Positions 1 to 64,000 of a stretch of DNA of 64,000 nt are shown here, piece by piece. Both the position numbers and the translations under genes were made by a program. How positions within the stretch are numbered: position 1 is the first letter of the stretch; every line of letters begins with the position of its first letter. Below the pieces are notes generated by a model. It saw nothing but the letters and a program-made list of their open reading frames with translations. It was not told where the DNA came from and made no database searches. This DNA comes from Erysipelotrichaceae bacterium (GTDB lineage: Bacteria; Bacillota_I; Bacilli_A; RFN20; DUOF01), in assembly GCA_015058985.1 (NCBI GenBank), contig SVBH01000001.1, forward strand, positions 124,001 to 188,000. The letters run 5' to 3'.

Positions 1-201
1 CTTGGAGGACGTTCATTAGAAGCAGGATTATGTAATGAAACAAGTTCTCTTGTCTCTTGTAGTTTAGGTAATCATAAAGATGAAAGAGGAATTAACTCGT
101 TAGTAATAGATATTCCTTCTTCTTTAGATGATGATTCCTTGAATAGATTAGTAGATAACATTTATAATGCTTTTATCAATAATTATTACAAAACAAATTA
201 A
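1..201 (+). CDS. C-terminal end of an unrecognised protein (5' partial)
   Basis: An open frame runs from the window edge for 66 codons to a TAA, followed at once by a strong terminator, so this is the 3' end of a real gene. The visible part includes ETSSLVSCSLGN and ends in an amphipathic stretch (DDDSLNRLVDNIYNAFI) that looks like a terminal helix. There is a faint resemblance to the end of a metallopeptidase or amidohydrolase domain, but too little is visible to name a family. The function stays open. Confidence 0.6.
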   Translation, partial: LGGRSLEAGLCNETSSLVSCSLGNHKDERGINSLVIDIPSSLDDDSLNRLVDNIYNAFINNYYKTN

Positions 202-203
202 AA

Positions 204-227
204 GTTAGATTGAATCTAACTTTTTTT
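204..227 (+). terminator. Rho-independent terminator
   Basis: GTTAGAT, loop TGA, ATCTAAC, then seven T. It lies 2 bases after the TAA of the partial gene at the window start. Confidence 0.85.
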
Positions 228-356
228 CTATTTATTTAAGTCTGTAAAATAATATTTACCTACGGTGTTGCCATCTAAATCATATGCAATTACAGAAATA
301 GCATTTCCTCCACTTCCATAATATTTATGTAAAGTAAATTCAACAAAGATCTTTTT
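228..356 (-). pseudogene. Orphan C-terminal gene remnant
   Basis: On the minus strand an open stretch of about 42 codons ends in TAG at 228-230. It reads like protein: it contains VEFTLHKYYGSGGNAISVIA, then YDLDGNTVGKYYFTDLNK, which has the look of the last beta-strands of an extracellular or Ig-like domain. It has no start codon. An in-frame TAA lies directly upstream at 357-359, and the terminator of the next minus-strand gene lies just beyond. I read it as the tail of a longer gene whose front was deleted. The parent family is unknown. Confidence 0.5.
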
Positions 357-365
357 TTATTCAAT

Positions 366-397
366 AAAAATAAGACTGCATATGCAGTCTTATTTTT
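366..397 (-). terminator. Terminator of the 390-1276 gene pair
   Basis: Long inverted repeat (AATAAGACTGCA facing TGCAGTCTTATT) flanked by A/T runs, at the 3' end of the minus-strand membrane gene. It includes that gene's stop codon. Confidence 0.8.
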
Positions 398-1031
398 GAA
401 TTGGCATTGATAAGTTATCTAGCTTTTTAGTAAACACTTCATCAGCAGCTTGTCTTGCTCTTTTCATCCTTGCCATAAAGATAAATGCTGATCTTAATAA
501 GCAACATATAAACGCTAAACAAGTAAGTGCGTATGCATAAGTTACTATTCCTCCAAAAGTCATTAAAGGTTCTGGTTTTTTCACAACATGAGGAAAAGCA
601 TTAGGAATCTTTAAACCAAAGAATTTTGCCTTTGGCCAACCACTAAATTTAATTTTCAAAGCATCCATAGCTTCTTTAGCAAACGCAAATGTTTTTTCTC
701 CTGCTTCTGGTTGTCTAATCCATATAGCATAAATTAAGAACAAAACAGATGCTATTGCAAAGGATCTTATAAACCATCTTGTACGATAATAAATTGATAT
801 TTTTTCTCTTTTAAATACATACTTTTTAAAATCTTTAGGATTTGTAATGACTTTATAATAACATAAATCATACATATAACCATCAACGGCACGACCATGT
901 TTTTTCATTAAAAATCTTACTAATTTAGCAATATATGCAATTATTACAAATAAAACAATAAATACTATTACAAGGGCTATAAGGAATCTTTTATCCTTTT
1001 CACTTAGTGAAATTAAAAAATTCAAATTCAT
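390..1031 (-). CDS. Membrane protein of unknown function, 213 aa
   Basis: I do not recognise a family. Three hydrophobic segments are visible, near residues 16-42, 88-106 and 158-186. Between the first and second is a basic stretch (KDFKKYVFKREK), and between the second and third a polar loop that contains GWPKAKFFGLKIP. The C-terminus is short and charged. Its ATG overlaps the stop codon of the upstream 81-aa membrane gene (TAATG), so the two are translationally coupled and probably work together in the membrane. Confidence 0.7.
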   Translation of the reverse strand: MNLNFLISLSEKDKRFLIALVIVFIVLFVIIAYIAKLVRFLMKKHGRAVDGYMYDLCYYKVITNPKDFKKYVFKREKISIYYRTRWFIRSFAIASVLFLIYAIWIRQPEAGEKTFAFAKEAMDALKIKFSGWPKAKFFGLKIPNAFPHVVKKPEPLMTFGGIVTYAYALTCLAFICCLLRSAFIFMARMKRARQAADEVFTKKLDNLSMPIQK

Positions 1032-1276
1032 TATAAAGTCCCTCCTTTTCCTGGAGGTAAAGCTTCAGCTTGTTGCTTTCTAACTTCCATTTCTTTTTCT
1101 AGGCTGTCTTTTGATTTTAAAGTTCTACCTGTAAAGAATAGTAATATATTCTTTACCTCGTAAACTAAAGTTACGATTAGAACAAATACTACATGCACAG
1201 CCCAAATTGCAAATAGTATCGGGGATATAATAGTATAGAAGACCCCTTGACCAAACATTCTAAGGAATTCTAACAT
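1031..1276 (-). CDS. Small membrane protein, 81 aa
   Basis: No known family. Residues 8-50 are almost entirely hydrophobic, enough for two membrane spans or a hairpin. A charged 30-residue tail rich in Lys, Glu and Gln follows (EKEMEVRKQQAEAL). An AGGGAG Shine-Dalgarno site precedes the ATG, and its stop overlaps the start of the 213-aa membrane protein, so this is the first gene of a two-gene operon. The tail could be a short coiled coil that binds the partner, which is inference. Confidence 0.65.
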   Translation of the reverse strand: MLEFLRMFGQGVFYTIISPILFAIWAVHVVFVLIVTLVYEVKNILLFFTGRTLKSKDSLEKEMEVRKQQAEALPPGKGGTL

Positions 1277-1320
1277 TAAACATCACTCCCTCCTTAATTA
1301 TATTTTATACTAAGATAAGT

Positions 1321-2172
1321 CTAATGTCTAAAAGATTTAATATAACTTGTTAAAAAAACTGGAATTGAGACAATCACTAACAGCATAGGATAATTTATTA
1401 AAGGTATAATATTCATCAATGGAAAGCAAACCACTATTAATATTATTCCTTGAATAATAAGAATTAGATTTAATTTTTGATTGTCGCTGTATCCTTCTAT
1501 TAATAAAGGAACCATAAACGCTAAACTTAATATGTTCGAAATGATTGCAATTGGTTTAAAGAAGAAAGAAAAAACAATTGCAAAAACCACAAAAAAAGGA
1601 AAACCAAAATGAAATATTTTGCTAAACTTTGTAAAAGGAGCAAACTCATAGCCAAGTTTCTTTAATTCGTTTTTCAAAGAGGTATGCACTGCAATTGCTT
1701 GACAAGCCGCAATAACTAAAGCAATAGTTGGTAAGACATTAGATAACTGCTTAGATGTCAAGTTAAATGTATCTTTAAACATATCTATTAAATCATATTC
1801 ACGATAGAACAATTTAATCGCTAATACTGATAAAACTAATGATATTAATTCAGTGAAAACTGTTACAACTATAGTAGTATCTTGATTGCATTTATTTTTT
1901 GCTAATATTCCATATACAACACCTACTACCATAGCAGGTAAAACATAAAGTAAAGTATTTATTGGATTAAATATCAAACACAATAATAAGGTGGATATGA
2001 CAAAAGCAAAAGTACCCTGATTTTCATTTTTCAAAACATAAACAGCACTTATTAAAGGCAAAAAGACAATAAGTAACAATTCAAATCCTAACAAATACTG
2101 ACTGATCACCGTGAAGATGACATGAATAGCAGCAAATAAACTTGCATTAGTAATAGACCTAATTTTATTCAT
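1321..2172 (-). CDS. YybS/DUF2232-like or ECF-S-like integral membrane protein
   Basis: A 283-residue protein with about eight hydrophobic segments and almost no soluble part. It begins MNKIRSITNASLFAAIHVIF, and the start NASLFAAI..V plus the overall size and spacing recall YybS/DUF2232 proteins, which have a fold related to substrate-binding S components of ECF vitamin transporters. No substrate-specific motif can be read and no ECF ATPase gene is nearby. An AAGGTGATG ribosome site supports the ATG. It stands alone, divergent from the Lys-rich protein gene. Confidence 0.6.
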   Translation of the reverse strand: MNKIRSITNASLFAAIHVIFTVISQYLLGFELLLIVFLPLISAVYVLKNENQGTFAFVISTLLLCLIFNPINTLLYVLPAMVVGVVYGILAKNKCNQDTTIVVTVFTELISLVLSVLAIKLFYREYDLIDMFKDTFNLTSKQLSNVLPTIALVIAACQAIAVHTSLKNELKKLGYEFAPFTKFSKIFHFGFPFFVVFAIVFSFFFKPIAIISNILSLAFMVPLLIEGYSDNQKLNLILIIQGIILIVVCFPLMNIIPLINYPMLLVIVSIPVFLTSYIKSFRH

Positions 2173-2237
2173 CTTTCATCACCTTCTTTATATAAGTATA
2201 ACCTATTTAAAAGGATATTAAAATAATTAAAGATATA

Positions 2238-2266
2238 TTGAAAAAAAAGGGCTTATATGCTATCAT
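2238..2266 (+). promoter_or_regulatory. Promoter of the Lys/Ala-rich protein gene
   Basis: TTGAAA (2238-2243), 17-base spacer, TATCAT (2261-2266). Transcription would start near 2273, which rules out the in-frame TTG at 2238 as a start codon and supports the ATG at 2298. Confidence 0.6.
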
Positions 2267-2297
2267 TTTCGTATGTAAAAAGAAGGGGGCAAAGAAT

Positions 2298-2645
2298 ATG
2301 TGTTTATTTAGAAGAAAGAAAAAAGTAGCAAATAAACCTGCTGAAGCACCTGTAGAAAAAGTGGTTGAAGTTAAAGCAGAAGAAAAAGTAGAAGAAAAAC
2401 CAGTAGAAGTTAAAAAAGCACCTGCTAAAAAACCAGCAACTAAGAAAACTACAACTAAAACTGCAGCAGCTAAAAAACCTGCTACTAAAACAGTTGCTGA
2501 AAAGAAACCTGTTGAAGCAGAAAAAAAACCTGCTGCTAAAAAAACTACAACAGTTAAGAAGACAGCAGCTAAATCTACAGCAGCTAAATCTACAGCAGCT
2601 AAAAAACCTGCTGCAAAGAAAACGACAACAAAAGCAGCTAAATAG
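2298..2645 (+). CDS. Lys/Ala/Thr-rich histone H1-like basic protein
   Basis: A 115-residue protein. The start is the ATG after a GGGGG-rich ribosome site at about 2284-2289. It opens with MCLFRRKKKV, passes through a Glu/Val/Lys-rich section (PVEKVVEVKAEEKVEEKPVE), then turns into repeats of KKPA, KKTTTK, AAKST and AAKKPA up to the end. This is the composition of bacterial histone H1-like tails that bind DNA or RNA through Lys/Ala/Pro repeats. There is no folded domain. Nucleoid or ribosome association is plausible from composition alone. A terminator follows directly. Confidence 0.75.
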   Translation: MCLFRRKKKVANKPAEAPVEKVVEVKAEEKVEEKPVEVKKAPAKKPATKKTTTKTAAAKKPATKTVAEKKPVEAEKKPAAKKTTTVKKTAAKSTAAKSTAAKKPAAKKTTTKAAK

Positions 2646-2665
2646 TTTTATATTTAGTTACACTT

Positions 2666-2692
2666 AGGTAGCGAAAGCTATCTATTTTTTTT
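2666..2692 (+). terminator. Terminator placed directly in front of pcrA
   Basis: AGGTAGC, loop GAAA, GCTATCT (one G-T pair), then A and eight T. The pcrA ribosome site begins within a few bases of the T-run, leaving no room for a separate pcrA promoter after it. pcrA must therefore depend on readthrough or on a promoter that overlaps this region. Confidence 0.75.
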
Positions 2693-2707
2693 GAAAGGAG
2701 TAAACAC

Positions 2708-4852
2708 ATGTTAAACGAGAAACAACACCTTGCCGTTTCTAGTGATAAAAAATATATTAGAATCATAGCAGGAGCAGGAAGTGGTAAAACCAAAGTATTA
2801 ACATCAAGAATTGTTTATTTAATACAACAAATTAATATTTATCCAAATAATATTCTTGCAATTACTTTTACTAACAAAGCTGCCCAAGAAATGAAAGAAA
2901 GAGTAGAAAAAGAATTAGGTATTAGGCCTACTTATATCTCAACATTTCATTCTTTTTGCGTACGAGTATTAAGAGAAGATATTGATGTTTTAGGCTATAG
3001 CAAAAACTTTACTATCTTAGATGAAGATGACCAAAAACAACTTGCCAAAGATTTAATCAAACAATCAAATTATAAACTTGAACCAAAAGAACTAGTAAGT
3101 TATATATCATATAATAAAAATGGCAATGTTTCTCCTTCCTTAGCTTATGATTTAGCTAACAAAATACCTGATCAAGAAAGAAAAGCTTTATTGTATAAAG
3201 AATATGAAAATAGATTGCAACAAACTAACTGTTTAGATTTTGATGACTTACTTTTAAAAGTAAATCAATTATTTGCATCTAGTCTTTCTATTCTAAATAA
3301 ATGGCAAAACAGATTTTCTCATATTCTTGTTGATGAATTTCAAGATACCAACGACGTTCAATATAGTTTAGTTAAATATCTTGTTGGAACTAAAAATAAT
3401 TTATTTGTTGTTGGAGACCCCGACCAAACCATTTATACTTGGCGAGGTGCTAATGTGAGTCTTATTTTAAACTTTGACAGAGATTTTAAAGATTCTTTAA
3501 CAGTCATCTTAGATAAAAACTATCGTTCTAGTCAAAATATACTTGATGCCTCAAATAGATTAATTGCTCATAATTTCAAAAGACTTCAAAAAAATATGTC
3601 TGCCCATAATGGTGCAGGAGAAGAAGTAACTACTATGAATTTCTTTAAAGCGGAGGAAGAAGCTAACTGGGTTGTTAGTAAAATCCAAGAATTAAAGATG
3701 AAAGGTGAAAGTTATAAAAACTTTGCTATCTTATATCGTGCTAACTATTTATCTAGACAACTTGAAATGTCTTTAATTAATTTCCATATTCCATATCGCA
3801 TTTATGGTGGTTTAAAATTCTTTGAAAGAAAAGAAATCAAAGATGCTCTAGCATATTTAAGACTTCTTGTTAATGAAGCTGATGACCTAGCTTTGCTTAG
3901 AATTATTAATAGTCCTAAACGAGGAATTGGAGATACTACTTTAGATAATATAAAAGAACATTGTTATAGCAACAATTTACCAATTTTCACTTTCTTAAAA
4001 AATGATCGTTCTTTGATAAGAGTTAATAAAGATAAAGTTAATACCGCTTTAGATATTTTCTTTAAAGCTATTGAAAAAGCTAAAAACATTACTAGCGATT
4101 TTCCTTTAATGTTAAAAACAGTTTTAGAAGATGTTGGCTATTATAATTTCTTAGAAGACGATGAAAATAAAGAAGAAAGAATTCAAAACATTGGAGAATT
4201 ATTAAATGGATTAATGACTTTCCAAAACAATAATCCCGAAAGTACTTTAGATGAATATTTACAACAAATAAGCTTATACTCTGGACAAGATGAAATTCAA
4301 GATGGTGAGTTTGTTAGTTTAATGACCGTTCATACCGCTAAAGGTCTAGAATTTGATAATGTCTTTATCTATGGATTTAATGAAGGGGTTTTCCCTAGTG
4401 CTAGAAGTATAGAAGAAAGTGCTGATGGCATTGAAGAAGAAAGAAGAATTGCATATGTTGCCATAACTAGGGCAAGAAAAAAACTATTTGTAACTTCAAA
4501 TAATGATTATAACTTTGCTTCTAGAATGAATGGTATGCCATCTCGTTTTATCAGTGAAATGGGTATTGCAAAAGTCTATGATTTAAAACCTAAAACGAAT
4601 AATACGATAACATATAAGCAACAATCTTCTTTTGTTCCTAAAAGAGAAAAGATTGTATCAAAGCCAATCAATAAAGTTCCTGAAAAAAATAGTATATCTT
4701 GGAAACTTACCGATAAAGTTTTACACGAAAAATTTGGTGAAGGTGTTATAATAAATATCGAAGATGGAATTATTTTAACCATTATCTTTAAAGATCCTAG
4801 TGTTGGTCAAAAAATACTAATGGGAAATCATCCTGCTTTATCTAAATTATAG
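2708..4852 (+). CDS. pcrA: ATP-dependent DNA helicase PcrA (UvrD/Rep family)
   Basis: A 3'-5' superfamily 1 helicase for replication, repair and removal of recombination filaments, 714 aa, normal for PcrA. Motifs in order: Walker A AGAGSGKT (21-28), TFTNKAAQEM (motif Ia), TFHSFC, DEFQDTN (209-215, motif II), GDPDQTIYTWRGA (motif III), LDKNYRS (motif IV), LMTVHTAKGLEF (motif V) and EEERRIAYVAITRARKKL (motif VI). A PcrA-type tail with a Tudor-like end (LHEKFGEGVII) closes the protein. A GAAAGGAG ribosome site supports the ATG. ligA follows after 9 bases; the pcrA-ligA pair is conserved in Bacilli. Confidence 0.96.
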   Translation: MLNEKQHLAVSSDKKYIRIIAGAGSGKTKVLTSRIVYLIQQINIYPNNILAITFTNKAAQEMKERVEKELGIRPTYISTFHSFCVRVLREDIDVLGYSKNFTILDEDDQKQLAKDLIKQSNYKLEPKELVSYISYNKNGNVSPSLAYDLANKIPDQERKALLYKEYENRLQQTNCLDFDDLLLKVNQLFASSLSILNKWQNRFSHILVDEFQDTNDVQYSLVKYLVGTKNNLFVVGDPDQTIYTWRGANVSLILNFDRDFKDSLTVILDKNYRSSQNILDASNRLIAHNFKRLQKNMSAHNGAGEEVTTMNFFKAEEEANWVVSKIQELKMKGESYKNFAILYRANYLSRQLEMSLINFHIPYRIYGGLKFFERKEIKDALAYLRLLVNEADDLALLRIINSPKRGIGDTTLDNIKEHCYSNNLPIFTFLKNDRSLIRVNKDKVNTALDIFFKAIEKAKNITSDFPLMLKTVLEDVGYYNFLEDDENKEERIQNIGELLNGLMTFQNNNPESTLDEYLQQISLYSGQDEIQDGEFVSLMTVHTAKGLEFDNVFIYGFNEGVFPSARSIEESADGIEEERRIAYVAITRARKKLFVTSNNDYNFASRMNGMPSRFISEMGIAKVYDLKPKTNNTITYKQQSSFVPKREKIVSKPINKVPEKNSISWKLTDKVLHEKFGEGVIINIEDGIILTIIFKDPSVGQKILMGNHPALSKL

Positions 4853-6873
<2,021 letters not shown>

Positions 6874-6997
6874 GACAAAAAAGCCACTTCCCTACCCTAC
6901 TAGCCAATCGATAGGGGAGTCGTCTTTTGTCGACAAATGAACTCAAAACTTGACTGGGAGGGTAATAGTACACTATTAAATAGAAGTGATGGATTTT

Positions 6998-7489
6998 ATG
7001 AAAAAGAGAAATATATTGCTTATATTATTCTTAGGATTTAGTCTTAGTTTATTTGGAGGATGTAAATTAGGAAATGATTTTAGATACGTTACAAAGGTAG
7101 CTGCAGAAACTTTCTACAATTGTTCTAGTCTTGAATGGGTAAATCTATGGGCTGTGGAAACTATAGGCGCTTACGCTTTTTATAATTGCTCAAAATTAGC
7201 ATATTCAGGATATGGATTTGTGAAATTCCACATTCCTACCACTGTAACTGCAATTGGTAACAATGCTTTTGAAGGTTGTACATCTCTGACTGAAATCTCA
7301 ATTCAATCATCAATTGTAGCAAATTTTACAACTAATGATAGTTACCTATTCAGATATGCTAATCTAATTAATATATTAAAAGAAATTACAATTGAAAGTA
7401 CTTCTTTCCTTGATGATAGCCAAGGTCATTTTTCAAGAAATATAACACATCCACAAAGTACATATGATGAATTACATAGAATAGAATAA
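6998..7489 (+). CDS. Small BspA-like leucine-rich-repeat lipoprotein, possibly a truncated relic
   Basis: A 163-residue protein from the ATG at 6998; upstream GTG/ATG codons at 6986 and 6989 are possible but have no better ribosome site. The N-terminus is a signal sequence (KKRNILLILFLGFSLSLFGGC), with Cys in a loose lipobox (FGGC), so a lipoprotein is likely. Then come two or three LRR_5/BspA-type units, recognisable from AAETFYNCSSLEWVNL, IGAYAFYNCSKL and IGNNAFEGCTSLTEISI. BspA surface proteins usually carry many more units, so this looks shortened. Cell-surface binding is the family role. The upstream 120 bases are unlike their surroundings. Confidence 0.65.
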   Translation: MKKRNILLILFLGFSLSLFGGCKLGNDFRYVTKVAAETFYNCSSLEWVNLWAVETIGAYAFYNCSKLAYSGYGFVKFHIPTTVTAIGNNAFEGCTSLTEISIQSSIVANFTTNDSYLFRYANLINILKEITIESTSFLDDSQGHFSRNITHPQSTYDELHRIE

Positions 7490-7497
7490 ATTTTATT

Positions 7498-7519
7498 AAC
7501 CCCCTTTATAGGGGTTTTT
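7498..7519 (+). terminator. Terminator after the BspA-like gene
   Basis: AACCCC, loop CTTTATA, GGGGTT, then T-run. Confidence 0.8.
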
Positions 7520-7554
7520 AAATTGTGCTTTTTCCACATCCCAATTCATATTTA

Positions 7555-7583
7555 TTGAAACAAACATAATATAAATATATTAT
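7555..7583 (+). promoter_or_regulatory. Promoter of the AAA+ ATPase gene
   Basis: TTGAAA (7555-7560), 17-base spacer, TATTAT (7578-7583). The same two hexamers at the same spacing precede the tRNA-Lys gene. Confidence 0.6.
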
Positions 7584-7605
7584 ATCTACACTTAGGAGTG
7601 ATAAT

Positions 7606-9132
7606 ATGAAGTACAATGAATTTGTAGTAAAAGCTTGTCCGGAACTAAAAGAAATAATGCATAAAGCTTCAATCTTAGAATATATACTTTCATCTGATGA
7701 ATGTAACATAAAAGAATTAAACATTGCTCAAATAGGTTCTGATATCACTAAATTAACTCCTAAAACAAGAAGACAATACGCTTTATTGCTAGCATATTTA
7801 GCTACTGATAATCCTATTTCTGCTGAATTAGAAAGCTATAATATCTCTTTAGACAAAGTAGCACAATTATCAGGTCTTAGCAGTGAATATTTGTTAAAAA
7901 AACCTGAAAATTGGAATTCTCTTATTGAAGAAAGCACTTTCAATACTGCATATAGTTATACATTTGATTATGATGATATGGTCAAAGATATATATCAAAT
8001 ATTTGACCTCACTTTAAATGATGATTACTCATTAGTTTATGATATCATCTACGAATTAGCAGAAGGAAATAATAATTTATTGGTAGCTTTGCAAGATAAA
8101 ATAACAGCTTCCCTTTTAAAAAACGATTATAGCAGTGATTCATTTTCATCATTTTATTCTGCACCTTTTTCTCTTGATAAGGTTGGACATTTTATTGATG
8201 GAAGCAAATACAAAATAGACCCCGCAATTAATAGAGAAGACGAAATAAAAGAAGTTGTATTGACCCTTTTATCTCCTGAAAAATCTGTAATCTTAACAGG
8301 TCCTGCTGGAGTAGGAAAGACTGCAATAGCAGAACAAATTGCTTATTTGATTGCTAATAAAAAGTTTCATAGAAGACTAGAAAATAAAAAGATTTTTTAT
8401 TTAGATGTAGCTTCTATAACTGCAGGATGTAAATATGTTGGAGAATTAGAAAAGAAAGTTACAAATATTGTTGATGAACTAAAAAAAGATCCTAATATTA
8501 TCGTATTTATCGATGAAATCCATACTATCATAGGAGCAGGAAGAGGAGAAGGAGGTTCAATGGATGTAAGTAACATTCTTAAAGGACCTATTTCTCGAGG
8601 AGAAATTAGAATTATTGGTGCTACAACTGACGAAGAATACAATCGTTACTTTGCGGGAAAAATCTATGACCCTAACTTACCTTTAAAAGATATGAATAGA
8701 AGTTTTGGAGGAGATAAAGCTTTCAAAGATCGTTTTGAAAGAGTGGCTGTAAAAGAACCTGATGTTGAAACAATGAGAAATATCATCCAACATCTATTAA
8801 AAAAATATTCAAAAGACTACGATTTACCAGTTGGTTTTATTGGAATGGAAACTAATGCTCTTACGATGTTTTTATCTACATTCACATCATCTCAGTATAG
8901 AAGCAGTGAAGCTCCTGCTAATCCTCGATTTATTTCTCACTTATTAGGAACAGCTTTTGCTAATGCACTTTATGAAGACCATGACAAACTATCACTATCT
9001 GATATTGCAATAGCACTATATAAGAGTGATTTAAAATTTGAAACAAAAGAAAAAAAATATCTTGCAAAACAATTGATAAATTTTGTGTTAGACTCAAAAA
9101 CTCAAGAAGAAATATATAATCCAAAAAAGTAG
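7606..9132 (+). CDS. Single-module ClpB/ClpA-like AAA+ ATPase with a unique N-terminal region
   Basis: A 508-residue protein. Residues 1-195 are mostly helical and match no domain I know; they replace the Clp-N domain. From about 195 there is one AAA+ module of the ClpA/B D1 type: Walker A GPAGVGKT (232-239), a substrate pore loop AGCKYVGELEKK with Tyr277, Walker B IIVFIDE (298-304), sensor GATTDEEYN, and an arginine-finger region DRFERVAV. There is no second AAA module and no ClpP-binding loop that I can see. A protein-remodelling motor is likely and its target unknown. A strong TTAGGAG ribosome site supports the ATG. Confidence 0.75.
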   Translation: MKYNEFVVKACPELKEIMHKASILEYILSSDECNIKELNIAQIGSDITKLTPKTRRQYALLLAYLATDNPISAELESYNISLDKVAQLSGLSSEYLLKKPENWNSLIEESTFNTAYSYTFDYDDMVKDIYQIFDLTLNDDYSLVYDIIYELAEGNNNLLVALQDKITASLLKNDYSSDSFSSFYSAPFSLDKVGHFIDGSKYKIDPAINREDEIKEVVLTLLSPEKSVILTGPAGVGKTAIAEQIAYLIANKKFHRRLENKKIFYLDVASITAGCKYVGELEKKVTNIVDELKKDPNIIVFIDEIHTIIGAGRGEGGSMDVSNILKGPISRGEIRIIGATTDEEYNRYFAGKIYDPNLPLKDMNRSFGGDKAFKDRFERVAVKEPDVETMRNIIQHLLKKYSKDYDLPVGFIGMETNALTMFLSTFTSSQYRSSEAPANPRFISHLLGTAFANALYEDHDKLSLSDIAIALYKSDLKFETKEKKYLAKQLINFVLDSKTQEEIYNPKK

Positions 9133-9157
9133 AATAGAGAAATCTCTATTCTTTTTT
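9131..9157 (+). terminator. Terminator after the AAA+ gene
   Basis: AGAATAGAGA facing TCTCTATTCT, then a T-run. The last T bases form the -35 box of the gatC promoter. Confidence 0.8.
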
Positions 9158-9183
9158 ACAACTAAGACAAAGTGTGATAAAAT
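9155..9183 (+). promoter_or_regulatory. Promoter of gatCAB
   Basis: TTTACA (9155-9160), 17-base spacer, TAAAAT (9178-9183) preceded by TGA, an extended -10. It lies upstream of the GTG start at 9207. Confidence 0.65.
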
Positions 9184-9206
9184 ACAAAATGTTTGGAGGA
9201 ATAATT

Positions 9207-9497
9207 GTGATAAGTATTGAAGAATTAAAAGATCTTGCAAATAGATTGAAGTTTGATATGAGTGAAGAAGAATATCAAACATTACAAAAAGAATTTGAAA
9301 TCATCTTAAAACAAATGGACTTAATTGGACAAATTGAAAATGTTGATACGGTAGAACCTATGACTTTTCCTTATCCTGTTTCAGCATCTTGGATAAGAGA
9401 AGATGTAGAGCAAGAAGGATTAGAAATTGAAGAATTAATGTCTAACATAAAAGATAGAATGGGTAACTTTATTAAAGTACCAAAGGTGGTGGGATAA
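9207..9497 (+). CDS. gatC: Asp/Glu-tRNA amidotransferase subunit C
   Basis: The 96-residue small subunit that holds GatA and GatB together in the enzyme that converts Glu-tRNA(Gln) (and often Asp-tRNA(Asn)) to the amide form. The GTG at 9207 is chosen because GGAGGA stands 6 bases before it and the promoter is just upstream. The typical pattern is visible: an N-terminal helix ISIEELKDLANRLKFDMSEEE, the turn VDTVEPM near residue 50, then a C-terminal belt (REDVEQEGLEIEELMSN). Its TAA overlaps the gatA ATG. Confidence 0.93.
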   Translation: MISIEELKDLANRLKFDMSEEEYQTLQKEFEIILKQMDLIGQIENVDTVEPMTFPYPVSASWIREDVEQEGLEIEELMSNIKDRMGNFIKVPKVVG

Positions 9498-10933
9498 TGA
9501 GTTATCTAGATAAAACAATTATAGAAATCAATAAAGCTTTAAAAGAAGGAAAAACAACTCCAAAAGAATTGTTTGAACAGTCTATTGAAAGAGCAAAAAA
9601 ATATCAAAATAAATATAACTCTTTTGTAACTATAACTGATAAATACGAAGAAAAAGAATACAACTTTAATAATAAACTAGCAGGCATTCCTTGTGCTATT
9701 AAAGATAACTTTTCTACTAAGGGAATTAGAACAACTGGTTCGAGTAATATTTTAGACAATTATGTTCCTGTTTTTGATGCGACTGCTGTTAAAAAATTAA
9801 AAGAAAATCAAATTAACATTGTTGGTAAAACCGTTTTAGATGAACTTGCAATGGGAGGAACAGGAACTACAGGTTATACTGGAGTTGTCAAAAATCCTTA
9901 TGATATCACTAGACAAGCAGGAGGAAGTAGTGGTGGTAGTGCTGCCGCAGTGGCATCTGGCATCGTTCCATTTGCCTTAGGAAGCGATACTGGTGATTCA
10001 GTTAGAAAACCAGCCTCATTATGTGGTCTTGTAGGATTTAAACCAACCTGGGGTAGAATTTCTAGATTTGGATTATTCCCATTTGCTCCATCATTAGATC
10101 ATGTTGCTTATTTTACAAGAAGCGTTGAAGACAGTGCTGTTATCTTAGAATCATTAGCAGGACAAGATTACAATGATTACACTTCTTCTAATAAGAAAGT
10201 TGAAAAATACTATGAAAATCTAAATAAAGATTTAAAAGGAAAGAAACTTGTTGTAATTAAAGAAATCATTGATAGTGTCTATGATAATAAAGTCATTGCT
10301 TGTTTTAACAAATCATTAGATGAACTTGAAAAATGTGGTGCAGTTATTGAATATCAAAGTGTGGATGAAAAACTATTAAAAGCTATTTATCCAACTTATA
10401 TGGTCATTTCTTGTGCAGAAGCAACAAGTAACAACGCTAATTTAGATGGTATTAAATTTGGAAATAGACAAGATGGAGCTTCTATTGATGAGGTTATGTT
10501 CAATACTAGAACTAAAGGATTTGGTGAATTTATCAAAAGAAGATTCGTTCTAGGAAGTTATGCTTTAGCTAAACAAAACCAAGAAAAACTATTCCTAAGA
10601 GCTCAAAAAGTAAGAAGACTTATTGTAGAAAAGGTTAATGATTTATTAAAAGAATATGATGCGATTGTATTACCTGCATCTGGAGATGTTGCTCCTAGAT
10701 TTGATAGTCAATCAGAAAAATTATCTGATAATTATCTAATCGCAGAAAATCATTTAGCGATTGCTAATTTTGCGGGTTTACCTTCTATCACTATACCTAT
10801 GGGTAAAAAAGAAGGATTACCAATTGGAATTAATATAACAGGTAGATTGTTTGATGAACAAACCACTTTAAATATAGCTTATGCATTAGAATCAAAACTT
10901 GGATATAAAAATATGATGGGAGGTAATAAATAA
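9497..10933 (+). CDS. gatA: Asp/Glu-tRNA amidotransferase subunit A
   Basis: The glutaminase subunit, which releases ammonia from glutamine and passes it to GatB. It is 478 aa, an amidase-signature protein. The Ser-cis-Ser-Lys set is present: Lys69 in AIKDN, the serine-rich loop GGSSGGSAAA (about 142-151) and Ser168 in SDTGDSVRKPAS. Most relatives have DTGGS at the last site; the Asp in place of the second Gly is, as far as I recall, common in Mollicutes-type GatA. It is coupled to gatC and gatB by TAATG overlaps or one-base joins. Confidence 0.95.
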   Translation: MSYLDKTIIEINKALKEGKTTPKELFEQSIERAKKYQNKYNSFVTITDKYEEKEYNFNNKLAGIPCAIKDNFSTKGIRTTGSSNILDNYVPVFDATAVKKLKENQINIVGKTVLDELAMGGTGTTGYTGVVKNPYDITRQAGGSSGGSAAAVASGIVPFALGSDTGDSVRKPASLCGLVGFKPTWGRISRFGLFPFAPSLDHVAYFTRSVEDSAVILESLAGQDYNDYTSSNKKVEKYYENLNKDLKGKKLVVIKEIIDSVYDNKVIACFNKSLDELEKCGAVIEYQSVDEKLLKAIYPTYMVISCAEATSNNANLDGIKFGNRQDGASIDEVMFNTRTKGFGEFIKRRFVLGSYALAKQNQEKLFLRAQKVRRLIVEKVNDLLKEYDAIVLPASGDVAPRFDSQSEKLSDNYLIAENHLAIANFAGLPSITIPMGKKEGLPIGINITGRLFDEQTTLNIAYALESKLGYKNMMGGNK

Positions 10934-12360
10934 TGATATACGAACCTGTCATTGGAATTGAAGTTCACTGTGAACTTAAAACAAAAACTAAAATGTTTTC
11001 TCCTGCAAAAGTTAACTTTGGAGATGCTCCTAATACTAATGTAAATGCTATTGATTTAGCTTATCCTGGTATTATGCCTCTTATTAATAAAAAAGCAATT
11101 GAATATGCGATTGCAGCAAGTCATGTTCTAAATATGAAAATAGATAGAGATTTATGGTTTGATAGAAAAAACTATTTCTATTCAGATTTACCAAAAGGAT
11201 TCCAAATCACTCAAGATAAAAGACCAATTGGTAGTCAAGGATATTTGATGGTTAAACTCCCAAATAATGATGAAAAAAGAGTAAATATTACTAGACTTCA
11301 TATGGAAGAAGATACTGCTAAACAAATCCACTATAATGATTATACTTTAATTGATTACAATAGATGTGGTACTCCTTTAATTGAAATCGTTACCGATGCT
11401 GGTATTAGATCTGTTGAGGAAGCTGTTGCGTATATTGATAAATTAAAATCAACTTTAGCTTTCATTGGTGTCAGTGATGCTAAAATGGAAGAAGGATCTA
11501 TTAGATGTGATATCAATATTTCTTTAAGAGAAAAAGGAACTAAAGTCTTTGGTACTAAAGTTGAAGTTAAAAACTTAAATTCTTTAAATAATGTTGCTTT
11601 AGCTTTAAACTACGAAATTGAAAGACAAAGCAAATTATTAGACAATGGAGAGAAAGTTGCCCAAGAAACCAGAAGATTTGATGAATTAACTAAACAAACT
11701 GTTACTTTAAGAAGTAAAGTTGATGCTGTTGATTATAAATATTTTACAGAACCAAATATCTTACCAATTCACTTAGAAGAAGAACTTATTAGTAAAGTAA
11801 TTGATTCTATTCCTGAATTACCAGAATCTAGAAAACAAAGATATTTGAAAGAATATAACTTATCAGATTATGATGCTAGTTTATTACTTCAAAGTAGAGA
11901 ATTCTCTGACTATTTTGAAAAATGTAACAATTTATGCAAACAACCAAAATTAGTTGCTAACTGGTTACTAGTAGATATGTCTTCTTACATGAATAAAGAA
12001 AATCTAAATATTACTAATGTTAATATTGATTATCAAAGACTAGCAGAACTTATTACTTTAATTAGTGAAAATAAAATTTCTTCTAAACAAGCAAAAGAAG
12101 TTTTTGAAATCATGAAAACAGAAGATAAAACTCCTAATGAAATAGTTAAGGAAAAAAATATGATTCAAGTTAGTGATGAAGGATTAATTATTTCTTTAAT
12201 TGATGAAGTATTAAATGAAAATCCACAAACGATTGAACAATATAAATCTGGCAGAACTAATGTTTTAGGTTTCTTAGTTGGTCAAGTTATTAAAAAATCT
12301 AAAGGTCAAGCTAATCCAGGAATGGTTAGTAAAATCTTAAATCAAAAATTAAATAGTTAA
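10933..12360 (+). CDS. gatB: Asp/Glu-tRNA amidotransferase subunit B
   Basis: The tRNA-binding kinase/transamidase subunit, 475 aa, full length. It opens MIYEPVIGIEVHCELKTKTK, with the signature DRKNYFYSDLPKGFQITQ near residue 75 and HMEEDTAK, YNRCGTPLIEIVTD and MEEGSIRCDINIS in the catalytic cradle. The C-terminal YqeY-like tail domain carries the usual closing NPGMVSKILNQKL. It is the last gene of gatCAB and ends in a terminator. The presence of this operon suggests the cell lacks a glutaminyl-tRNA synthetase, which cannot be checked in this window. Confidence 0.96.
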   Translation: MIYEPVIGIEVHCELKTKTKMFSPAKVNFGDAPNTNVNAIDLAYPGIMPLINKKAIEYAIAASHVLNMKIDRDLWFDRKNYFYSDLPKGFQITQDKRPIGSQGYLMVKLPNNDEKRVNITRLHMEEDTAKQIHYNDYTLIDYNRCGTPLIEIVTDAGIRSVEEAVAYIDKLKSTLAFIGVSDAKMEEGSIRCDINISLREKGTKVFGTKVEVKNLNSLNNVALALNYEIERQSKLLDNGEKVAQETRRFDELTKQTVTLRSKVDAVDYKYFTEPNILPIHLEEELISKVIDSIPELPESRKQRYLKEYNLSDYDASLLLQSREFSDYFEKCNNLCKQPKLVANWLLVDMSSYMNKENLNITNVNIDYQRLAELITLISENKISSKQAKEVFEIMKTEDKTPNEIVKEKNMIQVSDEGLIISLIDEVLNENPQTIEQYKSGRTNVLGFLVGQVIKKSKGQANPGMVSKILNQKLNS

Positions 12361-12385
12361 GCAAGTGTAATAACTTGCTTTTTTT
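12361..12385 (+). terminator. Terminator after gatB
   Basis: GCAAGT, loop GTAATA, ACTTGC, then seven T, directly after the stop codon. Confidence 0.85.
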
Positions 12386-12411
12386 AGTGCAAACTATATT
12401 AGGTGAATCAA

Positions 12412-12804
12412 ATGAAAAAAATATTGAATTTTTTAATAAATGTAGGGCAAGTTCTTTTAATATACTCAATTATGTTTGTTTCTGCCGTTTTCCTATATAG
12501 TAAATTTAACACTGGTAAAGTTATATATGGAAATAGATGCATCGTAAAAGAAATACCAAATCTAAATAATTTTATAAAAATCAAAGAAATCAACAAAATA
12601 GAGTATAAACAAGATTGCAATACTCTTTATCTAACTTTAACTTCTGATTTAACAAAAGAAGAATACAAAGGAATTATAATGAGATATTACGAAATATTTT
12701 CTGATTTAGATTACGATGGCAATATTCAAATAATTGCCCACTCCTCTAAATTTGAAACACCATTATTTGCTAGTATTACTTCCAAAGGTATAAGTATCAA
12801 CTAA
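12412..12804 (+). CDS. Small secreted or membrane-anchored protein, 130 aa
   Basis: No family recognised. The ATG at 12412 is preferred over the GTG at 12403 because AGGTGA (12401-12406) fits the ATG and would overlap the GTG. Residues 1-32 form a Lys-tailed hydrophobic anchor (KKILNFLINVGQVLLIYSIM...). The rest is a small alpha/beta domain outside the membrane with one pair of Cys (near 41 and 68) that could form a disulfide. It stands alone between the gatCAB terminator and the acetyltransferase gene. Confidence 0.6.
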   Translation: MKKILNFLINVGQVLLIYSIMFVSAVFLYSKFNTGKVIYGNRCIVKEIPNLNNFIKIKEINKIEYKQDCNTLYLTLTSDLTKEEYKGIIMRYYEIFSDLDYDGNIQIIAHSSKFETPLFASITSKGISIN

Positions 12805-12834
12805 TTACTTTTTTTCTATATAAATTTCTAGAAT

Positions 12835-12847
12835 TATAATTTATAAT
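12835..12847 (+). promoter_or_regulatory. Two overlapping -10 boxes for a leaderless transcript
   Basis: TATAAT occurs at 12835-12840 and again at 12842-12847, 6 bases before the ATG at 12854. Either would start RNA within 0-7 bases of the start codon. No Shine-Dalgarno site is visible. Confidence 0.45.
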
Positions 12848-12853
12848 TTCAGT

Positions 12854-13720
12854 ATGAAAAGATTTAGTATGTTATATGGCGATTATCACAACCCCATTGA
12901 TAATCCACAAGTATTAGAACAAATAAAGGGGAAGATATACGAAGAAAATTTTTTGGAATTAAAAAAAAATGATTTCGTATACTATATTTTTGATAATGAG
13001 AAGAATTCCATAGTAGGTTATTGCAATGGCCAATATTGCAATAGTTTTCCTATGTTAAATGAAGAAGACCCAATTATATACATATTTAAATTACAAGTCT
13101 TTTCTAAATACCAAAAGCAAGGATTTACACAAGTTTTTTTAGATAAGATTACTGAACATGCAAAAAAACTCAACGTTCCTTTTATAGCACTATTTTCCGT
13201 TGATTTTCATACTAAAACTTATTGGAAAAATGACTTTTTATCTTATTTAGAAAAAGATAATATGTTTAAAATTGTCGATTCAAACATCAAAACTTTCGCT
13301 GTTCTTTTAAGAGAAGCTTTGAATAATTGCTTAGAAAACAAAAATCATCTTATAGAAGAATTAGAGGATATTATTGAACATAAAAAATATGATAATATGC
13401 TTGAATACAATATCGTTAAAGAGGATATTTACGATGAAAATTATAATGTGAAAAACGCTTATAAAAAGATTGATAAAAAGTTGAAAGATTTATTCTTTGA
13501 AAATAAAATGACTCCTATCATAATAAAAGATTTACAAGAAAAGTTAGATTTCAATGGCTATGATAAAGAAAGCATCTATAAAGAACTAGAATTATGCTTA
13601 CAAGGATTCATTATTTCAGATAGTGAGAAATATATTGAAAAAATAAGACTTATTTATGCAAGTATGTTTCTTCTAGAAGCAGATCATAAAGTCAGTAAAG
13701 AGTTAAACAAAAATTATTAA
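12854..13720 (+). CDS. GNAT-family N-acetyltransferase with an unknown C-terminal domain
   Basis: A 288-residue protein. Residues 1-150 have the GNAT layout: strands around SIVGYCNGQY and PIIYIFKLQVFSKYQKQGFTQVFLDKITEHAKK, where KYQKQGFTQ is the acetyl-CoA pyrophosphate loop (a loose R/Q-x-x-G-x-G/A), then LNVPFIALFSV and a YWKNDF end. The remaining 130 residues are helical and unknown. The substrate cannot be told. The start is odd: no ribosome site, and a -10 box 6 bases upstream, so it is probably read as a leaderless mRNA. Confidence 0.6.
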   Translation: MKRFSMLYGDYHNPIDNPQVLEQIKGKIYEENFLELKKNDFVYYIFDNEKNSIVGYCNGQYCNSFPMLNEEDPIIYIFKLQVFSKYQKQGFTQVFLDKITEHAKKLNVPFIALFSVDFHTKTYWKNDFLSYLEKDNMFKIVDSNIKTFAVLLREALNNCLENKNHLIEELEDIIEHKKYDNMLEYNIVKEDIYDENYNVKNAYKKIDKKLKDLFFENKMTPIIIKDLQEKLDFNGYDKESIYKELELCLQGFIISDSEKYIEKIRLIYASMFLLEADHKVSKELNKNY

Positions 13721-13735
13721 TTGTTTTATAATATC

Positions 13736-13764
13736 TTGAAAAGAGATTTGAAATAAGTTATTAT
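13736..13764 (+). promoter_or_regulatory. Promoter of tRNA-Lys
   Basis: TTGAAA (13736-13741), 17-base spacer, TATTAT (13759-13764), about 14 bases before the mature 5' end. Confidence 0.6.
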
Positions 13765-13777
13765 TATAAAGCGATTT

Positions 13778-13853
13778 GGTTCCTTAGCTCAGCTGGCAGA
13801 GCAACTGACTCTTAATCAGTGGGTCTGGGGTTCGATTCCCCAAGGGACCACCA
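13778..13853 (+). tRNA. tRNA-Lys (anticodon CUU)
   Basis: A 76-nt cloverleaf. The acceptor stem GGTTCCT pairs with AGGGACC (one G-T pair), the D arm has AGCTCAGCTGGCAGAGC, the anticodon stem ACTGA/TCAGT encloses the loop CTCTTAA with anticodon CTT at 13811-13813, and the T arm is TGGGGTTCGATTCCCC. The 3' CCA is encoded. It reads AAG lysine codons. It stands as a single tRNA with its own promoter and terminator. Confidence 0.96.
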
Positions 13854-13865
13854 TTAAAAAAAAGT

Positions 13866-13888
13866 AGAACTCTATGAGTTCTTTTTTT
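13866..13888 (+). terminator. Terminator after tRNA-Lys
   Basis: AGAACTC, loop TAT, GAGTTCT, then a T-run. Confidence 0.8.
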
Positions 13889-13996
13889 ATTTATTAGACA
13901 TGATTAAAAATATGTATAAAAAGTTTAAAAATATATTTATTGATTAAGAAAAGTAAATGTTTTATAATTTATACCAAGGAAAGGGGAAATACATAA

Positions 13997-14485
13997 ATGA
14001 AATTAAACAATTTAGTTAAAAGAGCAATCGGAGCTGTTGCTGCAGTATTTGGATTACTATTCTTAGTAGCTGGAAAGAACTTAAAATTAGTTATGAAAGC
14101 TGGCGGAGAAAGTATGGACAAAAAAATGAAATTCTTTGATTTCTTAAAAGATGCAGCTGACGCTGAAATCATGGGATTCCAAAGAGTTCTATTATGGGTT
14201 GCAGCAGTAGTTGTATTCGTTGCATTAGCTTGGTTCGTATTTGCTGTTGTTGCTGAATTAGTTAAAAATGAAAAATTAACTAAAATCACTAACAAATTCA
14301 GTAAATGGGCTGCAGTTGCTTTAGTTGTTGCAGTTGTATTAGTTGCAGTTGCAGGATTAATTCCTAGCAAAGAAAAATTCTTTGGAACTGAAATCAAATA
14401 TACAGCTTCAGCATTTGCTTCAATCTGGTTCTATTTAACAGCTGTTTGTGCTGTTGGTAGTGCAGTAGTTGAATTAAAAGCATAA
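13997..14485 (+). CDS. Four-helix membrane protein, Ala/Val-rich, 162 aa
   Basis: No named family. Four hydrophobic segments lie near residues 11-28, 62-86, 103-123 and 137-158, with a soluble loop of about 35 residues after the first (MDKKMKFFDFLKDAADAE). AVVAELVKNEKL follows segment two. The same plan, loop length and an ELV-N-K motif after the second segment recur in the membrane protein at 58307-58831, so the two may be distant paralogs. Codon use (GCT, GTT, TTA) is very regular, which suggests high expression. It has a strong AAGGAAAGGGG ribosome site. Confidence 0.65.
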   Translation: MKLNNLVKRAIGAVAAVFGLLFLVAGKNLKLVMKAGGESMDKKMKFFDFLKDAADAEIMGFQRVLLWVAAVVVFVALAWFVFAVVAELVKNEKLTKITNKFSKWAAVALVVAVVLVAVAGLIPSKEKFFGTEIKYTASAFASIWFYLTAVCAVGSAVVELKA

Positions 14486-14506
14486 TTTTAAATTTATTAT
14501 GTATTT

Positions 14507-14530
14507 AAAAAGGAGAGAAATCTCCTTTTT
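14507..14530. terminator. Bidirectional terminator
   Basis: AAAAAGGAGA, loop GAAA, TCTCCTTTTT between convergent genes; A and T runs flank both sides. Confidence 0.8.
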
Positions 14531-14553
14531 CTTTTTGCAAAAAAAAGAATGAT

Positions 14554-15459
14554 TTAAAACCATTCCTCCATTTCTTTCGCTACAATCATTCTTACATCTT
14601 GTTTTAAAACTTTAAAATGAGCAGATCCTATTAGTCCTTCCTCACCATCTAAGTTCCAAACTCTTTTTTCATCAAACTCAATACTACACTCTGGTACTAC
14701 AAACTTTTTAACATTTTTATCTTTTAGTTTAACGACTCCAAAAGTAAACATTTTTAAAATTTTAAATATTCCATTAAGAAATGATTTTTTTATTAAAATA
14801 ACATCTACCTTACCATCATTTAATTTAGCACCTTCATTGAGTCTAAATCCTCCAATAGAAGTAGTATTAGCCACAAAAACATATGAATATTCATCTTCAT
14901 AAACTTGATTATCTATTGTTACCTTTATTTTCATTGGTTTATTTTTAACTTTAAACACTAATCCTACACCATGAGTGAAATAAGCTAATTTCCCTAAAGT
15001 TTTCTTAGATGCAGATTTTAATCCATAAGAAATAGCAGTATATCCTCCTATTGCAGCAACATAAATAAAGTACTTATCATTTATTTGACAAACATCATGC
15101 TTAACAACATCTCCTGTTAATATCAAATCCACGCTTTTTTTGATGTTTCTAGACATTTTTAGGTTCTTGGCCATATCACAAACAGTTCCACATGGAATGT
15201 ACCCTAAAATAGGCAAATTTAGTTTTCCTGCAACACCATTAATAACTTCATTAAAAGTTCCATCTCCTCCACAAAGAATTAAATAGTCATATTTACCACA
15301 TGCACTAGCAGCAATTTCAGTTGCATGTCCTTCTCTTTGAGTAGGAACAATATCTAAACTATCAAACTTTTGACATAATCTAGTTTTTATGTAATCCAAT
15401 TTCTTTGTTAGTTTTCTAGACGACCCGCTATTAGGGTTATAAATTAAAATACAATTCAT
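14554..15459 (-). CDS. Diacylglycerol-kinase-family lipid kinase (YegS/DgkB type), copy 1
   Basis: A 301-aa lipid kinase. The N-terminal NAD-kinase-like domain opens with the usual IYNPNSGS and has the nucleotide loop CGGDGTFNEVINGV near residues 66-80; PCGTVCDMAKNL follows. The C-terminal beta-sandwich includes GGFRLNEGAKLNDGKVDVILI, whose Asp/Gly turn is typical, and ends with the NLDGEEG motif. In Firmicutes DgkB recycles diacylglycerol released in lipoteichoic acid synthesis to phosphatidic acid. It is the last gene of a four-gene minus-strand set with tight joins. A second family member lies at 22334-23209. Confidence 0.85.
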   Translation of the reverse strand: MNCILIYNPNSGSSRKLTKKLDYIKTRLCQKFDSLDIVPTQREGHATEIAASACGKYDYLILCGGDGTFNEVINGVAGKLNLPILGYIPCGTVCDMAKNLKMSRNIKKSVDLILTGDVVKHDVCQINDKYFIYVAAIGGYTAISYGLKSASKKTLGKLAYFTHGVGLVFKVKNKPMKIKVTIDNQVYEDEYSYVFVANTTSIGGFRLNEGAKLNDGKVDVILIKKSFLNGIFKILKMFTFGVVKLKDKNVKKFVVPECSIEFDEKRVWNLDGEEGLIGSAHFKVLKQDVRMIVAKEMEEWF

Positions 15460-16142
15460 TACTTTTCACTCTTTTCATTAACTATTTCTAAATATAAATT
15501 TATCATACTATCCGAAGCATCATTCAATAAACCATTATTAATATATGCATCTTGATATTTTTCTAAGTATGATTTGTTATTTTTCATCATTGAGATAACA
15601 CTTATATTATTACCTAGTTTATTATAATTACTATTTTCGTTAATTAAAAGAGATAAATCATAAGAATTCATAAAAACTAAAGGTAAATCACCTTTAAATC
15701 TAATTATTTCATCTATCAAAGTATCCTTATCAACAACAACATCCTCTTTATAAAGAAAATTATCTTTGAAAAATTCATCACTTAAACCATTATTAATTTT
15801 AATAACTAATCTTTCTTTTTCTTTTTGATCTAAATGTTTTATTAAAATTACCCTTACCAAATAATCTTTAGCATCAATTGTCTTTTCTTGAAAATGGAGA
15901 TAAACAAAAGAATCATGTTTGTTATTATTAATAATTTTTTTTACAATTCTTTTTGTCTTAAAGTTTTGATAATTAACAACCACATAGTATCGATAAGCAA
16001 TTAAAAATATCAAAACAAAAGAAATTATCATTAAAATCAAAACAAAAAACAAGAAATCAAAAACTGATTTCCAATGAAAATAAGAATACAAAACTAAAGT
16101 AGTAAATAAGATGGTAATTAAAAAATTCAAAAACAATTTCAT
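15459..16142 (-). CDS. Membrane-anchored protein, 227 aa, unknown
   Basis: Two hydrophobic segments fill the first 50 residues (about 3-20 and 27-50), followed by a cytoplasmic-looking domain of about 175 residues with mixed alpha/beta composition. No known motif. It shares its architecture (two N-terminal spans, then a soluble domain of similar size) with the upstream gene but shows no clear sequence match. Its stop overlaps the start of the lipid kinase (TAATG), so a role in the same envelope lipid process is a fair guess. AAGGAGGT precedes the ATG. Confidence 0.65.
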   Translation of the reverse strand: MKLFLNFLITILFTTLVLYSYFHWKSVFDFLFFVLILMIISFVLIFLIAYRYYVVVNYQNFKTKRIVKKIINNNKHDSFVYLHFQEKTIDAKDYLVRVILIKHLDQKEKERLVIKINNGLSDEFFKDNFLYKEDVVVDKDTLIDEIIRFKGDLPLVFMNSYDLSLLINENSNYNKLGNNISVISMMKNNKSYLEKYQDAYINNGLLNDASDSMINLYLEIVNEKSEK

Positions 16143-16143
16143 A

Positions 16144-16851
16144 TTAATTACCTCCTTGTAAACTTAAATAATAACCTACAATAGAACAAACTTCACTTCG
16201 AGAAAACTGTTTAACAATGTATTTATTATAATTATTTTCTATATAAATTTTCATTTTTTCTCCTTTTAAAGAATTCGTAATTAAGTCCTTAAAAGGAACA
16301 TATTTTAAAGTTTTCTTATAATGTTCTGCTGTTAAAATAATAGGATTATCAACTTTGCATATTAATTTAAACAATTGCCAAGTAGCGTAATCTTTAAAAA
16401 CTATCACTTTATCTTTTGTTTCATCTTCAAAAACTTTCATATTAAACTTATTTCTAGGACTAATCACCACTTTTTTAAACTCATTACCTTCATAGTAAAA
16501 AATATTGATAAAATCAATATAATTAATACTTTTCATATTTAAAACTGTTAAAAGTTCCACTACCACAAAATCTTTAGATAATTCTTTTTCTTCATAATAA
16601 TTATAATAATTCAACTCTGTTTCTTTGTCTTTGGTACTAGTAAATTTAAAAAACAAAAGTATAGAAGTTGAAACAAAAACAATGGCGCATAAAAGAATAA
16701 TAAAATCATTATTAGGACTTATACCGCTTTGAAATAAAGCATTTATCACTCCTACTGACATTATAGAAATAAAAAAGAATATACAGGTAATCAAACTGCC
16801 CCATACAAGTGCTTTCAACAAAAGTAAACACATTTTAAGTAACAACTTCAT
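16144..16851 (-). CDS. Membrane-anchored protein, 235 aa, unknown
   Basis: The first gene of the set that ends in the lipid kinase. There are hydrophobic segments near residues 3-32 and 47-68, then a soluble domain rich in Lys, Tyr and Asn with segments such as YIDFINIFYYEG and VIVFKDYATWQLFKLI. No domain recognised. One base separates its stop from the next gene's start. GGTGATAGT just before the ATG is the ribosome site. Its layout equals that of the 227-aa neighbour, so the pair may form a heteromeric membrane unit. Confidence 0.65.
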   Translation of the reverse strand: MKLLLKMCLLLLKALVWGSLITCIFFFISIMSVGVINALFQSGISPNNDFIILLCAIVFVSTSILLFFKFTSTKDKETELNYYNYYEEKELSKDFVVVELLTVLNMKSINYIDFINIFYYEGNEFKKVVISPRNKFNMKVFEDETKDKVIVFKDYATWQLFKLICKVDNPIILTAEHYKKTLKYVPFKDLITNSLKGEKMKIYIENNYNKYIVKQFSRSEVCSIVGYYLSLQGGN

Positions 16852-16873
16852 ACTATCACCATCACCATTATAA

Positions 16874-16899
16874 CAAAAAAATCACCTGGAAAGGTGATT
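16874..16899 (-). terminator. Terminator of the DUF1622 gene
   Basis: On the minus strand AATCACCT, loop TTCC, AGGTGATT, then T-run; it overlaps that gene's stop codon. Confidence 0.8.
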
Positions 16900-17290
16900 A
16901 TTTATTTTCATCTAATTTATTTTTACGTGTTCTTTTCTTTAAAGAGTCAGCTATAGCCACTCCTTCTCTTTCTTCATCTACTTCTACCTTTAATTTCCAT
17001 CTAGCTACAACAGCCATAGTTGTTCTAACTAAAACAAGCAAAGCAACAAATTTTAATTCTGAAATATTCTCTACAATAATAGTTCTCAATATCTCTCCAC
17101 ATAGAACTACGTCTAAACCTAAACATACAGTTTTGCCTAAAGCAATATTTTCATTTTTGTGATTAAATAAACAATAAACTGCATATCCAAGTCCAATTAC
17201 GATAACCAAAACCCCTAGGATATCTATAATAGCAATTATCCAAGGTAAAACATCTGCTAAAAAATCATGTAACACATTACTTAAGAACAT
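16898..17290 (-). CDS. DUF1622 family membrane protein
   Basis: A 130-residue protein. Two or three hydrophobic segments are visible (about 16-42, 50-66 and 80-95). The DUF1622 signature is present: LGLDVVLCGEILRTIIVENISELKFVALLVLVRTTMAVV, where the E-I-L-R-T-I-hydrophobic block sits between membrane segments. The function of the family is unknown. The C-terminus is charged and basic (KKRTRKNKLDENK). It sits alone between the ABC-F gene and the lipid-kinase operon. Confidence 0.75.
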   Translation of the reverse strand: MFLSNVLHDFLADVLPWIIAIIDILGVLVIVIGLGYAVYCLFNHKNENIALGKTVCLGLDVVLCGEILRTIIVENISELKFVALLVLVRTTMAVVARWKLKVEVDEEREGVAIADSLKKRTRKNKLDENK

Positions 17291-17328
17291 AATAAAACCT
17301 CCATCAATGCCTATATTTTATCACAAAA

Positions 17329-19420
<2,092 letters not shown>

Positions 19421-19472
19421 TTTTCAACACCTCTGTCCTTATTATATTAACATTTATAAATAGTTAATTCCA

Positions 19473-19499
19473 TAAAAAAAGCTACTTATCCAGTAGCTT
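19473..19499 (-). terminator. Terminator of the acidic lipoprotein gene
   Basis: On the minus strand AAGCTACT, loop GGATA, AGTAGCTT, then T-run. Confidence 0.85.
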
Positions 19500-19500
19500 A

Positions 19501-20199
19501 TTATTCAATTTCTGTAAAGGTAGGAACATTTACCTTTGTACCATTAATTTTAGATAATTTAGCAATAAATTCATAATTAACTTTCATACCACTATCAGTA
19601 ACTGAGAAAGTCATTTTAATTTGATCTAATTCTTTATTAGCTAATCTAACCTTAATTTTTAAATCTTCAACCTCAGTGTAATCAACTATACTAAATGAGA
19701 AATCATCATCAGCGCTTTGAGACATACTTTCTCTAATTTCTTGAGTTTTTTCATCACTTAAAATATACCAACCATCTTTATAATTAAAATCTTCATCAGT
19801 ATAAGATTCAAAAGCACTTAAATCATAATCATTTTCTTCATCAGCAGTTTCTTCTTCACATTCTCCATACCAACCTGCAGTATCCATTTCATCTTCATCA
19901 TAATAATTTATTTCACAGGTTTTACCGTTTACTACAGCAGTATATGATTCTGTTTCTTCACCAAACATTTCCATTTTTACATACATTTCTTCATCTTCAT
20001 CAAATGCCATTTTAATTCCCATGGACATACTAAAATCTTTCATATCTACATTGTAATCAATATCAACAGTAGCACTAGTAATATCTTCTAATCCTTTAAA
20101 AGCTTCAACTACTGATCCTTTTCTACTAGGTTCTTTATCACAACCAGCCATTGATCCAACTAGTAAAATTCCTAATAATAATTTAGATATTTTTTTCAT
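19501..20199 (-). CDS. Acidic lipoprotein, LppX/LolA-like fold possible
   Basis: A 232-residue protein with a textbook lipoprotein signal: MKKISKLLLGILLVGSMAGC, lipobox SMAGC with Cys20. The mature part is very acidic (DEDEEMYVKMEMFGEE, EEETADEENDYDLSAFE) and contains long alternating strands (ATVDIDYNVDMKDFSMSMGIKMAF, IKVRLANKELDQIKMTFSV). That pattern resembles the half-barrel of LppX/LolA-type lipoproteins, which carry lipids, or similar DUF6612-type proteins. The ligand is unknown. It is monocistronic, with its own terminator. Confidence 0.7.
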   Translation of the reverse strand: MKKISKLLLGILLVGSMAGCDKEPSRKGSVVEAFKGLEDITSATVDIDYNVDMKDFSMSMGIKMAFDEDEEMYVKMEMFGEETESYTAVVNGKTCEINYYDEDEMDTAGWYGECEEETADEENDYDLSAFESYTDEDFNYKDGWYILSDEKTQEIRESMSQSADDDFSFSIVDYTEVEDLKIKVRLANKELDQIKMTFSVTDSGMKVNYEFIAKLSKINGTKVNVPTFTEIE

Positions 20200-20254
20200 T
20201 GTATTACCTCACTTTTAACACCATTATATCATAAAAGTTTGATATTTCTATATT

Positions 20255-20641
20255 CTATTCTATAATTAGCCACCCAGAGCCATAACTTTTTTTCACTTTA
20301 AAAGATTCAATGTTTTTAACATCCTTTAACCATATCAAAGTTCCATACTTTTTATTTTTATTTTTCTGATAAAAAGCTTCTTTATCATCTATTCCGATTT
20401 TTTCTCCATATACGTCTACTAACTCTTTAACTTTAGATTCAGTTAAACAATAAAACTCAACCCTATCTACTTTAGCAATAGTGCTTACATCCTTACCGGT
20501 TTCTTTTAAATAAATAATTTCATCATTTTTTATTTTTTCAAAAGGTACTATTTTGTTCATAGACCATCTAGATTCAATCGTTTTAGTCCCATTTAAAACC
20601 ATATAAAAATACTTTTTCCGTAAAATAACAATGTGTTTCAC
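20255..20641 (-). CDS. ASCH-domain protein (PUA-like), 128 aa
   Basis: It starts with GTG; GGTGAT lies just upstream and an extended -10 box TGATATAAT about 16 bases before it. The opening VILRKKYFYMVLNGTKTIESRWS is the ASCH signature (aromatic, then G-x-K-T-x-E-x-R). An EIIYLKETG strand and a final SYGSGWLII follow. ASCH proteins have a PUA-like fold and bind RNA or modified nucleotides; some are nucleoside or acetyl-cytidine hydrolases. Which applies here cannot be told. Confidence 0.75.
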   Translation of the reverse strand: MKHIVILRKKYFYMVLNGTKTIESRWSMNKIVPFEKIKNDEIIYLKETGKDVSTIAKVDRVEFYCLTESKVKELVDVYGEKIGIDDKEAFYQKNKNKKYGTLIWLKDVKNIESFKVKKSYGSGWLIIE

Positions 20642-20656
20642 AAAATCACCATTTTA

Positions 20657-20665
20657 ATTATATCA
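20657..20665 (-). promoter_or_regulatory. Extended -10 promoter of the ASCH gene
   Basis: On the minus strand TGATATAAT follows the T-run of the cotJC terminator. RNA would start about 10 bases before the GTG. Confidence 0.55.
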
Positions 20666-20692
20666 AAAAAACGGTTAAATTAATAACCGTTT
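20665..20692 (-). terminator. Terminator of the cotJ operon
   Basis: On the minus strand AAACGGTTA facing TAACCGTTT with a 6-base loop, then T-run. It covers the cotJC stop codon. Confidence 0.8.
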
Positions 20693-21237
20693 GCTTTATA
20701 TTCATCATACAATTCTTTAAATCTGTTGTAATGAACAATTTCTCTTTGCCTTAAAAATTCTAAAGGAGCTTTAACGTCAGGATCATCCGTTAAATTAATT
20801 AAATGCTCATAAGTAACTCTTGCTTTTTCCTCAGCAGCAATATCCTCTGCTAAATCAGCAACAGGATTACCCGTACCTCCAATATTAGCAAAAGTAAAAG
20901 GAACTTCACCAGCATCTAAAGGATATAATCCATAGCCATGTTCACTATAATATCCATCAAGCCCGGCTTTTTTCATTTCATCTAAAGTAGCACCTTTTAA
21001 CAATTGCCTAACCATTGCACAAATCATTTCCACATGGCCTAGTTCCTCAGTACCTATATCAGTAAGTAATGCTTTCCCTTTATCATCAGGCATTGTATAT
21101 CTTTGATTTAAATATCTCAAAGCTGCTCCTAGCTCACCATAAGGACCACCATACTGAGTTAAAATAGCTTTTACCATTTTTACATCTTTACTCTTTATAT
21201 TCACAGGATATTGCAAAGTTTTTTGATACAACCACAT
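20680..21237 (-). CDS. cotJC: Spore coat protein CotJC (manganese-catalase-like)
   Basis: A 185-residue protein. The ATG at 21237 is chosen because GGAGG stands 7 bases before it. A four-helix ferritin-like bundle has manganese catalase ligands: YGGPYGELGAALRYLNQRY (Glu near 35), TEELGHVEMICAMV (Glu/His near 67-71), AAEEKARVTYEHL and REIVHYNRF (Glu/His near 169-172). CotJC is a component of the spore coat or interior made under sigma-E. It is the second gene after cotJAB, one base downstream of that gene's stop. Its presence implies that the organism forms spores. Confidence 0.92.
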   Translation of the reverse strand: MWLYQKTLQYPVNIKSKDVKMVKAILTQYGGPYGELGAALRYLNQRYTMPDDKGKALLTDIGTEELGHVEMICAMVRQLLKGATLDEMKKAGLDGYYSEHGYGLYPLDAGEVPFTFANIGGTGNPVADLAEDIAAEEKARVTYEHLINLTDDPDVKAPLEFLRQREIVHYNRFKELYDEYKANGY

Positions 21238-21238
21238 A

Positions 21239-21694
21239 TTACTTTCCTCCTTCCCATGGCCAAGGTTCTTTATTCCAAGGCCAATAAACATCAACCTTAG
21301 TAGCATAAATACCCAAAGGACCATATTTATTTTCATAATTACGCAATGCATTTAAATATTCATTACGATAATTATTGAAAAGTTCCATTGCCTTACCATC
21401 AGATGGGTGAGTATTCAAATAGAGATTCAAATCATTAACTGCGAAAGCATATTTTTGCACATTTAAAAGATTCTTTTCTCTCTCAGAATAAATCATGGGA
21501 ACAGTAGGAACATATCCTTTATAAGGACTATATTCATCTCTTTTTAAATTTCCTTTTACAAATCCTTCCTGAGGATCATAAAAGGCAGAAGAATTACTTT
21601 GTTGTTTTTGTCTTATTTCAGTTTGATATTCATTATTTAAATCTTGATATCCATACTGAGGATGCCAATAATTCATATAATAAAATTCATCCAT
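21239..21694 (-). CDS. Fused CotJA-CotJB spore coat protein
   Basis: A 151-residue protein from the ATG at 21694, placed after a GGAGGT site. Residues about 35-65 (FYDPQEGFVKGNLKRDEYSP and YKGYVPTVP) resemble the C-terminal part of CotJA. From residue 70 the chain is clearly CotJB: a helix with FAVNDLNLYLNTHPSDGKA, then YENKYGPLG and the end PWPWEGGK. In B. subtilis CotJA and CotJB are separate proteins; here one chain holds both. It interacts with CotJC in other organisms. No clear sigma-E promoter could be fixed upstream. Confidence 0.82.
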   Translation of the reverse strand: MDEFYYMNYWHPQYGYQDLNNEYQTEIRQKQQSNSSAFYDPQEGFVKGNLKRDEYSPYKGYVPTVPMIYSEREKNLLNVQKYAFAVNDLNLYLNTHPSDGKAMELFNNYRNEYLNALRNYENKYGPLGIYATKVDVYWPWNKEPWPWEGGK

Positions 21695-21752
21695 TTTATC
21701 TACCTCCACTAACTAGTATATTCAACTAGAAAATATGGTATAGGCGCAATAA

Positions 21753-22286
21753 TTAATAACTATATTTATTTTCATTAAAATCGAAAAACAAAGCTATTTC
21801 AAAAGGATCAAAAGTCATCCAAATATAAAAGGCAAAAAGAATCATTAAAGAAGACAAAGAACATACCAAAGGAATACTTGTTTTCTTCTTGTAAAAATAT
21901 TTAGCGCTGATCTGTCCTACAAATAAAGATAACAACAAAGAAAAAATATTTACTAATGTATAATCTTTTCCAATTATTCCAGAATAAGTGTAATAAAACA
22001 CAATCATTGTTGTTATTGATACAATCACTGAAACTAATAAAGAAGTAAACCAACTTTCTTTATTAATGAAGTATTTATTTCGATATGCATAATAATAAAT
22101 AAGATAGAACATAATTAAAGGAAGAAACGCTAGTTTAGTATGTTCCCATATGCTTTCATTAACAGGAAAAAAAGGAGCAATAAAAGCAAGTTGAGAAAAC
22201 CATTCAAAAACAAAATGAAATATTACTCCTAATAAAAACATCAAAGGAATTGAAATATATAAATCTCTTTCTATTTTATTTTCCAT
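21753..22286 (-). CDS. DUF6512-type membrane protein
   Basis: A 177-residue protein with five or six hydrophobic segments. The segment after the first span, FFPVNESIWEHTKLAFLPL, is the most distinctive part and matches my memory of the DUF6512 family (VNESIWEHxKL). The function is unknown. Its GGTGA ribosome site lies in the right arm of the preceding gene's terminator hairpin, with only a T-run between hairpin and ATG. Confidence 0.65.
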   Translation of the reverse strand: MENKIERDLYISIPLMFLLGVIFHFVFEWFSQLAFIAPFFPVNESIWEHTKLAFLPLIMFYLIYYYAYRNKYFINKESWFTSLLVSVIVSITTMIVFYYTYSGIIGKDYTLVNIFSLLLSLFVGQISAKYFYKKKTSIPLVCSLSSLMILFAFYIWMTFDPFEIALFFDFNENKYSY

Positions 22287-22317
22287 AAAAAAATCACCAT
22301 ACTATAGTATAGTGATT
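22287..22317 (-). terminator. Terminator hairpin that contains the next gene's ribosome site
   Basis: On the minus strand AATCACTATAC, loop TATA, GTATGGTGATT, then six T and ATG. It closes the lipid-kinase operon (22334-24072) and buries the GGTGATT used by the DUF6512 gene. Confidence 0.75.
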
Positions 22318-22333
22318 AAAAGTCTTATTTATT

Positions 22334-23209
22334 CTAATAAACTAGATTCACAGCGTTACTTAAAATAGAAACATCTATCTTCTTTGTAAAAATCATTTCG
22401 CCATCTAAACTTACACTCATTAAATTTTTGGATTCAATAGTAACTTTTTTACATTTTCGATATACATAAATCTTAGGATTAACTTTTTCAAAATAAGTAC
22501 CTGCTTTATAGCTTTTAACAACCCTAACAAAAGTTAACCTTGAAATCTTATTAATGGCACAAAAATCAATAAGACCATCATCAATTTTTGCACGAGGTCC
22601 ACATTTATATCCTCCACCATAGAAGGAAGCATTAGAACAAGTAAACAAAACAAATTTACCTTCAATAACTTCTTTATCATCTATCGTTACTTTATATTCA
22701 CTATAAAACTTTTTAAATAAACACTTAATCAAAGATTTAGTGTATGCTTTTTCCACTTTCATTTTTTTCTTTAAATTAATAACCCCTGCATTAACATCTG
22801 CATCAAAACCAATATTAGCAACATTAATACTATAAAAATCATTAACCTTTAAAATATCAATTGCTTTAGCTTTTTTATCTATAAATTGTTTTAAATCCTT
22901 AAAATCAGTTTTGAAAGACCTTACAAAATCATTACCAGAACCACAAGGATAAGCAACTAATGAGGCATGTTTTACATTAACAAGAGCACTAGCAACCTCA
23001 TTTATTGTTCCATCGCCTCCACAAGCAAAAAAGCGCAATTCTTCTTTATTAGAATCACAGACATCTTTTACATATCTAGTAGCATCTTTAGCTTCCTTAG
23101 TATAATAAATAGTAAAATCTAATCCATCAAATATATTTTTTATTTCTTCTTCTAAACCTTGGATATTTTCCTTTCCTGCTTTAGGATTAATTACAAAATA
23201 ATATTTCAT
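22334..23209 (-). CDS. Diacylglycerol-kinase-family lipid kinase, copy 2
   Basis: A 291-aa protein that opens YFVINPKAGKEN, with the nucleotide loop FACGGDGTINEVASALV near residues 61-77 and CGSGNDFVRSF after it. The C-terminal domain has GGGYKCGPRAKIDDGLIDFCAI and ends with the expected SVSLDGEMIF. In contrast to copy 1 this one keeps the PxGSGND motif in standard form (CGSGND), so it is the better candidate for YegS/BmrU-like activity. The TAATG overlap with the upstream membrane protein indicates coupling. The lipid substrate is unknown. Confidence 0.85.
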   Translation of the reverse strand: MKYYFVINPKAGKENIQGLEEEIKNIFDGLDFTIYYTKEAKDATRYVKDVCDSNKEELRFFACGGDGTINEVASALVNVKHASLVAYPCGSGNDFVRSFKTDFKDLKQFIDKKAKAIDILKVNDFYSINVANIGFDADVNAGVINLKKKMKVEKAYTKSLIKCLFKKFYSEYKVTIDDKEVIEGKFVLFTCSNASFYGGGYKCGPRAKIDDGLIDFCAINKISRLTFVRVVKSYKAGTYFEKVNPKIYVYRKCKKVTIESKNLMSVSLDGEMIFTKKIDVSILSNAVNLVY

Positions 23210-24072
23210 TATTTTAATCTGTACAGACGATCACCAGGATATCTGTCTTTACCTCTCGTTTTTAAATTAAGAAAACATCCTACAAAACCAGTAACCAAAG
23301 CTAGAATAAAAGACGTAGTTATTTCAAAATTTGTTTCCAATAATAAAGTAGGTAAATAATAAGATAAATAAATAACTACAGAACTAGAAACCATTACACA
23401 AACTAATTTAGTAACATAGCTTTTATAGCCATCGCAAACATCATAATAAAATCTAGATAAAGCTCCTGTTAACAAACTGAAAGCAAAAATTGGATACTCA
23501 ATAAGTACTGATAAAAGTAAAAGAATAGATCCAATTACTGCTCCATATAAAGAACCAATTAAACCACTTATTAACTTTCCATTCCCATAACTTTTTTTAG
23601 CATTGATTCCATTAACTTTATCATATTCTTCCATACAATGTTGATGCGTCTTCATAGCAATGCCATCCAAACTATACAAACAGGATTGGTCATCATTTGG
23701 TTTATGGCAATAAAAACAAATATTTGCTCCATTAACACCAGAACTTTTTAATTTTAAAATAAAATCAGACAAGAAAACATCCATTCTTTTCACTGTTTCT
23801 CTACCATTGGTGGTTTGGAAACAAACTTCAATATTGTTATCATTCCATCTAAACTTAGAAATACGATAATTAATTATATTATTATTAACGAAAGTTTCAA
23901 TTTCTCTTTTTCTAATAAGATCAAAATCCCCAGCAACAGAAATTGCAATCCTTTTATAACCATATTCTTCCGATAAAGTTACATAATATCCATCAAGAAA
24001 TTTATATGCTCTACCTCTTTTAACAGTAAAAGAATGTTTCATCGCATAAGCAAGTAAAGGTCCTTTTATCAT
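23209..24072 (-). CDS. Membrane protein with a Cys/His zinc-site motif, 287 aa
   Basis: Not a family I recognise. The ATG at 24072 follows GAGGTGG; a GTG at 24081 lies inside that site. Residues 1-125 are soluble alpha/beta. A CFYCHKP motif with a following HQHCMEEY about 25 residues later could bind one zinc. From about residue 165 four hydrophobic segments follow, with GLIGSLYGAVIGSILLLL first. It is coupled to the second lipid kinase. The C-terminus is basic. Confidence 0.65.
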   Translation of the reverse strand: MIKGPLLAYAMKHSFTVKRGRAYKFLDGYYVTLSEEYGYKRIAISVAGDFDLIRKREIETFVNNNIINYRISKFRWNDNNIEVCFQTTNGRETVKRMDVFLSDFILKLKSSGVNGANICFYCHKPNDDQSCLYSLDGIAMKTHQHCMEEYDKVNGINAKKSYGNGKLISGLIGSLYGAVIGSILLLLSVLIEYPIFAFSLLTGALSRFYYDVCDGYKSYVTKLVCVMVSSSVVIYLSYYLPTLLLETNFEITTSFILALVTGFVGCFLNLKTRGKDRYPGDRLYRLK

Positions 24073-24092
24073 TATATCCACCTCTAATTTTT

Positions 24093-24121
24093 ATTTTATC
24101 AAAACTATTAAATTAAGTAAA
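24093..24121 (-). promoter_or_regulatory. Promoter of the 287-aa membrane protein and lipid kinase 2
   Basis: On the minus strand TTTACT, 17 bases, TAAAAT with TGA before it (extended -10). Confidence 0.55.
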
Positions 24122-24142
24122 CTAACTAAACTTAATTAAAAA

Positions 24143-24171
24143 TAGACTAGTTTTCAGGATAATGATAAAAT
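24143..24171 (+). promoter_or_regulatory. Divergent promoter of the 129-aa gene
   Basis: TAGACT (24143-24148), 17 bases, TAAAAT (24166-24171) with TGA before it. It faces the minus-strand promoter 22 bases away. Confidence 0.5.
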
Positions 24172-24190
24172 AAAAAAAAGGGTGATGACT

Positions 24191-24580
24191 ATGCAAAAAA
24201 AAATTACAAAAGTTCAAATAAAAAAATATTTAACTATCATCAAAAAAAGCAAAAAGAAACATTTTACTGTTTCTAACTTATCTAAATCCATTGGGATAAA
24301 CGAAGCTTACCTACGTGAAGAATTAGCGTTCTTTGACCCACTTGTAAGACTAATGGAGGATTATAACCTTAATGATTTAATAAAAGATATGGAAACATTC
24401 ATCGATAAACCTATGGTGTCAAGAACAAAATCAACAGTAAAATATGCGTCTGTCCTAGATTTTGTTATTAAGAACATGACTTCTAATGGAGACTTAATAG
24501 ATAAATATACTAAACTTAGTAAAACGCAATTAAAAGATTTAGAAATATTAGTAAGAAGGGAGATAAGAAAAACAAAATGA
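24191..24580 (+). CDS. Small winged-helix-like protein, 129 aa
   Basis: The ATG at 24191 is preceded by AAGGGTGATG. The N-terminal 55 residues (KVQIKKYLTIIKKSKKKHFT, then VSNLSKSIGINEAYLREELAFF) fit a winged helix-turn-helix similar to the N-terminus of Rex-type regulators, with a Lys-rich first helix. The rest is helical. It ends with the only TGA stop in the window, within an ATGA overlap with the next gene. A regulator is a reasonable guess, not shown. Confidence 0.6.
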   Translation: MQKKITKVQIKKYLTIIKKSKKKHFTVSNLSKSIGINEAYLREELAFFDPLVRLMEDYNLNDLIKDMETFIDKPMVSRTKSTVKYASVLDFVIKNMTSNGDLIDKYTKLSKTQLKDLEILVRREIRKTK

Positions 24581-24933
24581 ATAAATTAATTGAAAAAATT
24601 AAAATAAAAGATTTAAAAACTTTAAAAAATATTGCTATTGTCGTTGGAATATCTAACATTATATCTTTAATTTTCTTCTTTATCTATGATATGAATTTAG
24701 GAAAATTTTACGATTTCTTATTTGTTATTTCCTTTTTCATATTTGGTATAGCTTATATTTATAGCAGTAACAAAATCAACAAAATTAGAAAAGAAACTAA
24801 AAATTGGGATAAACCTCTAAAAGAAGAAGAAAAGAAAGTCTATCAATCATTTAGATTTATTTCCTATTACTCTGCATTCTTCAATATGTGTATATATGGA
24901 ATCGTTTACCTAATTGAATTAATTGTAAAATAA
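24577..24933 (+). CDS. Small three-helix membrane protein, 118 aa
   Basis: It starts within the previous gene (ATGA, 4-base overlap), so the two are coupled. There are hydrophobic segments near residues 16-38, 44-62 and 93-115, with a Lys/Glu-rich loop between the second and third (NKIRKETKNWDKPLKEEEKK). No family known. Pairing of a DNA-binding-like protein with a membrane protein recalls sensor/regulator or anti-regulator pairs, which is inference. Confidence 0.6.
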   Translation: MNKLIEKIKIKDLKTLKNIAIVVGISNIISLIFFFIYDMNLGKFYDFLFVISFFIFGIAYIYSSNKINKIRKETKNWDKPLKEEEKKVYQSFRFISYYSAFFNMCIYGIVYLIELIVK

Positions 24934-24934
24934 G

Positions 24935-24956
24935 AGCACCACAGGTGCTTTTTTTA
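24935..24956 (+). terminator. Terminator
   Basis: AGCACC, loop ACA, GGTGCT, then seven T. Confidence 0.85.
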
Positions 24957-25021
24957 AACATAATTTTCAATAAACCTAAAAAACATCTTTTTTATTTGTT
25001 AAGATATAAATGGTGATAGTT

Positions 25022-26383
25022 ATGGAAAGAAGCATAAAATTTGAAAATATACGACAACTTTTAAATAACTATAGAGAACAAAACAATTGGAGCATCCCTA
25101 CTCTTGCTAAAGAAATTGGTATGAATGATAGTAGTCTCCAAATTATTTTAAATGGAAAAAGAGATATTACTCTCGAAATGATTGATTTTGCATACAAAAC
25201 TTTTGGACCTAATATTTTATCAGAATTATCTTCAAATGAGAGAGAAGATAAGATGATAAAAGATTATTTAAACCCTATTACAAGAAATGAAGAAAGATTA
25301 TTAGTAAGAAGATATTGTCGAGAAAATAACACCACAATAGAACGAATTGCTAAAGATCACAATGTAACACCTTCTGTTCTATCAAGAATGATTACAAGAG
25401 AATTTTCAGGCAATGACACTTACTATTACATATTAAAAAATTTAGGGTTAAAAGAAGATTTAGAAGATCTATTAAAATCTAGAAACGCTCTTATCATCAA
25501 ACTGCAAAAAAATCTTTCTAATAGCAAAGAAAAAGAAATTTTCTTATATAACTCTTTAATTATGAAAAGAGTTCTAGCAGATAAAGATAATATGAATTTT
25601 TCTAGTTATAGATCTATTAAAACAAAAACACCTGCAATCAGAAATGAAATAGGAAATTTAGGGGCAACTTTAAGAAATGAAAATCAACTTCACTTTTCTG
25701 ATATGGCTAAATTATTGAATTGTTCTCCTTCCACTATTCAAAGCATGGAAGCAAGTAAAATTCCTTTTAATATAGATTATTATAATCTTTTAATTCAATA
25801 TGGTTATGAAAATCAATTAAACAATGAAATTGAAAAAATTAAAAATAAAGTCATGGAATTTAAAAATTACAAATCTCTTACTAAAGAAGAAAGAATAATG
25901 GCCAAAAGCCTTCAAAATTATCTCACAAAAAGAAAAATAGTTGCTAATAAACGTGGAGTCAAAGCAAAAAGTTTACTAAACGCTATCGAAGAAACAAAAA
26001 TAATTAGCGAATTAAGTAAAGTAAAACCATTAGAAACTATTTGTAAAGAGATTAATCTTCCAATAAGTTCTATTCACAGAATTCTTCAAGGAAAACAAAT
26101 AGCGGATGAAAAATTCTATAAGTACTTAATATCACAAGGCTATCAAAAAGAATTATTATCTTTATCTAACAGTAGAACAGAAAGATATCAAAAACTAAAT
26201 GATTTTATAGAAAACAATTTAGCGGTCTATTATAAAAACAAAAAAGAATCTCATCTATTAATAAAAACTCATCAATCAGATTTTTATGAAGCAGGAACTA
26301 CAAAAATCAAAGATTTGTTATCTTCTGAAGATTATATTTTCTACAAAAACTATCGTACATTAAGAAAATGTCTAATGAACTAA
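25022..26383 (+). CDS. Protein with four tandem helix-turn-helix modules, 453 aa
   Basis: The ATG at 25022 follows GGTGATAGTT. Four stretches have the size and pattern of XRE/Cro-type DNA-binding units: about 8-62 (TLAKEIGMNDSSLQIILNGK), 89-142 (RIAKDHNVTPSVLSRMI), 210-262 (DMAKLLNCSPSTIQSMEASK) and 325-375 (TICKEINLPISSIHRILQGK). Each is followed by a helix ending in a Y/F...LG/YG-like segment and a short linker. The remaining C-terminal 70 residues are unknown. No enzyme or sensor domain is visible. It might bind an array of DNA sites or serve as a nucleoid organiser. Confidence 0.65.
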   Translation: MERSIKFENIRQLLNNYREQNNWSIPTLAKEIGMNDSSLQIILNGKRDITLEMIDFAYKTFGPNILSELSSNEREDKMIKDYLNPITRNEERLLVRRYCRENNTTIERIAKDHNVTPSVLSRMITREFSGNDTYYYILKNLGLKEDLEDLLKSRNALIIKLQKNLSNSKEKEIFLYNSLIMKRVLADKDNMNFSSYRSIKTKTPAIRNEIGNLGATLRNENQLHFSDMAKLLNCSPSTIQSMEASKIPFNIDYYNLLIQYGYENQLNNEIEKIKNKVMEFKNYKSLTKEERIMAKSLQNYLTKRKIVANKRGVKAKSLLNAIEETKIISELSKVKPLETICKEINLPISSIHRILQGKQIADEKFYKYLISQGYQKELLSLSNSRTERYQKLNDFIENNLAVYYKNKKESHLLIKTHQSDFYEAGTTKIKDLLSSEDYIFYKNYRTLRKCLMN

Positions 26384-26409
26384 AAAGAGTCTAAATTCTA
26401 GACTCTTTT
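26383..26409. terminator. Bidirectional terminator between the HTH gene and mutL
   Basis: AAAAGAGTCTA, loop AATTC, TAGACTCTTTT. The mutL stop codon lies in the hairpin. Confidence 0.8.
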
Positions 26410-28200
26410 AAACATCTTTTCTAACTCATAAGCAGTTATCTTTACAATAGTAGGTCTACCATGAGCACAAGTAAAAGGATTATCGCATTCATCAAATAAT
26501 CTTTGCACCAAAACTTCCATCTCATATAAAGACAAAACTTTGTTGGCCTTTAAACTAGCCTTACATGCTAAGGTAGAAATCGCATGTTCTCTTAAAATAT
26601 TTAAATCTATTTTATTAGTAGATAAAATTTGTTCTATCATATTAACAGCATAAACTTTAATATCACTTTCTTTAGCCCAAATAGGGACAGAATTAATTCT
26701 GAAAGTATTTATTCCAAAAGGTTCTAAACATAGCCCTAAATCAGCTAAAATAGGCAAAAATTTATTTATTTGAATAGAACTAGAAGCGTCATATTCCAAA
26801 ACAATAGGAACCAACAAATCAATACTATCATGATTTTCTAAAATTAATTTAGAAAACTTTTCGTAATTAATCCTTTCCATCGCAGCATGTTGATCAATCA
26901 AATACATACCTTCCTCATCTTCTCCTACAATATAAGTACCATGAATTTGACCTATTATTCTTATATGTTTTTGATAAGGTTTATTTTCTGTCTTAATAAT
27001 ATTTTTAGTAGTTTCAATTTCTTTATTTACATTATCGCTTGTAAATTGAGAGGTTAATTCCAACTCACTCAACTTATCAACTTGTTTATTATACTCTACA
27101 GGAATTTCTTTAAGTTCTAAGGTTTCTTCTTTTCTAACTGAAGGATAATTAATATGTAAATAACCTTGAGAAACAATTTCTTTTGGTTTATTAACCACAC
27201 TAACTTCTGGTACTAAAAAACTTTTCTTTAAAGTATCTAAAATGCAACTAGAAACCAATTCCTTTAGTTGATCTTCCTTAGATAATCTAACTTCATTTTT
27301 ACTTGGATGAACATTAACATCCACTAAAGAAAGTTCACTTTCAATATTTAAAACCACAATAGGAAATCGATCACTAGGCAAATATGTTCGATAACTTTCT
27401 ATGATAGAGGTCATTACATTAGGCATTCTAACTGCTCTACCATTCAAAATAGTGATAATAGAATATCTATTTGGTTTACTTTCTTTAATAGAAGATATAT
27501 AACCACTTATTCTAAAATCAAAATTTTCTCCTTCAACACGAAGCATATTCTTTCCCACGCTAGTTCCATATAATAAAGCAATATTTTCTAATAGATTGCC
27601 ATTTCCAGAAGTAGTATAAGACAATCTGTCTTCATTAAATAAACTAAAAGAAATATGAGGATAAGATAAAGCTAATTTCAATATAGTTTCATTAATCACA
27701 GCCAGTTCAGTATAATCACTTTTCAAATGTTTTAACCTAGCAGGAGTATTATAAAACAAATCTTCAACACATATATAAGTCCCTTTTTTAGCAGAGCAAG
27801 GTTCAACCACTTTAAACTCTCCATCCTCTACAATAACTCTCGTTCCAACTTCTCCCATAGAAGTTTCTAGAGTTAACTTACTAACAGAACTGATTGAAGG
27901 TAAAGCTTCCCCTCTAAAACCTAAGCTACCAATTCTAAACAAATCATTTACATCACTAACTTTAGAAGTGGCATGCCTTTTAAAAGCCATCAAAGCATCT
28001 TCTTTACTCATACCTGTTCCATTATCTAAAACACTAATAAAAGTCTTACCAGCATTTTTGACTTTAATTTCAATCGAAGTTGCTTTCGCATCAATGGAAT
28101 TTTCTACTAACTCTTTAATAACACTCGCAGGCCTTTCAACAACTTCTCCTGCTGCAATCATATTAGCAAGTTCTGGCGTTAATTCTTTTATAATTCCCAT
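26398..28200 (-). CDS. mutL: DNA mismatch repair protein MutL
   Basis: A 600-aa protein. The N-terminal GHKL ATPase has ELVENSIDA (Glu34 region), DNGTGM and GSLGFRGEALPSI. The C-terminal domain carries the endonuclease motif DQHAAMERINYE (DQHA-x2-E-x4-E), with ACKASLKA and CAHGRPT also in place, so the nicking activity of Bacillus-type MutL should be intact. It normally sits right after mutS; here two HA-repeat genes and a terminator lie between. It has its own extended -10 promoter. The ATG is preceded by AGGTGATTGT. Confidence 0.95.
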   Translation of the reverse strand: MGIIKELTPELANMIAAGEVVERPASVIKELVENSIDAKATSIEIKVKNAGKTFISVLDNGTGMSKEDALMAFKRHATSKVSDVNDLFRIGSLGFRGEALPSISSVSKLTLETSMGEVGTRVIVEDGEFKVVEPCSAKKGTYICVEDLFYNTPARLKHLKSDYTELAVINETILKLALSYPHISFSLFNEDRLSYTTSGNGNLLENIALLYGTSVGKNMLRVEGENFDFRISGYISSIKESKPNRYSIITILNGRAVRMPNVMTSIIESYRTYLPSDRFPIVVLNIESELSLVDVNVHPSKNEVRLSKEDQLKELVSSCILDTLKKSFLVPEVSVVNKPKEIVSQGYLHINYPSVRKEETLELKEIPVEYNKQVDKLSELELTSQFTSDNVNKEIETTKNIIKTENKPYQKHIRIIGQIHGTYIVGEDEEGMYLIDQHAAMERINYEKFSKLILENHDSIDLLVPIVLEYDASSSIQINKFLPILADLGLCLEPFGINTFRINSVPIWAKESDIKVYAVNMIEQILSTNKIDLNILREHAISTLACKASLKANKVLSLYEMEVLVQRLFDECDNPFTCAHGRPTIVKITAYELEKMFKRV

Positions 28201-28230
28201 ACAATCACCTACTTATAAAATACAACTAAA

Positions 28231-28239
28231 ATTATAACA
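28231..28239 (-). promoter_or_regulatory. Extended -10 promoter of mutL
   Basis: On the minus strand TGTTATAAT, about 31 bases before the mutL ATG, downstream of the terminator of the preceding HA-repeat gene. Confidence 0.55.
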
Positions 28240-28252
28240 TATTTTGGATATT

Positions 28253-28278
28253 AAAAAAGAAGTAACTATATTACTTCT
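28253..28278 (-). terminator. Terminator of the minus-strand HA-repeat pair
   Basis: On the minus strand AGAAGTAA, loop TATAG, TTACTTCT, then six T. It separates the HA-repeat genes from mutL. Confidence 0.8.
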
Positions 28279-29953
28279 CTAATTTATTTTCATATTGTTT
28301 CATTAACAAATCCAAAGAAATTCCATATTTGGCTTCAATATTTTTACCACTCATAAAAAATATTTCATTAAGTCTTTTTCCTTCAATAATAGATAATCCA
28401 TTATTTTTTAAAAATTCACTTTTAGCATTAAGTTCTCTAATGGATTGTCTTAATAATAAGGTTTTATCATAACTTTTAATTTTAACGTTAATGTTATTAA
28501 TAAAATTTAAAACTTCTTGTTTGTTTTTGCTCGTATTCCAAACTACTCCAATATCAGCTAATCTTTGCTTTTTATCTAAATCATCACAAATATCATCTTT
28601 AAAATATGACTTTTGGCGTTTAAACCAATTATAAAGTTCTTCACCATTTTCATCATAATTAATTCCATCCGTGGTTCTAAAACCAATAGGAAGTTTTACA
28701 TTTCCATAGTAATTAAAATATTCTTTTACCAATCCATACATCTTATTCCATTTATATTCGTTAGCATCCCAAATCATATTAATGCTGTTTAGTTTATCAA
28801 CTCTTTCTTGGTTTAATCCACGATATTTATCTTTCTTATCCTTAAACAATACCCTTTGATTACTTATCCAATCTCCTAATCGATAACCATCTTCTTCTTT
28901 AATTATTCCATCAAAAGTATTAAAAGAATAAGGTATATCTAAATCCCCATAATAACTAAAATGTCTTTCAGCCAAAGAAAACATAAAATCCCATTGAGCA
29001 TCTTGCAAATTCCAAATCATTCCAATCTTATCCAATTTATCTTTACGATATTGATAAGTTTTAGATTCATTTCTTCTAAAAATAACAGATCGATTAGTGC
29101 ATATCCAATTGCCTAAATTAACACCATCATTATCATAATGAATTCCATCTTTTGTCTTAAAGTTATTAGGAACATTTAAATTTTTATAATGATTAAAATA
29201 CTTTTCTGCTAACAAATAAATTTCTTCCCAAGATGTATCACTTATATTCCAAATAATTCCTAATTTTTCTAATTTTGACTTTTGCTCATCAGTAATTCTA
29301 GAATACTGATAATTATCATTATTACGAGTTTTTTGAGTTTGTACCCAAGTTCCTAAGCTATAACCATTTTCACTATAATTAAATCCATCTAAAGTTTTAA
29401 AACTAATAGGAACATTCAAATGATGATTATGTTCATAATATTTACATGCTAAGTCATACATTAAATTCCAACGTATTTGATCAACACTCCAAACCATACC
29501 TATATTATCCAATAAAATCTTTCTATCTTCTTTTAGAATTCCTTTTTTGAAATGAGACCTATTATTTTGAATCCATACACCTAACTTATAACCTTTTTCA
29601 TCTTCATTAATACCATCAAACGTTTTAAATAAAGCAGGCATTTCTAAATGGCCATAATGATTATAATATTGAATCGCTAAGTTATAATATTCATTCCAAC
29701 CGATGCCTTTTGCATTTTCCCATATCATTCCAATTTTGTCTAATGCTTGGATTTTTTTCTCATTCAATTTAATATATTGAAAATTTGGATTTCCACTTCT
29801 ACAATATTTATTTGCCTTAATCCAAGCTCCTAAATATTCCCCATTTTCATCATAATTAATTCCATCAAATGTCCTAAATTTTCCAGGCATATCTAAATGA
29901 TGATAATGATTATAAAAATTAACTGCTAATTGATACTTTTCTTCCCACGTCAT
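28271..29953 (-). CDS. HA-repeat protein 1: six tandem Helicase-Associated-type repeats plus FFMS/AKYG module
   Basis: A 560-aa protein. The ATG at 29953 is chosen because AAGGAG lies 7 bases upstream; an earlier ATG at 29986 overlaps the previous gene and has no site. Six units of 70-80 residues follow one another, each with W-x3-Y-x-L-A at the front, then YYxHYGHLxxP, FKTxDGIxYDENG, LGxWIxxxR and a closing KLDxIGMIW. This is the pattern of the Helicase-Associated (HA, PF03457-like) domain, thought to bind nucleic acid. Here no helicase is attached. The last 60 residues (RELNAKSEFLKNNG, RLNEIFFMSGKNIEAKYG) are shared with the three sister proteins. Confidence 0.75.
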   Translation of the reverse strand: MTWEEKYQLAVNFYNHYHHLDMPGKFRTFDGINYDENGEYLGAWIKANKYCRSGNPNFQYIKLNEKKIQALDKIGMIWENAKGIGWNEYYNLAIQYYNHYGHLEMPALFKTFDGINEDEKGYKLGVWIQNNRSHFKKGILKEDRKILLDNIGMVWSVDQIRWNLMYDLACKYYEHNHHLNVPISFKTLDGFNYSENGYSLGTWVQTQKTRNNDNYQYSRITDEQKSKLEKLGIIWNISDTSWEEIYLLAEKYFNHYKNLNVPNNFKTKDGIHYDNDGVNLGNWICTNRSVIFRRNESKTYQYRKDKLDKIGMIWNLQDAQWDFMFSLAERHFSYYGDLDIPYSFNTFDGIIKEEDGYRLGDWISNQRVLFKDKKDKYRGLNQERVDKLNSINMIWDANEYKWNKMYGLVKEYFNYYGNVKLPIGFRTTDGINYDENGEELYNWFKRQKSYFKDDICDDLDKKQRLADIGVVWNTSKNKQEVLNFINNINVKIKSYDKTLLLRQSIRELNAKSEFLKNNGLSIIEGKRLNEIFFMSGKNIEAKYGISLDLLMKQYENKLEK

Positions 29954-29969
29954 AATTTTGCTCCTTATA

Positions 29970-31427
29970 TTATCTTTTTTTTCCATAAAATCTTATTAAA
30001 TCTTCTCTGCTTAAACCATATTTAGCTTTCAAATTCAAATCACTCATAAAAAAGAAAGGATTTAATTTATCATTGGTTATCAAATCCATGTTTCTTTCTT
30101 TCATATATTGAATCTTTGCTCGTAATTCCTTCTCAGAAATTCTAATCAAATCACTTTTAAAATAATCAAAACATATTCCATTTTGTTCACACAAATGTTT
30201 AACTTCTTTATAATTAGTACGAGTATTCCAAATCATCCCTATATTCTCTAACATCTTAATTTGTTCATTAGATATCAACTTACTATTTTGATAATGTCTT
30301 GTTTTTTGCTTTTTAATCCACTTTCCAAGTTCAAGACCTTTTTCATCATAGAAAACTCCATCATTTGTTTTAAAGCTTTCATCAATTAACAAATGTCGAT
30401 GAAATTCATAATATGATTTTGCTAGATTATAAAAACTTTTCCATTCAGGTGAATCACTTAACATAGGCATAAATTTACTAAACTTAAGTCTTTGATCATG
30501 GTTCATCCTATTATTTCTATAACGGGATTTTTGTTTTTCTACCCACGCATCCAAGAAAGTTCCATTTTTATCAAAATCAATTCCATTTATTGTTTTAATA
30601 TGAGGTAAATTTATATGTCCATATTTTTTGTAAAAATTATTTGCTGCATTATAACAACTATCCCATGTTGGCTTATATGGTAATCCAAATTTTTCTAATT
30701 TTTCAGCCATTTCTTTCGTTAGATACGAATGAATATTAGGATACTTTTTATTATCATTATATAGTGCAACTTGTGCGTGATACCACCTTCCAAGTTCAAA
30801 CCCATTTTCATCAAAAGTAACGCCATCATTTGTTTTAAAAGTAGTAGGGATGTTATAGTCTTTATAATGTTGTTTATAGGCTTCTGCTAATGCAAGTTTA
30901 CCTTCCCATCTTTTAATCGTTTCTCTTCTTTTTTCTTTAATAGATTGAAATTGAAAATTAGCAGTTATTCCAATTGCTCTAAGTTTCTCTATTTTGTTAA
31001 TTACATCTTGCTCAATGGAAGTTGATTTTATTTTCACAAATCTTCTTTGTAAAACAATCCAACCTCTTAAATGAACACCTTTTTCAGTTTTGTAATCTTC
31101 AGGAACTTCTAAATTACCATAAGTTTCTAAGTATTTTTTTGCTGCTTCATAGTTAGAACTCCAACTTTCCATTACTCGTCTTGCCAGTTTATTACCTGGT
31201 TTAACTCCTAGTTCTTTAAGTAAAGTTATTCTTCTTTGAACTTCCAAATCTTCACTATCTTGATAATCTTCCATAAACAATTGTTGTGCATTCAACCACT
31301 TTTTCAAATATACCCCACGATGGCTATATGAAAAACCATCCAAAGTCTTAAAATATAAATCTATCTTTAAATTTCCATTTTTTTCTTTATAATTACACAA
31401 CATTTTATACATTTGATTCCAATCCAT
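29970..31427 (-). CDS. HA-repeat protein 2: five repeats plus FFMS/AKYG module
   Basis: A 485-aa protein from the ATG at 31427, preceded by GGTGATTTAT; an upstream in-frame extension is hydrophobic by chance and has no ribosome site. Five HA-type units begin at WNQMYKML, WSSNYEAA, WEGKLALAEAY, WDSCYNAA and WKSFYNLA. Unit 2 lacks the DENG insertion (YKTEKGVHLRGW), which shows the units have diverged. The C-terminal module reads KELRAKIQYMKERN, then LNPFFFMSDLNLKAKYGLS. It is the first gene after the mutS terminator and 16 bases before HA-repeat protein 1. Confidence 0.75.
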   Translation of the reverse strand: MDWNQMYKMLCNYKEKNGNLKIDLYFKTLDGFSYSHRGVYLKKWLNAQQLFMEDYQDSEDLEVQRRITLLKELGVKPGNKLARRVMESWSSNYEAAKKYLETYGNLEVPEDYKTEKGVHLRGWIVLQRRFVKIKSTSIEQDVINKIEKLRAIGITANFQFQSIKEKRRETIKRWEGKLALAEAYKQHYKDYNIPTTFKTNDGVTFDENGFELGRWYHAQVALYNDNKKYPNIHSYLTKEMAEKLEKFGLPYKPTWDSCYNAANNFYKKYGHINLPHIKTINGIDFDKNGTFLDAWVEKQKSRYRNNRMNHDQRLKFSKFMPMLSDSPEWKSFYNLAKSYYEFHRHLLIDESFKTNDGVFYDEKGLELGKWIKKQKTRHYQNSKLISNEQIKMLENIGMIWNTRTNYKEVKHLCEQNGICFDYFKSDLIRISEKELRAKIQYMKERNMDLITNDKLNPFFFMSDLNLKAKYGLSREDLIRFYGKKR

Positions 31428-31520
31428 ATAAATCACCAATAAAACTATAAAATAAATTATTTTATATAACCATAAATTAACCAAAAGATGTGGAATGTTG
31501 CTTTTTTATCTATCTCTACA

Positions 31521-31555
31521 ACAAAAAAAGTAAGCACACTTTTGTGTACCTACTT
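31521..31555 (-). terminator. Terminator after mutS
   Basis: On the minus strand an imperfect hairpin (AAGTA.G.ACAC, loop AAAA, GTGT.C.TACTT), then seven T. It cuts mutS off from the HA-repeat genes and mutL. Confidence 0.6.
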
Positions 31556-34072
31556 TATTTTCTTTTTTAAATCATATAAAAAGTTTAATGCATCTAAAGG
31601 AGACATATTTAAAGGATCCACGGACTTAACATCTTCCACCCAGTTAGGTAAAGTTTCTTTTTCTTTAATGACATATTCAACTTTAGAATCAAATACTTTA
31701 TTAGTTTCAAGGCTTTCTAAAACCTCTTTTGCCCTATCAATCAAATCATTAGGTAAATGTGCCAATCTAGCAACATTAATACCATAAGATTTATTGGCAC
31801 AACCAGGTGCTATTTTATATAAGAAAGTAACCTTATCATCTTCTTCGTAAACTTTAACATGAACATTTTCGATGTTAGGTAACTTTTCACTTATCTTAGT
31901 TAGTTCATGATAATGAGTAGAGAATAAAGTTTTGGCTCTTACTTTTAAAGATAAATGCTCTACAATAGCTTGTGCTAAAGCCATTCCATCATAAGTAGAA
32001 GTTCCTCTTCCTATTTCATCAAAAATAATCAAAGAATTCTCTGTTGCATTTCTAATCGCATTGTTAGCTTCTAACATCTCAACCATGAATGTAGATTGAC
32101 CAGAAATTAAATCATCGCTTGCTCCTATACGCGTAAATATTTTATCAAAAACAGGTATAGATGCATAACTAGCAGGAACGAAACTTCCTATCTGAGCCAT
32201 AATTACAATAATTGCCAATTGTCTCATATAAGTAGATTTACCACCCATATTAGGTCCTGTGATTAATAGCAATGATTTGCTTTTGTCCATGAATACATCA
32301 TTGCTAACATATCCTTTTGTAACTAAGATCTTTTCAATAACAGGATGTCTTCCTTCTTTAATATCTACAATCCCTTCTTCATTAAATGAAGGACGTACAT
32401 AACGATTAGTAACCGCTACATCTGCAAGACCCCTTACACAGTCAATTAAAGAGATTGAATTTGCAAGCATTTGAATCGTAGTAGTTTCCTTTTTTACTTT
32501 TTCTCTTATCTCAACTAATAATTCATATTCAAGTTTAACAATCTTATCTTCAGCATTTAAAATCAATTCCTCTTTTTCCTTTAATTCCTGAGTAATAAAT
32601 CTTTCTGCTCCTACTAAAGTTTGCTTTCTTTCATATCCAAATTCTTCTTTAACTTGGTCTAAATATGATTTAGTAACTTCAATATAATATCCAAAGACTT
32701 TATTAAAACCAACTTTTAAAGTTTTAATTCCTGTTCTTTCCCTTTCTGCATTTTCCATATTAGAAATCCATTCTTTACCATTTTTACTAGCACTCTTTAT
32801 CTCATCTAATAAAACAGAATAGCCTTCTTTAATCATTCCTCCTTCTTTGGTACTTAAAGGAGGTTCATCAACAATTGCAGTTTCTAATAGTTCAACAATA
32901 TGAGGCATTTCATTAATTTTTCTAGCAATATTTATAAAAGCTTGCTCATTAGTATCAATTAATTTTTTCTTTATATTAGGAATTGCTTTCAAAGACTTTT
33001 TCAGTTGAATTAAATCTTTTGCATTGGCGCTACCATAACTAATTCTGGCCACCAATCTTTCGAGGTCATAAACGTCTTTCAAGCAATCCTCTATTTCTTT
33101 TCTTTCAATGTATCTTTTAGTAAAAGCTTCTACTAAATTCAATCTCTCATTAATCATTCTTAAATCAGATAGAGGTTTAACCAACCAATTCTTTAACATC
33201 CTAGCGCCCATGGCAGTTTTAGTTTTATCTAACAACCAAAGCAAAGAACCATAACGATCTGAACTTCTTACCGTTCTAGTTAATTCTAAATTAGTCCTTG
33301 TAAAATTATCCATTTGCAGATATGTAGAATTGACTAGGACTCTAGCATTTTTAATATAATCTAAATTTCTTTTTTGAGTATAAGTTAAATATGCTAATAA
33401 TCTTTTGAAAGTTCTAACTTGTCTAACATCTTTTATTTGATAACATTTATCTTCAAATTCCAAATTATCTTCAACATCTTCTTGATAGGAAAAAATCATT
33501 CTTCTTTTATCTTTCAAGTCTTTAATAATAGATTTATCAAAATAACTATTGATAACGATTTCTTTAGCTTCTAATGCATCAAGTTCGCTAACAAGTCTTG
33601 CATAATCATGCTCACAATTAATAATACCAGTTTCCCCAGTAGACATATCTGCAAAAGCAATTACAAAGAAATCGGCATAATCATCAACAGCCACTACATA
33701 GTTGTTTTTATTTTCTTCTAAACCAATATCAATTAAAGCACCTGGAGTAACAATTTGAACGACATCTCTTTTAACAATTTTACTTTGACCAGGTTCTTCA
33801 AGTTGTTCGCAGATTGCAACTTTATAACCTTTTTGAACCAATTTTTCAATATATCCTTTAACTGCGTGATGTGGAACTCCACACATAGGAACTCTTTCTT
33901 CTACACCAGCATCTTTACCCGTTAAAACTAACTCTAATTCCACAGATCCTATCTTAGCATCATCAAAAAATAACTCATAAAAATCCCCAACACGATAAAA
34001 TAAAATAACATCTTGGTAATCTTTTTTTATTTCTAAAAATTGCATTATCATTGGTGAATATTTTTTTTCCAC
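31550..34072 (-). CDS. mutS: DNA mismatch recognition protein MutS
   Basis: An 840-aa MutS1. It starts with GTG (34072) and the reading SPMIMQFLEIKKDYQD lines up with known N-termini. The mismatch-binding motif is GDFYELF (Phe/Glu), followed by the connector, lever and clamp domains. The ATPase has GPNMGGKST (606-614), GASDDLISGQSTFMVEM, DEIGRGTSTYDG (from Asp685) and STHYHEL. The C-terminal tail (DPLNMSPLDALNFLYDLKKK) resembles the tetramer or beta-clamp region. HA-repeat genes stand on both sides. An extended -10 lies about 26 bases upstream. Confidence 0.96.
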   Translation of the reverse strand: MEKKYSPMIMQFLEIKKDYQDVILFYRVGDFYELFFDDAKIGSVELELVLTGKDAGVEERVPMCGVPHHAVKGYIEKLVQKGYKVAICEQLEEPGQSKIVKRDVVQIVTPGALIDIGLEENKNNYVVAVDDYADFFVIAFADMSTGETGIINCEHDYARLVSELDALEAKEIVINSYFDKSIIKDLKDKRRMIFSYQEDVEDNLEFEDKCYQIKDVRQVRTFKRLLAYLTYTQKRNLDYIKNARVLVNSTYLQMDNFTRTNLELTRTVRSSDRYGSLLWLLDKTKTAMGARMLKNWLVKPLSDLRMINERLNLVEAFTKRYIERKEIEDCLKDVYDLERLVARISYGSANAKDLIQLKKSLKAIPNIKKKLIDTNEQAFINIARKINEMPHIVELLETAIVDEPPLSTKEGGMIKEGYSVLLDEIKSASKNGKEWISNMENAERERTGIKTLKVGFNKVFGYYIEVTKSYLDQVKEEFGYERKQTLVGAERFITQELKEKEELILNAEDKIVKLEYELLVEIREKVKKETTTIQMLANSISLIDCVRGLADVAVTNRYVRPSFNEEGIVDIKEGRHPVIEKILVTKGYVSNDVFMDKSKSLLLITGPNMGGKSTYMRQLAIIVIMAQIGSFVPASYASIPVFDKIFTRIGASDDLISGQSTFMVEMLEANNAIRNATENSLIIFDEIGRGTSTYDGMALAQAIVEHLSLKVRAKTLFSTHYHELTKISEKLPNIENVHVKVYEEDDKVTFLYKIAPGCANKSYGINVARLAHLPNDLIDRAKEVLESLETNKVFDSKVEYVIKEKETLPNWVEDVKSVDPLNMSPLDALNFLYDLKKKIK

Positions 34073-34097
34073 TTACAACCACATCCTAAACGAAAAT

Positions 34098-34106
34098 ATT
34101 ATACCA
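34098..34106 (-). promoter_or_regulatory. Extended -10 promoter of mutS
   Basis: On the minus strand TGGTATAAT; RNA would start near 34091, about 19 bases before the GTG. Confidence 0.55.
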
Positions 34107-34206
34107 TAATTGAATTATTTTTTCTTATTTTTTTGTTTTCCACATAAAAAGATTTCTTTAAATGCTTTCATTAACATTTATGTTAAACTTTACAAGGAGT
34201 GATTTT

Positions 34207-35694
34207 ATGAATATAAACGAATTACGTTGGGAAGAAAAATTTAAATTAGCTCGTAAATATTATAAAAAATATGGTCATTTAATCATGCCTTCACATTTTA
34301 TAACTTCAAACGGAACTACTTACAATAAAAATGGTATTAGATTAGGAGAATGGGTATCTAGGCAAAAAGCTATTTATAACCATTCAAAAGATAAAATGCC
34401 TATCAAACATATAAAAAAATTAGAATCAATTGGAATGGTTTGGGGTGAAAAGATAGAATCTGAAAATAGTCCATTAGCAAAAAAATGGAATGAAATGTAT
34501 CAACTAGCAATCAAATACAAAGAACATTACCAAGATAGCAATATTCCTATTGAATTCAAAACATTAAATGGAATTGATTTTGATGAAAATGGATTAAACT
34601 TAGGATATTGGTATCATCGAAATTTATCAACCTACAACAAATATTTAAAAGGATTAGAGTATCCTTTGTTCTTAAATGAAAATAGAATTCAAAAATTAGA
34701 ATCATTAATTTCTACTCTCTCAATGAGAGTAGAAATTATGAATAATAGAATTGAAATGTTATCTAATTTCAAAAAACATTATGGGCATTGTAATATTCCT
34801 TTAAGATTTAGAACCACTAATGGAATTGACTTTGATGAAAATGGATTTACATTAGGACTATGGATTAATGATATTCTAAAAAATAAAAAGAACATTTCAA
34901 AAGAACACAAAGAAAAAATAGAAAATCTTAATGTTAAAATTTTAACCAACCATGATAAAATTTTTGATACTTATTTCAGTTTAGCTCAAAACTTTTATAA
35001 ACATCATAAACACTTAAATATTCCTCAAAATTTCATAACCACAAACGGCTATGAATACGATGAAAAGGGAATAAAGCTTGGACTATGGCTTCATAAGAAA
35101 AGATCAAAATATTCTATGATGCTAAAAAACAACGAAGAAATACCTGCTAAGCATCAAGAAAAAATAACCTGCTTGCAATCAATTGGGCTAATCTTTAGCA
35201 TCAGTGATAAGAATTGGGATGAAATGTATCAATTAGCTAAAAACTTCTATGAAGAAAATGGGCACTTGCAAGTTACAGAAAATTTAATAACCTCTGATGG
35301 AATTCATTATGACTCTAAAGGTAAAAATTTAAGTTGTTGGATAAAAAGACAAAGAATTCGTTATTTTCAAAGAGAAGATGGAAATAAAACTTTAAATGAA
35401 AAACAAATTGATTTGTTAAACCAAATTGGTATGATATGGGATTATTTTGATAATTATCAAAAAACTTCAAAAATTTCTGAAAAATATAAATTATATCATA
35501 AAAGAAATTTATGCAAAATTAACGCAAGAGAATTACAAGCAAAAATAAGATTTATGAAAGCAAATAAAATTCCTCTTCTAATAAATGAAGAATTGAATGG
35601 CTTATTCTTTATGAGTAGTAAAAATATTCAAGCCAAATATGGAATAACATTAGAAGAACTTGTAAATACTTACACACCTAAAAAACAAAAATAA
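34207..35694 (+). CDS. HA-repeat protein 3: five repeats plus FFMS/AKYG module
   Basis: A 495-aa protein from the ATG at 34207 (AAGGAGTG upstream), divergent from mutS. Five HA-type units begin at WEEKFKLARKYY, WNEMYQLAIKY, a unit without the first Trp (RIEMLSNFKKHYGHCNIP), FDTYFSLAQNFY and WDEMYQLAKNFY. Units 2 and 3 share nearly the same NGIDFDENG block. The C-terminal module reads RELQAKIRFMKANKIP, then LNGLFFMSSKNIQAKYGIT. It is the first gene of a three-gene operon; the second HA gene starts 13 bases after its stop. Nucleic-acid binding is inferred from the HA family. Confidence 0.75.
   Translation: MNINELRWEEKFKLARKYYKKYGHLIMPSHFITSNGTTYNKNGIRLGEWVSRQKAIYNHSKDKMPIKHIKKLESIGMVWGEKIESENSPLAKKWNEMYQLAIKYKEHYQDSNIPIEFKTLNGIDFDENGLNLGYWYHRNLSTYNKYLKGLEYPLFLNENRIQKLESLISTLSMRVEIMNNRIEMLSNFKKHYGHCNIPLRFRTTNGIDFDENGFTLGLWINDILKNKKNISKEHKEKIENLNVKILTNHDKIFDTYFSLAQNFYKHHKHLNIPQNFITTNGYEYDEKGIKLGLWLHKKRSKYSMMLKNNEEIPAKHQEKITCLQSIGLIFSISDKNWDEMYQLAKNFYEENGHLQVTENLITSDGIHYDSKGKNLSCWIKRQRIRYFQREDGNKTLNEKQIDLLNQIGMIWDYFDNYQKTSKISEKYKLYHKRNLCKINARELQAKIRFMKANKIPLLINEELNGLFFMSSKNIQAKYGITLEELVNTYTPKKQK
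34558..34589 (+). repeat. 32-nt direct repeat, copy 1
   Basis: These 32 bases match 36038-36069 without a change. Both copies code for the K-T-L-N-G-I-D-F-D-E part of an HA-type unit, in HA-repeat proteins 3 and 4. Confidence 0.8.
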
Positions 35695-35707
35695 AGGAGG
35701 AAATAAT

Positions 35708-36661
35708 ATGGGTTGGCATGACAAATACGCATTAGCAGAACAATTCTATCTTCACTATGGACACTGCTGTATACCTTTAAAATTTAAAACTTTCGATGGC
35801 ATTAATTATGATGAAAATGGAATAAAATTAGGTTCTTGGCTTGAAAAACAAGGCTGCGCATATAGAGATACACTTGCAGGTAAACCTACAGCGAGAATTA
35901 TGAATGAAGAAAGGATAAAACTTTTGGAAGCTATCGAAGCTCCTTTTTCAAAAAGAGCTTACAACTGGTTTCAAACTTTTGAAATCGCTAAAAGATTTTA
36001 TGATTACCATGGTCATTCAATATTTCCTAAACATTTTAAAACATTAAATGGAATTGATTTTGATGAAAAGGGACCTAATTTATACACTTGGTCAATGATT
36101 CAAGGAAAAAAAATTAGACATTCAATTGATAAATTAACAGAAGAACAAATAGAAGCGCTAAAAAGCATTCAATTTAAGTTTCCTAATTCAAACGCTAGCA
36201 GAACTTGGGAATACAATTATTCCCTTGCACAATCATTCTATCAAGAAAATTTTCATTTAAATGTCCCTTATGAATACATGACACCAAACGAAGAAAAACT
36301 TGGAAGTTGGATTGACACCCAAAGAAATCATCAAAAAGAACTAAATTCTTATCAGAAAGAAAAATTAGATAATCTTTCTATGATTTGGTCTTTACATGAT
36401 AACAACCATGAAATAAACACACTGTTTGAATTATATGGCATTAAAAAATTTCTTAATAAAAATCAATTAAAACAATTAAAAAATTATCCTGCAAAAGAAG
36501 TTGAAGTTAAGTTATCTTATCTAGTAAAAAATGGACTACCTGTTATTAAAGATGAAAAGATAAATGAGATATTTTTCATGAGTAACTTAAATGTCGAAGC
36601 CAAATATGGGTTGCGCATTAAAGAATTAGTAACTAAACAATACATAAATAAGGAGAAATAA
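35708..36661 (+). CDS. HA-repeat protein 4: three repeats plus FFMS/AKYG module
   Basis: The shortest of the four, 317 aa. Three units begin at WHDKYALAEQFY, WFQTFEIAKRFY and WEYNYSLAQSFY. The third lacks the DG...DENG segment (YMTPNEEKLGSW). The C-terminal module is KEVEVKLSYLVKNGLP, then INEIFFMSNLNVEAKYGLR. GGAGGAAATAAT precedes the ATG. It lies 13 bases after HA-repeat protein 3 and 2 bases before the 99-aa protein, so all three are one operon. The repeat number (6, 5, 5, 3) varies among the sisters, as expected for a family that grows and shrinks by repeat recombination. Confidence 0.75.
   Translation: MGWHDKYALAEQFYLHYGHCCIPLKFKTFDGINYDENGIKLGSWLEKQGCAYRDTLAGKPTARIMNEERIKLLEAIEAPFSKRAYNWFQTFEIAKRFYDYHGHSIFPKHFKTLNGIDFDEKGPNLYTWSMIQGKKIRHSIDKLTEEQIEALKSIQFKFPNSNASRTWEYNYSLAQSFYQENFHLNVPYEYMTPNEEKLGSWIDTQRNHQKELNSYQKEKLDNLSMIWSLHDNNHEINTLFELYGIKKFLNKNQLKQLKNYPAKEVEVKLSYLVKNGLPVIKDEKINEIFFMSNLNVEAKYGLRIKELVTKQYINKEK
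36038..36069 (+). repeat. 32-nt direct repeat, copy 2
   Basis: Exact match to 34558-34589, about 1.48 kb apart in the same orientation. Confidence 0.8.
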
Positions 36662-36663
36662 CT

Positions 36664-36963
36664 ATGTTTATTAGAAAATATGTCAGTGATTTCACTTATG
36701 AAATGCTTAAAGAAAATTATTCAAAAGAATATTTAGATAGTATTGATGAATCAAATTTTGCCCTTATTTACAACATCTTAAAAGGATTTAAATTTTATTT
36801 TATGGATGATGTCATTTTAAAATATTTAGATATCTTTGAAATGGATCCAGATGACGTTATTGAAGGTGTTTATCGCCTAAAAGAAAAATTAGGTGATAAG
36901 TTTGTTTATTATATTGGAAATGATTTAAGATACTTAGAAGAAATATTAAAAGTAGATGAATAA
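36664..36963 (+). CDS. Small acidic protein, 99 aa, unknown
   Basis: No family recognised. It is mostly helical, with two Tyr/Phe-rich helices (SDFTYEMLKENYSKEYLD, FALIYNILKGFKFYFMDD) and an acidic C-terminal half (MDPDDVIEGVYRLKEKLG). No membrane segment and no Cys. AAGGAG lies 8 bases before the ATG. It begins 2 bases after HA-repeat protein 4, so it is translated from the same message. It could be a partner of the HA-repeat proteins or a resident of the older cotE-mutS gap. Confidence 0.6.
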   Translation: MFIRKYVSDFTYEMLKENYSKEYLDSIDESNFALIYNILKGFKFYFMDDVILKYLDIFEMDPDDVIEGVYRLKEKLGDKFVYYIGNDLRYLEEILKVDE

Positions 36964-36976
36964 CCATCTACTTTTT
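36948..36976. terminator. Bidirectional terminator
   Basis: AAAAGTAGATG facing CATCTACTTTT around the stop codon of the 99-aa gene, with T-runs on both strands; it serves the plus-strand HA operon and cotE. Confidence 0.8.
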
Positions 36977-37487
36977 ATTTGTTTATATAATCAACGTTGA
37001 CGGAGTTCTCAATCTCATCTTCCAAACTCCATTCATCTTCATCTAATTTACTAACTTGAATTTTAAGTTTAGTTTCACCAATTACATCTAAAGCAAAATC
37101 TTTCTCTACAGTTAAATAAATCTCATTTCCTTTTATTTGTAATTGAGTACATGTAGGATACTTTAAACAAAACGCTTTTAATTCACTTTGTGGTTTAATA
37201 GTTTCTCCTTGCTTCATTTTTAAAACTATCTCTTCTTCATATTCCTGTTTAGACTTAAACAATTCGGTCTGTGTATCTTCATCATAAGCATACCAAATAT
37301 TTACATCATAACTTCCTTTTATATAAGTCTTTTCATCCTTAAAAACTGGAGTGAACTCATGATTAATAATCCAACAGCCTAAACCTTTACTTAGATTTTT
37401 ATCAACTTTGAAAGTGAAATCTTGATTATCTTTTTTCTTACCTTTTCCTACAACTGCTTTTGTTACTATTTCTCTATATACCGACAT
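36975..37487 (-). CDS. cotE: Outer spore coat morphogenetic protein CotE
   Basis: A 170-aa protein. The opening SVYREIVTKAVVGKGKKKD matches the CotE N-terminus closely, followed by LGCWIINHEF, GSYDVNIWYAYDEDTQTE and VEKDFALDVIGETKLKIQV, all CotE landmarks. CotE directs assembly of the outer coat around SpoIVA-coated forespores. The acidic C-terminal tail is shorter than in B. subtilis. The position next to mutS is conserved with B. subtilis, apart from the inserted HA operon. A sigma-E-type promoter precedes it. This is the clearest sign of endospore formation in the window. Confidence 0.93.
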   Translation of the reverse strand: MSVYREIVTKAVVGKGKKKDNQDFTFKVDKNLSKGLGCWIINHEFTPVFKDEKTYIKGSYDVNIWYAYDEDTQTELFKSKQEYEEEIVLKMKQGETIKPQSELKAFCLKYPTCTQLQIKGNEIYLTVEKDFALDVIGETKLKIQVSKLDEDEWSLEDEIENSVNVDYINK

Positions 37488-37506
37488 TATATCATCCTTT
37501 CATCAT

Positions 37507-37535
37507 AAGATATGATATGAATTTTCAAAATATGC
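37507..37535 (-). promoter_or_regulatory. Sigma-E-type sporulation promoter of cotE
   Basis: On the minus strand GCATATT (37535-37529), 14-base spacer, CATATCTT (37514-37507). The published sigma-E consensus is kmATATT, 14 bases, CATACAnT: the -35 matches fully and the -10 in all but two fixed bases. RNA would start about 10 bases before the ATG. Confidence 0.6.
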
Positions 37536-37542
37536 AACATTA

Positions 37543-39162
37543 TTATAAAGGTAAATCTTTTTTTACAAATTTTTTAATTCCTACTGTGTAAGTAATAATA
37601 CCCAACGCTACTAATAATCCCCATTTCCAAATAAATGAAGTTGCGCCATTTATTATTGACATTGTATCAAATAAAGACAACAAAGAAATATGGTTAAAGA
37701 AATTCATTGCATCAATTCTAATAGCAGTTGGTATGATTTTTAAGCCAAACAATCCTAAAATAGTAATCATTAAAAAGAATATAGAAATACCTCCTCCTAC
37801 AGCAATCGCCACTTTACTTCTATTAAACCAACAAGAAGATAATAAACAAATTCCAGAAATTGCAAATAAAGTTATAAAAAATCCAACATTAAATAACAAT
37901 AATTGATTTTGAGTAATAGTTACCTCTGCGCTTTTTGTTAATGACATACATAAAATACTAGTAATCGTTGTAAGCAAACACATTACAAAAACAGACATTA
38001 TCAAATATACCATTTGTGTTTTTGCTACTACCTTTCTTTTAGTTGGAGTAGATAAAATGTAAGCCATAGAACCAGTATCAACCTGAGAAGCAATCAAATT
38101 ATTGGCACACAAAATAACAAAAACCATTGGTAATAACATTCCTGCCATACGATAAAAAACTTCTCCTATTACTAAAGCATATATATCTAAACCACCTAAT
38201 TCTTTAAGTGCAGTAGCTACATCTTCTGGAAGCTCGTCAAGAAATCCTCCAGACATTTCAGCAATATAAGTTTCTTTATATTCACTTAATTGAGTTTTCA
38301 CTAAATGGTCTTTTTCTTCTGTCGATAAAGAACTATTATCATTTTCAATTTGTTCAATAAAACTTTTCCTAGCAATATCGCTTTCTGCTCTAAAAACAGC
38401 AATCGCAGAACGTGATATTTCTTCTATTTCTGCTTCATTAAAATAATCACTTATTCTCATCTTATCTTTTTGATAATCAAATGATTCATTAATGAAAACG
38501 TCTTTTAAAACTCTAGGAATGTAATTAGCAGCGAATTCAGTTGCTTCATAATCTATTTGATTAACATAATCATTAATAGCAGTTTCAATGAAACTTTTGG
38601 CATTATTAGCTGTTTCTTCTCCATTTTCTTCTAACAATTGATTATAAATAGAATCTGAAATCATATTTAAAATGTACAACGATAATTTTACATTAGAATC
38701 AAAATCATATTTAGATTTATCGATAACTCCTGATTCATCAATCAAGCAAAAATCGATAAAAGAATATACCTTTTGCTTGTTATTATTATCCAAAGTTGCT
38801 GTTACGGTTTCTCTCGCTGTTAAATCAGATTGCTCATGATTATCGCTAGTCGAAAGTGAAGTTCTAATATTTTTATAGCCTTCTACTATAACTACCAAAT
38901 CAGCATTATTAATTTTTTCATTTTCATAAGTTATTAAAGCTTGATCAGTCATATTAAAATACGTAACTGATTGTTTTTGAATAGAACTTTCAATTGCATC
39001 TTTAACAAAAGTTTTAACCATTGAATTTCTTATTCCACTTACATTTAAATTACCTAAAACTAAAATAACAATTGCAATCATTGCACAACTGATGGATGTA
39101 ACAAAACCCCATATACCAGCATTCGCCTTACTAGATTGTTTAAATAAAGCTCTGTTTATCAT
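37543..39162 (-). CDS. ABC-2 type exporter permease, 539 aa
   Basis: One span near residues 15-38, a large extracellular domain of about 290 residues rich in Asp/Glu/Ser, then five hydrophobic segments from about 325 to the end. LIASQVDTGSMAYILSTPTKRK before the third span is typical of ABC-2/NatB-like permeases that report a cytoplasmic coupling loop. It overlaps the end of the neighbouring ATPase gene by 23 bases and has a perfect AAAGGAGG site. It forms an exporter with the two upstream ATPases. Substrate unknown. Confidence 0.8.
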   Translation of the reverse strand: MINRALFKQSSKANAGIWGFVTSISCAMIAIVILVLGNLNVSGIRNSMVKTFVKDAIESSIQKQSVTYFNMTDQALITYENEKINNADLVVIVEGYKNIRTSLSTSDNHEQSDLTARETVTATLDNNNKQKVYSFIDFCLIDESGVIDKSKYDFDSNVKLSLYILNMISDSIYNQLLEENGEETANNAKSFIETAINDYVNQIDYEATEFAANYIPRVLKDVFINESFDYQKDKMRISDYFNEAEIEEISRSAIAVFRAESDIARKSFIEQIENDNSSLSTEEKDHLVKTQLSEYKETYIAEMSGGFLDELPEDVATALKELGGLDIYALVIGEVFYRMAGMLLPMVFVILCANNLIASQVDTGSMAYILSTPTKRKVVAKTQMVYLIMSVFVMCLLTTITSILCMSLTKSAEVTITQNQLLLFNVGFFITLFAISGICLLSSCWFNRSKVAIAVGGGISIFFLMITILGLFGLKIIPTAIRIDAMNFFNHISLLSLFDTMSIINGATSFIWKWGLLVALGIITYTVGIKKFVKKDLPL

Positions 39163-40057
39163 AATTATCCTCCTTTATCATTGAATCAAAATACTTTTCT
39201 AAAGAATAATTGACCTCTGCAATAAATTTAACATCAAATATAGATAAATCATTAAATAATTCTTGAATCTTATTTTTTTTAACATTAATGGTTATTTGAT
39301 TAAATTTATCCTGTATTCTTGTGATTTCATACCCCATCTTTCCAAATTTTTTATAATCACTTTTATTATTAAATTCAATTTTAAAACTTTGAACACTTCT
39401 ATTTCTTATTAATTTCATATTAGCGATATCCAATATTTTCCCTTCATCAATAAGAATTACTCTATCACAAATTCTTTCCAGTTCTTCATATAAATGAGAA
39501 CTAATAAAAATTGTTTTTCCCTTCTTTTTTTCTTCTTCCATTATTTCTAAAAAAGATAATCTCATCAAAGGATCAAGACCTGTGGTGGGCTCATCTAAGA
39601 TAAGTATTTCAGGATTGTTCATTAAAGCAGCCACTATCGCTGTTTTTTGTTTCATTCCTTTGCTCATTCTTTTTAGATTTGCAGTGCAATCAAGTTGCAA
39701 TTTTTCCATCAAAACATTTGCATAATCTAAATCATTAAGCCCTTGCATCTTAGATTGAAACAAAAGGAATTCTTTGCCTGTTTTAAAATCTGGAAAAGCT
39801 ATTTCACCTGGAACATATCCAATATAATTTTTAATCTTATCTGAATCAAAGTAACTATCTAATCCTTTAACTAGAATTTTTCCTTCATCAGGTTTTATAA
39901 ATCCCATAATATTTCTAATCGTAGTAGTTTTACCTGCACCATTAACTCCTACAAATCCTACTACTTCACCTTTTTTTATTCTAAAATTTAAATTGAAAAC
40001 ACCTTTTTGATTACCATAATCTTTAACAAGATTTTGAACAACAATAATATCATCCAT
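39140..40057 (-). CDS. ABC exporter ATPase B, 305 aa
   Basis: A complete ATPase domain: Walker A GVNGAGKTT (about 36-44), Q-loop region near YVPGEIAFP, signature LKRMSKGMKQKTAIVAALM (MSKGMKQK in place of LSGGQ), Walker B EILILDEPTTGLD and switch SSHLYEELER. A 90-residue C-terminal tail follows. It starts in a TAATG overlap with the other ATPase gene. Two different ATPases with one permease suggest a heterodimeric motor. Confidence 0.88.
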   Translation of the reverse strand: MDDIIVVQNLVKDYGNQKGVFNLNFRIKKGEVVGFVGVNGAGKTTTIRNIMGFIKPDEGKILVKGLDSYFDSDKIKNYIGYVPGEIAFPDFKTGKEFLLFQSKMQGLNDLDYANVLMEKLQLDCTANLKRMSKGMKQKTAIVAALMNNPEILILDEPTTGLDPLMRLSFLEIMEEEKKKGKTIFISSHLYEELERICDRVILIDEGKILDIANMKLIRNRSVQSFKIEFNNKSDYKKFGKMGYEITRIQDKFNQITINVKKNKIQELFNDLSIFDVKFIAEVNYSLEKYFDSMIKEDNYDKQSFI

Positions 40058-40974
40058 TATAAGTTACCTCCAAAATCTTTTTCCTCTTTATAATACTTCA
40101 TAAAATATTCTTCTAAAGTCTCCTTAATTTGTTTAAAACTATGGATTTTATACTCAGATAATTTTTTTATTAATTCATTTATTTTTTTATCATTAACTAA
40201 AACATCAATTTCTTTATTACTACGTTCGATGATTTGATAATCATTTATACTTCTATCATCTTTAATGAATTTATTTTTTTGCTCAACATTAGAAAACACC
40301 AAATTATAAATTTTATCTTGATTATGCTTTAAATCATTAGTTTTAAATTTAGAAACAATCCTTCCATCTTTAATGATTGCAATGCGATCACAAGTAGCAT
40401 CCACTTCACTGAATATATGACTAGATAATAAAATAGTTTTTCCCCTTCTTTTTTCCAATTTAATAAAATCTATAAAAACTTTTTGAGTTTTTAAATCTAG
40501 TCCACTTGTAGGTTCATCTAAAATTAAAATCTCAGGATCATTCATAAAAGCAGTTACAATAGCTAATTTCCTTTTCATTCCCAAACTCATTCTTTTAGTT
40601 TCTCCGCTTGGATCTAATTTAAAAAGATCAATCAGATAATTCAGCCAAGAATCATCTTTTACTTTTTTCAATCGTTTCATCATTTCAATAAACTCATATC
40701 CAGTAAGGCCACTTGGCAACGCTATCTCTCCCGGTAAGTATCCTACTTTAATCATAAACTTATCGTAATTGTTAAAACTATCTAATCCTAAAATTTTTAC
40801 ATTACCTTTATGAGGTTTACTAAAACCCATCAAATGCCTAATTGTTGTTGACTTGCCTGCCCCATTTGGTCCTAAGAAACCAAAAACTTCCCCTCTTTTT
40901 ACTTTGAAAGAAACATCAAAAACGCCTCTGCCAAAGCCATAATCTTTTGTTAAATTATTTACTTCAATCTTCAC
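40057..40974 (-). CDS. ABC exporter ATPase A, 305 aa
   Basis: First gene of the TetR-controlled ABC operon. It probably starts with the GTG at 40974, since AGAGGTG lies 6 bases before it; a GTG at 40983 sits within that site. Walker A is GPNGAGKST, signature TKRMSLGMKRKLAIV (LGMKRK in place of GGQ), Walker B EILILDEPTSGLD, switch SSHIFSEVDA. The sequence is about half identical to its partner by eye, so they arose by duplication. It lies divergent from the tetR-like gene. Confidence 0.88.
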   Translation of the reverse strand: MKIEVNNLTKDYGFGRGVFDVSFKVKRGEVFGFLGPNGAGKSTTIRHLMGFSKPHKGNVKILGLDSFNNYDKFMIKVGYLPGEIALPSGLTGYEFIEMMKRLKKVKDDSWLNYLIDLFKLDPSGETKRMSLGMKRKLAIVTAFMNDPEILILDEPTSGLDLKTQKVFIDFIKLEKRRGKTILLSSHIFSEVDATCDRIAIIKDGRIVSKFKTNDLKHNQDKIYNLVFSNVEQKNKFIKDDRSINDYQIIERSNKEIDVLVNDKKINELIKKLSEYKIHSFKQIKETLEEYFMKYYKEEKDFGGNL

Positions 40975-41008
40975 AGCCAACACCTCTAATAGACATTTGT
41001 ATATTTTT

Positions 41009-41037
41009 TTGACACACGTCCTATTTTATGTAATAAT
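41009..41037 (+). promoter_or_regulatory. Promoter of the TetR-family gene
   Basis: TTGACA (41009-41014), 17 bases, AATAAT (41032-41037). The -10 box lies inside the 20-bp palindrome at 41027-41046. Confidence 0.5.
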
Positions 41038-41046
41038 TATTACATA
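41027..41046. promoter_or_regulatory. Perfect 20-bp palindrome, candidate TetR operator
   Basis: TATGTAATAATTATTACATA reads the same on both strands. It lies in the gap between the divergent ABC operon and the TetR-family gene and covers a -10 box. Confidence 0.6.
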
Positions 41047-41089
41047 CTCAATATTCGTTATTTTACACATCGAAAATAATGTTTAAATA

Positions 41090-41115
41090 TTAGACAATTA
41101 TATTTTTTTGTCTAA
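41090..41115. promoter_or_regulatory. Second inverted repeat in the tetR-ABC gap
   Basis: TTAGACA and TGTCTAA separated by 12 bases, ending 18 bases before the TetR-family ATG. It could be a second operator. Confidence 0.45.
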
Positions 41116-41133
41116 CAAAAGGAGGTAACATAA

Positions 41134-41715
41134 ATGGAAACAAAAGAAGATTTAAGAGTAATGAGAACGAGAAAACTTTTATCAATGGCTCTGTTTCAAC
41201 TTCTTCAAGAACAACCATTTGATAAAATAAACGTTAATGATATCTGTGAAAAATCTATGGTTCATCGCGCTACTTTTTATAATCATTTCAAGGATAAAAA
41301 TGACTTGTTAAATTACATTATGGATGGAATACAAGAATACATATTTGAAAAAAGTATCGAAAAAGAAACTTATCAAACCACTAAAGAAATGTATTTATCT
41401 ATAGTAAGTAATTTGATAGATTTTATGACTTCACAAAGAAAAAATTTAGCAATGATTTTTCGTAATAGCTTAGATAAAATGTTGATGCTTGTCTCTGAAA
41501 CAATCAAAAGAAGTCTTTATTATTTAATGAGCAAAAACAAATACAAAGAAGAATATTTAATGCCTAGCGATTTCATTATTAATTTTTTCACTGGAGGAAT
41601 TACCACTATTGGGATAGATTGGTTACAATCAGATAATCCTTATTCAAAAGAAGAACTACTTTCATATTTTGATATCTTATTAGATGAAAAATTGTTTTTA
41701 AAACAAAAAGACTAG
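41134..41715 (+). CDS. TetR/AcrR-family transcriptional regulator
   Basis: A 193-aa protein. The N-terminal DNA-binding domain is typical: MRTRKLLSMALFQLLQEQPF, then KINVNDICEKSMVHRATFYNHFKDKNDLLNYI, where the helix-turn-helix is at about 32-52. The C-terminal domain (helical, FFTGGITTIGIDWL) resembles the DhaS/TetR_C_33-like dimer domain. It is divergent from the ABC exporter operon, so it probably represses both and is released by the exported compound. AGGAGGT precedes the ATG. Confidence 0.9.
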   Translation: METKEDLRVMRTRKLLSMALFQLLQEQPFDKINVNDICEKSMVHRATFYNHFKDKNDLLNYIMDGIQEYIFEKSIEKETYQTTKEMYLSIVSNLIDFMTSQRKNLAMIFRNSLDKMLMLVSETIKRSLYYLMSKNKYKEEYLMPSDFIINFFTGGITTIGIDWLQSDNPYSKEELLSYFDILLDEKLFLKQKD

Positions 41716-41735
41716 AAATTCTAGTCTTTTTTTAT
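41705..41735. terminator. Bidirectional terminator
   Basis: AAAAAGACTAG, loop AAATT, CTAGTCTTTTT between the convergent TetR-family and PH-domain genes. Confidence 0.8.
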
Positions 41736-42178
41736 TCAAAGAATTGTTCGTTATTTTCTTGAATAGATAAATTTGGATTGAATACTCCAGCGTGGAAAGG
41801 ATGATTGTCCAATGCAGCAGAAATTAAATCATAAATAAGGAAAATGTATTGTTCAATATTATTTCCTTTAGAAAATTCCATATGGACGACATCGCCATTT
41901 ATAAAATTAGCAACTACATCAACATCGAAATCTACTAAAATACCAGGAGTAGAGATTGAATAATTAATTATATTTTTATATAAGAATGTAACATATTCGA
42001 CTGACTTACCAGACAAATATTGTTGGTTAATAATCAAGAATCTTTTATCAGTGATAACAGCAACATCTCTAAAAGCTTTTAAAGCCACTGCAATTCTTTC
42101 ATTTGGAAATAATAATCTATTAATGAAATAAGGGATTTTAGTTTCCCCAAAAAATTTAAACTTTCTTGTTTGAGCCAT
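41732..42178 (-). CDS. Bacterial PH-domain protein
   Basis: A 148-residue protein with no membrane segment. The order of strands and the phrases LLFPNERIAVALKAFRDVAVITDKRFLII and SVEYVTFLYKNIINYSISTPGI are those of bacterial pleckstrin-homology proteins (bPH, YvbH-type). Many family members begin nearly the same way and assemble into rings. Its role is not established. It is 11 bases downstream of the zinc-ribbon membrane protein, so the two share an operon. Confidence 0.75.
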   Translation of the reverse strand: MAQTRKFKFFGETKIPYFINRLLFPNERIAVALKAFRDVAVITDKRFLIINQQYLSGKSVEYVTFLYKNIINYSISTPGILVDFDVDVVANFINGDVVHMEFSKGNNIEQYIFLIYDLISAALDNHPFHAGVFNPNLSIQENNEQFFE

Positions 42179-42189
42179 AACTTACACCT

Positions 42190-42606
42190 CTATACCAATT
42201 TTAAGATTTCTGTGGACAAACAGAACACCACATAAAATATTATAAGCCCTGTACTAAATCTTGCTCTGAATTTAAATTCAGCAGACTTATCGATCGCAGG
42301 GTTTTTATATCCAAGATAAGTTTGTGTTGCTAGATAAACCATTATTAGAATAGCAACAGGAATAACCTTTGTTCTATCAACACCTTCAATATTTTTAATA
42401 AAATGTAAACCTACAAAGAACAAACCAATACTTAAAATAAAATTTCTCACTATTTTTTTATGATTTTTTCCAGAAGTTTTAATCAAGAAAAACGCTTTTT
42501 TATCGAATTTAGGTTTCTTAAATGGTTTAATATGACCTTGATCAGTACCACATGCAGGACAAACTCTTGCATTACCAATTTCATATGCACATTTTCTACA
42601 TCTCAT
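42190..42606 (-). CDS. Zinc-ribbon membrane protein, 138 aa
   Basis: The ATG at 42606 follows AAGGAG by 9 bases; an ATG at 42615 touches that site and is not used. The first 22 residues form a zinc ribbon with two CxxC pairs (MRCRKCAYEIG, ARVCPACGTDQ). A basic linker (KPFKKPKFDKKAF) leads to three hydrophobic segments near residues 50-68, 77-96 and 115-135. Such fusions are common in Firmicutes; the function is unknown. Confidence 0.7.
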   Translation of the reverse strand: MRCRKCAYEIGNARVCPACGTDQGHIKPFKKPKFDKKAFFLIKTSGKNHKKIVRNFILSIGLFFVGLHFIKNIEGVDRTKVIPVAILIMVYLATQTYLGYKNPAIDKSAEFKFRARFSTGLIIFYVVFCLSTEILKLV

Positions 42607-42686
42607 ACTTTCCATCTCCTTGTTTTTCAGTATTATTACACAATAAAAATAGAAATAAAATACACAAACTAATTTATGTTAATAAA

Positions 42687-42995
42687 TTATAAATCGACGT
42701 TTAAAACACTAAAAATTTGCATTAAAAATTGATTCAGTTTTTCATATGAATTTTGATAATTAACCATAATAGGATGATGATCAATTTTTTCCTTAATTTT
42801 ATAATAAGAATCAGGAGAAGATTGATTTCCTTCTTTTAAACAAACTTTTTTCTTTTCTTGTTGTAATTTATCAAATAAATCTTTTAACTCTTGAGAATTG
42901 TTTTTTAGATGTAAATAAGATTCATATTCCTTATATTCACTTGAATCTTTAATTAAAGCATTAAGTTTCTTTGCCTCTAAAAGAATATTATCCAT
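42687..42995 (-). CDS. ymcA: YmcA (RicA) family protein
   Basis: A 102-residue helical protein of the YlbF/YmcA family. Key stretches: ILLEAKKLNALIKDSSEYKEYE at the front, LKDLFDKLQQEKKKVC in the middle and HPIMVNYQNSYEKLNQFLMQI at the end. In B. subtilis YmcA with YlbF and YaaT forms a complex that guides RNase Y in mRNA maturation and affects sporulation. It directly follows miaB with an 8-base overlap, as in B. subtilis; RNase Y itself is encoded 5 kb away. Confidence 0.85.
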   Translation of the reverse strand: MDNILLEAKKLNALIKDSSEYKEYESYLHLKNNSQELKDLFDKLQQEKKKVCLKEGNQSSPDSYYKIKEKIDHHPIMVNYQNSYEKLNQFLMQIFSVLNVDL

Positions 42996-44430
42996 TTACT
43001 TCTTCCCCTAAAAGAGTCCAAGAAGTAATATCAGTTATTTTAACATCAACTATCTTACCTATATTATCTTTATTGCCTTTAAAATTAACTAATTTTTGAC
43101 TTTCAGAATATCCAGATAAAATATCATCATTTTTCTTACTAACACCTTCCACTAAAACCTTCACAGTTTTGCCTATGTAAGCTTCATTTCTCATACGCGA
43201 ATAAGTTGCTACTTTTTCCAACAATCTATTGAATCTTTCCATTTTAACATTCATTGGAGTTTCATCTATCATTCTAGCTGCAGGAGTTCCTTCTCTTGGT
43301 GAAAAAATAAAAGTAAAAGCACTATCATATTTACAATAGTCAACCATATCTAGAGTGTGTTGAAATTCCTCCTCTGTTTCATTTGGAAAACCAACAATAA
43401 TGTCAGTAGAAACCGCAACCCCAGGAATAGTACTTCTAATTTTATCATGCAATCTTCTATATTCTTCAGAATTATATCTTCTATTCATTTTACGTAACAT
43501 ATTATCATCGCCTGATTGTAAAGGTAAATGAATAAAAGGCATTAAATTATCATATTTAGCAATAATATCTATCATTCTATCTGTGAAATTCCAAGGGTGA
43601 GAAGTTGTAAATCTAACTCTTTCTATACCAATTTTAGCAACTTCCTCTAATAAATCTGCAAAATCATAACCCTTGTCTAAATTTTTTCCATAAGCATTTA
43701 CATTTTGTCCAAGTAAAGTTACTTCCTTATATCCTTTTTCTTTCAACTCTTTTACTTCTTCAAGGATATCTTCCATAAGTCTGCTTCTTTCTTTCCCTCT
43801 TGTATAAGGAACAATACAATATGTGCAAAACTTATCGCATCCATACATTATATTTACCCATGCTTTTAAATTAGATTCTCTTTGAATAGGTAAATTTTCG
43901 ATTACTTCCCCTTCTTTTGAAAAGACTTCAATAATTTTTGCTTTATTTCTTAAACATTGTTCAATTAAAGAAGGTAATCTTTGAATGTTATGAGTTCCAA
44001 AAATTACATCTATCTGAGGATAAGTTTTAAGGATGATTTCAACACTCTTTTCTTGTTGAACCATGCAACCACATACAGCTATTATCAAATTAGGATTATT
44101 TTTCTTCAAAGCCTTTAAAGAACCAATTTCTCCAAAAACCTTATCTTCAGCATTTTGTCTTATTGCGCAAGTATTTAAAATAATAATATCAGCATCATTA
44201 TGATTATCAGTTCTTTCATATTTCAATTCAGCTAAAATACCAGCGATAGTTTCGCTATCCCTTTCGTTAGCCTGGCAACCATAAGTTCTAATATAATATT
44301 TTTTATTTTTACCAAAATCAATCATTGAAGAAGGAATGTGTAATTCTTCTTTGATTAATTCGACTTCATTTTTACTTCTTTTACCCGCCTCTTTTAAACA
44401 AGGTAAACTATTACATCTTTTCATTAACAT
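42988..44430 (-). CDS. miaB: tRNA-2-methylthio-N6-dimethylallyladenosine synthase MiaB
   Basis: A 480-aa radical SAM methylthiotransferase that modifies A37 of tRNAs reading U-starting codons. The N-terminal UPF0004 domain has YIRTYGCQANERDSE, NTCAIRQNAEDK and CGCMVQQ, three Cys for one iron-sulfur cluster. The radical SAM motif is YGCDKFCTYCIVPYTRG (Cys-x3-Cys-x2-Cys). The TRAM domain closes the chain (VKVLVEGVSKKNDD to the end). In front is an extra stretch of about 35 residues with LPCLKEAGKRSK. It leads the miaB-ymcA pair. Confidence 0.95.
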   Translation of the reverse strand: MLMKRCNSLPCLKEAGKRSKNEVELIKEELHIPSSMIDFGKNKKYYIRTYGCQANERDSETIAGILAELKYERTDNHNDADIIILNTCAIRQNAEDKVFGEIGSLKALKKNNPNLIIAVCGCMVQQEKSVEIILKTYPQIDVIFGTHNIQRLPSLIEQCLRNKAKIIEVFSKEGEVIENLPIQRESNLKAWVNIMYGCDKFCTYCIVPYTRGKERSRLMEDILEEVKELKEKGYKEVTLLGQNVNAYGKNLDKGYDFADLLEEVAKIGIERVRFTTSHPWNFTDRMIDIIAKYDNLMPFIHLPLQSGDDNMLRKMNRRYNSEEYRRLHDKIRSTIPGVAVSTDIIVGFPNETEEEFQHTLDMVDYCKYDSAFTFIFSPREGTPAARMIDETPMNVKMERFNRLLEKVATYSRMRNEAYIGKTVKVLVEGVSKKNDDILSGYSESQKLVNFKGNKDNIGKIVDVKITDITSWTLLGEEVNG

Positions 44431-44436
44431 CTACTC

Positions 44437-46035
44437 CTAACTAAGTTTATCAATATATTTGCTTTCATTTTTGTAAACTAGTGCAATTATAAAGCCAATT
44501 GTAATAATACACAATAAAATTGTGTATATTTCTAAAATAAAAGCTAACAAAACATATATCAATAGAATTATCATATAAATAAAAACATTTAGATTATTTT
44601 TTACTGCCTCTGCCTCATTATTCCATTTTATTTTAGGCCTATTTACATCGATGAAAACTCCAACAAAACACATAGTTATGCTTAAAAGCAATCCTAAACA
44701 AATAGGGAAAATGATTTCTAAAAGTTCAAACTTTAAAACAAGCTGGGAAACAACAACCAAAACAGCATATGGAATAATAGAAAATATTGTTGATATGAAC
44801 ACTTTAACTAAAAAACAATTCATAAATGAAACAGGCAAATAATTTATACTACCATTAGTGTTTCCATCCTTGGAATACATCACAGGACTTGATAAATTAC
44901 CAAACGAACATAAAAATACAATGATAAAAATACCATATAATACATAATCTTTAATAAAATATGATAAAGTCAACAAATCATCTGCACTTAATTCATTAGT
45001 AATGGGGATTAAAACAAACAAAACAGAAAGAGGAAAAACTATAGGTATAACCATATTCATTAAATACATAGGAGTCCTAAATATCACTGAAAACTCTCTT
45101 TTTATTAAAGATTTTGTTACTCCACTATTAGATGTTTTCTTTTTGAATTTCAATTCATCAAATTTCTTCTTTTTTCCTGCAAACCCTGCTATTTTCAAAA
45201 GAGATGAAAAATACATCTTATCTGCCAAAAAGCAACATAAATAAACCAAAAAAGAACCAATTCCAATAATTCCAAATAAATAGACTAACTTGTAAATTAA
45301 AGAAGTCGCAATATTAGCAATTTTCATCAAAGGAATTGAGTAAGGAAACAACCACCCTAAGTTACCAATAAAAACTTTATAATTATTAATTAAAGCCATA
45401 ACATCAGTAGTCTCATCTACAACAGGCATTAAATATTCCATTCCAATAGAAAAACCAATACCAACTGCTAAAGCCACAATCATCGTTAAATAATTTAAAA
45501 CATCTTTGTTTCGAATAAATTTTAAAAATCTTACCATTAATAAAGTAATTAAACTACTTAAAAAGCAAGGAATAATTGGCAAAAGTAAGCTAACAATTAC
45601 TGTAAAAATATAAAACGATGCTCCCAATTCAAGTCCAATACCTATCCCTATCGAAGAAGGCAAAAATAATAGTAAAACTAGAAAATAACAACTAATTAAG
45701 ACAATAATATTTCTAGCAAAAAATATTTCTCTAGGTTTAAGAGGCATATGCAATAAAATATCATTATCCTTAGAAAAGAAAACAACTCCAATGTTAGTCA
45801 TAAGAGAAATCATCATTAAAACAAGTGTACTCATAACAACTAACATTTCTATCATTAAACTTGATCCTGTTTCTCCTAAGAAAATTGCTAAATCTTTAGC
45901 CTGCATCGCAAAAGGAACAAAACAAACTACTAAAAGAGCAGCGAGAAACAATCCTAAAAATTTTCCTTTTTTCTTAGACCCAAAAGAAAACATCCCTTTA
46001 ATCAAAACCTTAGTTAATAACAATGTATTAGACAT
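44437..46035 (-). CDS. ABC exporter permease, 532 aa
   Basis: About twelve hydrophobic segments. The segment NKDVLNYLTMIVALAVGIGFSIGME and the late part NPKIKWNNEAEAVKNNLNVFIYM (here RPKIKWNNEAEAVKNN) are typical of a Firmicute ABC-2-like exporter family that pairs with one ATPase. It overlaps the ATPase gene by 8 bases. Substrate unknown. This pair stands where B. subtilis has tdh-kbl, between spoVS and miaB. Confidence 0.8.
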   Translation of the reverse strand: MSNTLLLTKVLIKGMFSFGSKKKGKFLGLFLAALLVVCFVPFAMQAKDLAIFLGETGSSLMIEMLVVMSTLVLMMISLMTNIGVVFFSKDNDILLHMPLKPREIFFARNIIVLISCYFLVLLLFLPSSIGIGIGLELGASFYIFTVIVSLLLPIIPCFLSSLITLLMVRFLKFIRNKDVLNYLTMIVALAVGIGFSIGMEYLMPVVDETTDVMALINNYKVFIGNLGWLFPYSIPLMKIANIATSLIYKLVYLFGIIGIGSFLVYLCCFLADKMYFSSLLKIAGFAGKKKKFDELKFKKKTSNSGVTKSLIKREFSVIFRTPMYLMNMVIPIVFPLSVLFVLIPITNELSADDLLTLSYFIKDYVLYGIFIIVFLCSFGNLSSPVMYSKDGNTNGSINYLPVSFMNCFLVKVFISTIFSIIPYAVLVVVSQLVLKFELLEIIFPICLGLLLSITMCFVGVFIDVNRPKIKWNNEAEAVKNNLNVFIYMIILLIYVLLAFILEIYTILLCIITIGFIIALVYKNESKYIDKLS

Positions 46036-46753
46036 CTTTGACCATCTCCAAGAACATTTCTTCTAAACTTTGATCATCATTTAACTTATTTCTCAAATCA
46101 TCTAAAGTTCCACAAAATAGCAATTTACCACGATTAATAATAGCAATACGATCACATATTTTTTCTGCTACTTCTAGCACATGAGTAGAAAAAATAACAC
46201 TATTTCCCCTATCAGCATGTTCCCTCATCATTTGTTTTAAAGTGTGAGAAGACTTAGGATCCAAACCTGTTAAAGGTTCATCTAAAATCCAAACACTTGG
46301 ATTATGAAGTAAAGCCCCCATAACGACAATCTTTTGTCTCATACCATGAGAATAACTCTCTATCTTACTCATAAGACTATCTTTCATTTCAAACTTATTA
46401 GCTAAATCTAAAATTCTTTGTTCTTTATCATCTTTTGAGACCTCATAAATATTAGCCAAAAAATTAAGATATTCCATCCCTGTTAACTTTAAAAATACAT
46501 CAGGGGAATCAGGAACGAATCCAAATATTTTTTTAGCACTCAACGGATCTTGTTCAACATCAATACCATTGATTTTGATAGTGCCTTTATCGATACTTAA
46601 AACGCCTGTTAACATCTTTAAAGTAGTTGTTTTTCCACTACCATTAGGGCCTAAAATACCAAATATTTCATTCTCTTTTATTTCCAAAGATAAATCATCT
46701 ACAGCTTTGAAAGACTTATCAAAAACTTTTGTTACATTATTAATTGTTACCAT
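46028..46753 (-). CDS. ABC exporter ATPase, 241 aa
   Basis: One ATPase domain with Walker A GPNGSGKTT (about 35-43), FVPDSPDVFLKLTGMEYL after it, signature ESYSHGMRQKIVVMGAL, Walker B VWILDEPLTGLDPKS and switch STHVLEVAEK. SHGMRQK in place of LSGGQ is usual for the Ecs/YtrB-like exporter ATPases. It is the first gene of the two-gene exporter unit. Start: ATG at 46753, with GAGGTG 5 bases upstream. Confidence 0.88.
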   Translation of the reverse strand: MVTINNVTKVFDKSFKAVDDLSLEIKENEIFGILGPNGSGKTTTLKMLTGVLSIDKGTIKINGIDVEQDPLSAKKIFGFVPDSPDVFLKLTGMEYLNFLANIYEVSKDDKEQRILDLANKFEMKDSLMSKIESYSHGMRQKIVVMGALLHNPSVWILDEPLTGLDPKSSHTLKQMMREHADRGNSVIFSTHVLEVAEKICDRIAIINRGKLLFCGTLDDLRNKLNDDQSLEEMFLEMVKDV

Positions 46754-46800
46754 AGCAACACCTCATATAAATAATACACTAAATAAAAACTATTAGAAAC

Positions 46801-46824
46801 AAAAAAAGATGATTACTCATCTTT
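46801..46824 (-). terminator. Terminator after spoVS
   Basis: On the minus strand AAAGATGA, loop GTAA, TCATCTTT, then T-run, overlapping the spoVS stop codon. Confidence 0.8.
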
Positions 46825-47086
46825 ATTTGCATACGACTAATAATTTTATAGCAGTTCTTGGTTGACCATCTATTTCAAGTTCAGCAAAAGATGGAACACA
46901 AGATAAATCTTTTCCTGTAGAAGCAACAAAGCCCCTTGCAATCGCTACAGCTTTGATTGCTTGATTTAAAGCCCCTGCACCAATAGCTTGAATTTCAACA
47001 CTTTCTTGATCCTTTAGAACATTAGCTAATGCTCCAGCAACGGAATTTGGATTAGATTTTGATGATACTTTTAAAATTTCTGTCAT
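46823..47086 (-). CDS. spoVS: Stage V sporulation protein S
   Basis: An 87-residue Alba-like protein. The sequence is close to textbook SpoVS: MTEILKVSSKSNPNSVAGAL, then GAGALNQAIKAVAIARGFVA and the end RTAIKLLVV. It is needed for late spore development in B. subtilis and widely kept in spore formers. AGGGAGGG precedes the ATG. It lies 23 bases after ymdB, as in B. subtilis. Confidence 0.95.
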   Translation of the reverse strand: MTEILKVSSKSNPNSVAGALANVLKDQESVEIQAIGAGALNQAIKAVAIARGFVASTGKDLSCVPSFAELEIDGQPRTAIKLLVVCK

Positions 47087-47109
47087 AATATTTCCCTCCT
47101 ATATTCTTT

Positions 47110-47886
47110 TTAAGGATGAATATAAATCCTTTCAATACTCTTTGCTTTACCTGTTTTATCGTCAATATCCATCAATACTGCGCAAAACATATCAGCTCTA
47201 TCGTCGACTTGAAACCTCGTCTTTTGTTCGGTTACAAATCTTTCTAAGACCTCTTTCTTTTCACTTCCAATAACACTATTGTATGAACCACACATTCCTA
47301 CATCAGTAATATATGCCGTTCCACCTTTTAATATTCTTTCATCTGCCGTTTGAATATGAGTATGAGTTCCCAATATAGCACTAACCTTTCCATCAAAAGC
47401 GTAAGCTAAAGCTTGTTTTTCTGCAGTTGCTTCGGCATGAAAATCAACAATATGAATACTAGCTTTATTTTCACTAACTACACTTTCCAATTCTAAGAAA
47501 GCATTATATGGATCGAGTTCATTAATGAAACAGGTTCCTAACAAATTAGTAACTCTTATCAATGTTCCATTAACATCAAATTCTCTAGTTCCTACACCAG
47601 GTTTTTCTTCTTTAATATTTTTAGGTCTAATAATATTATCTTCAGATTCAAATAATGTATTTCCTTCTTTTTTTGCAAAAGCATGATTGCCAGTAGTAAA
47701 GAAATCTACTCCAACATCCATCATTTCTTCATAATGTCTAGGTAATATGCCTTTCCCATGAGATAGATTTTCTCCATTACAAATGACTAACTCAATAGCT
47801 TCTTCTTCTAAAATTTGAGGAAGAAATTTCTTAACAGCATTTCTTCCACCTTTTCCAAAAACATCTCCAATAAATAATATTTTCAT
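47110..47886 (-). CDS. ymdB: YmdB family metallophosphoesterase
   Basis: A 258-aa cyclic-nucleotide phosphodiesterase family protein. Metal-site motifs: FIGDVFGKGGR (Asp near 7), CNGENLSHGKG (Asn/Glu near 37-40), TTGNHAF (Asn/His near 65-67), HIVDFHAEATAEK and GTHTHIQTADE. In B. subtilis YmdB cleaves 2',3'-cyclic nucleotides and controls biofilm versus motility fate. It is followed by spoVS and preceded by rny at 4 bases, the conserved order. Confidence 0.93.
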   Translation of the reverse strand: MKILFIGDVFGKGGRNAVKKFLPQILEEEAIELVICNGENLSHGKGILPRHYEEMMDVGVDFFTTGNHAFAKKEGNTLFESEDNIIRPKNIKEEKPGVGTREFDVNGTLIRVTNLLGTCFINELDPYNAFLELESVVSENKASIHIVDFHAEATAEKQALAYAFDGKVSAILGTHTHIQTADERILKGGTAYITDVGMCGSYNSVIGSEKKEVLERFVTEQKTRFQVDDRADMFCAVLMDIDDKTGKAKSIERIYIHP

Positions 47887-47890
47887 TTAA

Positions 47891-49444
47891 TTACTTAGCA
47901 GTTTCGCTAGCCCTAACCTCTCTAATAACAGTAACTTTAATTTGGCCAGGATAAGTTAACTCATTTTCTATTTTATCTTTAATATCTCTAGCAATTTTAT
48001 AAGAAGCTAAATCATCTACTTTTTCTGGAACTACCATTACTCTAATTTCTCTACCTGCTTGAATAGCAAATGCTTGAGAGACACCTTCAAATCCCTTAGA
48101 GATTTCTTCAAGTTTTTCAACTCTTTTAATATAATTTTCTAAACTTTCACTTCTAGCACCTGGTCTGGCAGCACTTAAAGTATCTGCTGCAGCAACCAAA
48201 TTAGAAATAGCATTGTTTGAAGGCACATCACCATGGTGAGATTGAATAGCGTTAATTACTACATCAGACTCTCCATATTTTTTAGCAAGTCTAACACCAA
48301 TTTCTACGTGGCTTCCCTCAACTTCATAATCAATTGATTTTCCAATATCATGGAATAGCCCTGCTCTTTTAGCAAGAGTTTGATTTAAACCAAGTTCAGC
48401 AGCCATTACTCCACATAAATGGGCAACTTCTTTGCTATGTTGTAAAGCATTTTGACCATAACTAGTACGATATTTTAATTTACCAATACATTCTACTAAT
48501 TCTTTATTTAATTTTGGTAATCCTAATTCAAATAAAGTTTCTTCACCAGTTTTAAGAATTATAGTGTTAATTTCTTGTTTAACTTTTTCTACAATTTCTT
48601 CTATTCTTCCTGGTTGAATTCTTCCGTCTTTAATTAATGCTTCTAAAGATTTAGTAGCAATTTCACGTCTAATTGGATCAAAACAAGAAACTGTAATAAC
48701 TTCTGGAGTATCATCAATAATCAAATCAACTCCTGTTAATTGTTCTATTGTCTTAATATTTCTTCCTTCTCTACCAATGATACGTCCTTTTAATTCATCA
48801 TTTGGTAAAGCAACAGTAGAAACAGTAGATTCGCACACAACCTCTTGCGAGTATTTAGAAATAGCTAAAGAAATAATGTTTCTAGCAGTTTCCTCAGCGG
48901 TATTTCTTGCTTCTTCTTCATGATTTTTGATATAAGCAGCTACTTCTTGTGAAATTTTTGCTTCAACTCTTTTAAACAATTCTGCCTTTGCTTCAGCAGT
49001 AGACATAGAACTAACTTGTTCTAATTCTTTTATGATTAAATCTGTTTTTTTATCTAATTCTTCCTCTTTTTTGTCTATATCAGCTAATTTTTTTGTCAAT
49101 TGTTCATTTTTTAATTCCAAATTTTCTTCTTTTGCTTGCAAAGTAATATCACGTCTATCAATACTTTGTTCCCTTTGAAGTAATTTATTTTCTGCTTCAG
49201 CAATTTCTTTTTTCATTTCTTTGATTTCTTTTTCTGCTTCAGCTTTCATTTCATAAACAATTGTTTTTGCGTCTAATTGGGCACTTCTAGTAATTTGTTC
49301 TGCTTTAATTTCAGCATCTTTAACGACTCTTTTAACTTTATTTTGTGCATTCTTTAAACCAAAAGCTGGCACAAATTTAAGTAATAAATAACCAATGACG
49401 CCACCCACTAATAGTCCGACAATAAGGAAAATTGCTTCTTTCAT
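47891..49444 (-). CDS. rny: Ribonuclease Y
   Basis: A 517-aa endoribonuclease that starts bulk mRNA decay at the membrane. Order: N-terminal membrane anchor ([20 protein letters not shown]), a coiled coil of about 120 residues rich in Glu/Lys, a KH domain ([21 protein letters not shown]) and an HD domain with [19 protein letters not shown], then [16 protein letters not shown]. Full length. It sits between recA and ymdB. ymcA, whose product guides RNase Y in B. subtilis, lies downstream. Confidence 0.96.
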
Positions 49445-49472
49445 ACTTTTCCTCTCCTATCTATATAAAACA

Positions 49473-50471
49473 CTATTTTAGTGCTAAACGTTCTCTAACT
49501 TTATTAATAATATCTTCTTTCTCTTTTTGATTATTTTTTAACCATTGTTTAGCTGCCTCTCTACCTTGAGCAATCTTTACACCATCATACTCATACCAAG
49601 AGCCAGATTTTCTAACAATATCAAACTCACTTGCTAAGTCAATAATTTCTCCTTCTTTAGAAATACCTTGACCATAAATAATATCTACTGATGCAACCTT
49701 GAATGGTGGAGCAACTTTATTTTTAACAATCTTTATATTAACAGCATTCCCCATTAGTTCATTATTAATCTTAATTGCTTCACCTTTTCTAATTTCTAAT
49801 CTAACAGAAGAATAGAATTTTAAAGCCCTACCTCCAGTAGTTGTTTCAGGATTTCCATAAAATACCCCTACTTTTTCTCTCAATTGATTAATAAAAATAA
49901 TTGTACATTCTTTTTTATTTAAAGCTCCCGCTAATTTTCTTAATGCTTTAGACATAAGTCTTGCTTGAACTCCAACAGTTTGATCAGACATTTCTCCATC
50001 TAATTCAACTTGTGGAACTAAAGCAGCAACAGAGTCTACAACAATTAAATCTACAGCATCGCTCTTGATAAGTATTTCAGCAATTTCCATTGCTTGTTCA
50101 CCTGAATCAGGTTGAGACAAAATAAGTTCATCAATATTAACTCCTAAGTTTTTAGCATAAGTAGGGTCAATTGCATGTTCAGCATCTATGAAAGCTGCTT
50201 TACCACCCTTTCTTTGTACTTCTGCTATAGCATGTAGAGCAAATGTTGTTTTACCACTAGACTCAGGACCATAAATTTCAATAATTCTTCCTTTTGGATA
50301 TCCTCCAATTCCTAAAGCTTTATCTAAAACTAAAGAACCAGATGAAATAGCATCAACTGTAACAGAAGCTCTTTCACCTAATTTCATAATAGATCCTTGG
50401 CCATATTGCTTTTGGATCATTTTTAATGCTTCTTGTAATGCAACATCCTTATCATTCTTTTTTTCAGCCAT
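49473..50471 (-). CDS. recA: Recombinase RecA
   Basis: A 332-aa protein. Walker A is GPESSGKT (68-75), with [10 protein letters not shown] and [11 protein letters not shown] (Walker B) following. The L1/L2 region reads [22 protein letters not shown] and [22 protein letters not shown]. The C-terminal acidic tail is short and basic instead ([19 protein letters not shown]). It makes the strand-exchange filament and triggers SOS. It follows pgsA at 9 bases. No LexA/SOS box was seen in the short gap. Confidence 0.97.
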
Positions 50472-50480
50472 ATTTTTCTC

Positions 50481-51050
50481 CTATCTTATTCCTTCAAGAA
50501 CAATTTTTCTACTCTTCCAGAAATAATCAATGCCTGATAACAAAGAAACTCCAGCTGCGATCCAAGCTAAAACATAACCCACTTCAATATATTTCACTGG
50601 GATAAAGAAAATAGTTCCTAATGCTACAATTTGCATAACAGTTTTTAATTTTCCCCAGATGGAAGCTGCAATAACTTGTTTCTTTTCAACAGCAATCATT
50701 CTAATTGCATCAACAATAATATCTCTGACAACCATTATTATCGTAATAATTGCAGATAACCTAATAGATGGGAAAACTCCGGCAGTAAATAGAATAAAAG
50801 TTGAATTTATTAAGACTTTATCAGCTATTGGATCTAAAAACTTACCAAATGTTGTAACCATATTTCTACTTCTAGCAATATGTCCATCTAAAAAATCAGT
50901 CAACGCTGCTACTAAAAATATTCCCCCAGCAACCATCTTAGCCCAGCCATAACCTGCCAAAGACTCATTGCCACTACATACTAGAACTAGCACTAGCATA
51001 GCCACTACAAAGAATAATCTAGATATCGTAATTTTGTTTGCTAAATTCAT
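50481..51050 (-). CDS. pgsA: CDP-diacylglycerol-glycerol-3-phosphate 3-phosphatidyltransferase
   Basis: A 189-aa integral membrane enzyme for the committed step of phosphatidylglycerol synthesis. The CDP-alcohol phosphotransferase motif is present: DFLDGHIARSRNMVTTFGKF and LDPIADK (DG-x2-AR-x8-G-x3-D-x3-D). The N-terminus MNLANKITISRLFFV is typical, with about five membrane segments. It stands before recA, as in B. subtilis (cinA, usually between them, is absent). Confidence 0.94.
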   Translation of the reverse strand: MNLANKITISRLFFVVAMLVLVLVCSGNESLAGYGWAKMVAGGIFLVAALTDFLDGHIARSRNMVTTFGKFLDPIADKVLINSTFILFTAGVFPSIRLSAIITIIMVVRDIIVDAIRMIAVEKKQVIAASIWGKLKTVMQIVALGTIFFIPVKYIEVGYVLAWIAAGVSLLSGIDYFWKSRKIVLEGIR

Positions 51051-51128
51051 AATATTTGTTTCCTCCCTAAATTACCATTATTTTACCATAACAAAAAACA
51101 AATATCACTCAATTTATTATAAAATAAT

Positions 51129-51153
51129 AAAAGGGATATCAACTATCCCTTTT
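51129..51153 (-). terminator. Hairpin after the 296-aa coiled-coil gene
   Basis: On the minus strand AAAAGGGATA, loop GTTGA, TATCCCTTTT followed by a mixed A/T run; a weaker terminator that contains the stop codon. Confidence 0.6.
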
Positions 51154-52033
51154 TCTTATTACATTTTTCTATATTAATTTTTTTGAATTTTTCTGATAAA
51201 TCATTAAACCCTTCATCTTCACAAATATCAACATAAAAACTTTTTTTGATATCATTTGGTAATGTACTTTGTTTTATTTCCTTTAACTGAGAACATAGAT
51301 CTAATAATTTTTCAATTTCATCAGACTCAATTTCCATTAAACTATATTCATAAATTACTTTGTCAAACTCTTCTTTTACCATTGCTCTTTTTATTTTATC
51401 AGCAATTTTTTGTTTCAAAAAAGAAGGATTACATTCCATTAATTTCTTTTCTGATTTTTTGATATAACTTTCAATCTTTTTTTGATAATCCTTAACTTCA
51501 TCATAATAATCACGAATAGATATCATACAATTTCCTTGGTATTTAAATAATTTCTTAGTCAAAAAGATAATATGATTATTTGCAGTTTCATATTTTCTAT
51601 TACTAATTAAACTATCAATATGTTCAAATTCTGCATCAATATGAGTATATAAATTTTCAACATACGCATCAAATTTAATTTTTTCTGCTTTTCTATTAAA
51701 GTCTGATTTACATGAAAGTTCTTCATATTTATCACACACTTTAATTAATTCTTCATATAAATTATCAGGATTATTTTTTGCTACATTTTCTAGGTCGTTA
51801 ACAAATAGAAGAACTTTGTTAGCAAGTTCATGAACCTCAACTCTACCTTGCAAAACCTCATCGACAACTTTTTTTGCTTCCTGAAATTTTTCTTCCCTTA
51901 TATAATCAAAAGCTAATAACAATCTTTCACAAGACCATCTAACTTCACTTCTACCTTCAGGGCCTAAATAAGCATTCTTGGGAGTCCATTTACTATATTT
52001 GCTTTCCATTCCTAAGATTTCTATATAAAACAT
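51143..52033 (-). CDS. Helical/coiled-coil protein, 296 aa, unknown
   Basis: The ATG at 52033 is used because GGAAGTG is 6 bases before it; ATG 52039 would overlap that site. No family recognised. It opens FYIEILGMESKYSKWTPKNA, followed by about 270 residues of Lys/Glu-rich helices arranged in pairs of about 35-45 residues, which gives a TPR-like or spectrin-like look without a clear TPR signature. No membrane segment. It lies just downstream of rnpB, in its own transcript. Confidence 0.6.
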   Translation of the reverse strand: MFYIEILGMESKYSKWTPKNAYLGPEGRSEVRWSCERLLLAFDYIREEKFQEAKKVVDEVLQGRVEVHELANKVLLFVNDLENVAKNNPDNLYEELIKVCDKYEELSCKSDFNRKAEKIKFDAYVENLYTHIDAEFEHIDSLISNRKYETANNHIIFLTKKLFKYQGNCMISIRDYYDEVKDYQKKIESYIKKSEKKLMECNPSFLKQKIADKIKRAMVKEEFDKVIYEYSLMEIESDEIEKLLDLCSQLKEIKQSTLPNDIKKSFYVDICEDEGFNDLSEKFKKINIEKCNKKKG

Positions 52034-52108
52034 TTTCATCACTTCCAAGAAAAATTTACTAAAAACAGGGATTAAATACTACCTTTACATTAATGTTTGT
52101 TGATAAAT

Positions 52109-52131
52109 AAAAAAATCAGGTTTCCCTGATT
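52109..52131 (-). terminator. Terminator of rnpB
   Basis: On the minus strand ATCAGG, loop GAAA, CCTGAT, then seven T. Confidence 0.8.
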
Positions 52132-52134
52132 ATA

Positions 52135-52476
52135 TTGAGTTTCAGTCCTATAAGCCATGTTCTGTATTAGACAATCATTTATCTATGCTTTCGCATCCGT
52201 TATTTGATTCATTTATCAAACAACAATTCCCCTACCAAATTTGGGTTTCTCGCTTGTGAGGTTTACCAACGTTCCACTCTAAATATTTCTATTTAGCATC
52301 GTCTCTGTGGCACTTTTATAGGATTCCACCATATCAATTGACTTAGGTTTCTATCCAGCTGTCAGGTACTCAGCCTGCCTAACCTTATTTTTTCGATTAG
52401 CACAATCACTACCAACATCTCAGTTGGTGCGAGCATGGACTTTCCTCTACTTTCGTAGCGATTGTCAGAACTGAAT
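52135..52476 (-). ncRNA. rnpB: RNase P RNA (bacterial type B)
   Basis: The RNA subunit that matures tRNA 5' ends. On the minus strand the 5' part has AGAGGAAAGTCCATGCTCGC, the universal P4/CR-I segment, and the 3' part ACAGAACATGGCTTATAG, the matching P4/CR-V. The two ends pair as helix P1 (TTCAGTTCT with AGGACTGAA). The overall length of about 340 nt and the layout near the start fit Bacillus (type B) RNA. It lies between the GpsB-like gene and a terminator, the same neighbour as in B. subtilis (ypsB-rnpB). End positions are good to a few bases. Confidence 0.93.
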
Positions 52477-52482
52477 TGTAAA

Positions 52483-52854
52483 CTATTTTGCTGCTGCAGC
52501 TTTAGCTTTCTTCTCTTTTTGTTCGAAATTGTATACTTGTTGTTCTAACTCAGAAATTCTCTTTAATAAGTCAATATTTCCCATATTAGCACCACCAGTA
52601 GCATTTCGATATTCACCTAATTTACTATTAAGTGTTTCCACTTCTAATTCTAAATCAGTAATTTTATTACGAAGAACGCTGTTAGTTTTTTGAAGCATTT
52701 TAAATTGATTAGATAAATCTTCATATGTTTTATAATCTTCGATAATTAAATCTAAATAACTATCAACTTCTAAAGCATCGTATCCCTTAGGTTTAATCTT
52801 AAATTCCTTATCTAAAACATCTGAAGAATTAAGTTTAGTTTTTATTGTAGTCAT
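52483..52854 (-). CDS. gpsB: GpsB/DivIVA-family cell-division protein
   Basis: A 123-residue protein. The N-terminal lipid-binding/coiled-coil start is clear: DVLDKEFKIKPKGYDALEVD and SYLDLIIEDYKTYEDLS, the DivIVA domain with its F-K...GY-x2-x2-VD turn. A second coiled coil (about 55-115) ends in a Lys/Ala-rich tail. GpsB shuttles penicillin-binding protein 1 between septum and side wall; the ponA gene lies 700 bases away. Its stop is only a few bases before the start of rnpB. Confidence 0.85.
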   Translation of the reverse strand: MTTIKTKLNSSDVLDKEFKIKPKGYDALEVDSYLDLIIEDYKTYEDLSNQFKMLQKTNSVLRNKITDLELEVETLNSKLGEYRNATGGANMGNIDLLKRISELEQQVYNFEQKEKKAKAAAAK

Positions 52855-52927
52855 CTAACATAATCCTCCTGTCTTTTACATTATGATTAATTTTTTAAAT
52901 ATTTACAATAGTAAATAATAAAAAAAA

Positions 52928-52957
52928 TTGTTATTTGTGGTAAAAATTCGTTATAAT
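52928..52957 (+). promoter_or_regulatory. Promoter of recU-ponA
   Basis: TTGTTA (52928-52933), 18 bases, TATAAT (52952-52957), about 47 bases before the recU ATG. Confidence 0.5.
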
Positions 52958-53003
52958 TTTAATAGTCAAGGGCAAACTACTATAGAAAGTTAGGGTGTAT
53001 ATT

Positions 53004-53573
53004 ATGGTAAATTATCCAAATGGAAAGAAAACATACAATAAGCCTCTAATTAGTTCAGGAAACAGAGGAATGGACTTAGAGGAATCTATTAACATTACTA
53101 ACGAATATTATCGTAACAATAACATCGCCATAATATATAAAAAACCCACTCCAATTAAATTAGTTAAAATGGATTATGAAAAAGCAAAAATAGTAGAGGC
53201 CTACTTTCAACAACCAAGCACAACTGATTACAATGGAGTATACAAAGGATATTATATAGATTTTGAAGCAAAAGAAACGAACAACGCAACATCTTTCCCA
53301 TTAGCAAATATCCATGCGCATCAAATTGAACATTTAAAAAGTGTTTTAGAACACAAAGGAATTGCTTTTATTATCGTAAGTTTTCGAAAAAAAGAAGAAG
53401 TTTATGTTTTACCAGCACAAATAGTAATTCAATTTTATGAAGCTGGAGCTCGCAAATCCATACCTTATCAAACATTTGTAGAACAAGGTTTTAAAATAAA
53501 AGAAGGATATGCACTTCGTTTAGATTATCTAAAAATAATCGATGAAAACTTTATTAAAAATTTTAATAAATAG
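53004..53573 (+). CDS. recU: Holliday junction resolvase RecU
   Basis: A 189-aa protein from the ATG at 53004; GGGTG lies 6 bases upstream, and the GTG at 52995 lies in that site. The RecU motifs are in order: GNRGMDLEESINITNEYY (Glu), PTPIKLVKMDY, TTDYNGVYKGYYIDFEAKET (catalytic Asp and Glu-x-Lys) and FPLANIHAHQIEHL. RecU cuts four-way junctions and helps RuvAB in Firmicutes. It overlaps ponA by 32 bases, a conserved pair. Confidence 0.94.
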   Translation: MVNYPNGKKTYNKPLISSGNRGMDLEESINITNEYYRNNNIAIIYKKPTPIKLVKMDYEKAKIVEAYFQQPSTTDYNGVYKGYYIDFEAKETNNATSFPLANIHAHQIEHLKSVLEHKGIAFIIVSFRKKEEVYVLPAQIVIQFYEAGARKSIPYQTFVEQGFKIKEGYALRLDYLKIIDENFIKNFNK

Positions 53574-55869
53574 TATATGTATATTCGTAGTATTAACTTT
53601 CACTTTATCAGGATATTACATCTTTAAATTAGCAAAGGACACAACATACGCTAATGTTGAAGATATTATTCATATACCAAGCAGCATCGTCTTAGATTCA
53701 AATAATCAAATAATCAAAACATTAAGCAAAGAAGAAAAAGAAGAAATTGAATATTCAGATTTGCCTGATGTTTTTATTAACGCGCTTATAAGCGCAGAAG
53801 ATTCAAAATTTTTTATCCATGATGGAATAGACCCAGCAAGAGTTATCTCCTCTACTATCAACAATTTAAAAGAACAGCAAATAGTTCAAGGAGCATCAAC
53901 TCTTACTCAACAATTAGTCAAAAACCTTTATCTAACAAACGAAAAATCACTGGAAAGAAAAATAAAAGAGGCACTAATCGCTTACGATATAGAACAAAAA
54001 ATGACAAAAGAAGAAATATTAACTACTTACGTAAACAGAATTTATTTTGATAACACGACAATTGGAGTTAATAACGCTTCCTACAAATTTTTTGATAAAC
54101 CAATAAATCAAGTAACTTTACCCGAAGCTGCATTACTAGCAGGAATTGTAAACGCTCCTTCTTTGTACAATCCCATAAAAAATCCAGAAGCTGCTAACAA
54201 TAGAAAAAACACGGTTTTGCAACTAATGTATCATCATGGATATATCAACCAAGAACAACTGCTAGCAGCTAAAAATATTCATGTTTCAAATTTACTTGTG
54301 AATTCTAACAAAATTGAAATCACCTATGATTATCAAGCATATTTAGATGTAGTCTATAGCCAAGTAAAAGAATTAACAGGCCTAGATCCTTTTATAACTC
54401 CTATGAAAATCTCCACATACATGAATTCTCCTTTACAAAAACTGATTGATACTATCCAAAAAGGAGAAGATAGTATCATTAAATTTAATGATGAAAATCA
54501 ACAAATAGCTGGTGCAATCATTGAAAATAACACAGGACATGTAATAGGAATAATAGGAGGTAGGAACTATCATGGACAAAGAATTTTTAATCGCGCTTAC
54601 AATATGAGAAAACAACCAGCTTCAACAATCAAGCCCATTCTTTCTTATGCCTTAGCAATTGAACATCTTGATTATTCTAGTCAAGAAGCACTTTTAGACA
54701 TTCAATATTCATATCCTAATTCTAATACTATTGTAAACAACGCAGATCACATTAATATGGGACAAATCACAATAGAAGAAGCACTAGGATATTCTAGAAA
54801 TACTACTGCACTTATAACACTAGAAAAAGTCATCGAGGAAATTGGATTAAAAAACGTAACTTCCTACCTTGAAAAATTGAATTTATTAGATGCAGAATTT
54901 AACTATGCATATGGATTAGGAGCTTTCCAAACAGGGGTTTCTCCTTTCAATATGGCAGCATCTTATTCAATGTTAGCATCATCAGGAGTTTATAATGAAC
55001 CCTTAACTATTTCTAAAATAGAGTTATTAGACGATTCAAAAAAAATATACACTTTTGAAAAGAAAGGAACACAAATTATAAGTTCAGAAACCTCATTTAT
55101 AATTAGCAATGTTTTAGAAAATGTAGTAAACAACAACTACTGGGGAATTGGAGAAGTATCCATTCCTAATGTCTCAATTGCAGCTAAAACAGGAACATCA
55201 AGTTTTGATTCCAATACGATTAAAAAATATAACTTACCTTCTAATGCTAGTAAAGATATTTGGCTAAATGGATATTCTCCATCTTACACAATTTCAATCT
55301 GGACAGGATTTGATCAAGATAATGAAACAAATTATTTTAATGCCTCTGGAGATTCTAGAACTAAAATAGCTAAACAGTTATTTTTGAGGATTATGAAGTT
55401 CATCAATTCTAGCAATGATCGATTTATAATTCCAGAAGGGATAGCTAAAGTTCACATCATCAAAGGAAGCCCTAATTTACTTCCTGATGAATATACTCCA
55501 CCAAATATGATCGTCGAGTCTTATTATAAAAACCAAAACATTCCCACCAATACTATCACACCAAAAGATTTGTCATATTTAAATGATTTACAAATTACAA
55601 TTGAAGGATTCTTACTAAATATTGAAAATATCAATACAAAAGAAAAAAATCGCCTATTTTCTTATGAAAAAATATATGGCGACATAGAATATGTAATAAG
55701 AATAACGTTACCAGATAACGAAGAATATGAAATTATTTTAAATGAATCAACATATTCTTTTCCTCTTTTTGACAAAGGAAACTATTCAATAAGTTATTAT
55801 GCTAAATATAGTAAATTAGATACTTTTACTTCAAACATCAAAACATCTAACTTTTATTATGATTTTTAG
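53542..55869 (+). CDS. ponA: Bifunctional penicillin-binding protein 1A (class A PBP)
   Basis: A 775-aa protein. A short cytoplasmic start is followed by one span (about 7-30). The GT51 transglycosylase domain has SAEDSKFFIHDGID (Glu86), QGASTLTQQLVKN and RKIKEALIAYDIE. The transpeptidase has STIK (361-364, nucleophile Ser361), SRNT (near 425) and KTGTSS (near 548). A C-terminal beta-rich region of about 150 residues, perhaps Fn3-like, follows. The ATG at 53542 lies within recU and has no clear ribosome site, so translation is probably coupled. The end overlaps nth on the other strand by 23 bases. Confidence 0.93.
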   Translation: MKTLLKILINSICIFVVLTFTLSGYYIFKLAKDTTYANVEDIIHIPSSIVLDSNNQIIKTLSKEEKEEIEYSDLPDVFINALISAEDSKFFIHDGIDPARVISSTINNLKEQQIVQGASTLTQQLVKNLYLTNEKSLERKIKEALIAYDIEQKMTKEEILTTYVNRIYFDNTTIGVNNASYKFFDKPINQVTLPEAALLAGIVNAPSLYNPIKNPEAANNRKNTVLQLMYHHGYINQEQLLAAKNIHVSNLLVNSNKIEITYDYQAYLDVVYSQVKELTGLDPFITPMKISTYMNSPLQKLIDTIQKGEDSIIKFNDENQQIAGAIIENNTGHVIGIIGGRNYHGQRIFNRAYNMRKQPASTIKPILSYALAIEHLDYSSQEALLDIQYSYPNSNTIVNNADHINMGQITIEEALGYSRNTTALITLEKVIEEIGLKNVTSYLEKLNLLDAEFNYAYGLGAFQTGVSPFNMAASYSMLASSGVYNEPLTISKIELLDDSKKIYTFEKKGTQIISSETSFIISNVLENVVNNNYWGIGEVSIPNVSIAAKTGTSSFDSNTIKKYNLPSNASKDIWLNGYSPSYTISIWTGFDQDNETNYFNASGDSRTKIAKQLFLRIMKFINSSNDRFIIPEGIAKVHIIKGSPNLLPDEYTPPNMIVESYYKNQNIPTNTITPKDLSYLNDLQITIEGFLLNIENINTKEKNRLFSYEKIYGDIEYVIRITLPDNEEYEIILNESTYSFPLFDKGNYSISYYAKYSKLDTFTSNIKTSNFYYDF

Positions 55870-56479
55870 TACAAAATTTTTTTAAACGACACTTTTCGCA
55901 TTTAGGATTTCTCGCTAAACACACTTGACGACCAAAGAAGATCATTTGATGATGTAATCTAATCCAATGTTCTTCATCAAAAAAAGATTTTAGAAATTTT
56001 TCTGTTTCTAAAACAGAACAATCCTCTGAAACTAGACCTAATCTTTTAGAAATTCTATGAACATGTGTATCAACAGGAAAAGCAGGAATTTTATATCCTT
56101 CAGCCAAAATAACTTCAGTAGTTTTATTACCTACTCCAGGTAAAGTTAATAAATCATCTTTCAAAGTAGGAACGATACCATTATATTTAGTTAAAATAAT
56201 TTCAGACAATTTGATTAAGTTATTCGTTTTAATTTTAGAAAGGCCTAAAGGAAATAAGAAGGGTTCAATCTCTTCTTTTTTTGCATTTGCTATTGACTCA
56301 ATCGTAGGAAAAGTAGAAAAAAGGGATGCTGTAACCTTATTTACCTTAGCATCTGTTGTTTGAGCAGAAAGCATAACCGCTACAAGCAACTCATAAATGC
56401 TTCTGTAATTTAAAGCACACTTAGCATCCTTAAAATCTTGATTTAAAACTTCAATTATTTCAATTGCTTTATCAGTCAT
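55847..56479 (-). CDS. nth: Endonuclease III (DNA glycosylase/AP lyase)
   Basis: A 210-aa protein from the ATG at 56479 in a TAATG overlap with dnaD. It removes oxidised pyrimidines. The helix-hairpin-helix is LLTLPGVGNKTTEVILAEGY, with catalytic Lys near 117, then PVDTHVHRISKRLGL with catalytic Asp near 135. Four Cys at the end (CLARNPKCEKCRLKKFC, C-x6-C-x2-C-x5-C) bind the [4Fe-4S] cluster. Order dnaD-nth next to ponA-recU matches B. subtilis. Confidence 0.95.
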   Translation of the reverse strand: MTDKAIEIIEVLNQDFKDAKCALNYRSIYELLVAVMLSAQTTDAKVNKVTASLFSTFPTIESIANAKKEEIEPFLFPLGLSKIKTNNLIKLSEIILTKYNGIVPTLKDDLLTLPGVGNKTTEVILAEGYKIPAFPVDTHVHRISKRLGLVSEDCSVLETEKFLKSFFDEEHWIRLHHQMIFFGRQVCLARNPKCEKCRLKKFCTKNHNKS

Positions 56480-57114
56480 TAATCTTCCAACCAATTCAAT
56501 TTAGCGAGTTCAATAGTTTCTCCTAAATTCTTTCTCCATTTACTAGTAACTGTAGATTGACCTTCATCTGCAATATCATTTCTTCTTTTCCATTCAAGCA
56601 AAACACTATCAATATAATTAATATTTTTCTTATTTGAGAATATAGCAACATTAATAGCTTCTTTTATTTTTTCTATTTTTTCACCATTATCAAACCAACT
56701 TCTAACTACACTAACTTCAAATGGAGTTAAAGGACGAGAAAAACTTTTTTCTAATAAAGTATAAATTTCGTCATTAATTTTATTAACTGCCCTTGCCTGT
56801 TCATTAACCATATTTGCTATCATTTTATCAATTAAAGGTTGCAAAGAAGTCTCTAAACCATCCTTACAATCTCTTATAGCAATAATTTTTCTATTCATTA
56901 AAGATTCCATTCTAGAATCGATTTCATCACAACTCATTGTATGTTTTAAAGTTATAAGTTCAGGAGTTACTAATGGTTGCCCAGAACTTTTACATCTATC
57001 AATTATTAAAATAATAGCTAAATCACTTTCATCTAACCCTAAACTTTTATAATTTTCGATTAATAAAGTTCTCCAATCTAAGAATGCTGAAAAATTTTCT
57101 ACACCTGGCATCAT
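56479..57114 (-). CDS. dnaD: Replication initiation protein DnaD
   Basis: About 211 aa. Three ATG codons in a row follow AGGGGAG, at 57117, 57114 and 57111; 57114 gives a 5-base spacing, and 57111 is equally possible. Residues 1-100 form the winged-helix N-terminal domain. The C-terminal DnaB_2 domain (about 125-195) has SRPLTPFEVSVVRSWFDNG, then IKEAINVAIFSNKKNINYID, with the final YIDSVLLEWK. DnaD bends DNA and loads helicase at oriC and restart sites. It is coupled to nth. Confidence 0.9.
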   Translation of the reverse strand: MMPGVENFSAFLDWRTLLIENYKSLGLDESDLAIILIIDRCKSSGQPLVTPELITLKHTMSCDEIDSRMESLMNRKIIAIRDCKDGLETSLQPLIDKMIANMVNEQARAVNKINDEIYTLLEKSFSRPLTPFEVSVVRSWFDNGEKIEKIKEAINVAIFSNKKNINYIDSVLLEWKRRNDIADEGQSTVTSKWRKNLGETIELAKLNWLED

Positions 57115-57209
57115 CATCACTCCCCTAACTTGTGCTTTTTATTATAGACTAATTAAAAATTATTTCCATATTAAAATTTAAAAACATTGAAAATGTTGAC
57201 TTCTTTTTT

Positions 57210-57902
57210 TTAGTCTCTATTATTTCGAACAAATAATAAGACGAATCTTAAAATTTCTGCTAAAGAAGCTATTAGACCCACGACATAAGTAAATGCAGCA
57301 GAACGCAATACAACTCTTACTCCTTGTTGCTGTCTTTCTCCAGTAACCACATTTGCTAAATACTCTCTTGCTCTATAAGAAGCATTAAGTTCTACAGGTA
57401 AAGTTACTAATTGAAAAATTGCAATAGTACTAAAAAGAACTATTCCTGTCCAGAACAATCCTGAAAAGCTTAATAGTAAGCCAAAAATAATCAAAATCCA
57501 ACTAAATTGATTAGCAAATTGCACAGGTTTTACAAGAGCGCTTCTTACCTTAATAAAAGAATATCCTTGATTATGTTGTATTGCATGCCCAACTTCATGA
57601 CAAGCAATAGCAACAGCAGATACGCTGGTTCCATGATAAACAGAAGATGATAAATAAATTACCTTCTTCGTAGGATCATAATGATCAGATAAAGATCCAT
57701 TTGTTTGGGCAATTGAAACGTCCGTTACATCATTATCCCTCAAAAATCTCTCAGCAGCTTCTTTACCAGTTAAACCTATTCCATTCTCTACTTTTAAATA
57801 CTTATTATATTTACCCATTACTAAGCTTTGAGCAAAAATAGACAAAATAAATGGGACAAGAATAAGCAACATATTAATCACTTCATAATCGATTTCTTCC
57901 AT
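57210..57902 (-). CDS. YugP-like membrane zinc metallopeptidase
   Basis: A 230-aa protein of the Zn_peptidase_2 (DUF) family. Zinc-site motif AIACHEVGHAIQH (HEVGH, near 101-105), preceded by SDHYDPTKKVIYLSSSVYHG, both diagnostic. Three to five hydrophobic segments, the first at 9-28. A third ligand is likely in the PVELNASYRAREYL stretch. Substrate unknown. Its ribosome site AGGAGG lies only a few bases after the T-run of the HU terminator. Confidence 0.85.
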   Translation of the reverse strand: MEEIDYEVINMLLILVPFILSIFAQSLVMGKYNKYLKVENGIGLTGKEAAERFLRDNDVTDVSIAQTNGSLSDHYDPTKKVIYLSSSVYHGTSVSAVAIACHEVGHAIQHNQGYSFIKVRSALVKPVQFANQFSWILIIFGLLLSFSGLFWTGIVLFSTIAIFQLVTLPVELNASYRAREYLANVVTGERQQQGVRVVLRSAAFTYVVGLIASLAEILRFVLLFVRNNRD

Positions 57903-57916
57903 ATTTTATCCTCCTA

Positions 57917-57943
57917 TCAAAAAAAGCTCCTTACAGAGCTTTT
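57917..57943 (-). terminator. Terminator after the HU gene
   Basis: On the minus strand AAGCTC, loop TGTAAG, GAGCTT, then a T-run; the YugP-like gene's ribosome site follows at once. Confidence 0.8.
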
Positions 57944-57953
57944 GTTTTATGTA

Positions 57954-58226
57954 TTAGTTAGCTGAGTCTAATAAAACTTTGCTAGCTTTAAATTTAACTA
58001 CATCTTTTTCAGGTGATTCGATAATTGCTCCTGTTGCTGGGTTACGTGTAGTTCTAGCTGCTCTTGTTTTTACAGCAAACTTTCCAAAGTTAGCAATTGT
58101 TACTTCTTCTTTTGCAGCTAAAGCTTCAGCCATGATTGAGAATGTAGCTTTTACAGCTTCTTCTGCTGCTTTTCTAGTTAAACCAACTTTAACAGCTACG
58201 CACTCTATTAAATGTTTACTTGTCAT
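57954..58226 (-). CDS. hup: HU family DNA-binding protein
   Basis: A 90-residue nucleoid protein. MTSKHLIECVAVKVGLTRKAAEEA at the front, ANFGKFAVKTRAARTTRNPATG for the beta-arm (with RNPATG, the DNA-inserting Pro), and the closing VVKFKASKVLLDSAN. Normal HU length and order. AGGAGG precedes the ATG. Regular codon use suggests high expression. It has its own terminator. Confidence 0.95.
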   Translation of the reverse strand: MTSKHLIECVAVKVGLTRKAAEEAVKATFSIMAEALAAKEEVTIANFGKFAVKTRAARTTRNPATGAIIESPEKDVVKFKASKVLLDSAN

Positions 58227-58306
58227 TTTACTATTCCTCCTATGAATTATCTAACTAAATATTATCATTATATCAATAAATATTCAATATTTTTTTAATT
58301 TAGAAC

Positions 58307-58831
58307 CTATAGTAGGTCTTGTTCTTTTTCCACTTTTCTTTCTTTCTTTCCTAAATGGACTATAACTAATGTTACAAACATAACAATACCAAACACTAAA
58401 AAGGTTGGAGTTAAGGTTGATAATTTAACTTCTAAAAAGGTATCGGGCTTATATTTTATTCCATGTATTGCAAAATTAATAATCATAATAACAGTAAGAA
58501 TGTAAGAAAATTGTTTTACTTCTTTATCTTCTAATTTATAACCAAATTTAGACAAAAAAGACTTCATACTTCCCTTTTTATTAGCTACCAATTCTCCTAT
58601 CAAACAGATAACTAGCATCACTAATACTATAAAAGTAACTACTAGCATTACAATTAAGAATGCCTTTAGGCCACCAAAATATTTCTTGAAATCATAATCA
58701 AAGATTGAGACCATTTCGCTTTTTTTGTTATGGTAAACGAATTTAAATGGTTTTACCAATATTCCTATAATATATGTAGTATAAAAAACAATTAATGCTG
58801 TTAATTTAAGAATATGCAGTTTTTTAGACAT
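58307..58831 (-). CDS. Four-helix membrane protein, 174 aa
   Basis: Start ATG 58831, after AGGTGATG TTT. Hydrophobic segments lie near residues 7-27, 57-84, 107-127 and 138-157, with a loop after the first that contains YDFKKYFGG. The motif CLIGELVANKKGSMKSFLSKFG follows segment two. The plan matches the protein at 13997-14485 (same segment order and ELV-N-K motif), although identity is low. The C-terminus is charged (KKERKVEKEQDLL). No function can be assigned. Confidence 0.65.
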   Translation of the reverse strand: MSKKLHILKLTALIVFYTTYIIGILVKPFKFVYHNKKSEMVSIFDYDFKKYFGGLKAFLIVMLVVTFIVLVMLVICLIGELVANKKGSMKSFLSKFGYKLEDKEVKQFSYILTVIMIINFAIHGIKYKPDTFLEVKLSTLTPTFLVFGIVMFVTLVIVHLGKKERKVEKEQDLL

Positions 58832-58900
58832 AAACATCACCTGTATAAATTATAAATCATCCTTTTTGTTTTGAAAATAAAAAAAGAACCGAAGTTCTCT

Positions 58901-59608
58901 TTATTGTACATTATGATAAACATCTTGAACATCGTCATCATCTTCAAGTAAAGAAATTAAACGATCAAATAGTTCTTTTTCTTCCCCTTCAACAGAACAA
59001 TATTCAGTTGGAATCCAGGTTATTTCATAAGATTCTATTTTTAAATTAGCTTTTTCACAAGCTTCTTTCATCTCATATAAAGAAGTCGTTGGTCCATATA
59101 CGATTACTTCTCCATCTTCTGCTTCAATATCTTCAACATCAACATCAGCTTCCATTAAAGCATTTAAGACTGTTTCTTCATCAGTTTCAGATAAAGCAAC
59201 GACAGCATTATGATTGAATTCATGAGATACACATCCCGGTACACCTAATTTAGATTTTGCTTTATTAAAACATGTTTTAACTGCAGATGCAGTTCTATTT
59301 ACATTGTTAGTTAAACATTCAATGATAAATTTAGAGTTTCCAGGCCCAAAACCTTCATAAACTACGCTTGTATATGATTCATCTGCTCCACTTGATGCTT
59401 TGTCGATTGCTCTTTTAATTACATCAGCAGGAACTTGTTCTGCCTTTGCCTTATCTATTACTCTTTTTAAAGCTACATTCATATTTGGATCAGGAACTCC
59501 AGCTTTAGCAGCTATATAAATTTCTTTTCCATATTTAGAATATACTTTAGTTTTTGCCGCATTACTTTTTGCCATTGCAGCTTTTCTAACTTCAAAATGT
59601 CTTCCCAT
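58901..59608 (-). CDS. YebC/PmpR (TACO1-like) translation or transcription regulator
   Basis: A 235-aa protein from the ATG at 59608, which is 15 bases after AAAGGAC; an earlier in-frame codon lies inside the preceding gene. The typical core includes MGRHFEVRKAAMAKSNAAKT, KAKAEQVPADVIKRAIDKA and SYTSVVYEGFGPG, then NVNRTASAVKTCFNKAKSKLG. The family includes transcription regulators and, by more recent work, ribosome stalling-relief factors for poly-proline. It lies 2 bases downstream of the HD-fold gene. Confidence 0.9.
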   Translation of the reverse strand: MGRHFEVRKAAMAKSNAAKTKVYSKYGKEIYIAAKAGVPDPNMNVALKRVIDKAKAEQVPADVIKRAIDKASSGADESYTSVVYEGFGPGNSKFIIECLTNNVNRTASAVKTCFNKAKSKLGVPGCVSHEFNHNAVVALSETDEETVLNALMEADVDVEDIEAEDGEVIVYGPTTSLYEMKEACEKANLKIESYEITWIPTEYCSVEGEEKELFDRLISLLEDDDDVQDVYHNVQ

Positions 59609-59610
59609 TA

Positions 59611-60240
59611 TTATTTTAGTCCTTTCCATTCTTGATAAAATTCAACTAAGAAATTCATCATATAGTTATGTCTTTTCTCAGCAAGTTTTGCACCGGTTTC
59701 TGTATTCATCAAGTCTTTAAGTTTTAAAAGTCGGTCATAAAATTCATTTATACATGAATTACCATCCTTGCTATATGTAGTAAAAGCCACTTCATCTAAA
59801 GCTTCTTTTCCTTCTTTGTAAACTTCTTGTGCCCTTGCTCCTCCAGAAGCAAAAGTTCTGACAATTCCCATAGCACCTATTTCATCAAGTCTTTTTGCAT
59901 CTTGTAAAATCTTACCTTCAACAGTCATTGGACTGCTCATATAATCAGTAGTACTACTTAACATTTCAATAAGATCCATAATTTGACCTTTTTCATAATC
60001 TGTATAATCATGTTTATCTAAAAATTCACGAATTTTTTTTCTTTGCCCTTCTAGGTTAGAAAAAATCTTTGAATTACATATATCACTAGTTAAAGCAACG
60101 GTTTCAATAATCTTCTTATTTCCACCTTCATCTTCCCAAAGTCTTAAAGCCATGCTACGAATACGCATTGCTTTATCAATGCCTTTACCGGTAATTTCTT
60201 TGGATAAATTCTTCTCTGCAAATTTTAAAACTTTTTCCAT
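59611..60240 (-). CDS. HD-domain-fold protein with lost metal ligands (probable pseudoenzyme)
   Basis: A 209-aa protein that lines up with HD-superfamily phosphohydrolases of the YedJ type along its length: EFAEKNL-like start, alpha-helical core, and EGKILQDAKRLDEIGAMGIVRTFASGG, a block diagnostic of that group. But where the family has TGHDxxHxxRV, this chain reads TGKGIDKAMRI (Lys19 and Lys23 in place of His), and where it has LLHDI it reads TSDI (Ser52-Asp53). QDADRLD has become QDAKRLD. The metal site should be gone, so binding rather than catalysis is likely. It precedes the YebC gene by 2 bases. AGGAGGT precedes the ATG. Confidence 0.75.
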   Translation of the reverse strand: MEKVLKFAEKNLSKEITGKGIDKAMRIRSMALRLWEDEGGNKKIIETVALTSDICNSKIFSNLEGQRKKIREFLDKHDYTDYEKGQIMDLIEMLSSTTDYMSSPMTVEGKILQDAKRLDEIGAMGIVRTFASGGARAQEVYKEGKEALDEVAFTTYSKDGNSCINEFYDRLLKLKDLMNTETGAKLAEKRHNYMMNFLVEFYQEWKGLK

Positions 60241-60394
60241 TAAACTACCTCCTTCGTAAACTATAAAAAGTATACCATATTTACTCTTTAAAATCTATAT
60301 TTTTCTTACTATAGTTGAACTTTGTTTTCATATAAGCCCAAAATTGTGGAAAAATATAGTTAGTAACAGTTTTAAACAACCAAGAAAGTTTTTG

Positions 60395-60422
60395 TTGCAA
60401 AAATTACTTAATTGTTTATTAT
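60395..60422 (+). promoter_or_regulatory. Promoter of the 71-aa gene
   Basis: TTGCAA (60395-60400), 16 bases, TATTAT (60417-60422), about 27 bases before the ATG at 60449. Confidence 0.45.
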
Positions 60423-60448
60423 TATATTCAAAAGAAAGGAGCTTTATT

Positions 60449-60664
60449 ATGAGATACATAAAAGTTACAGAAACAAAAGATTATTTAAAAACAACTATCG
60501 AGGAAAAAAGCTTCAAAAAATCTATGTTGAAATTCTGGAAACCAGAAGCAGAAACACTAGATATCAAACTAGCAGAAGGAGATTTAATAGCTTTTCCTAA
60601 AAAGAAAGTTTCAACAAAAAAATCTTCTGTTACAACTGAACAATTAATCGAGGAAAACAATTAA
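60449..60664 (+). CDS. Small protein, 71 aa, unknown
   Basis: The ATG at 60449 follows AAAGGAG by 8 bases. The sequence starts MRYIKVTETKDYLKTTIEEK, then a short Lys/Phe stretch (SFKKSMLKFWKPEAE) and a Ser/Thr/Lys-rich tail. No known family, no membrane segment. It has its own promoter and terminator, which supports a real gene. Confidence 0.6.
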   Translation: MRYIKVTETKDYLKTTIEEKSFKKSMLKFWKPEAETLDIKLAEGDLIAFPKKKVSTKKSSVTTEQLIEENN

Positions 60665-60688
60665 AAGCACTATCTAAGTGCTTTTTTA
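60663..60688 (+). terminator. Terminator after the 71-aa gene
   Basis: AAGCACT, loop ATCTA, AGTGCTT, then T-run. Confidence 0.85.
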
Positions 60689-60734
60689 TTTTCCAAACAA
60701 TACAATTAAGATAATAACAATCAAATCTTTTTTA

Positions 60735-60743
60735 TGATATAAT
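60735..60743 (+). promoter_or_regulatory. Extended -10 promoter of the 389-aa gene
   Basis: TGATATAAT, 25 bases before the ATG at 60768; only a weak -35 (TAACAA) at 17 bases. Confidence 0.55.
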
Positions 60744-60767
60744 GAAAGAAGAAAGGGATTGGTTCTT

Positions 60768-61937
60768 ATGTATCAAATGTATATGCCTATAGCAAAGTTG
60801 TTATATCAAGAAATTAACATCAAACGAGATAACGGCAAATTCAACAACTCTAATAATGAACTAGACTTAGAATATTATGAAGATTTTATGTTTTATGCTT
60901 TTTCTACATTTGAAACACAACAAACAGTAGGATTTGAAAAAAAAGCTAACATTGGATTTGCTTTAATTGAGTGTCTTAAAGAAATTGATTTTAATTTAGC
61001 TAACAAATTAGAAAAGTTACTAGATAAAAAATATTCAAAATATACTAATCTTAGCGAGGACCTATGCCAAAAGTTTTTCCACTATGGAAAAGACCACTTA
61101 ATTAATATTGTAGAAATGGTAGATAAATATACTAATTCATTAGAAAATGATAAATCTATTTTTCCTCAAAAAATATTAGATGTTATTCCAACAATAAAAG
61201 AAATAATCAAGGAAGATAAACATCCAATAGAAAAAATAACACAATTTTCCAACGATTTAAGTAATTCAGAAGTCAAATTAACTTCTCTATGTGATGCTAT
61301 AGAAGAAACTATGAAAAGATTGTTCGTCCACAATTTAAACAAACAAACACAACAAACAGTTCAAGAAATTAAAAACAATCCTTCGAAATTAAAAAGGATG
61401 AATGGACAGGATTTTAATTTGATTATTCATTCTTCCCTAACACCAGAAGCTTTTCTTAATAATACCGGACAAGAATATCATAATATGCTTTCAACTTCTT
61501 TGATTGAAGATGGAAATGTTCGTTGCTATCAATCATCGAATGTTAAATTTGCTTTCTATCAAAATATCGATTCTGAATCTTTAATATCTGCTTTCAGTGG
61601 TGATGCTAACACAGATTTCACAGAAAGGGGAGTATTAAGTTCTTTCTCTACTCCTGATTATATGTCTATAAATGCTTTCAAGAATAAAACTCATCAAGGA
61701 GAAGGATTAAGAGCGTATTCAGAAATAATGTTGAAAGGTGATGTTAGACCTAATGCTATCGTTTGCTATGATTATCTAACAGAAAGAGAATATAAACTGG
61801 CAGAAAAGCACAATCTTGATATCATTCTTGTAGAAACAAAAAAATATCCAAACATGCTTGTCCCAAAAGATATGACAGATCCAAATCTTATTAAAAAAGT
61901 TTATTTAAGTATTTTTGAAAAAGGAATAAGTCGATAA
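60768..61937 (+). CDS. Unknown protein of 389 aa with a conserved-looking C-terminal domain
   Basis: The ATG at 60768 is chosen since AAAGGGA lies 11 bases upstream, and the alternative TTG at 60759 would overlap it. Residues 1-195 are helical. Residues 215-389 form an alpha/beta domain with NLIIHSSLTPEAFLNN, a serine-rich middle and a Rossmann-like close: GEGLRAYSEIMLKGDVRPNA, then NLDIILVETKKYPNM. No family name is known to me. The C-terminal domain has the look of an enzyme or ADP-ribosyl/nucleotide-binding fold, but no catalytic motif is clear. Confidence 0.6.
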   Translation: MYQMYMPIAKLLYQEINIKRDNGKFNNSNNELDLEYYEDFMFYAFSTFETQQTVGFEKKANIGFALIECLKEIDFNLANKLEKLLDKKYSKYTNLSEDLCQKFFHYGKDHLINIVEMVDKYTNSLENDKSIFPQKILDVIPTIKEIIKEDKHPIEKITQFSNDLSNSEVKLTSLCDAIEETMKRLFVHNLNKQTQQTVQEIKNNPSKLKRMNGQDFNLIIHSSLTPEAFLNNTGQEYHNMLSTSLIEDGNVRCYQSSNVKFAFYQNIDSESLISAFSGDANTDFTERGVLSSFSTPDYMSINAFKNKTHQGEGLRAYSEIMLKGDVRPNAIVCYDYLTEREYKLAEKHNLDIILVETKKYPNMLVPKDMTDPNLIKKVYLSIFEKGISR

Positions 61938-61939
61938 TT

Positions 61940-61962
61940 AAGAGTCAATAGACTCTTTTTTA
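61940..61962 (+). terminator. Terminator after the 389-aa gene
   Basis: AAGAGTC, loop AATA, GACTCTT, then T-run. Confidence 0.85.
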
Positions 61963-61976
61963 TTTTATCTAAGATA

Positions 61977-61985
61977 TGATATAAT
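61977..61985 (+). promoter_or_regulatory. Extended -10 promoter of tgt-queA
   Basis: TGATATAAT, 16 bases before the tgt ATG, downstream of the terminator T-run. Confidence 0.55.
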
Positions 61986-61989
61986 CTAA

Positions 61990-63144
<1,155 letters not shown>

Positions 63145-63145
63145 A

Positions 63146-64000
63146 ATGGAAGTAAAAGATTTTGATTTTGATTTACCAGAAGAATTAATTGCTCAAACAC
63201 CTTTGAAAGAAAGAGCAAGATCTCGTTTATTGGTATTAGATAAAAAAACTGGAAAAATAACTCATAAACATTTCGAGGATATTATCGATTATCTAAAACC
63301 CGGTGATGTTTTAGTTAGAAACAATACTAAAGTTATCCCTGCTAGAATATTTGGTATTAAAGATATTACTAACGCTAAAATAGAATGTCTTCTTTTAAAG
63401 CAAATTGAAGGCAACAAATGGGAATGCTTAATAGGTAATGCTAAAGTTGCTAAACTTGGCACTAAATTTAAATTTTCCGATAAATTAAGTGCAACTTGTG
63501 TAGAAGTAAAAGATGAAGGAATTAGAGTATTTGATTTTGATGTTAAAGGTATTTTTTATGAAGTTTTAGAGGAAATAGGAAACATGCCATTACCACCTTA
63601 TATTCATGAAAAATTAAATGAAAAAGATAGATATCAAACTGTTTATGCAAAAATAAATGGTAGTGCTGCTGCCCCAACCGCAGGATTTCATTTTACTAAT
63701 GAACTTTTAGAAAAGATAAAAGAAAAGGGTATTATCATTGCAGATGTTACTTTGCACATTGGATTAGGAACTTTTAGACCTGTAAGTGTTGAAAAATTAG
63801 AAGACCATCACATGCATACAGAACATTATTATATGTCTAAAGAAACTGCAGATATTTTAAACAAAGCAAAAGAAGAAAAAAGAAGAATTATCTCAGTAGG
63901 TACTACTTCAACTAGAACACTTGAAAGTGTCTATGCCAAATACAATACATTTAAGGAATGTGAAGAAGATACTTCTATCTTTATATATCCGGGATATACA
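63146..64000 (+). CDS. queA: S-adenosylmethionine:tRNA ribosyltransferase-isomerase QueA (3' partial)
   Basis: The frame is open from the ATG at 63146 to the window end, 285 codons. It starts [20 protein letters not shown], followed by [34 protein letters not shown] and [23 protein letters not shown] and [11 protein letters not shown] close the visible part; all are QueA landmarks. It converts preQ1 in tRNA to epoxyqueuosine. About 55-60 residues remain outside the window. It forms an operon with tgt; AAGAGGT inside tgt is the ribosome site. Confidence 0.95.

What the first reader, a model, noticed from the sequence alone, without database searches (positions are those of the whole stretch)
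28271..36963. Four HA-repeat proteins bracket mutS inside a conserved cotE-mutS-mutL block
Seen: four genes (28271-29953, 29970-31427, 34207-35694, 35708-36661) encode 6, 5, 5 and 3 tandem units of the form W-Y-LA-YY-GHL-P-FKT-DG-YDENG-LG-W-Q/R...IGMIW. Two lie between mutS and mutL, two are divergent on the other side of mutS. Known: this pattern is that of the Helicase-Associated domain, normally attached to DEAD/DEAH helicases. mutS and mutL are adjacent and preceded by cotE in B. subtilis. Inferred: stand-alone HA arrays form a nucleic-acid-binding system placed in the mismatch repair locus, perhaps defence, repair modulation or gene transfer control.
Basis: partly seen in the sequence, partly recalled or inferred. 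Interest (0 to 1): 0.8.

Follow-up and report, generated by a model that had tools for sequence, protein, structure and literature searches.

The report
Detached HA-repeat arrays with hypervariable reading helix
Beside a DNA-repair gene this uncultured bacterium carries repeat proteins that look like helicase DNA-reading arms without the helicase; in such arrays the same seven residues per repeat vary, as in zinc fingers, which suggests an untested modular code for reading nucleic acids and no link to mismatch repair.

Summary
In detail: four genes with 6, 5, 5 and 3 PF03457 (HA) units flank mutS. The reading does not: only this genome of 279 in its order has HA genes, a fifth copy sits beside pnp, relatives' mutS-mutL sites are empty or hold an unrelated gene, and in 32 relatives' loci mutS never appears and mutL once, about 5 kb away.

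The proteins share an unreported C-terminal domain (CTD). In another order of the same class the same HA-CTD half is fused to an SF2 (ResIII-type) helicase and followed by a small acidic gene, which is present in the window after HA4 (36664-36963). The window set is thus a helicase-less version of a recurring [array]-CTD + small-protein module.

Main new result: in recently amplified HA arrays the same seven columns vary (22, 23, 41, 44, 45, 48, 49 of 71). Five lie at i, i+3, i+4, i+7, i+8, on one face of the unit's second helix. The same columns stand out in the window's own units (p = 2e-5) and in arrays from four phyla (p = 5e-8). They vary within arrays nearly as much as between arrays, unlike other variable columns. 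Relatives fuse HA arrays to sigma-70 factors or HTH domains. I infer modular sequence-specific DNA binding (untested; RNA not excluded), without mismatch-repair role.

The parts
28271..29986 (-). HA1: six HA units + C-terminal domain (start at 29986 or 29953)
   Evidence: PF03457 3e-70, 6 stretches; CTD at 28274-28540
29970..31427 (-). HA2: five HA units + CTD; overlaps HA1 start
   Evidence: PF03457 7.5e-51, 5 stretches; CTD at 29973-30230
34207..35694 (+). HA3: five HA units + CTD; AAGGAG ribosome site before ATG 34207
   Evidence: PF03457 1.7e-58; CTD 35437-35691; sequence
35708..36661 (+). HA4: three HA units + CTD
   Evidence: PF03457 2.4e-33; CTD 36386-36658; AF2 model mean pLDDT 67, helices alpha1-loop-alpha2-alpha3 per unit
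36664..36963 (+). SMALL: 99-aa acidic (pI 4.5) partner gene, the only copy in the genome
   Evidence: homologous to the ORF that directly follows CTD genes in relatives (37-41% identity to L082/L083; single copy; pI)
28544..29950 (-). HA1 repeat array (window units share the seven variable columns 22,23,41,44,45,48,49)
31550..34072 (-). mutS (neighbour, not part of the module)
   Evidence: Pfam MutS_I-V
26398..28200 (-). mutL (neighbour, not part of the module)
   Evidence: Pfam MutL_C etc.
36975..37487 (-). cotE (neighbour)
   Evidence: PF10628 4.5e-42
31527..31556 (-). terminator-like hairpin at the mutS stop codon, between mutS and HA2
   Evidence: consensus match only; 5 found in the region against 2.7 expected
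36948..36975 (.). terminator-like hairpin (both strands) between SMALL and cotE
   Evidence: consensus match only

Best explanation
The four genes, with a fifth elsewhere in the genome, encode stand-alone arrays of HA repeats, each ending in the same CTD. Shown: they correspond to the C-terminal half of a helicase-HA-CTD protein found in another order of the same class, without the helicase, and that protein and HA4 are both followed by the same kind of small acidic gene. Shown: within arrays, seven positions per repeat are hypervariable, five of them spaced to lie on one face of the unit's second helix. Inferred: that face reads bases, so an array is a modular, probably DNA-binding, sequence reader in the manner of C2H2 zinc-finger or TALE arrays. 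Inferred: the CTD with the small acidic protein is the constant effector or assembly end, and in relatives the same arrays deliver a helicase or a sigma factor. In the window lineage the genes act as helicase-free DNA-binding adaptors or regulators, settled at mutS by insertion, with no specific mismatch-repair role.
For: (1) HA identity. (2) Shared CTD: 13 invariant columns among the five own proteins; in relatives it ends helicase-HA proteins (L082, L083, L177, L179, L180, L184). (3) Querying the own genome with the 1089-aa helicase-HA-CTD protein matches only residues 547-1087, in all five genes at 33-40% identity; nothing matches the helicase part. (4) SMALL was found in 17 of 26 relatives' loci collected for the CTD (four of these served to build the profile), normally 41 nt of overlap to 8 nt of gap after a CTD gene, pI 4.1-4.9. 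L181 has three HA-CTD genes in a row, then SMALL, like window HA3-HA4-SMALL. (5) Hypervariability: on the eight helicase-HA-type arrays alone the top seven columns are exactly 22,23,41,44,45,48,49. In the own 24 units they rank 2,7,1,6,12,5,4 of 70 (p 1.8e-5); in sigma-HA arrays p 6e-5; in 11 arrays from Actinomycetota, Pseudomonadota, Bacteroidota and Bacillota ranks 9,1,8,2,6,3,5 of 64, p 4.8e-8. Within/between-array variability is 0.75-0.92 at these columns against 0.05-0.67 at the 32 other variable columns, p 6.5e-8. dN/dS in the helicase-HA arrays is 1.39 there against 0.20 elsewhere. Acidic residues there are 2% against 16%. (6) DNA context: fusions to sigma-70 and HTH_3, and to ResIII-type SF2 helicases. 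(7) Precedent: tandem-repeat proteins from gut Bacillota MAGs bind DNA sequence-specifically (pTERF; PMC11417379).
Against: No binding was measured; RNA or protein targets are not excluded. In the window's own arrays the acidic depletion is not significant (9.6 against 13.5%, p 0.18), and dN/dS there is near saturation. The AF2 model is of moderate confidence (pLDDT 67) and Foldseek finds no fold relative. The genome is about 87% complete, so an unassembled helicase gene cannot be excluded. HA1-HA2 and HA5 have no SMALL beside them. The unit pairs behind dN/dS are not independent.
Confidence: 0.55

Rival explanations
1. The arrays read RNA rather than DNA, working with RNA turnover enzymes.
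For: Own HA5 lies next to pnp; a CTD+SMALL pair in L186 also follows rpsO-pnp; RNase J is the neighbour in L083 and L179. Many SF2 helicases act on RNA.
Against: Fusions to sigma-70 factors and HTH domains point to DNA; most other neighbours have nothing to do with RNA decay; the neighbour pattern was noticed after the fact and two cases may share ancestry.
Confidence: 0.18
2. The hypervariable face binds proteins, for example phage or competitor proteins, in a recognition or defence role.
For: Fast diversification between related genomes at the seven positions while the frame stays about 85% identical (L179 against L180) looks like an arms race.
Against: Residues at the face are polar or basic and nearly free of acids in the amplified arrays, as expected for nucleic acid; no PADLOC hit; loci are not in defence islands.
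Confidence: 0.12
3. One reading: a system tied to mismatch repair, modulating MutS/MutL.
For: Position on both sides of mutS, and HA2-HA1 co-oriented between mutS and mutL.
Against: No mutS and only one distant mutL in 32 relatives' loci; fifth copy at pnp; two of the three family relatives have mutS-mutL adjacent and all three lack HA; terminator-like hairpin at the mutS stop.
Confidence: 0.05
4. Decaying remnants of a transferred helicase-HA operon without function.
For: Helicase half missing; only genome of its order with HA; own units strongly diverged (29-41% mean identity).
Against: Five long intact frames; outside the seven columns units show dN/dS 0.58; CTD and SMALL kept; L181 in another order has the same helicase-free layout.
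Confidence: 0.1

Closest known systems
Helicase associated domain PF03457 (DEAD/DEAH helicases and 'helicase associated domain-containing proteins' of plasmids)
   Same: Nearly all units exceed the Pfam cut-off; stand-alone HA arrays are also annotated elsewhere, e.g. 620 aa with eight HA units on an M. intracellulare plasmid and a 285-aa protein in Arthrobacter.
   Different: Window proteins end in a CTD not in Pfam, NCBIfam or PHROGs and partner with SMALL; no helicase half found in the genome.
C2H2 zinc-finger and TALE repeat arrays
   Same: Works like: tandem units, conserved frame, few hypervariable positions diversifying within arrays.
   Different: No sequence relation was sought or found; unit of 60-75 aa with three helices, about seven variable positions, no code known.
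pTERF, STAR and MOON DNA-binding tandem repeat proteins (Hu et al. 2024, PMC11417379)
   Same: Tandem-repeat proteins with variable positions; pTERF also comes from gut Bacillota MAGs.
   Different: HA repeats are not mentioned in that paper's main text; its supplements were not readable here.

Membership tests
PF03457 Helicase associated domain | Profile match over the curated cut-off | tested here: met
   18 of 19 window units over the cut-off singly; whole proteins 115-233 bits against 28.4
DEAD/DEAH helicase with HA domains | SF2 helicase core in the same protein or nearby | tested here: not met
   no helicase Pfam hit in HA1-HA4; helicase half of the G560 protein has no match in the genome, about 87% complete
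[array]-CTD + SMALL module (defined here) | C-terminal CTD followed directly by SMALL | tested here: met
   HA4-CTD then SMALL 3 nt later; HA1, HA2, HA5 have the CTD but no SMALL beside them
Modular nucleic-acid-reading repeat arrays (ZF/TALE-like) | Same few positions hypervariable within arrays | tested here: met
Modular nucleic-acid-reading repeat arrays (ZF/TALE-like) | Sequence-specific binding set by those positions | not testable with these tools
   needs SELEX/EMSA and residue swaps
Known anti-phage defence systems | Match to a PADLOC model | tested here: not met
   no hits for HA1-HA4; SMALL only a chance-level Cas1d hit, E 0.016
Mismatch-repair accessory system | Association with mutS/mutL across relatives | tested here: not met

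The most novel reading that the evidence does not exclude
HA repeats (PF03457) are a further class of modular, code-based DNA-reading repeat: seven residues, five of them on helix 2, set each unit's sequence preference, and bacteria attach such arrays to helicases, sigma-70 factors, HTH domains or, as in the window, a CTD that works with a small acidic partner.
Probability: 0.45. Interest if true: 0.85.

Novelty: new variant of a known kind. Interest (0 to 1): 0.6.

Why it matters
The HA domain is annotated in helicases and plasmid proteins of several phyla with no stated function, and I found no paper on it in the library searched. A seven-position hypervariable face that recurs across phyla turns 'what does HA do' into one experiment: determine the motif of a few arrays and swap the residues. 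If it binds DNA by a code, it would be a further natural programmable DNA reader, and the sigma-HA fusions would imply sigma factors steered by arrays.

Tried and rejected
Mismatch-repair link: rejected. Phage origin: no tblastn match in phage records, no CTD relative in IMG/VR, no PHROG for HA1 or SMALL. Defence: no PADLOC model. Mobile element with flanking repeats: the repeat search at the locus gave essentially HA/CTD coding repeats and chance-level short ones. PDB sequence search of HA3: none; of the CTD profile: nothing below E 0.16. Foldseek of the HA4 model: nothing. SMALL fold from a single sequence: poor, pLDDT 60. CTD against SMALL profile comparison: weak, 32% probability; an mTERF-like look of CTD and SMALL remains an impression. 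Single origin of the five own genes: the tree does not resolve it (2 changes, one origin not rejected). Literature searches on the HA domain found nothing relevant. 'Just exposed surface' as the cause of variability: rejected by the within/between control.

Full report
OBSERVATION. Searches confirm four ORFs with 6, 5, 5 and 3 PF03457 units at the stated places around an intact mutS, with mutL and cotE outside them (cotE: PF10628). One search finds 24 HA units in the genome: 19 in the window and five in one more gene on another contig (L027 11625-13187), which lies directly downstream of pnp. The window genes pack tightly: HA2 and HA1 overlap, HA3-HA4 are about 13 nt apart, HA4-SMALL 2-3 nt. 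A terminator-like hairpin lies at the mutS stop, so joint transcription of mutS and HA2 is doubtful (consensus only).

DISTRIBUTION. PF03457 occurs in no other of 279 genomes of the order, in 9 of 395 sampled from the class (the own genome plus one other family, f17) and 2 of 392 sampled from the phylum. The three family relatives (59% MutS identity) lack HA. Their mutS-mutL spacing is about 15 nt (L106) and 18 nt (L107), or holds an unrelated 208-aa gene (L105), and none has cotE there. The HA genes are therefore best read as gained in this lineage. I do not know the organism's name.

PARTS. All five proteins share a C-terminal domain of about 88 residues with 13 invariant columns. A profile of it finds five copies in the own genome and relatives in f17 (36 of 243 genomes). 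Fetched loci show the architecture: SF2 helicase (ResIII) + 5-7 HA units + CTD in L082, L083, L177, L179, L180, L184 and a split version in L185; HA + CTD alone in L181 (three genes in a row), L090, L182, L183, L188, L189, L194; and CTD on other helical repeats or short proteins in L091-L093, L186, L187, L191-L193, L195, L196. SMALL was found in 17 of 26 of these loci, normally from 41 nt of overlap to 8 nt of gap after a CTD gene, always acidic. Five SMALL sequences, the window's and four of these, built the profile. In the window it follows HA4 and is single copy. Querying the own genome with the whole helicase-HA-CTD protein returns only the HA-CTD half, for all five genes. The window thus holds a helicase-less edition of a recurring module. 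Several helicase operons also have a small upstream ORF (for example L082 10860-11114, L083 13068-13328); I did not search for it in the own genome.

CONTEXT TEST. Around 32 relatives' loci (350 kb) MutS never occurs and MutL once, about 5 kb from a CTD gene without HA. Neighbours are mixed core genes.

HYPERVARIABLE FACE. In recently amplified arrays (units 67-86% identical) variation concentrates in seven columns of the 71-column unit: IP-xx-F, LG-x-W, WI-xx-QR, QR-xx. Columns 41/44/45/48/49 have helix-face spacing and in the HA4 model fall on helix 2 in units 1 and 3, with 49 at its edge in unit 3 (moderate confidence). Chosen on the eight helicase-HA-type arrays of f17 (one of them, L178, is cut at its contig end, so its helicase part is not seen), the same columns stand out in independent sets: the window's and HA5's 24 units (p 1.8e-5), G460 sigma-HA arrays (6e-5), and 11 arrays from nine organisms of four phyla (4.8e-8). 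Control: many other columns differ between arrays, but only these seven vary within arrays nearly as much as between them (0.75-0.92 against at most 0.67, no overlap), so general surface exposure does not explain it. dN/dS at the seven is 1.39 pooled in the helicase-HA arrays (0.7-3.4 singly) against 0.2 elsewhere (pairs not independent). Residues there are mostly K, R, N, T, Q, S, Y; acidic residues 2.2 against 15.6%. In the window units the acid depletion is not significant. Related genomes (L179, L180, same genus) keep the frame and change the seven.

WHY DNA. In relatives the same arrays follow sigma-70 factors (regions 1.2-4) that exist beside a separate RpoD-sized sigma factor of about 370 aa, ResIII-type helicases, or an HTH_3 domain in a Bacteroidota species. 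All are DNA-directed partners. This is inference from fusion; RNA remains possible because of neighbours pnp and RNase J.

MECHANISM. Most likely: the array reads a sequence, one unit per few bases (unit-to-base ratio unknown); the CTD with SMALL is the constant end, acting as docking or regulator; helicase or sigma moieties are optional effectors. The window's helicase-free proteins would act as site-specific DNA-binding adaptors or regulators. Shown: anatomy, homology, hypervariability. Inferred: binding, DNA as the target, the role of CTD-SMALL.

KNOWN AND NEW. HA and stand-alone HA arrays are known to databases. DNA-binding bacterial repeat proteins, including pTERF of gut Bacillota, are published (PMC11417379). 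The CTD and SMALL families have no Pfam, NCBIfam or PHROG model that I could match, and I found no report of a hypervariable code in HA. Hence 'new variant of a known kind'.

Noticed in passing
L086 9585-12353 (G513); L085 7118-11365 (G460); L088 7976-9163 (G489): Sigma-70 factors fused to tandem HA arrays: regions 1.2-4 + 7 HA (923 aa), regions 1.2-4 + at least 12 HA (over 1416 aa, runs off the contig), and a 396-aa sigma with 2 HA. These genomes also carry a separate sigma factor of about 370 aa.
   Followed up: partly
L084 6505-12967 and L085 (G460): Giant HA arrays: 17 units in one 1386-aa protein, 8 in the next; units about 68% identical.
   Followed up: partly
L187 4763-6838, L091 3604-4746 (28-aa LEEIQKIIQSPEFKEHPELFTSxTLAHAK repeats); L193 4760-6148 (LLTPTIW repeats): The same CTD (and usually SMALL) is attached to other short helical repeat arrays; in L187 the residue before TLAHAK varies between near-identical repeats, reminiscent of a TALE variable residue or pTERF.
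   Followed up: no
L027 11625-15417 and L186 1319-4750: pnp is followed by a CTD gene in two different orders (HA5 in the own genome; CTD+SMALL after rpsO-pnp in G639); RNase J follows SMALL in L083 and L179.
   Followed up: no
L105 3281-3904: In relative G001 an unrelated 208-aa gene without Pfam or NCBIfam match sits between mutS and mutL, so this junction took up genes more than once.
   Followed up: no
L025 7961-12266 (Puteibacter): Two HTH+HA proteins directly downstream of a reverse transcriptase (RVT_1, 1e-25) gene.
   Followed up: no
L137 4226-7375 (G601): 1050-aa second sigma-70 factor with a long C-terminal tail carrying YSKEEI... repeats but no HA.
   Followed up: no
L027 9767-11605 and 17905-19506: Two large uncharacterised proteins near HA5 with HEGTH and HETNH motifs (HExxH, metallopeptidase-like); no Pfam match for the first, the second was not scanned.
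   Followed up: no
window 25010-26383: 457-aa protein with several HTH-like stretches, convergent with mutL.
   Followed up: no
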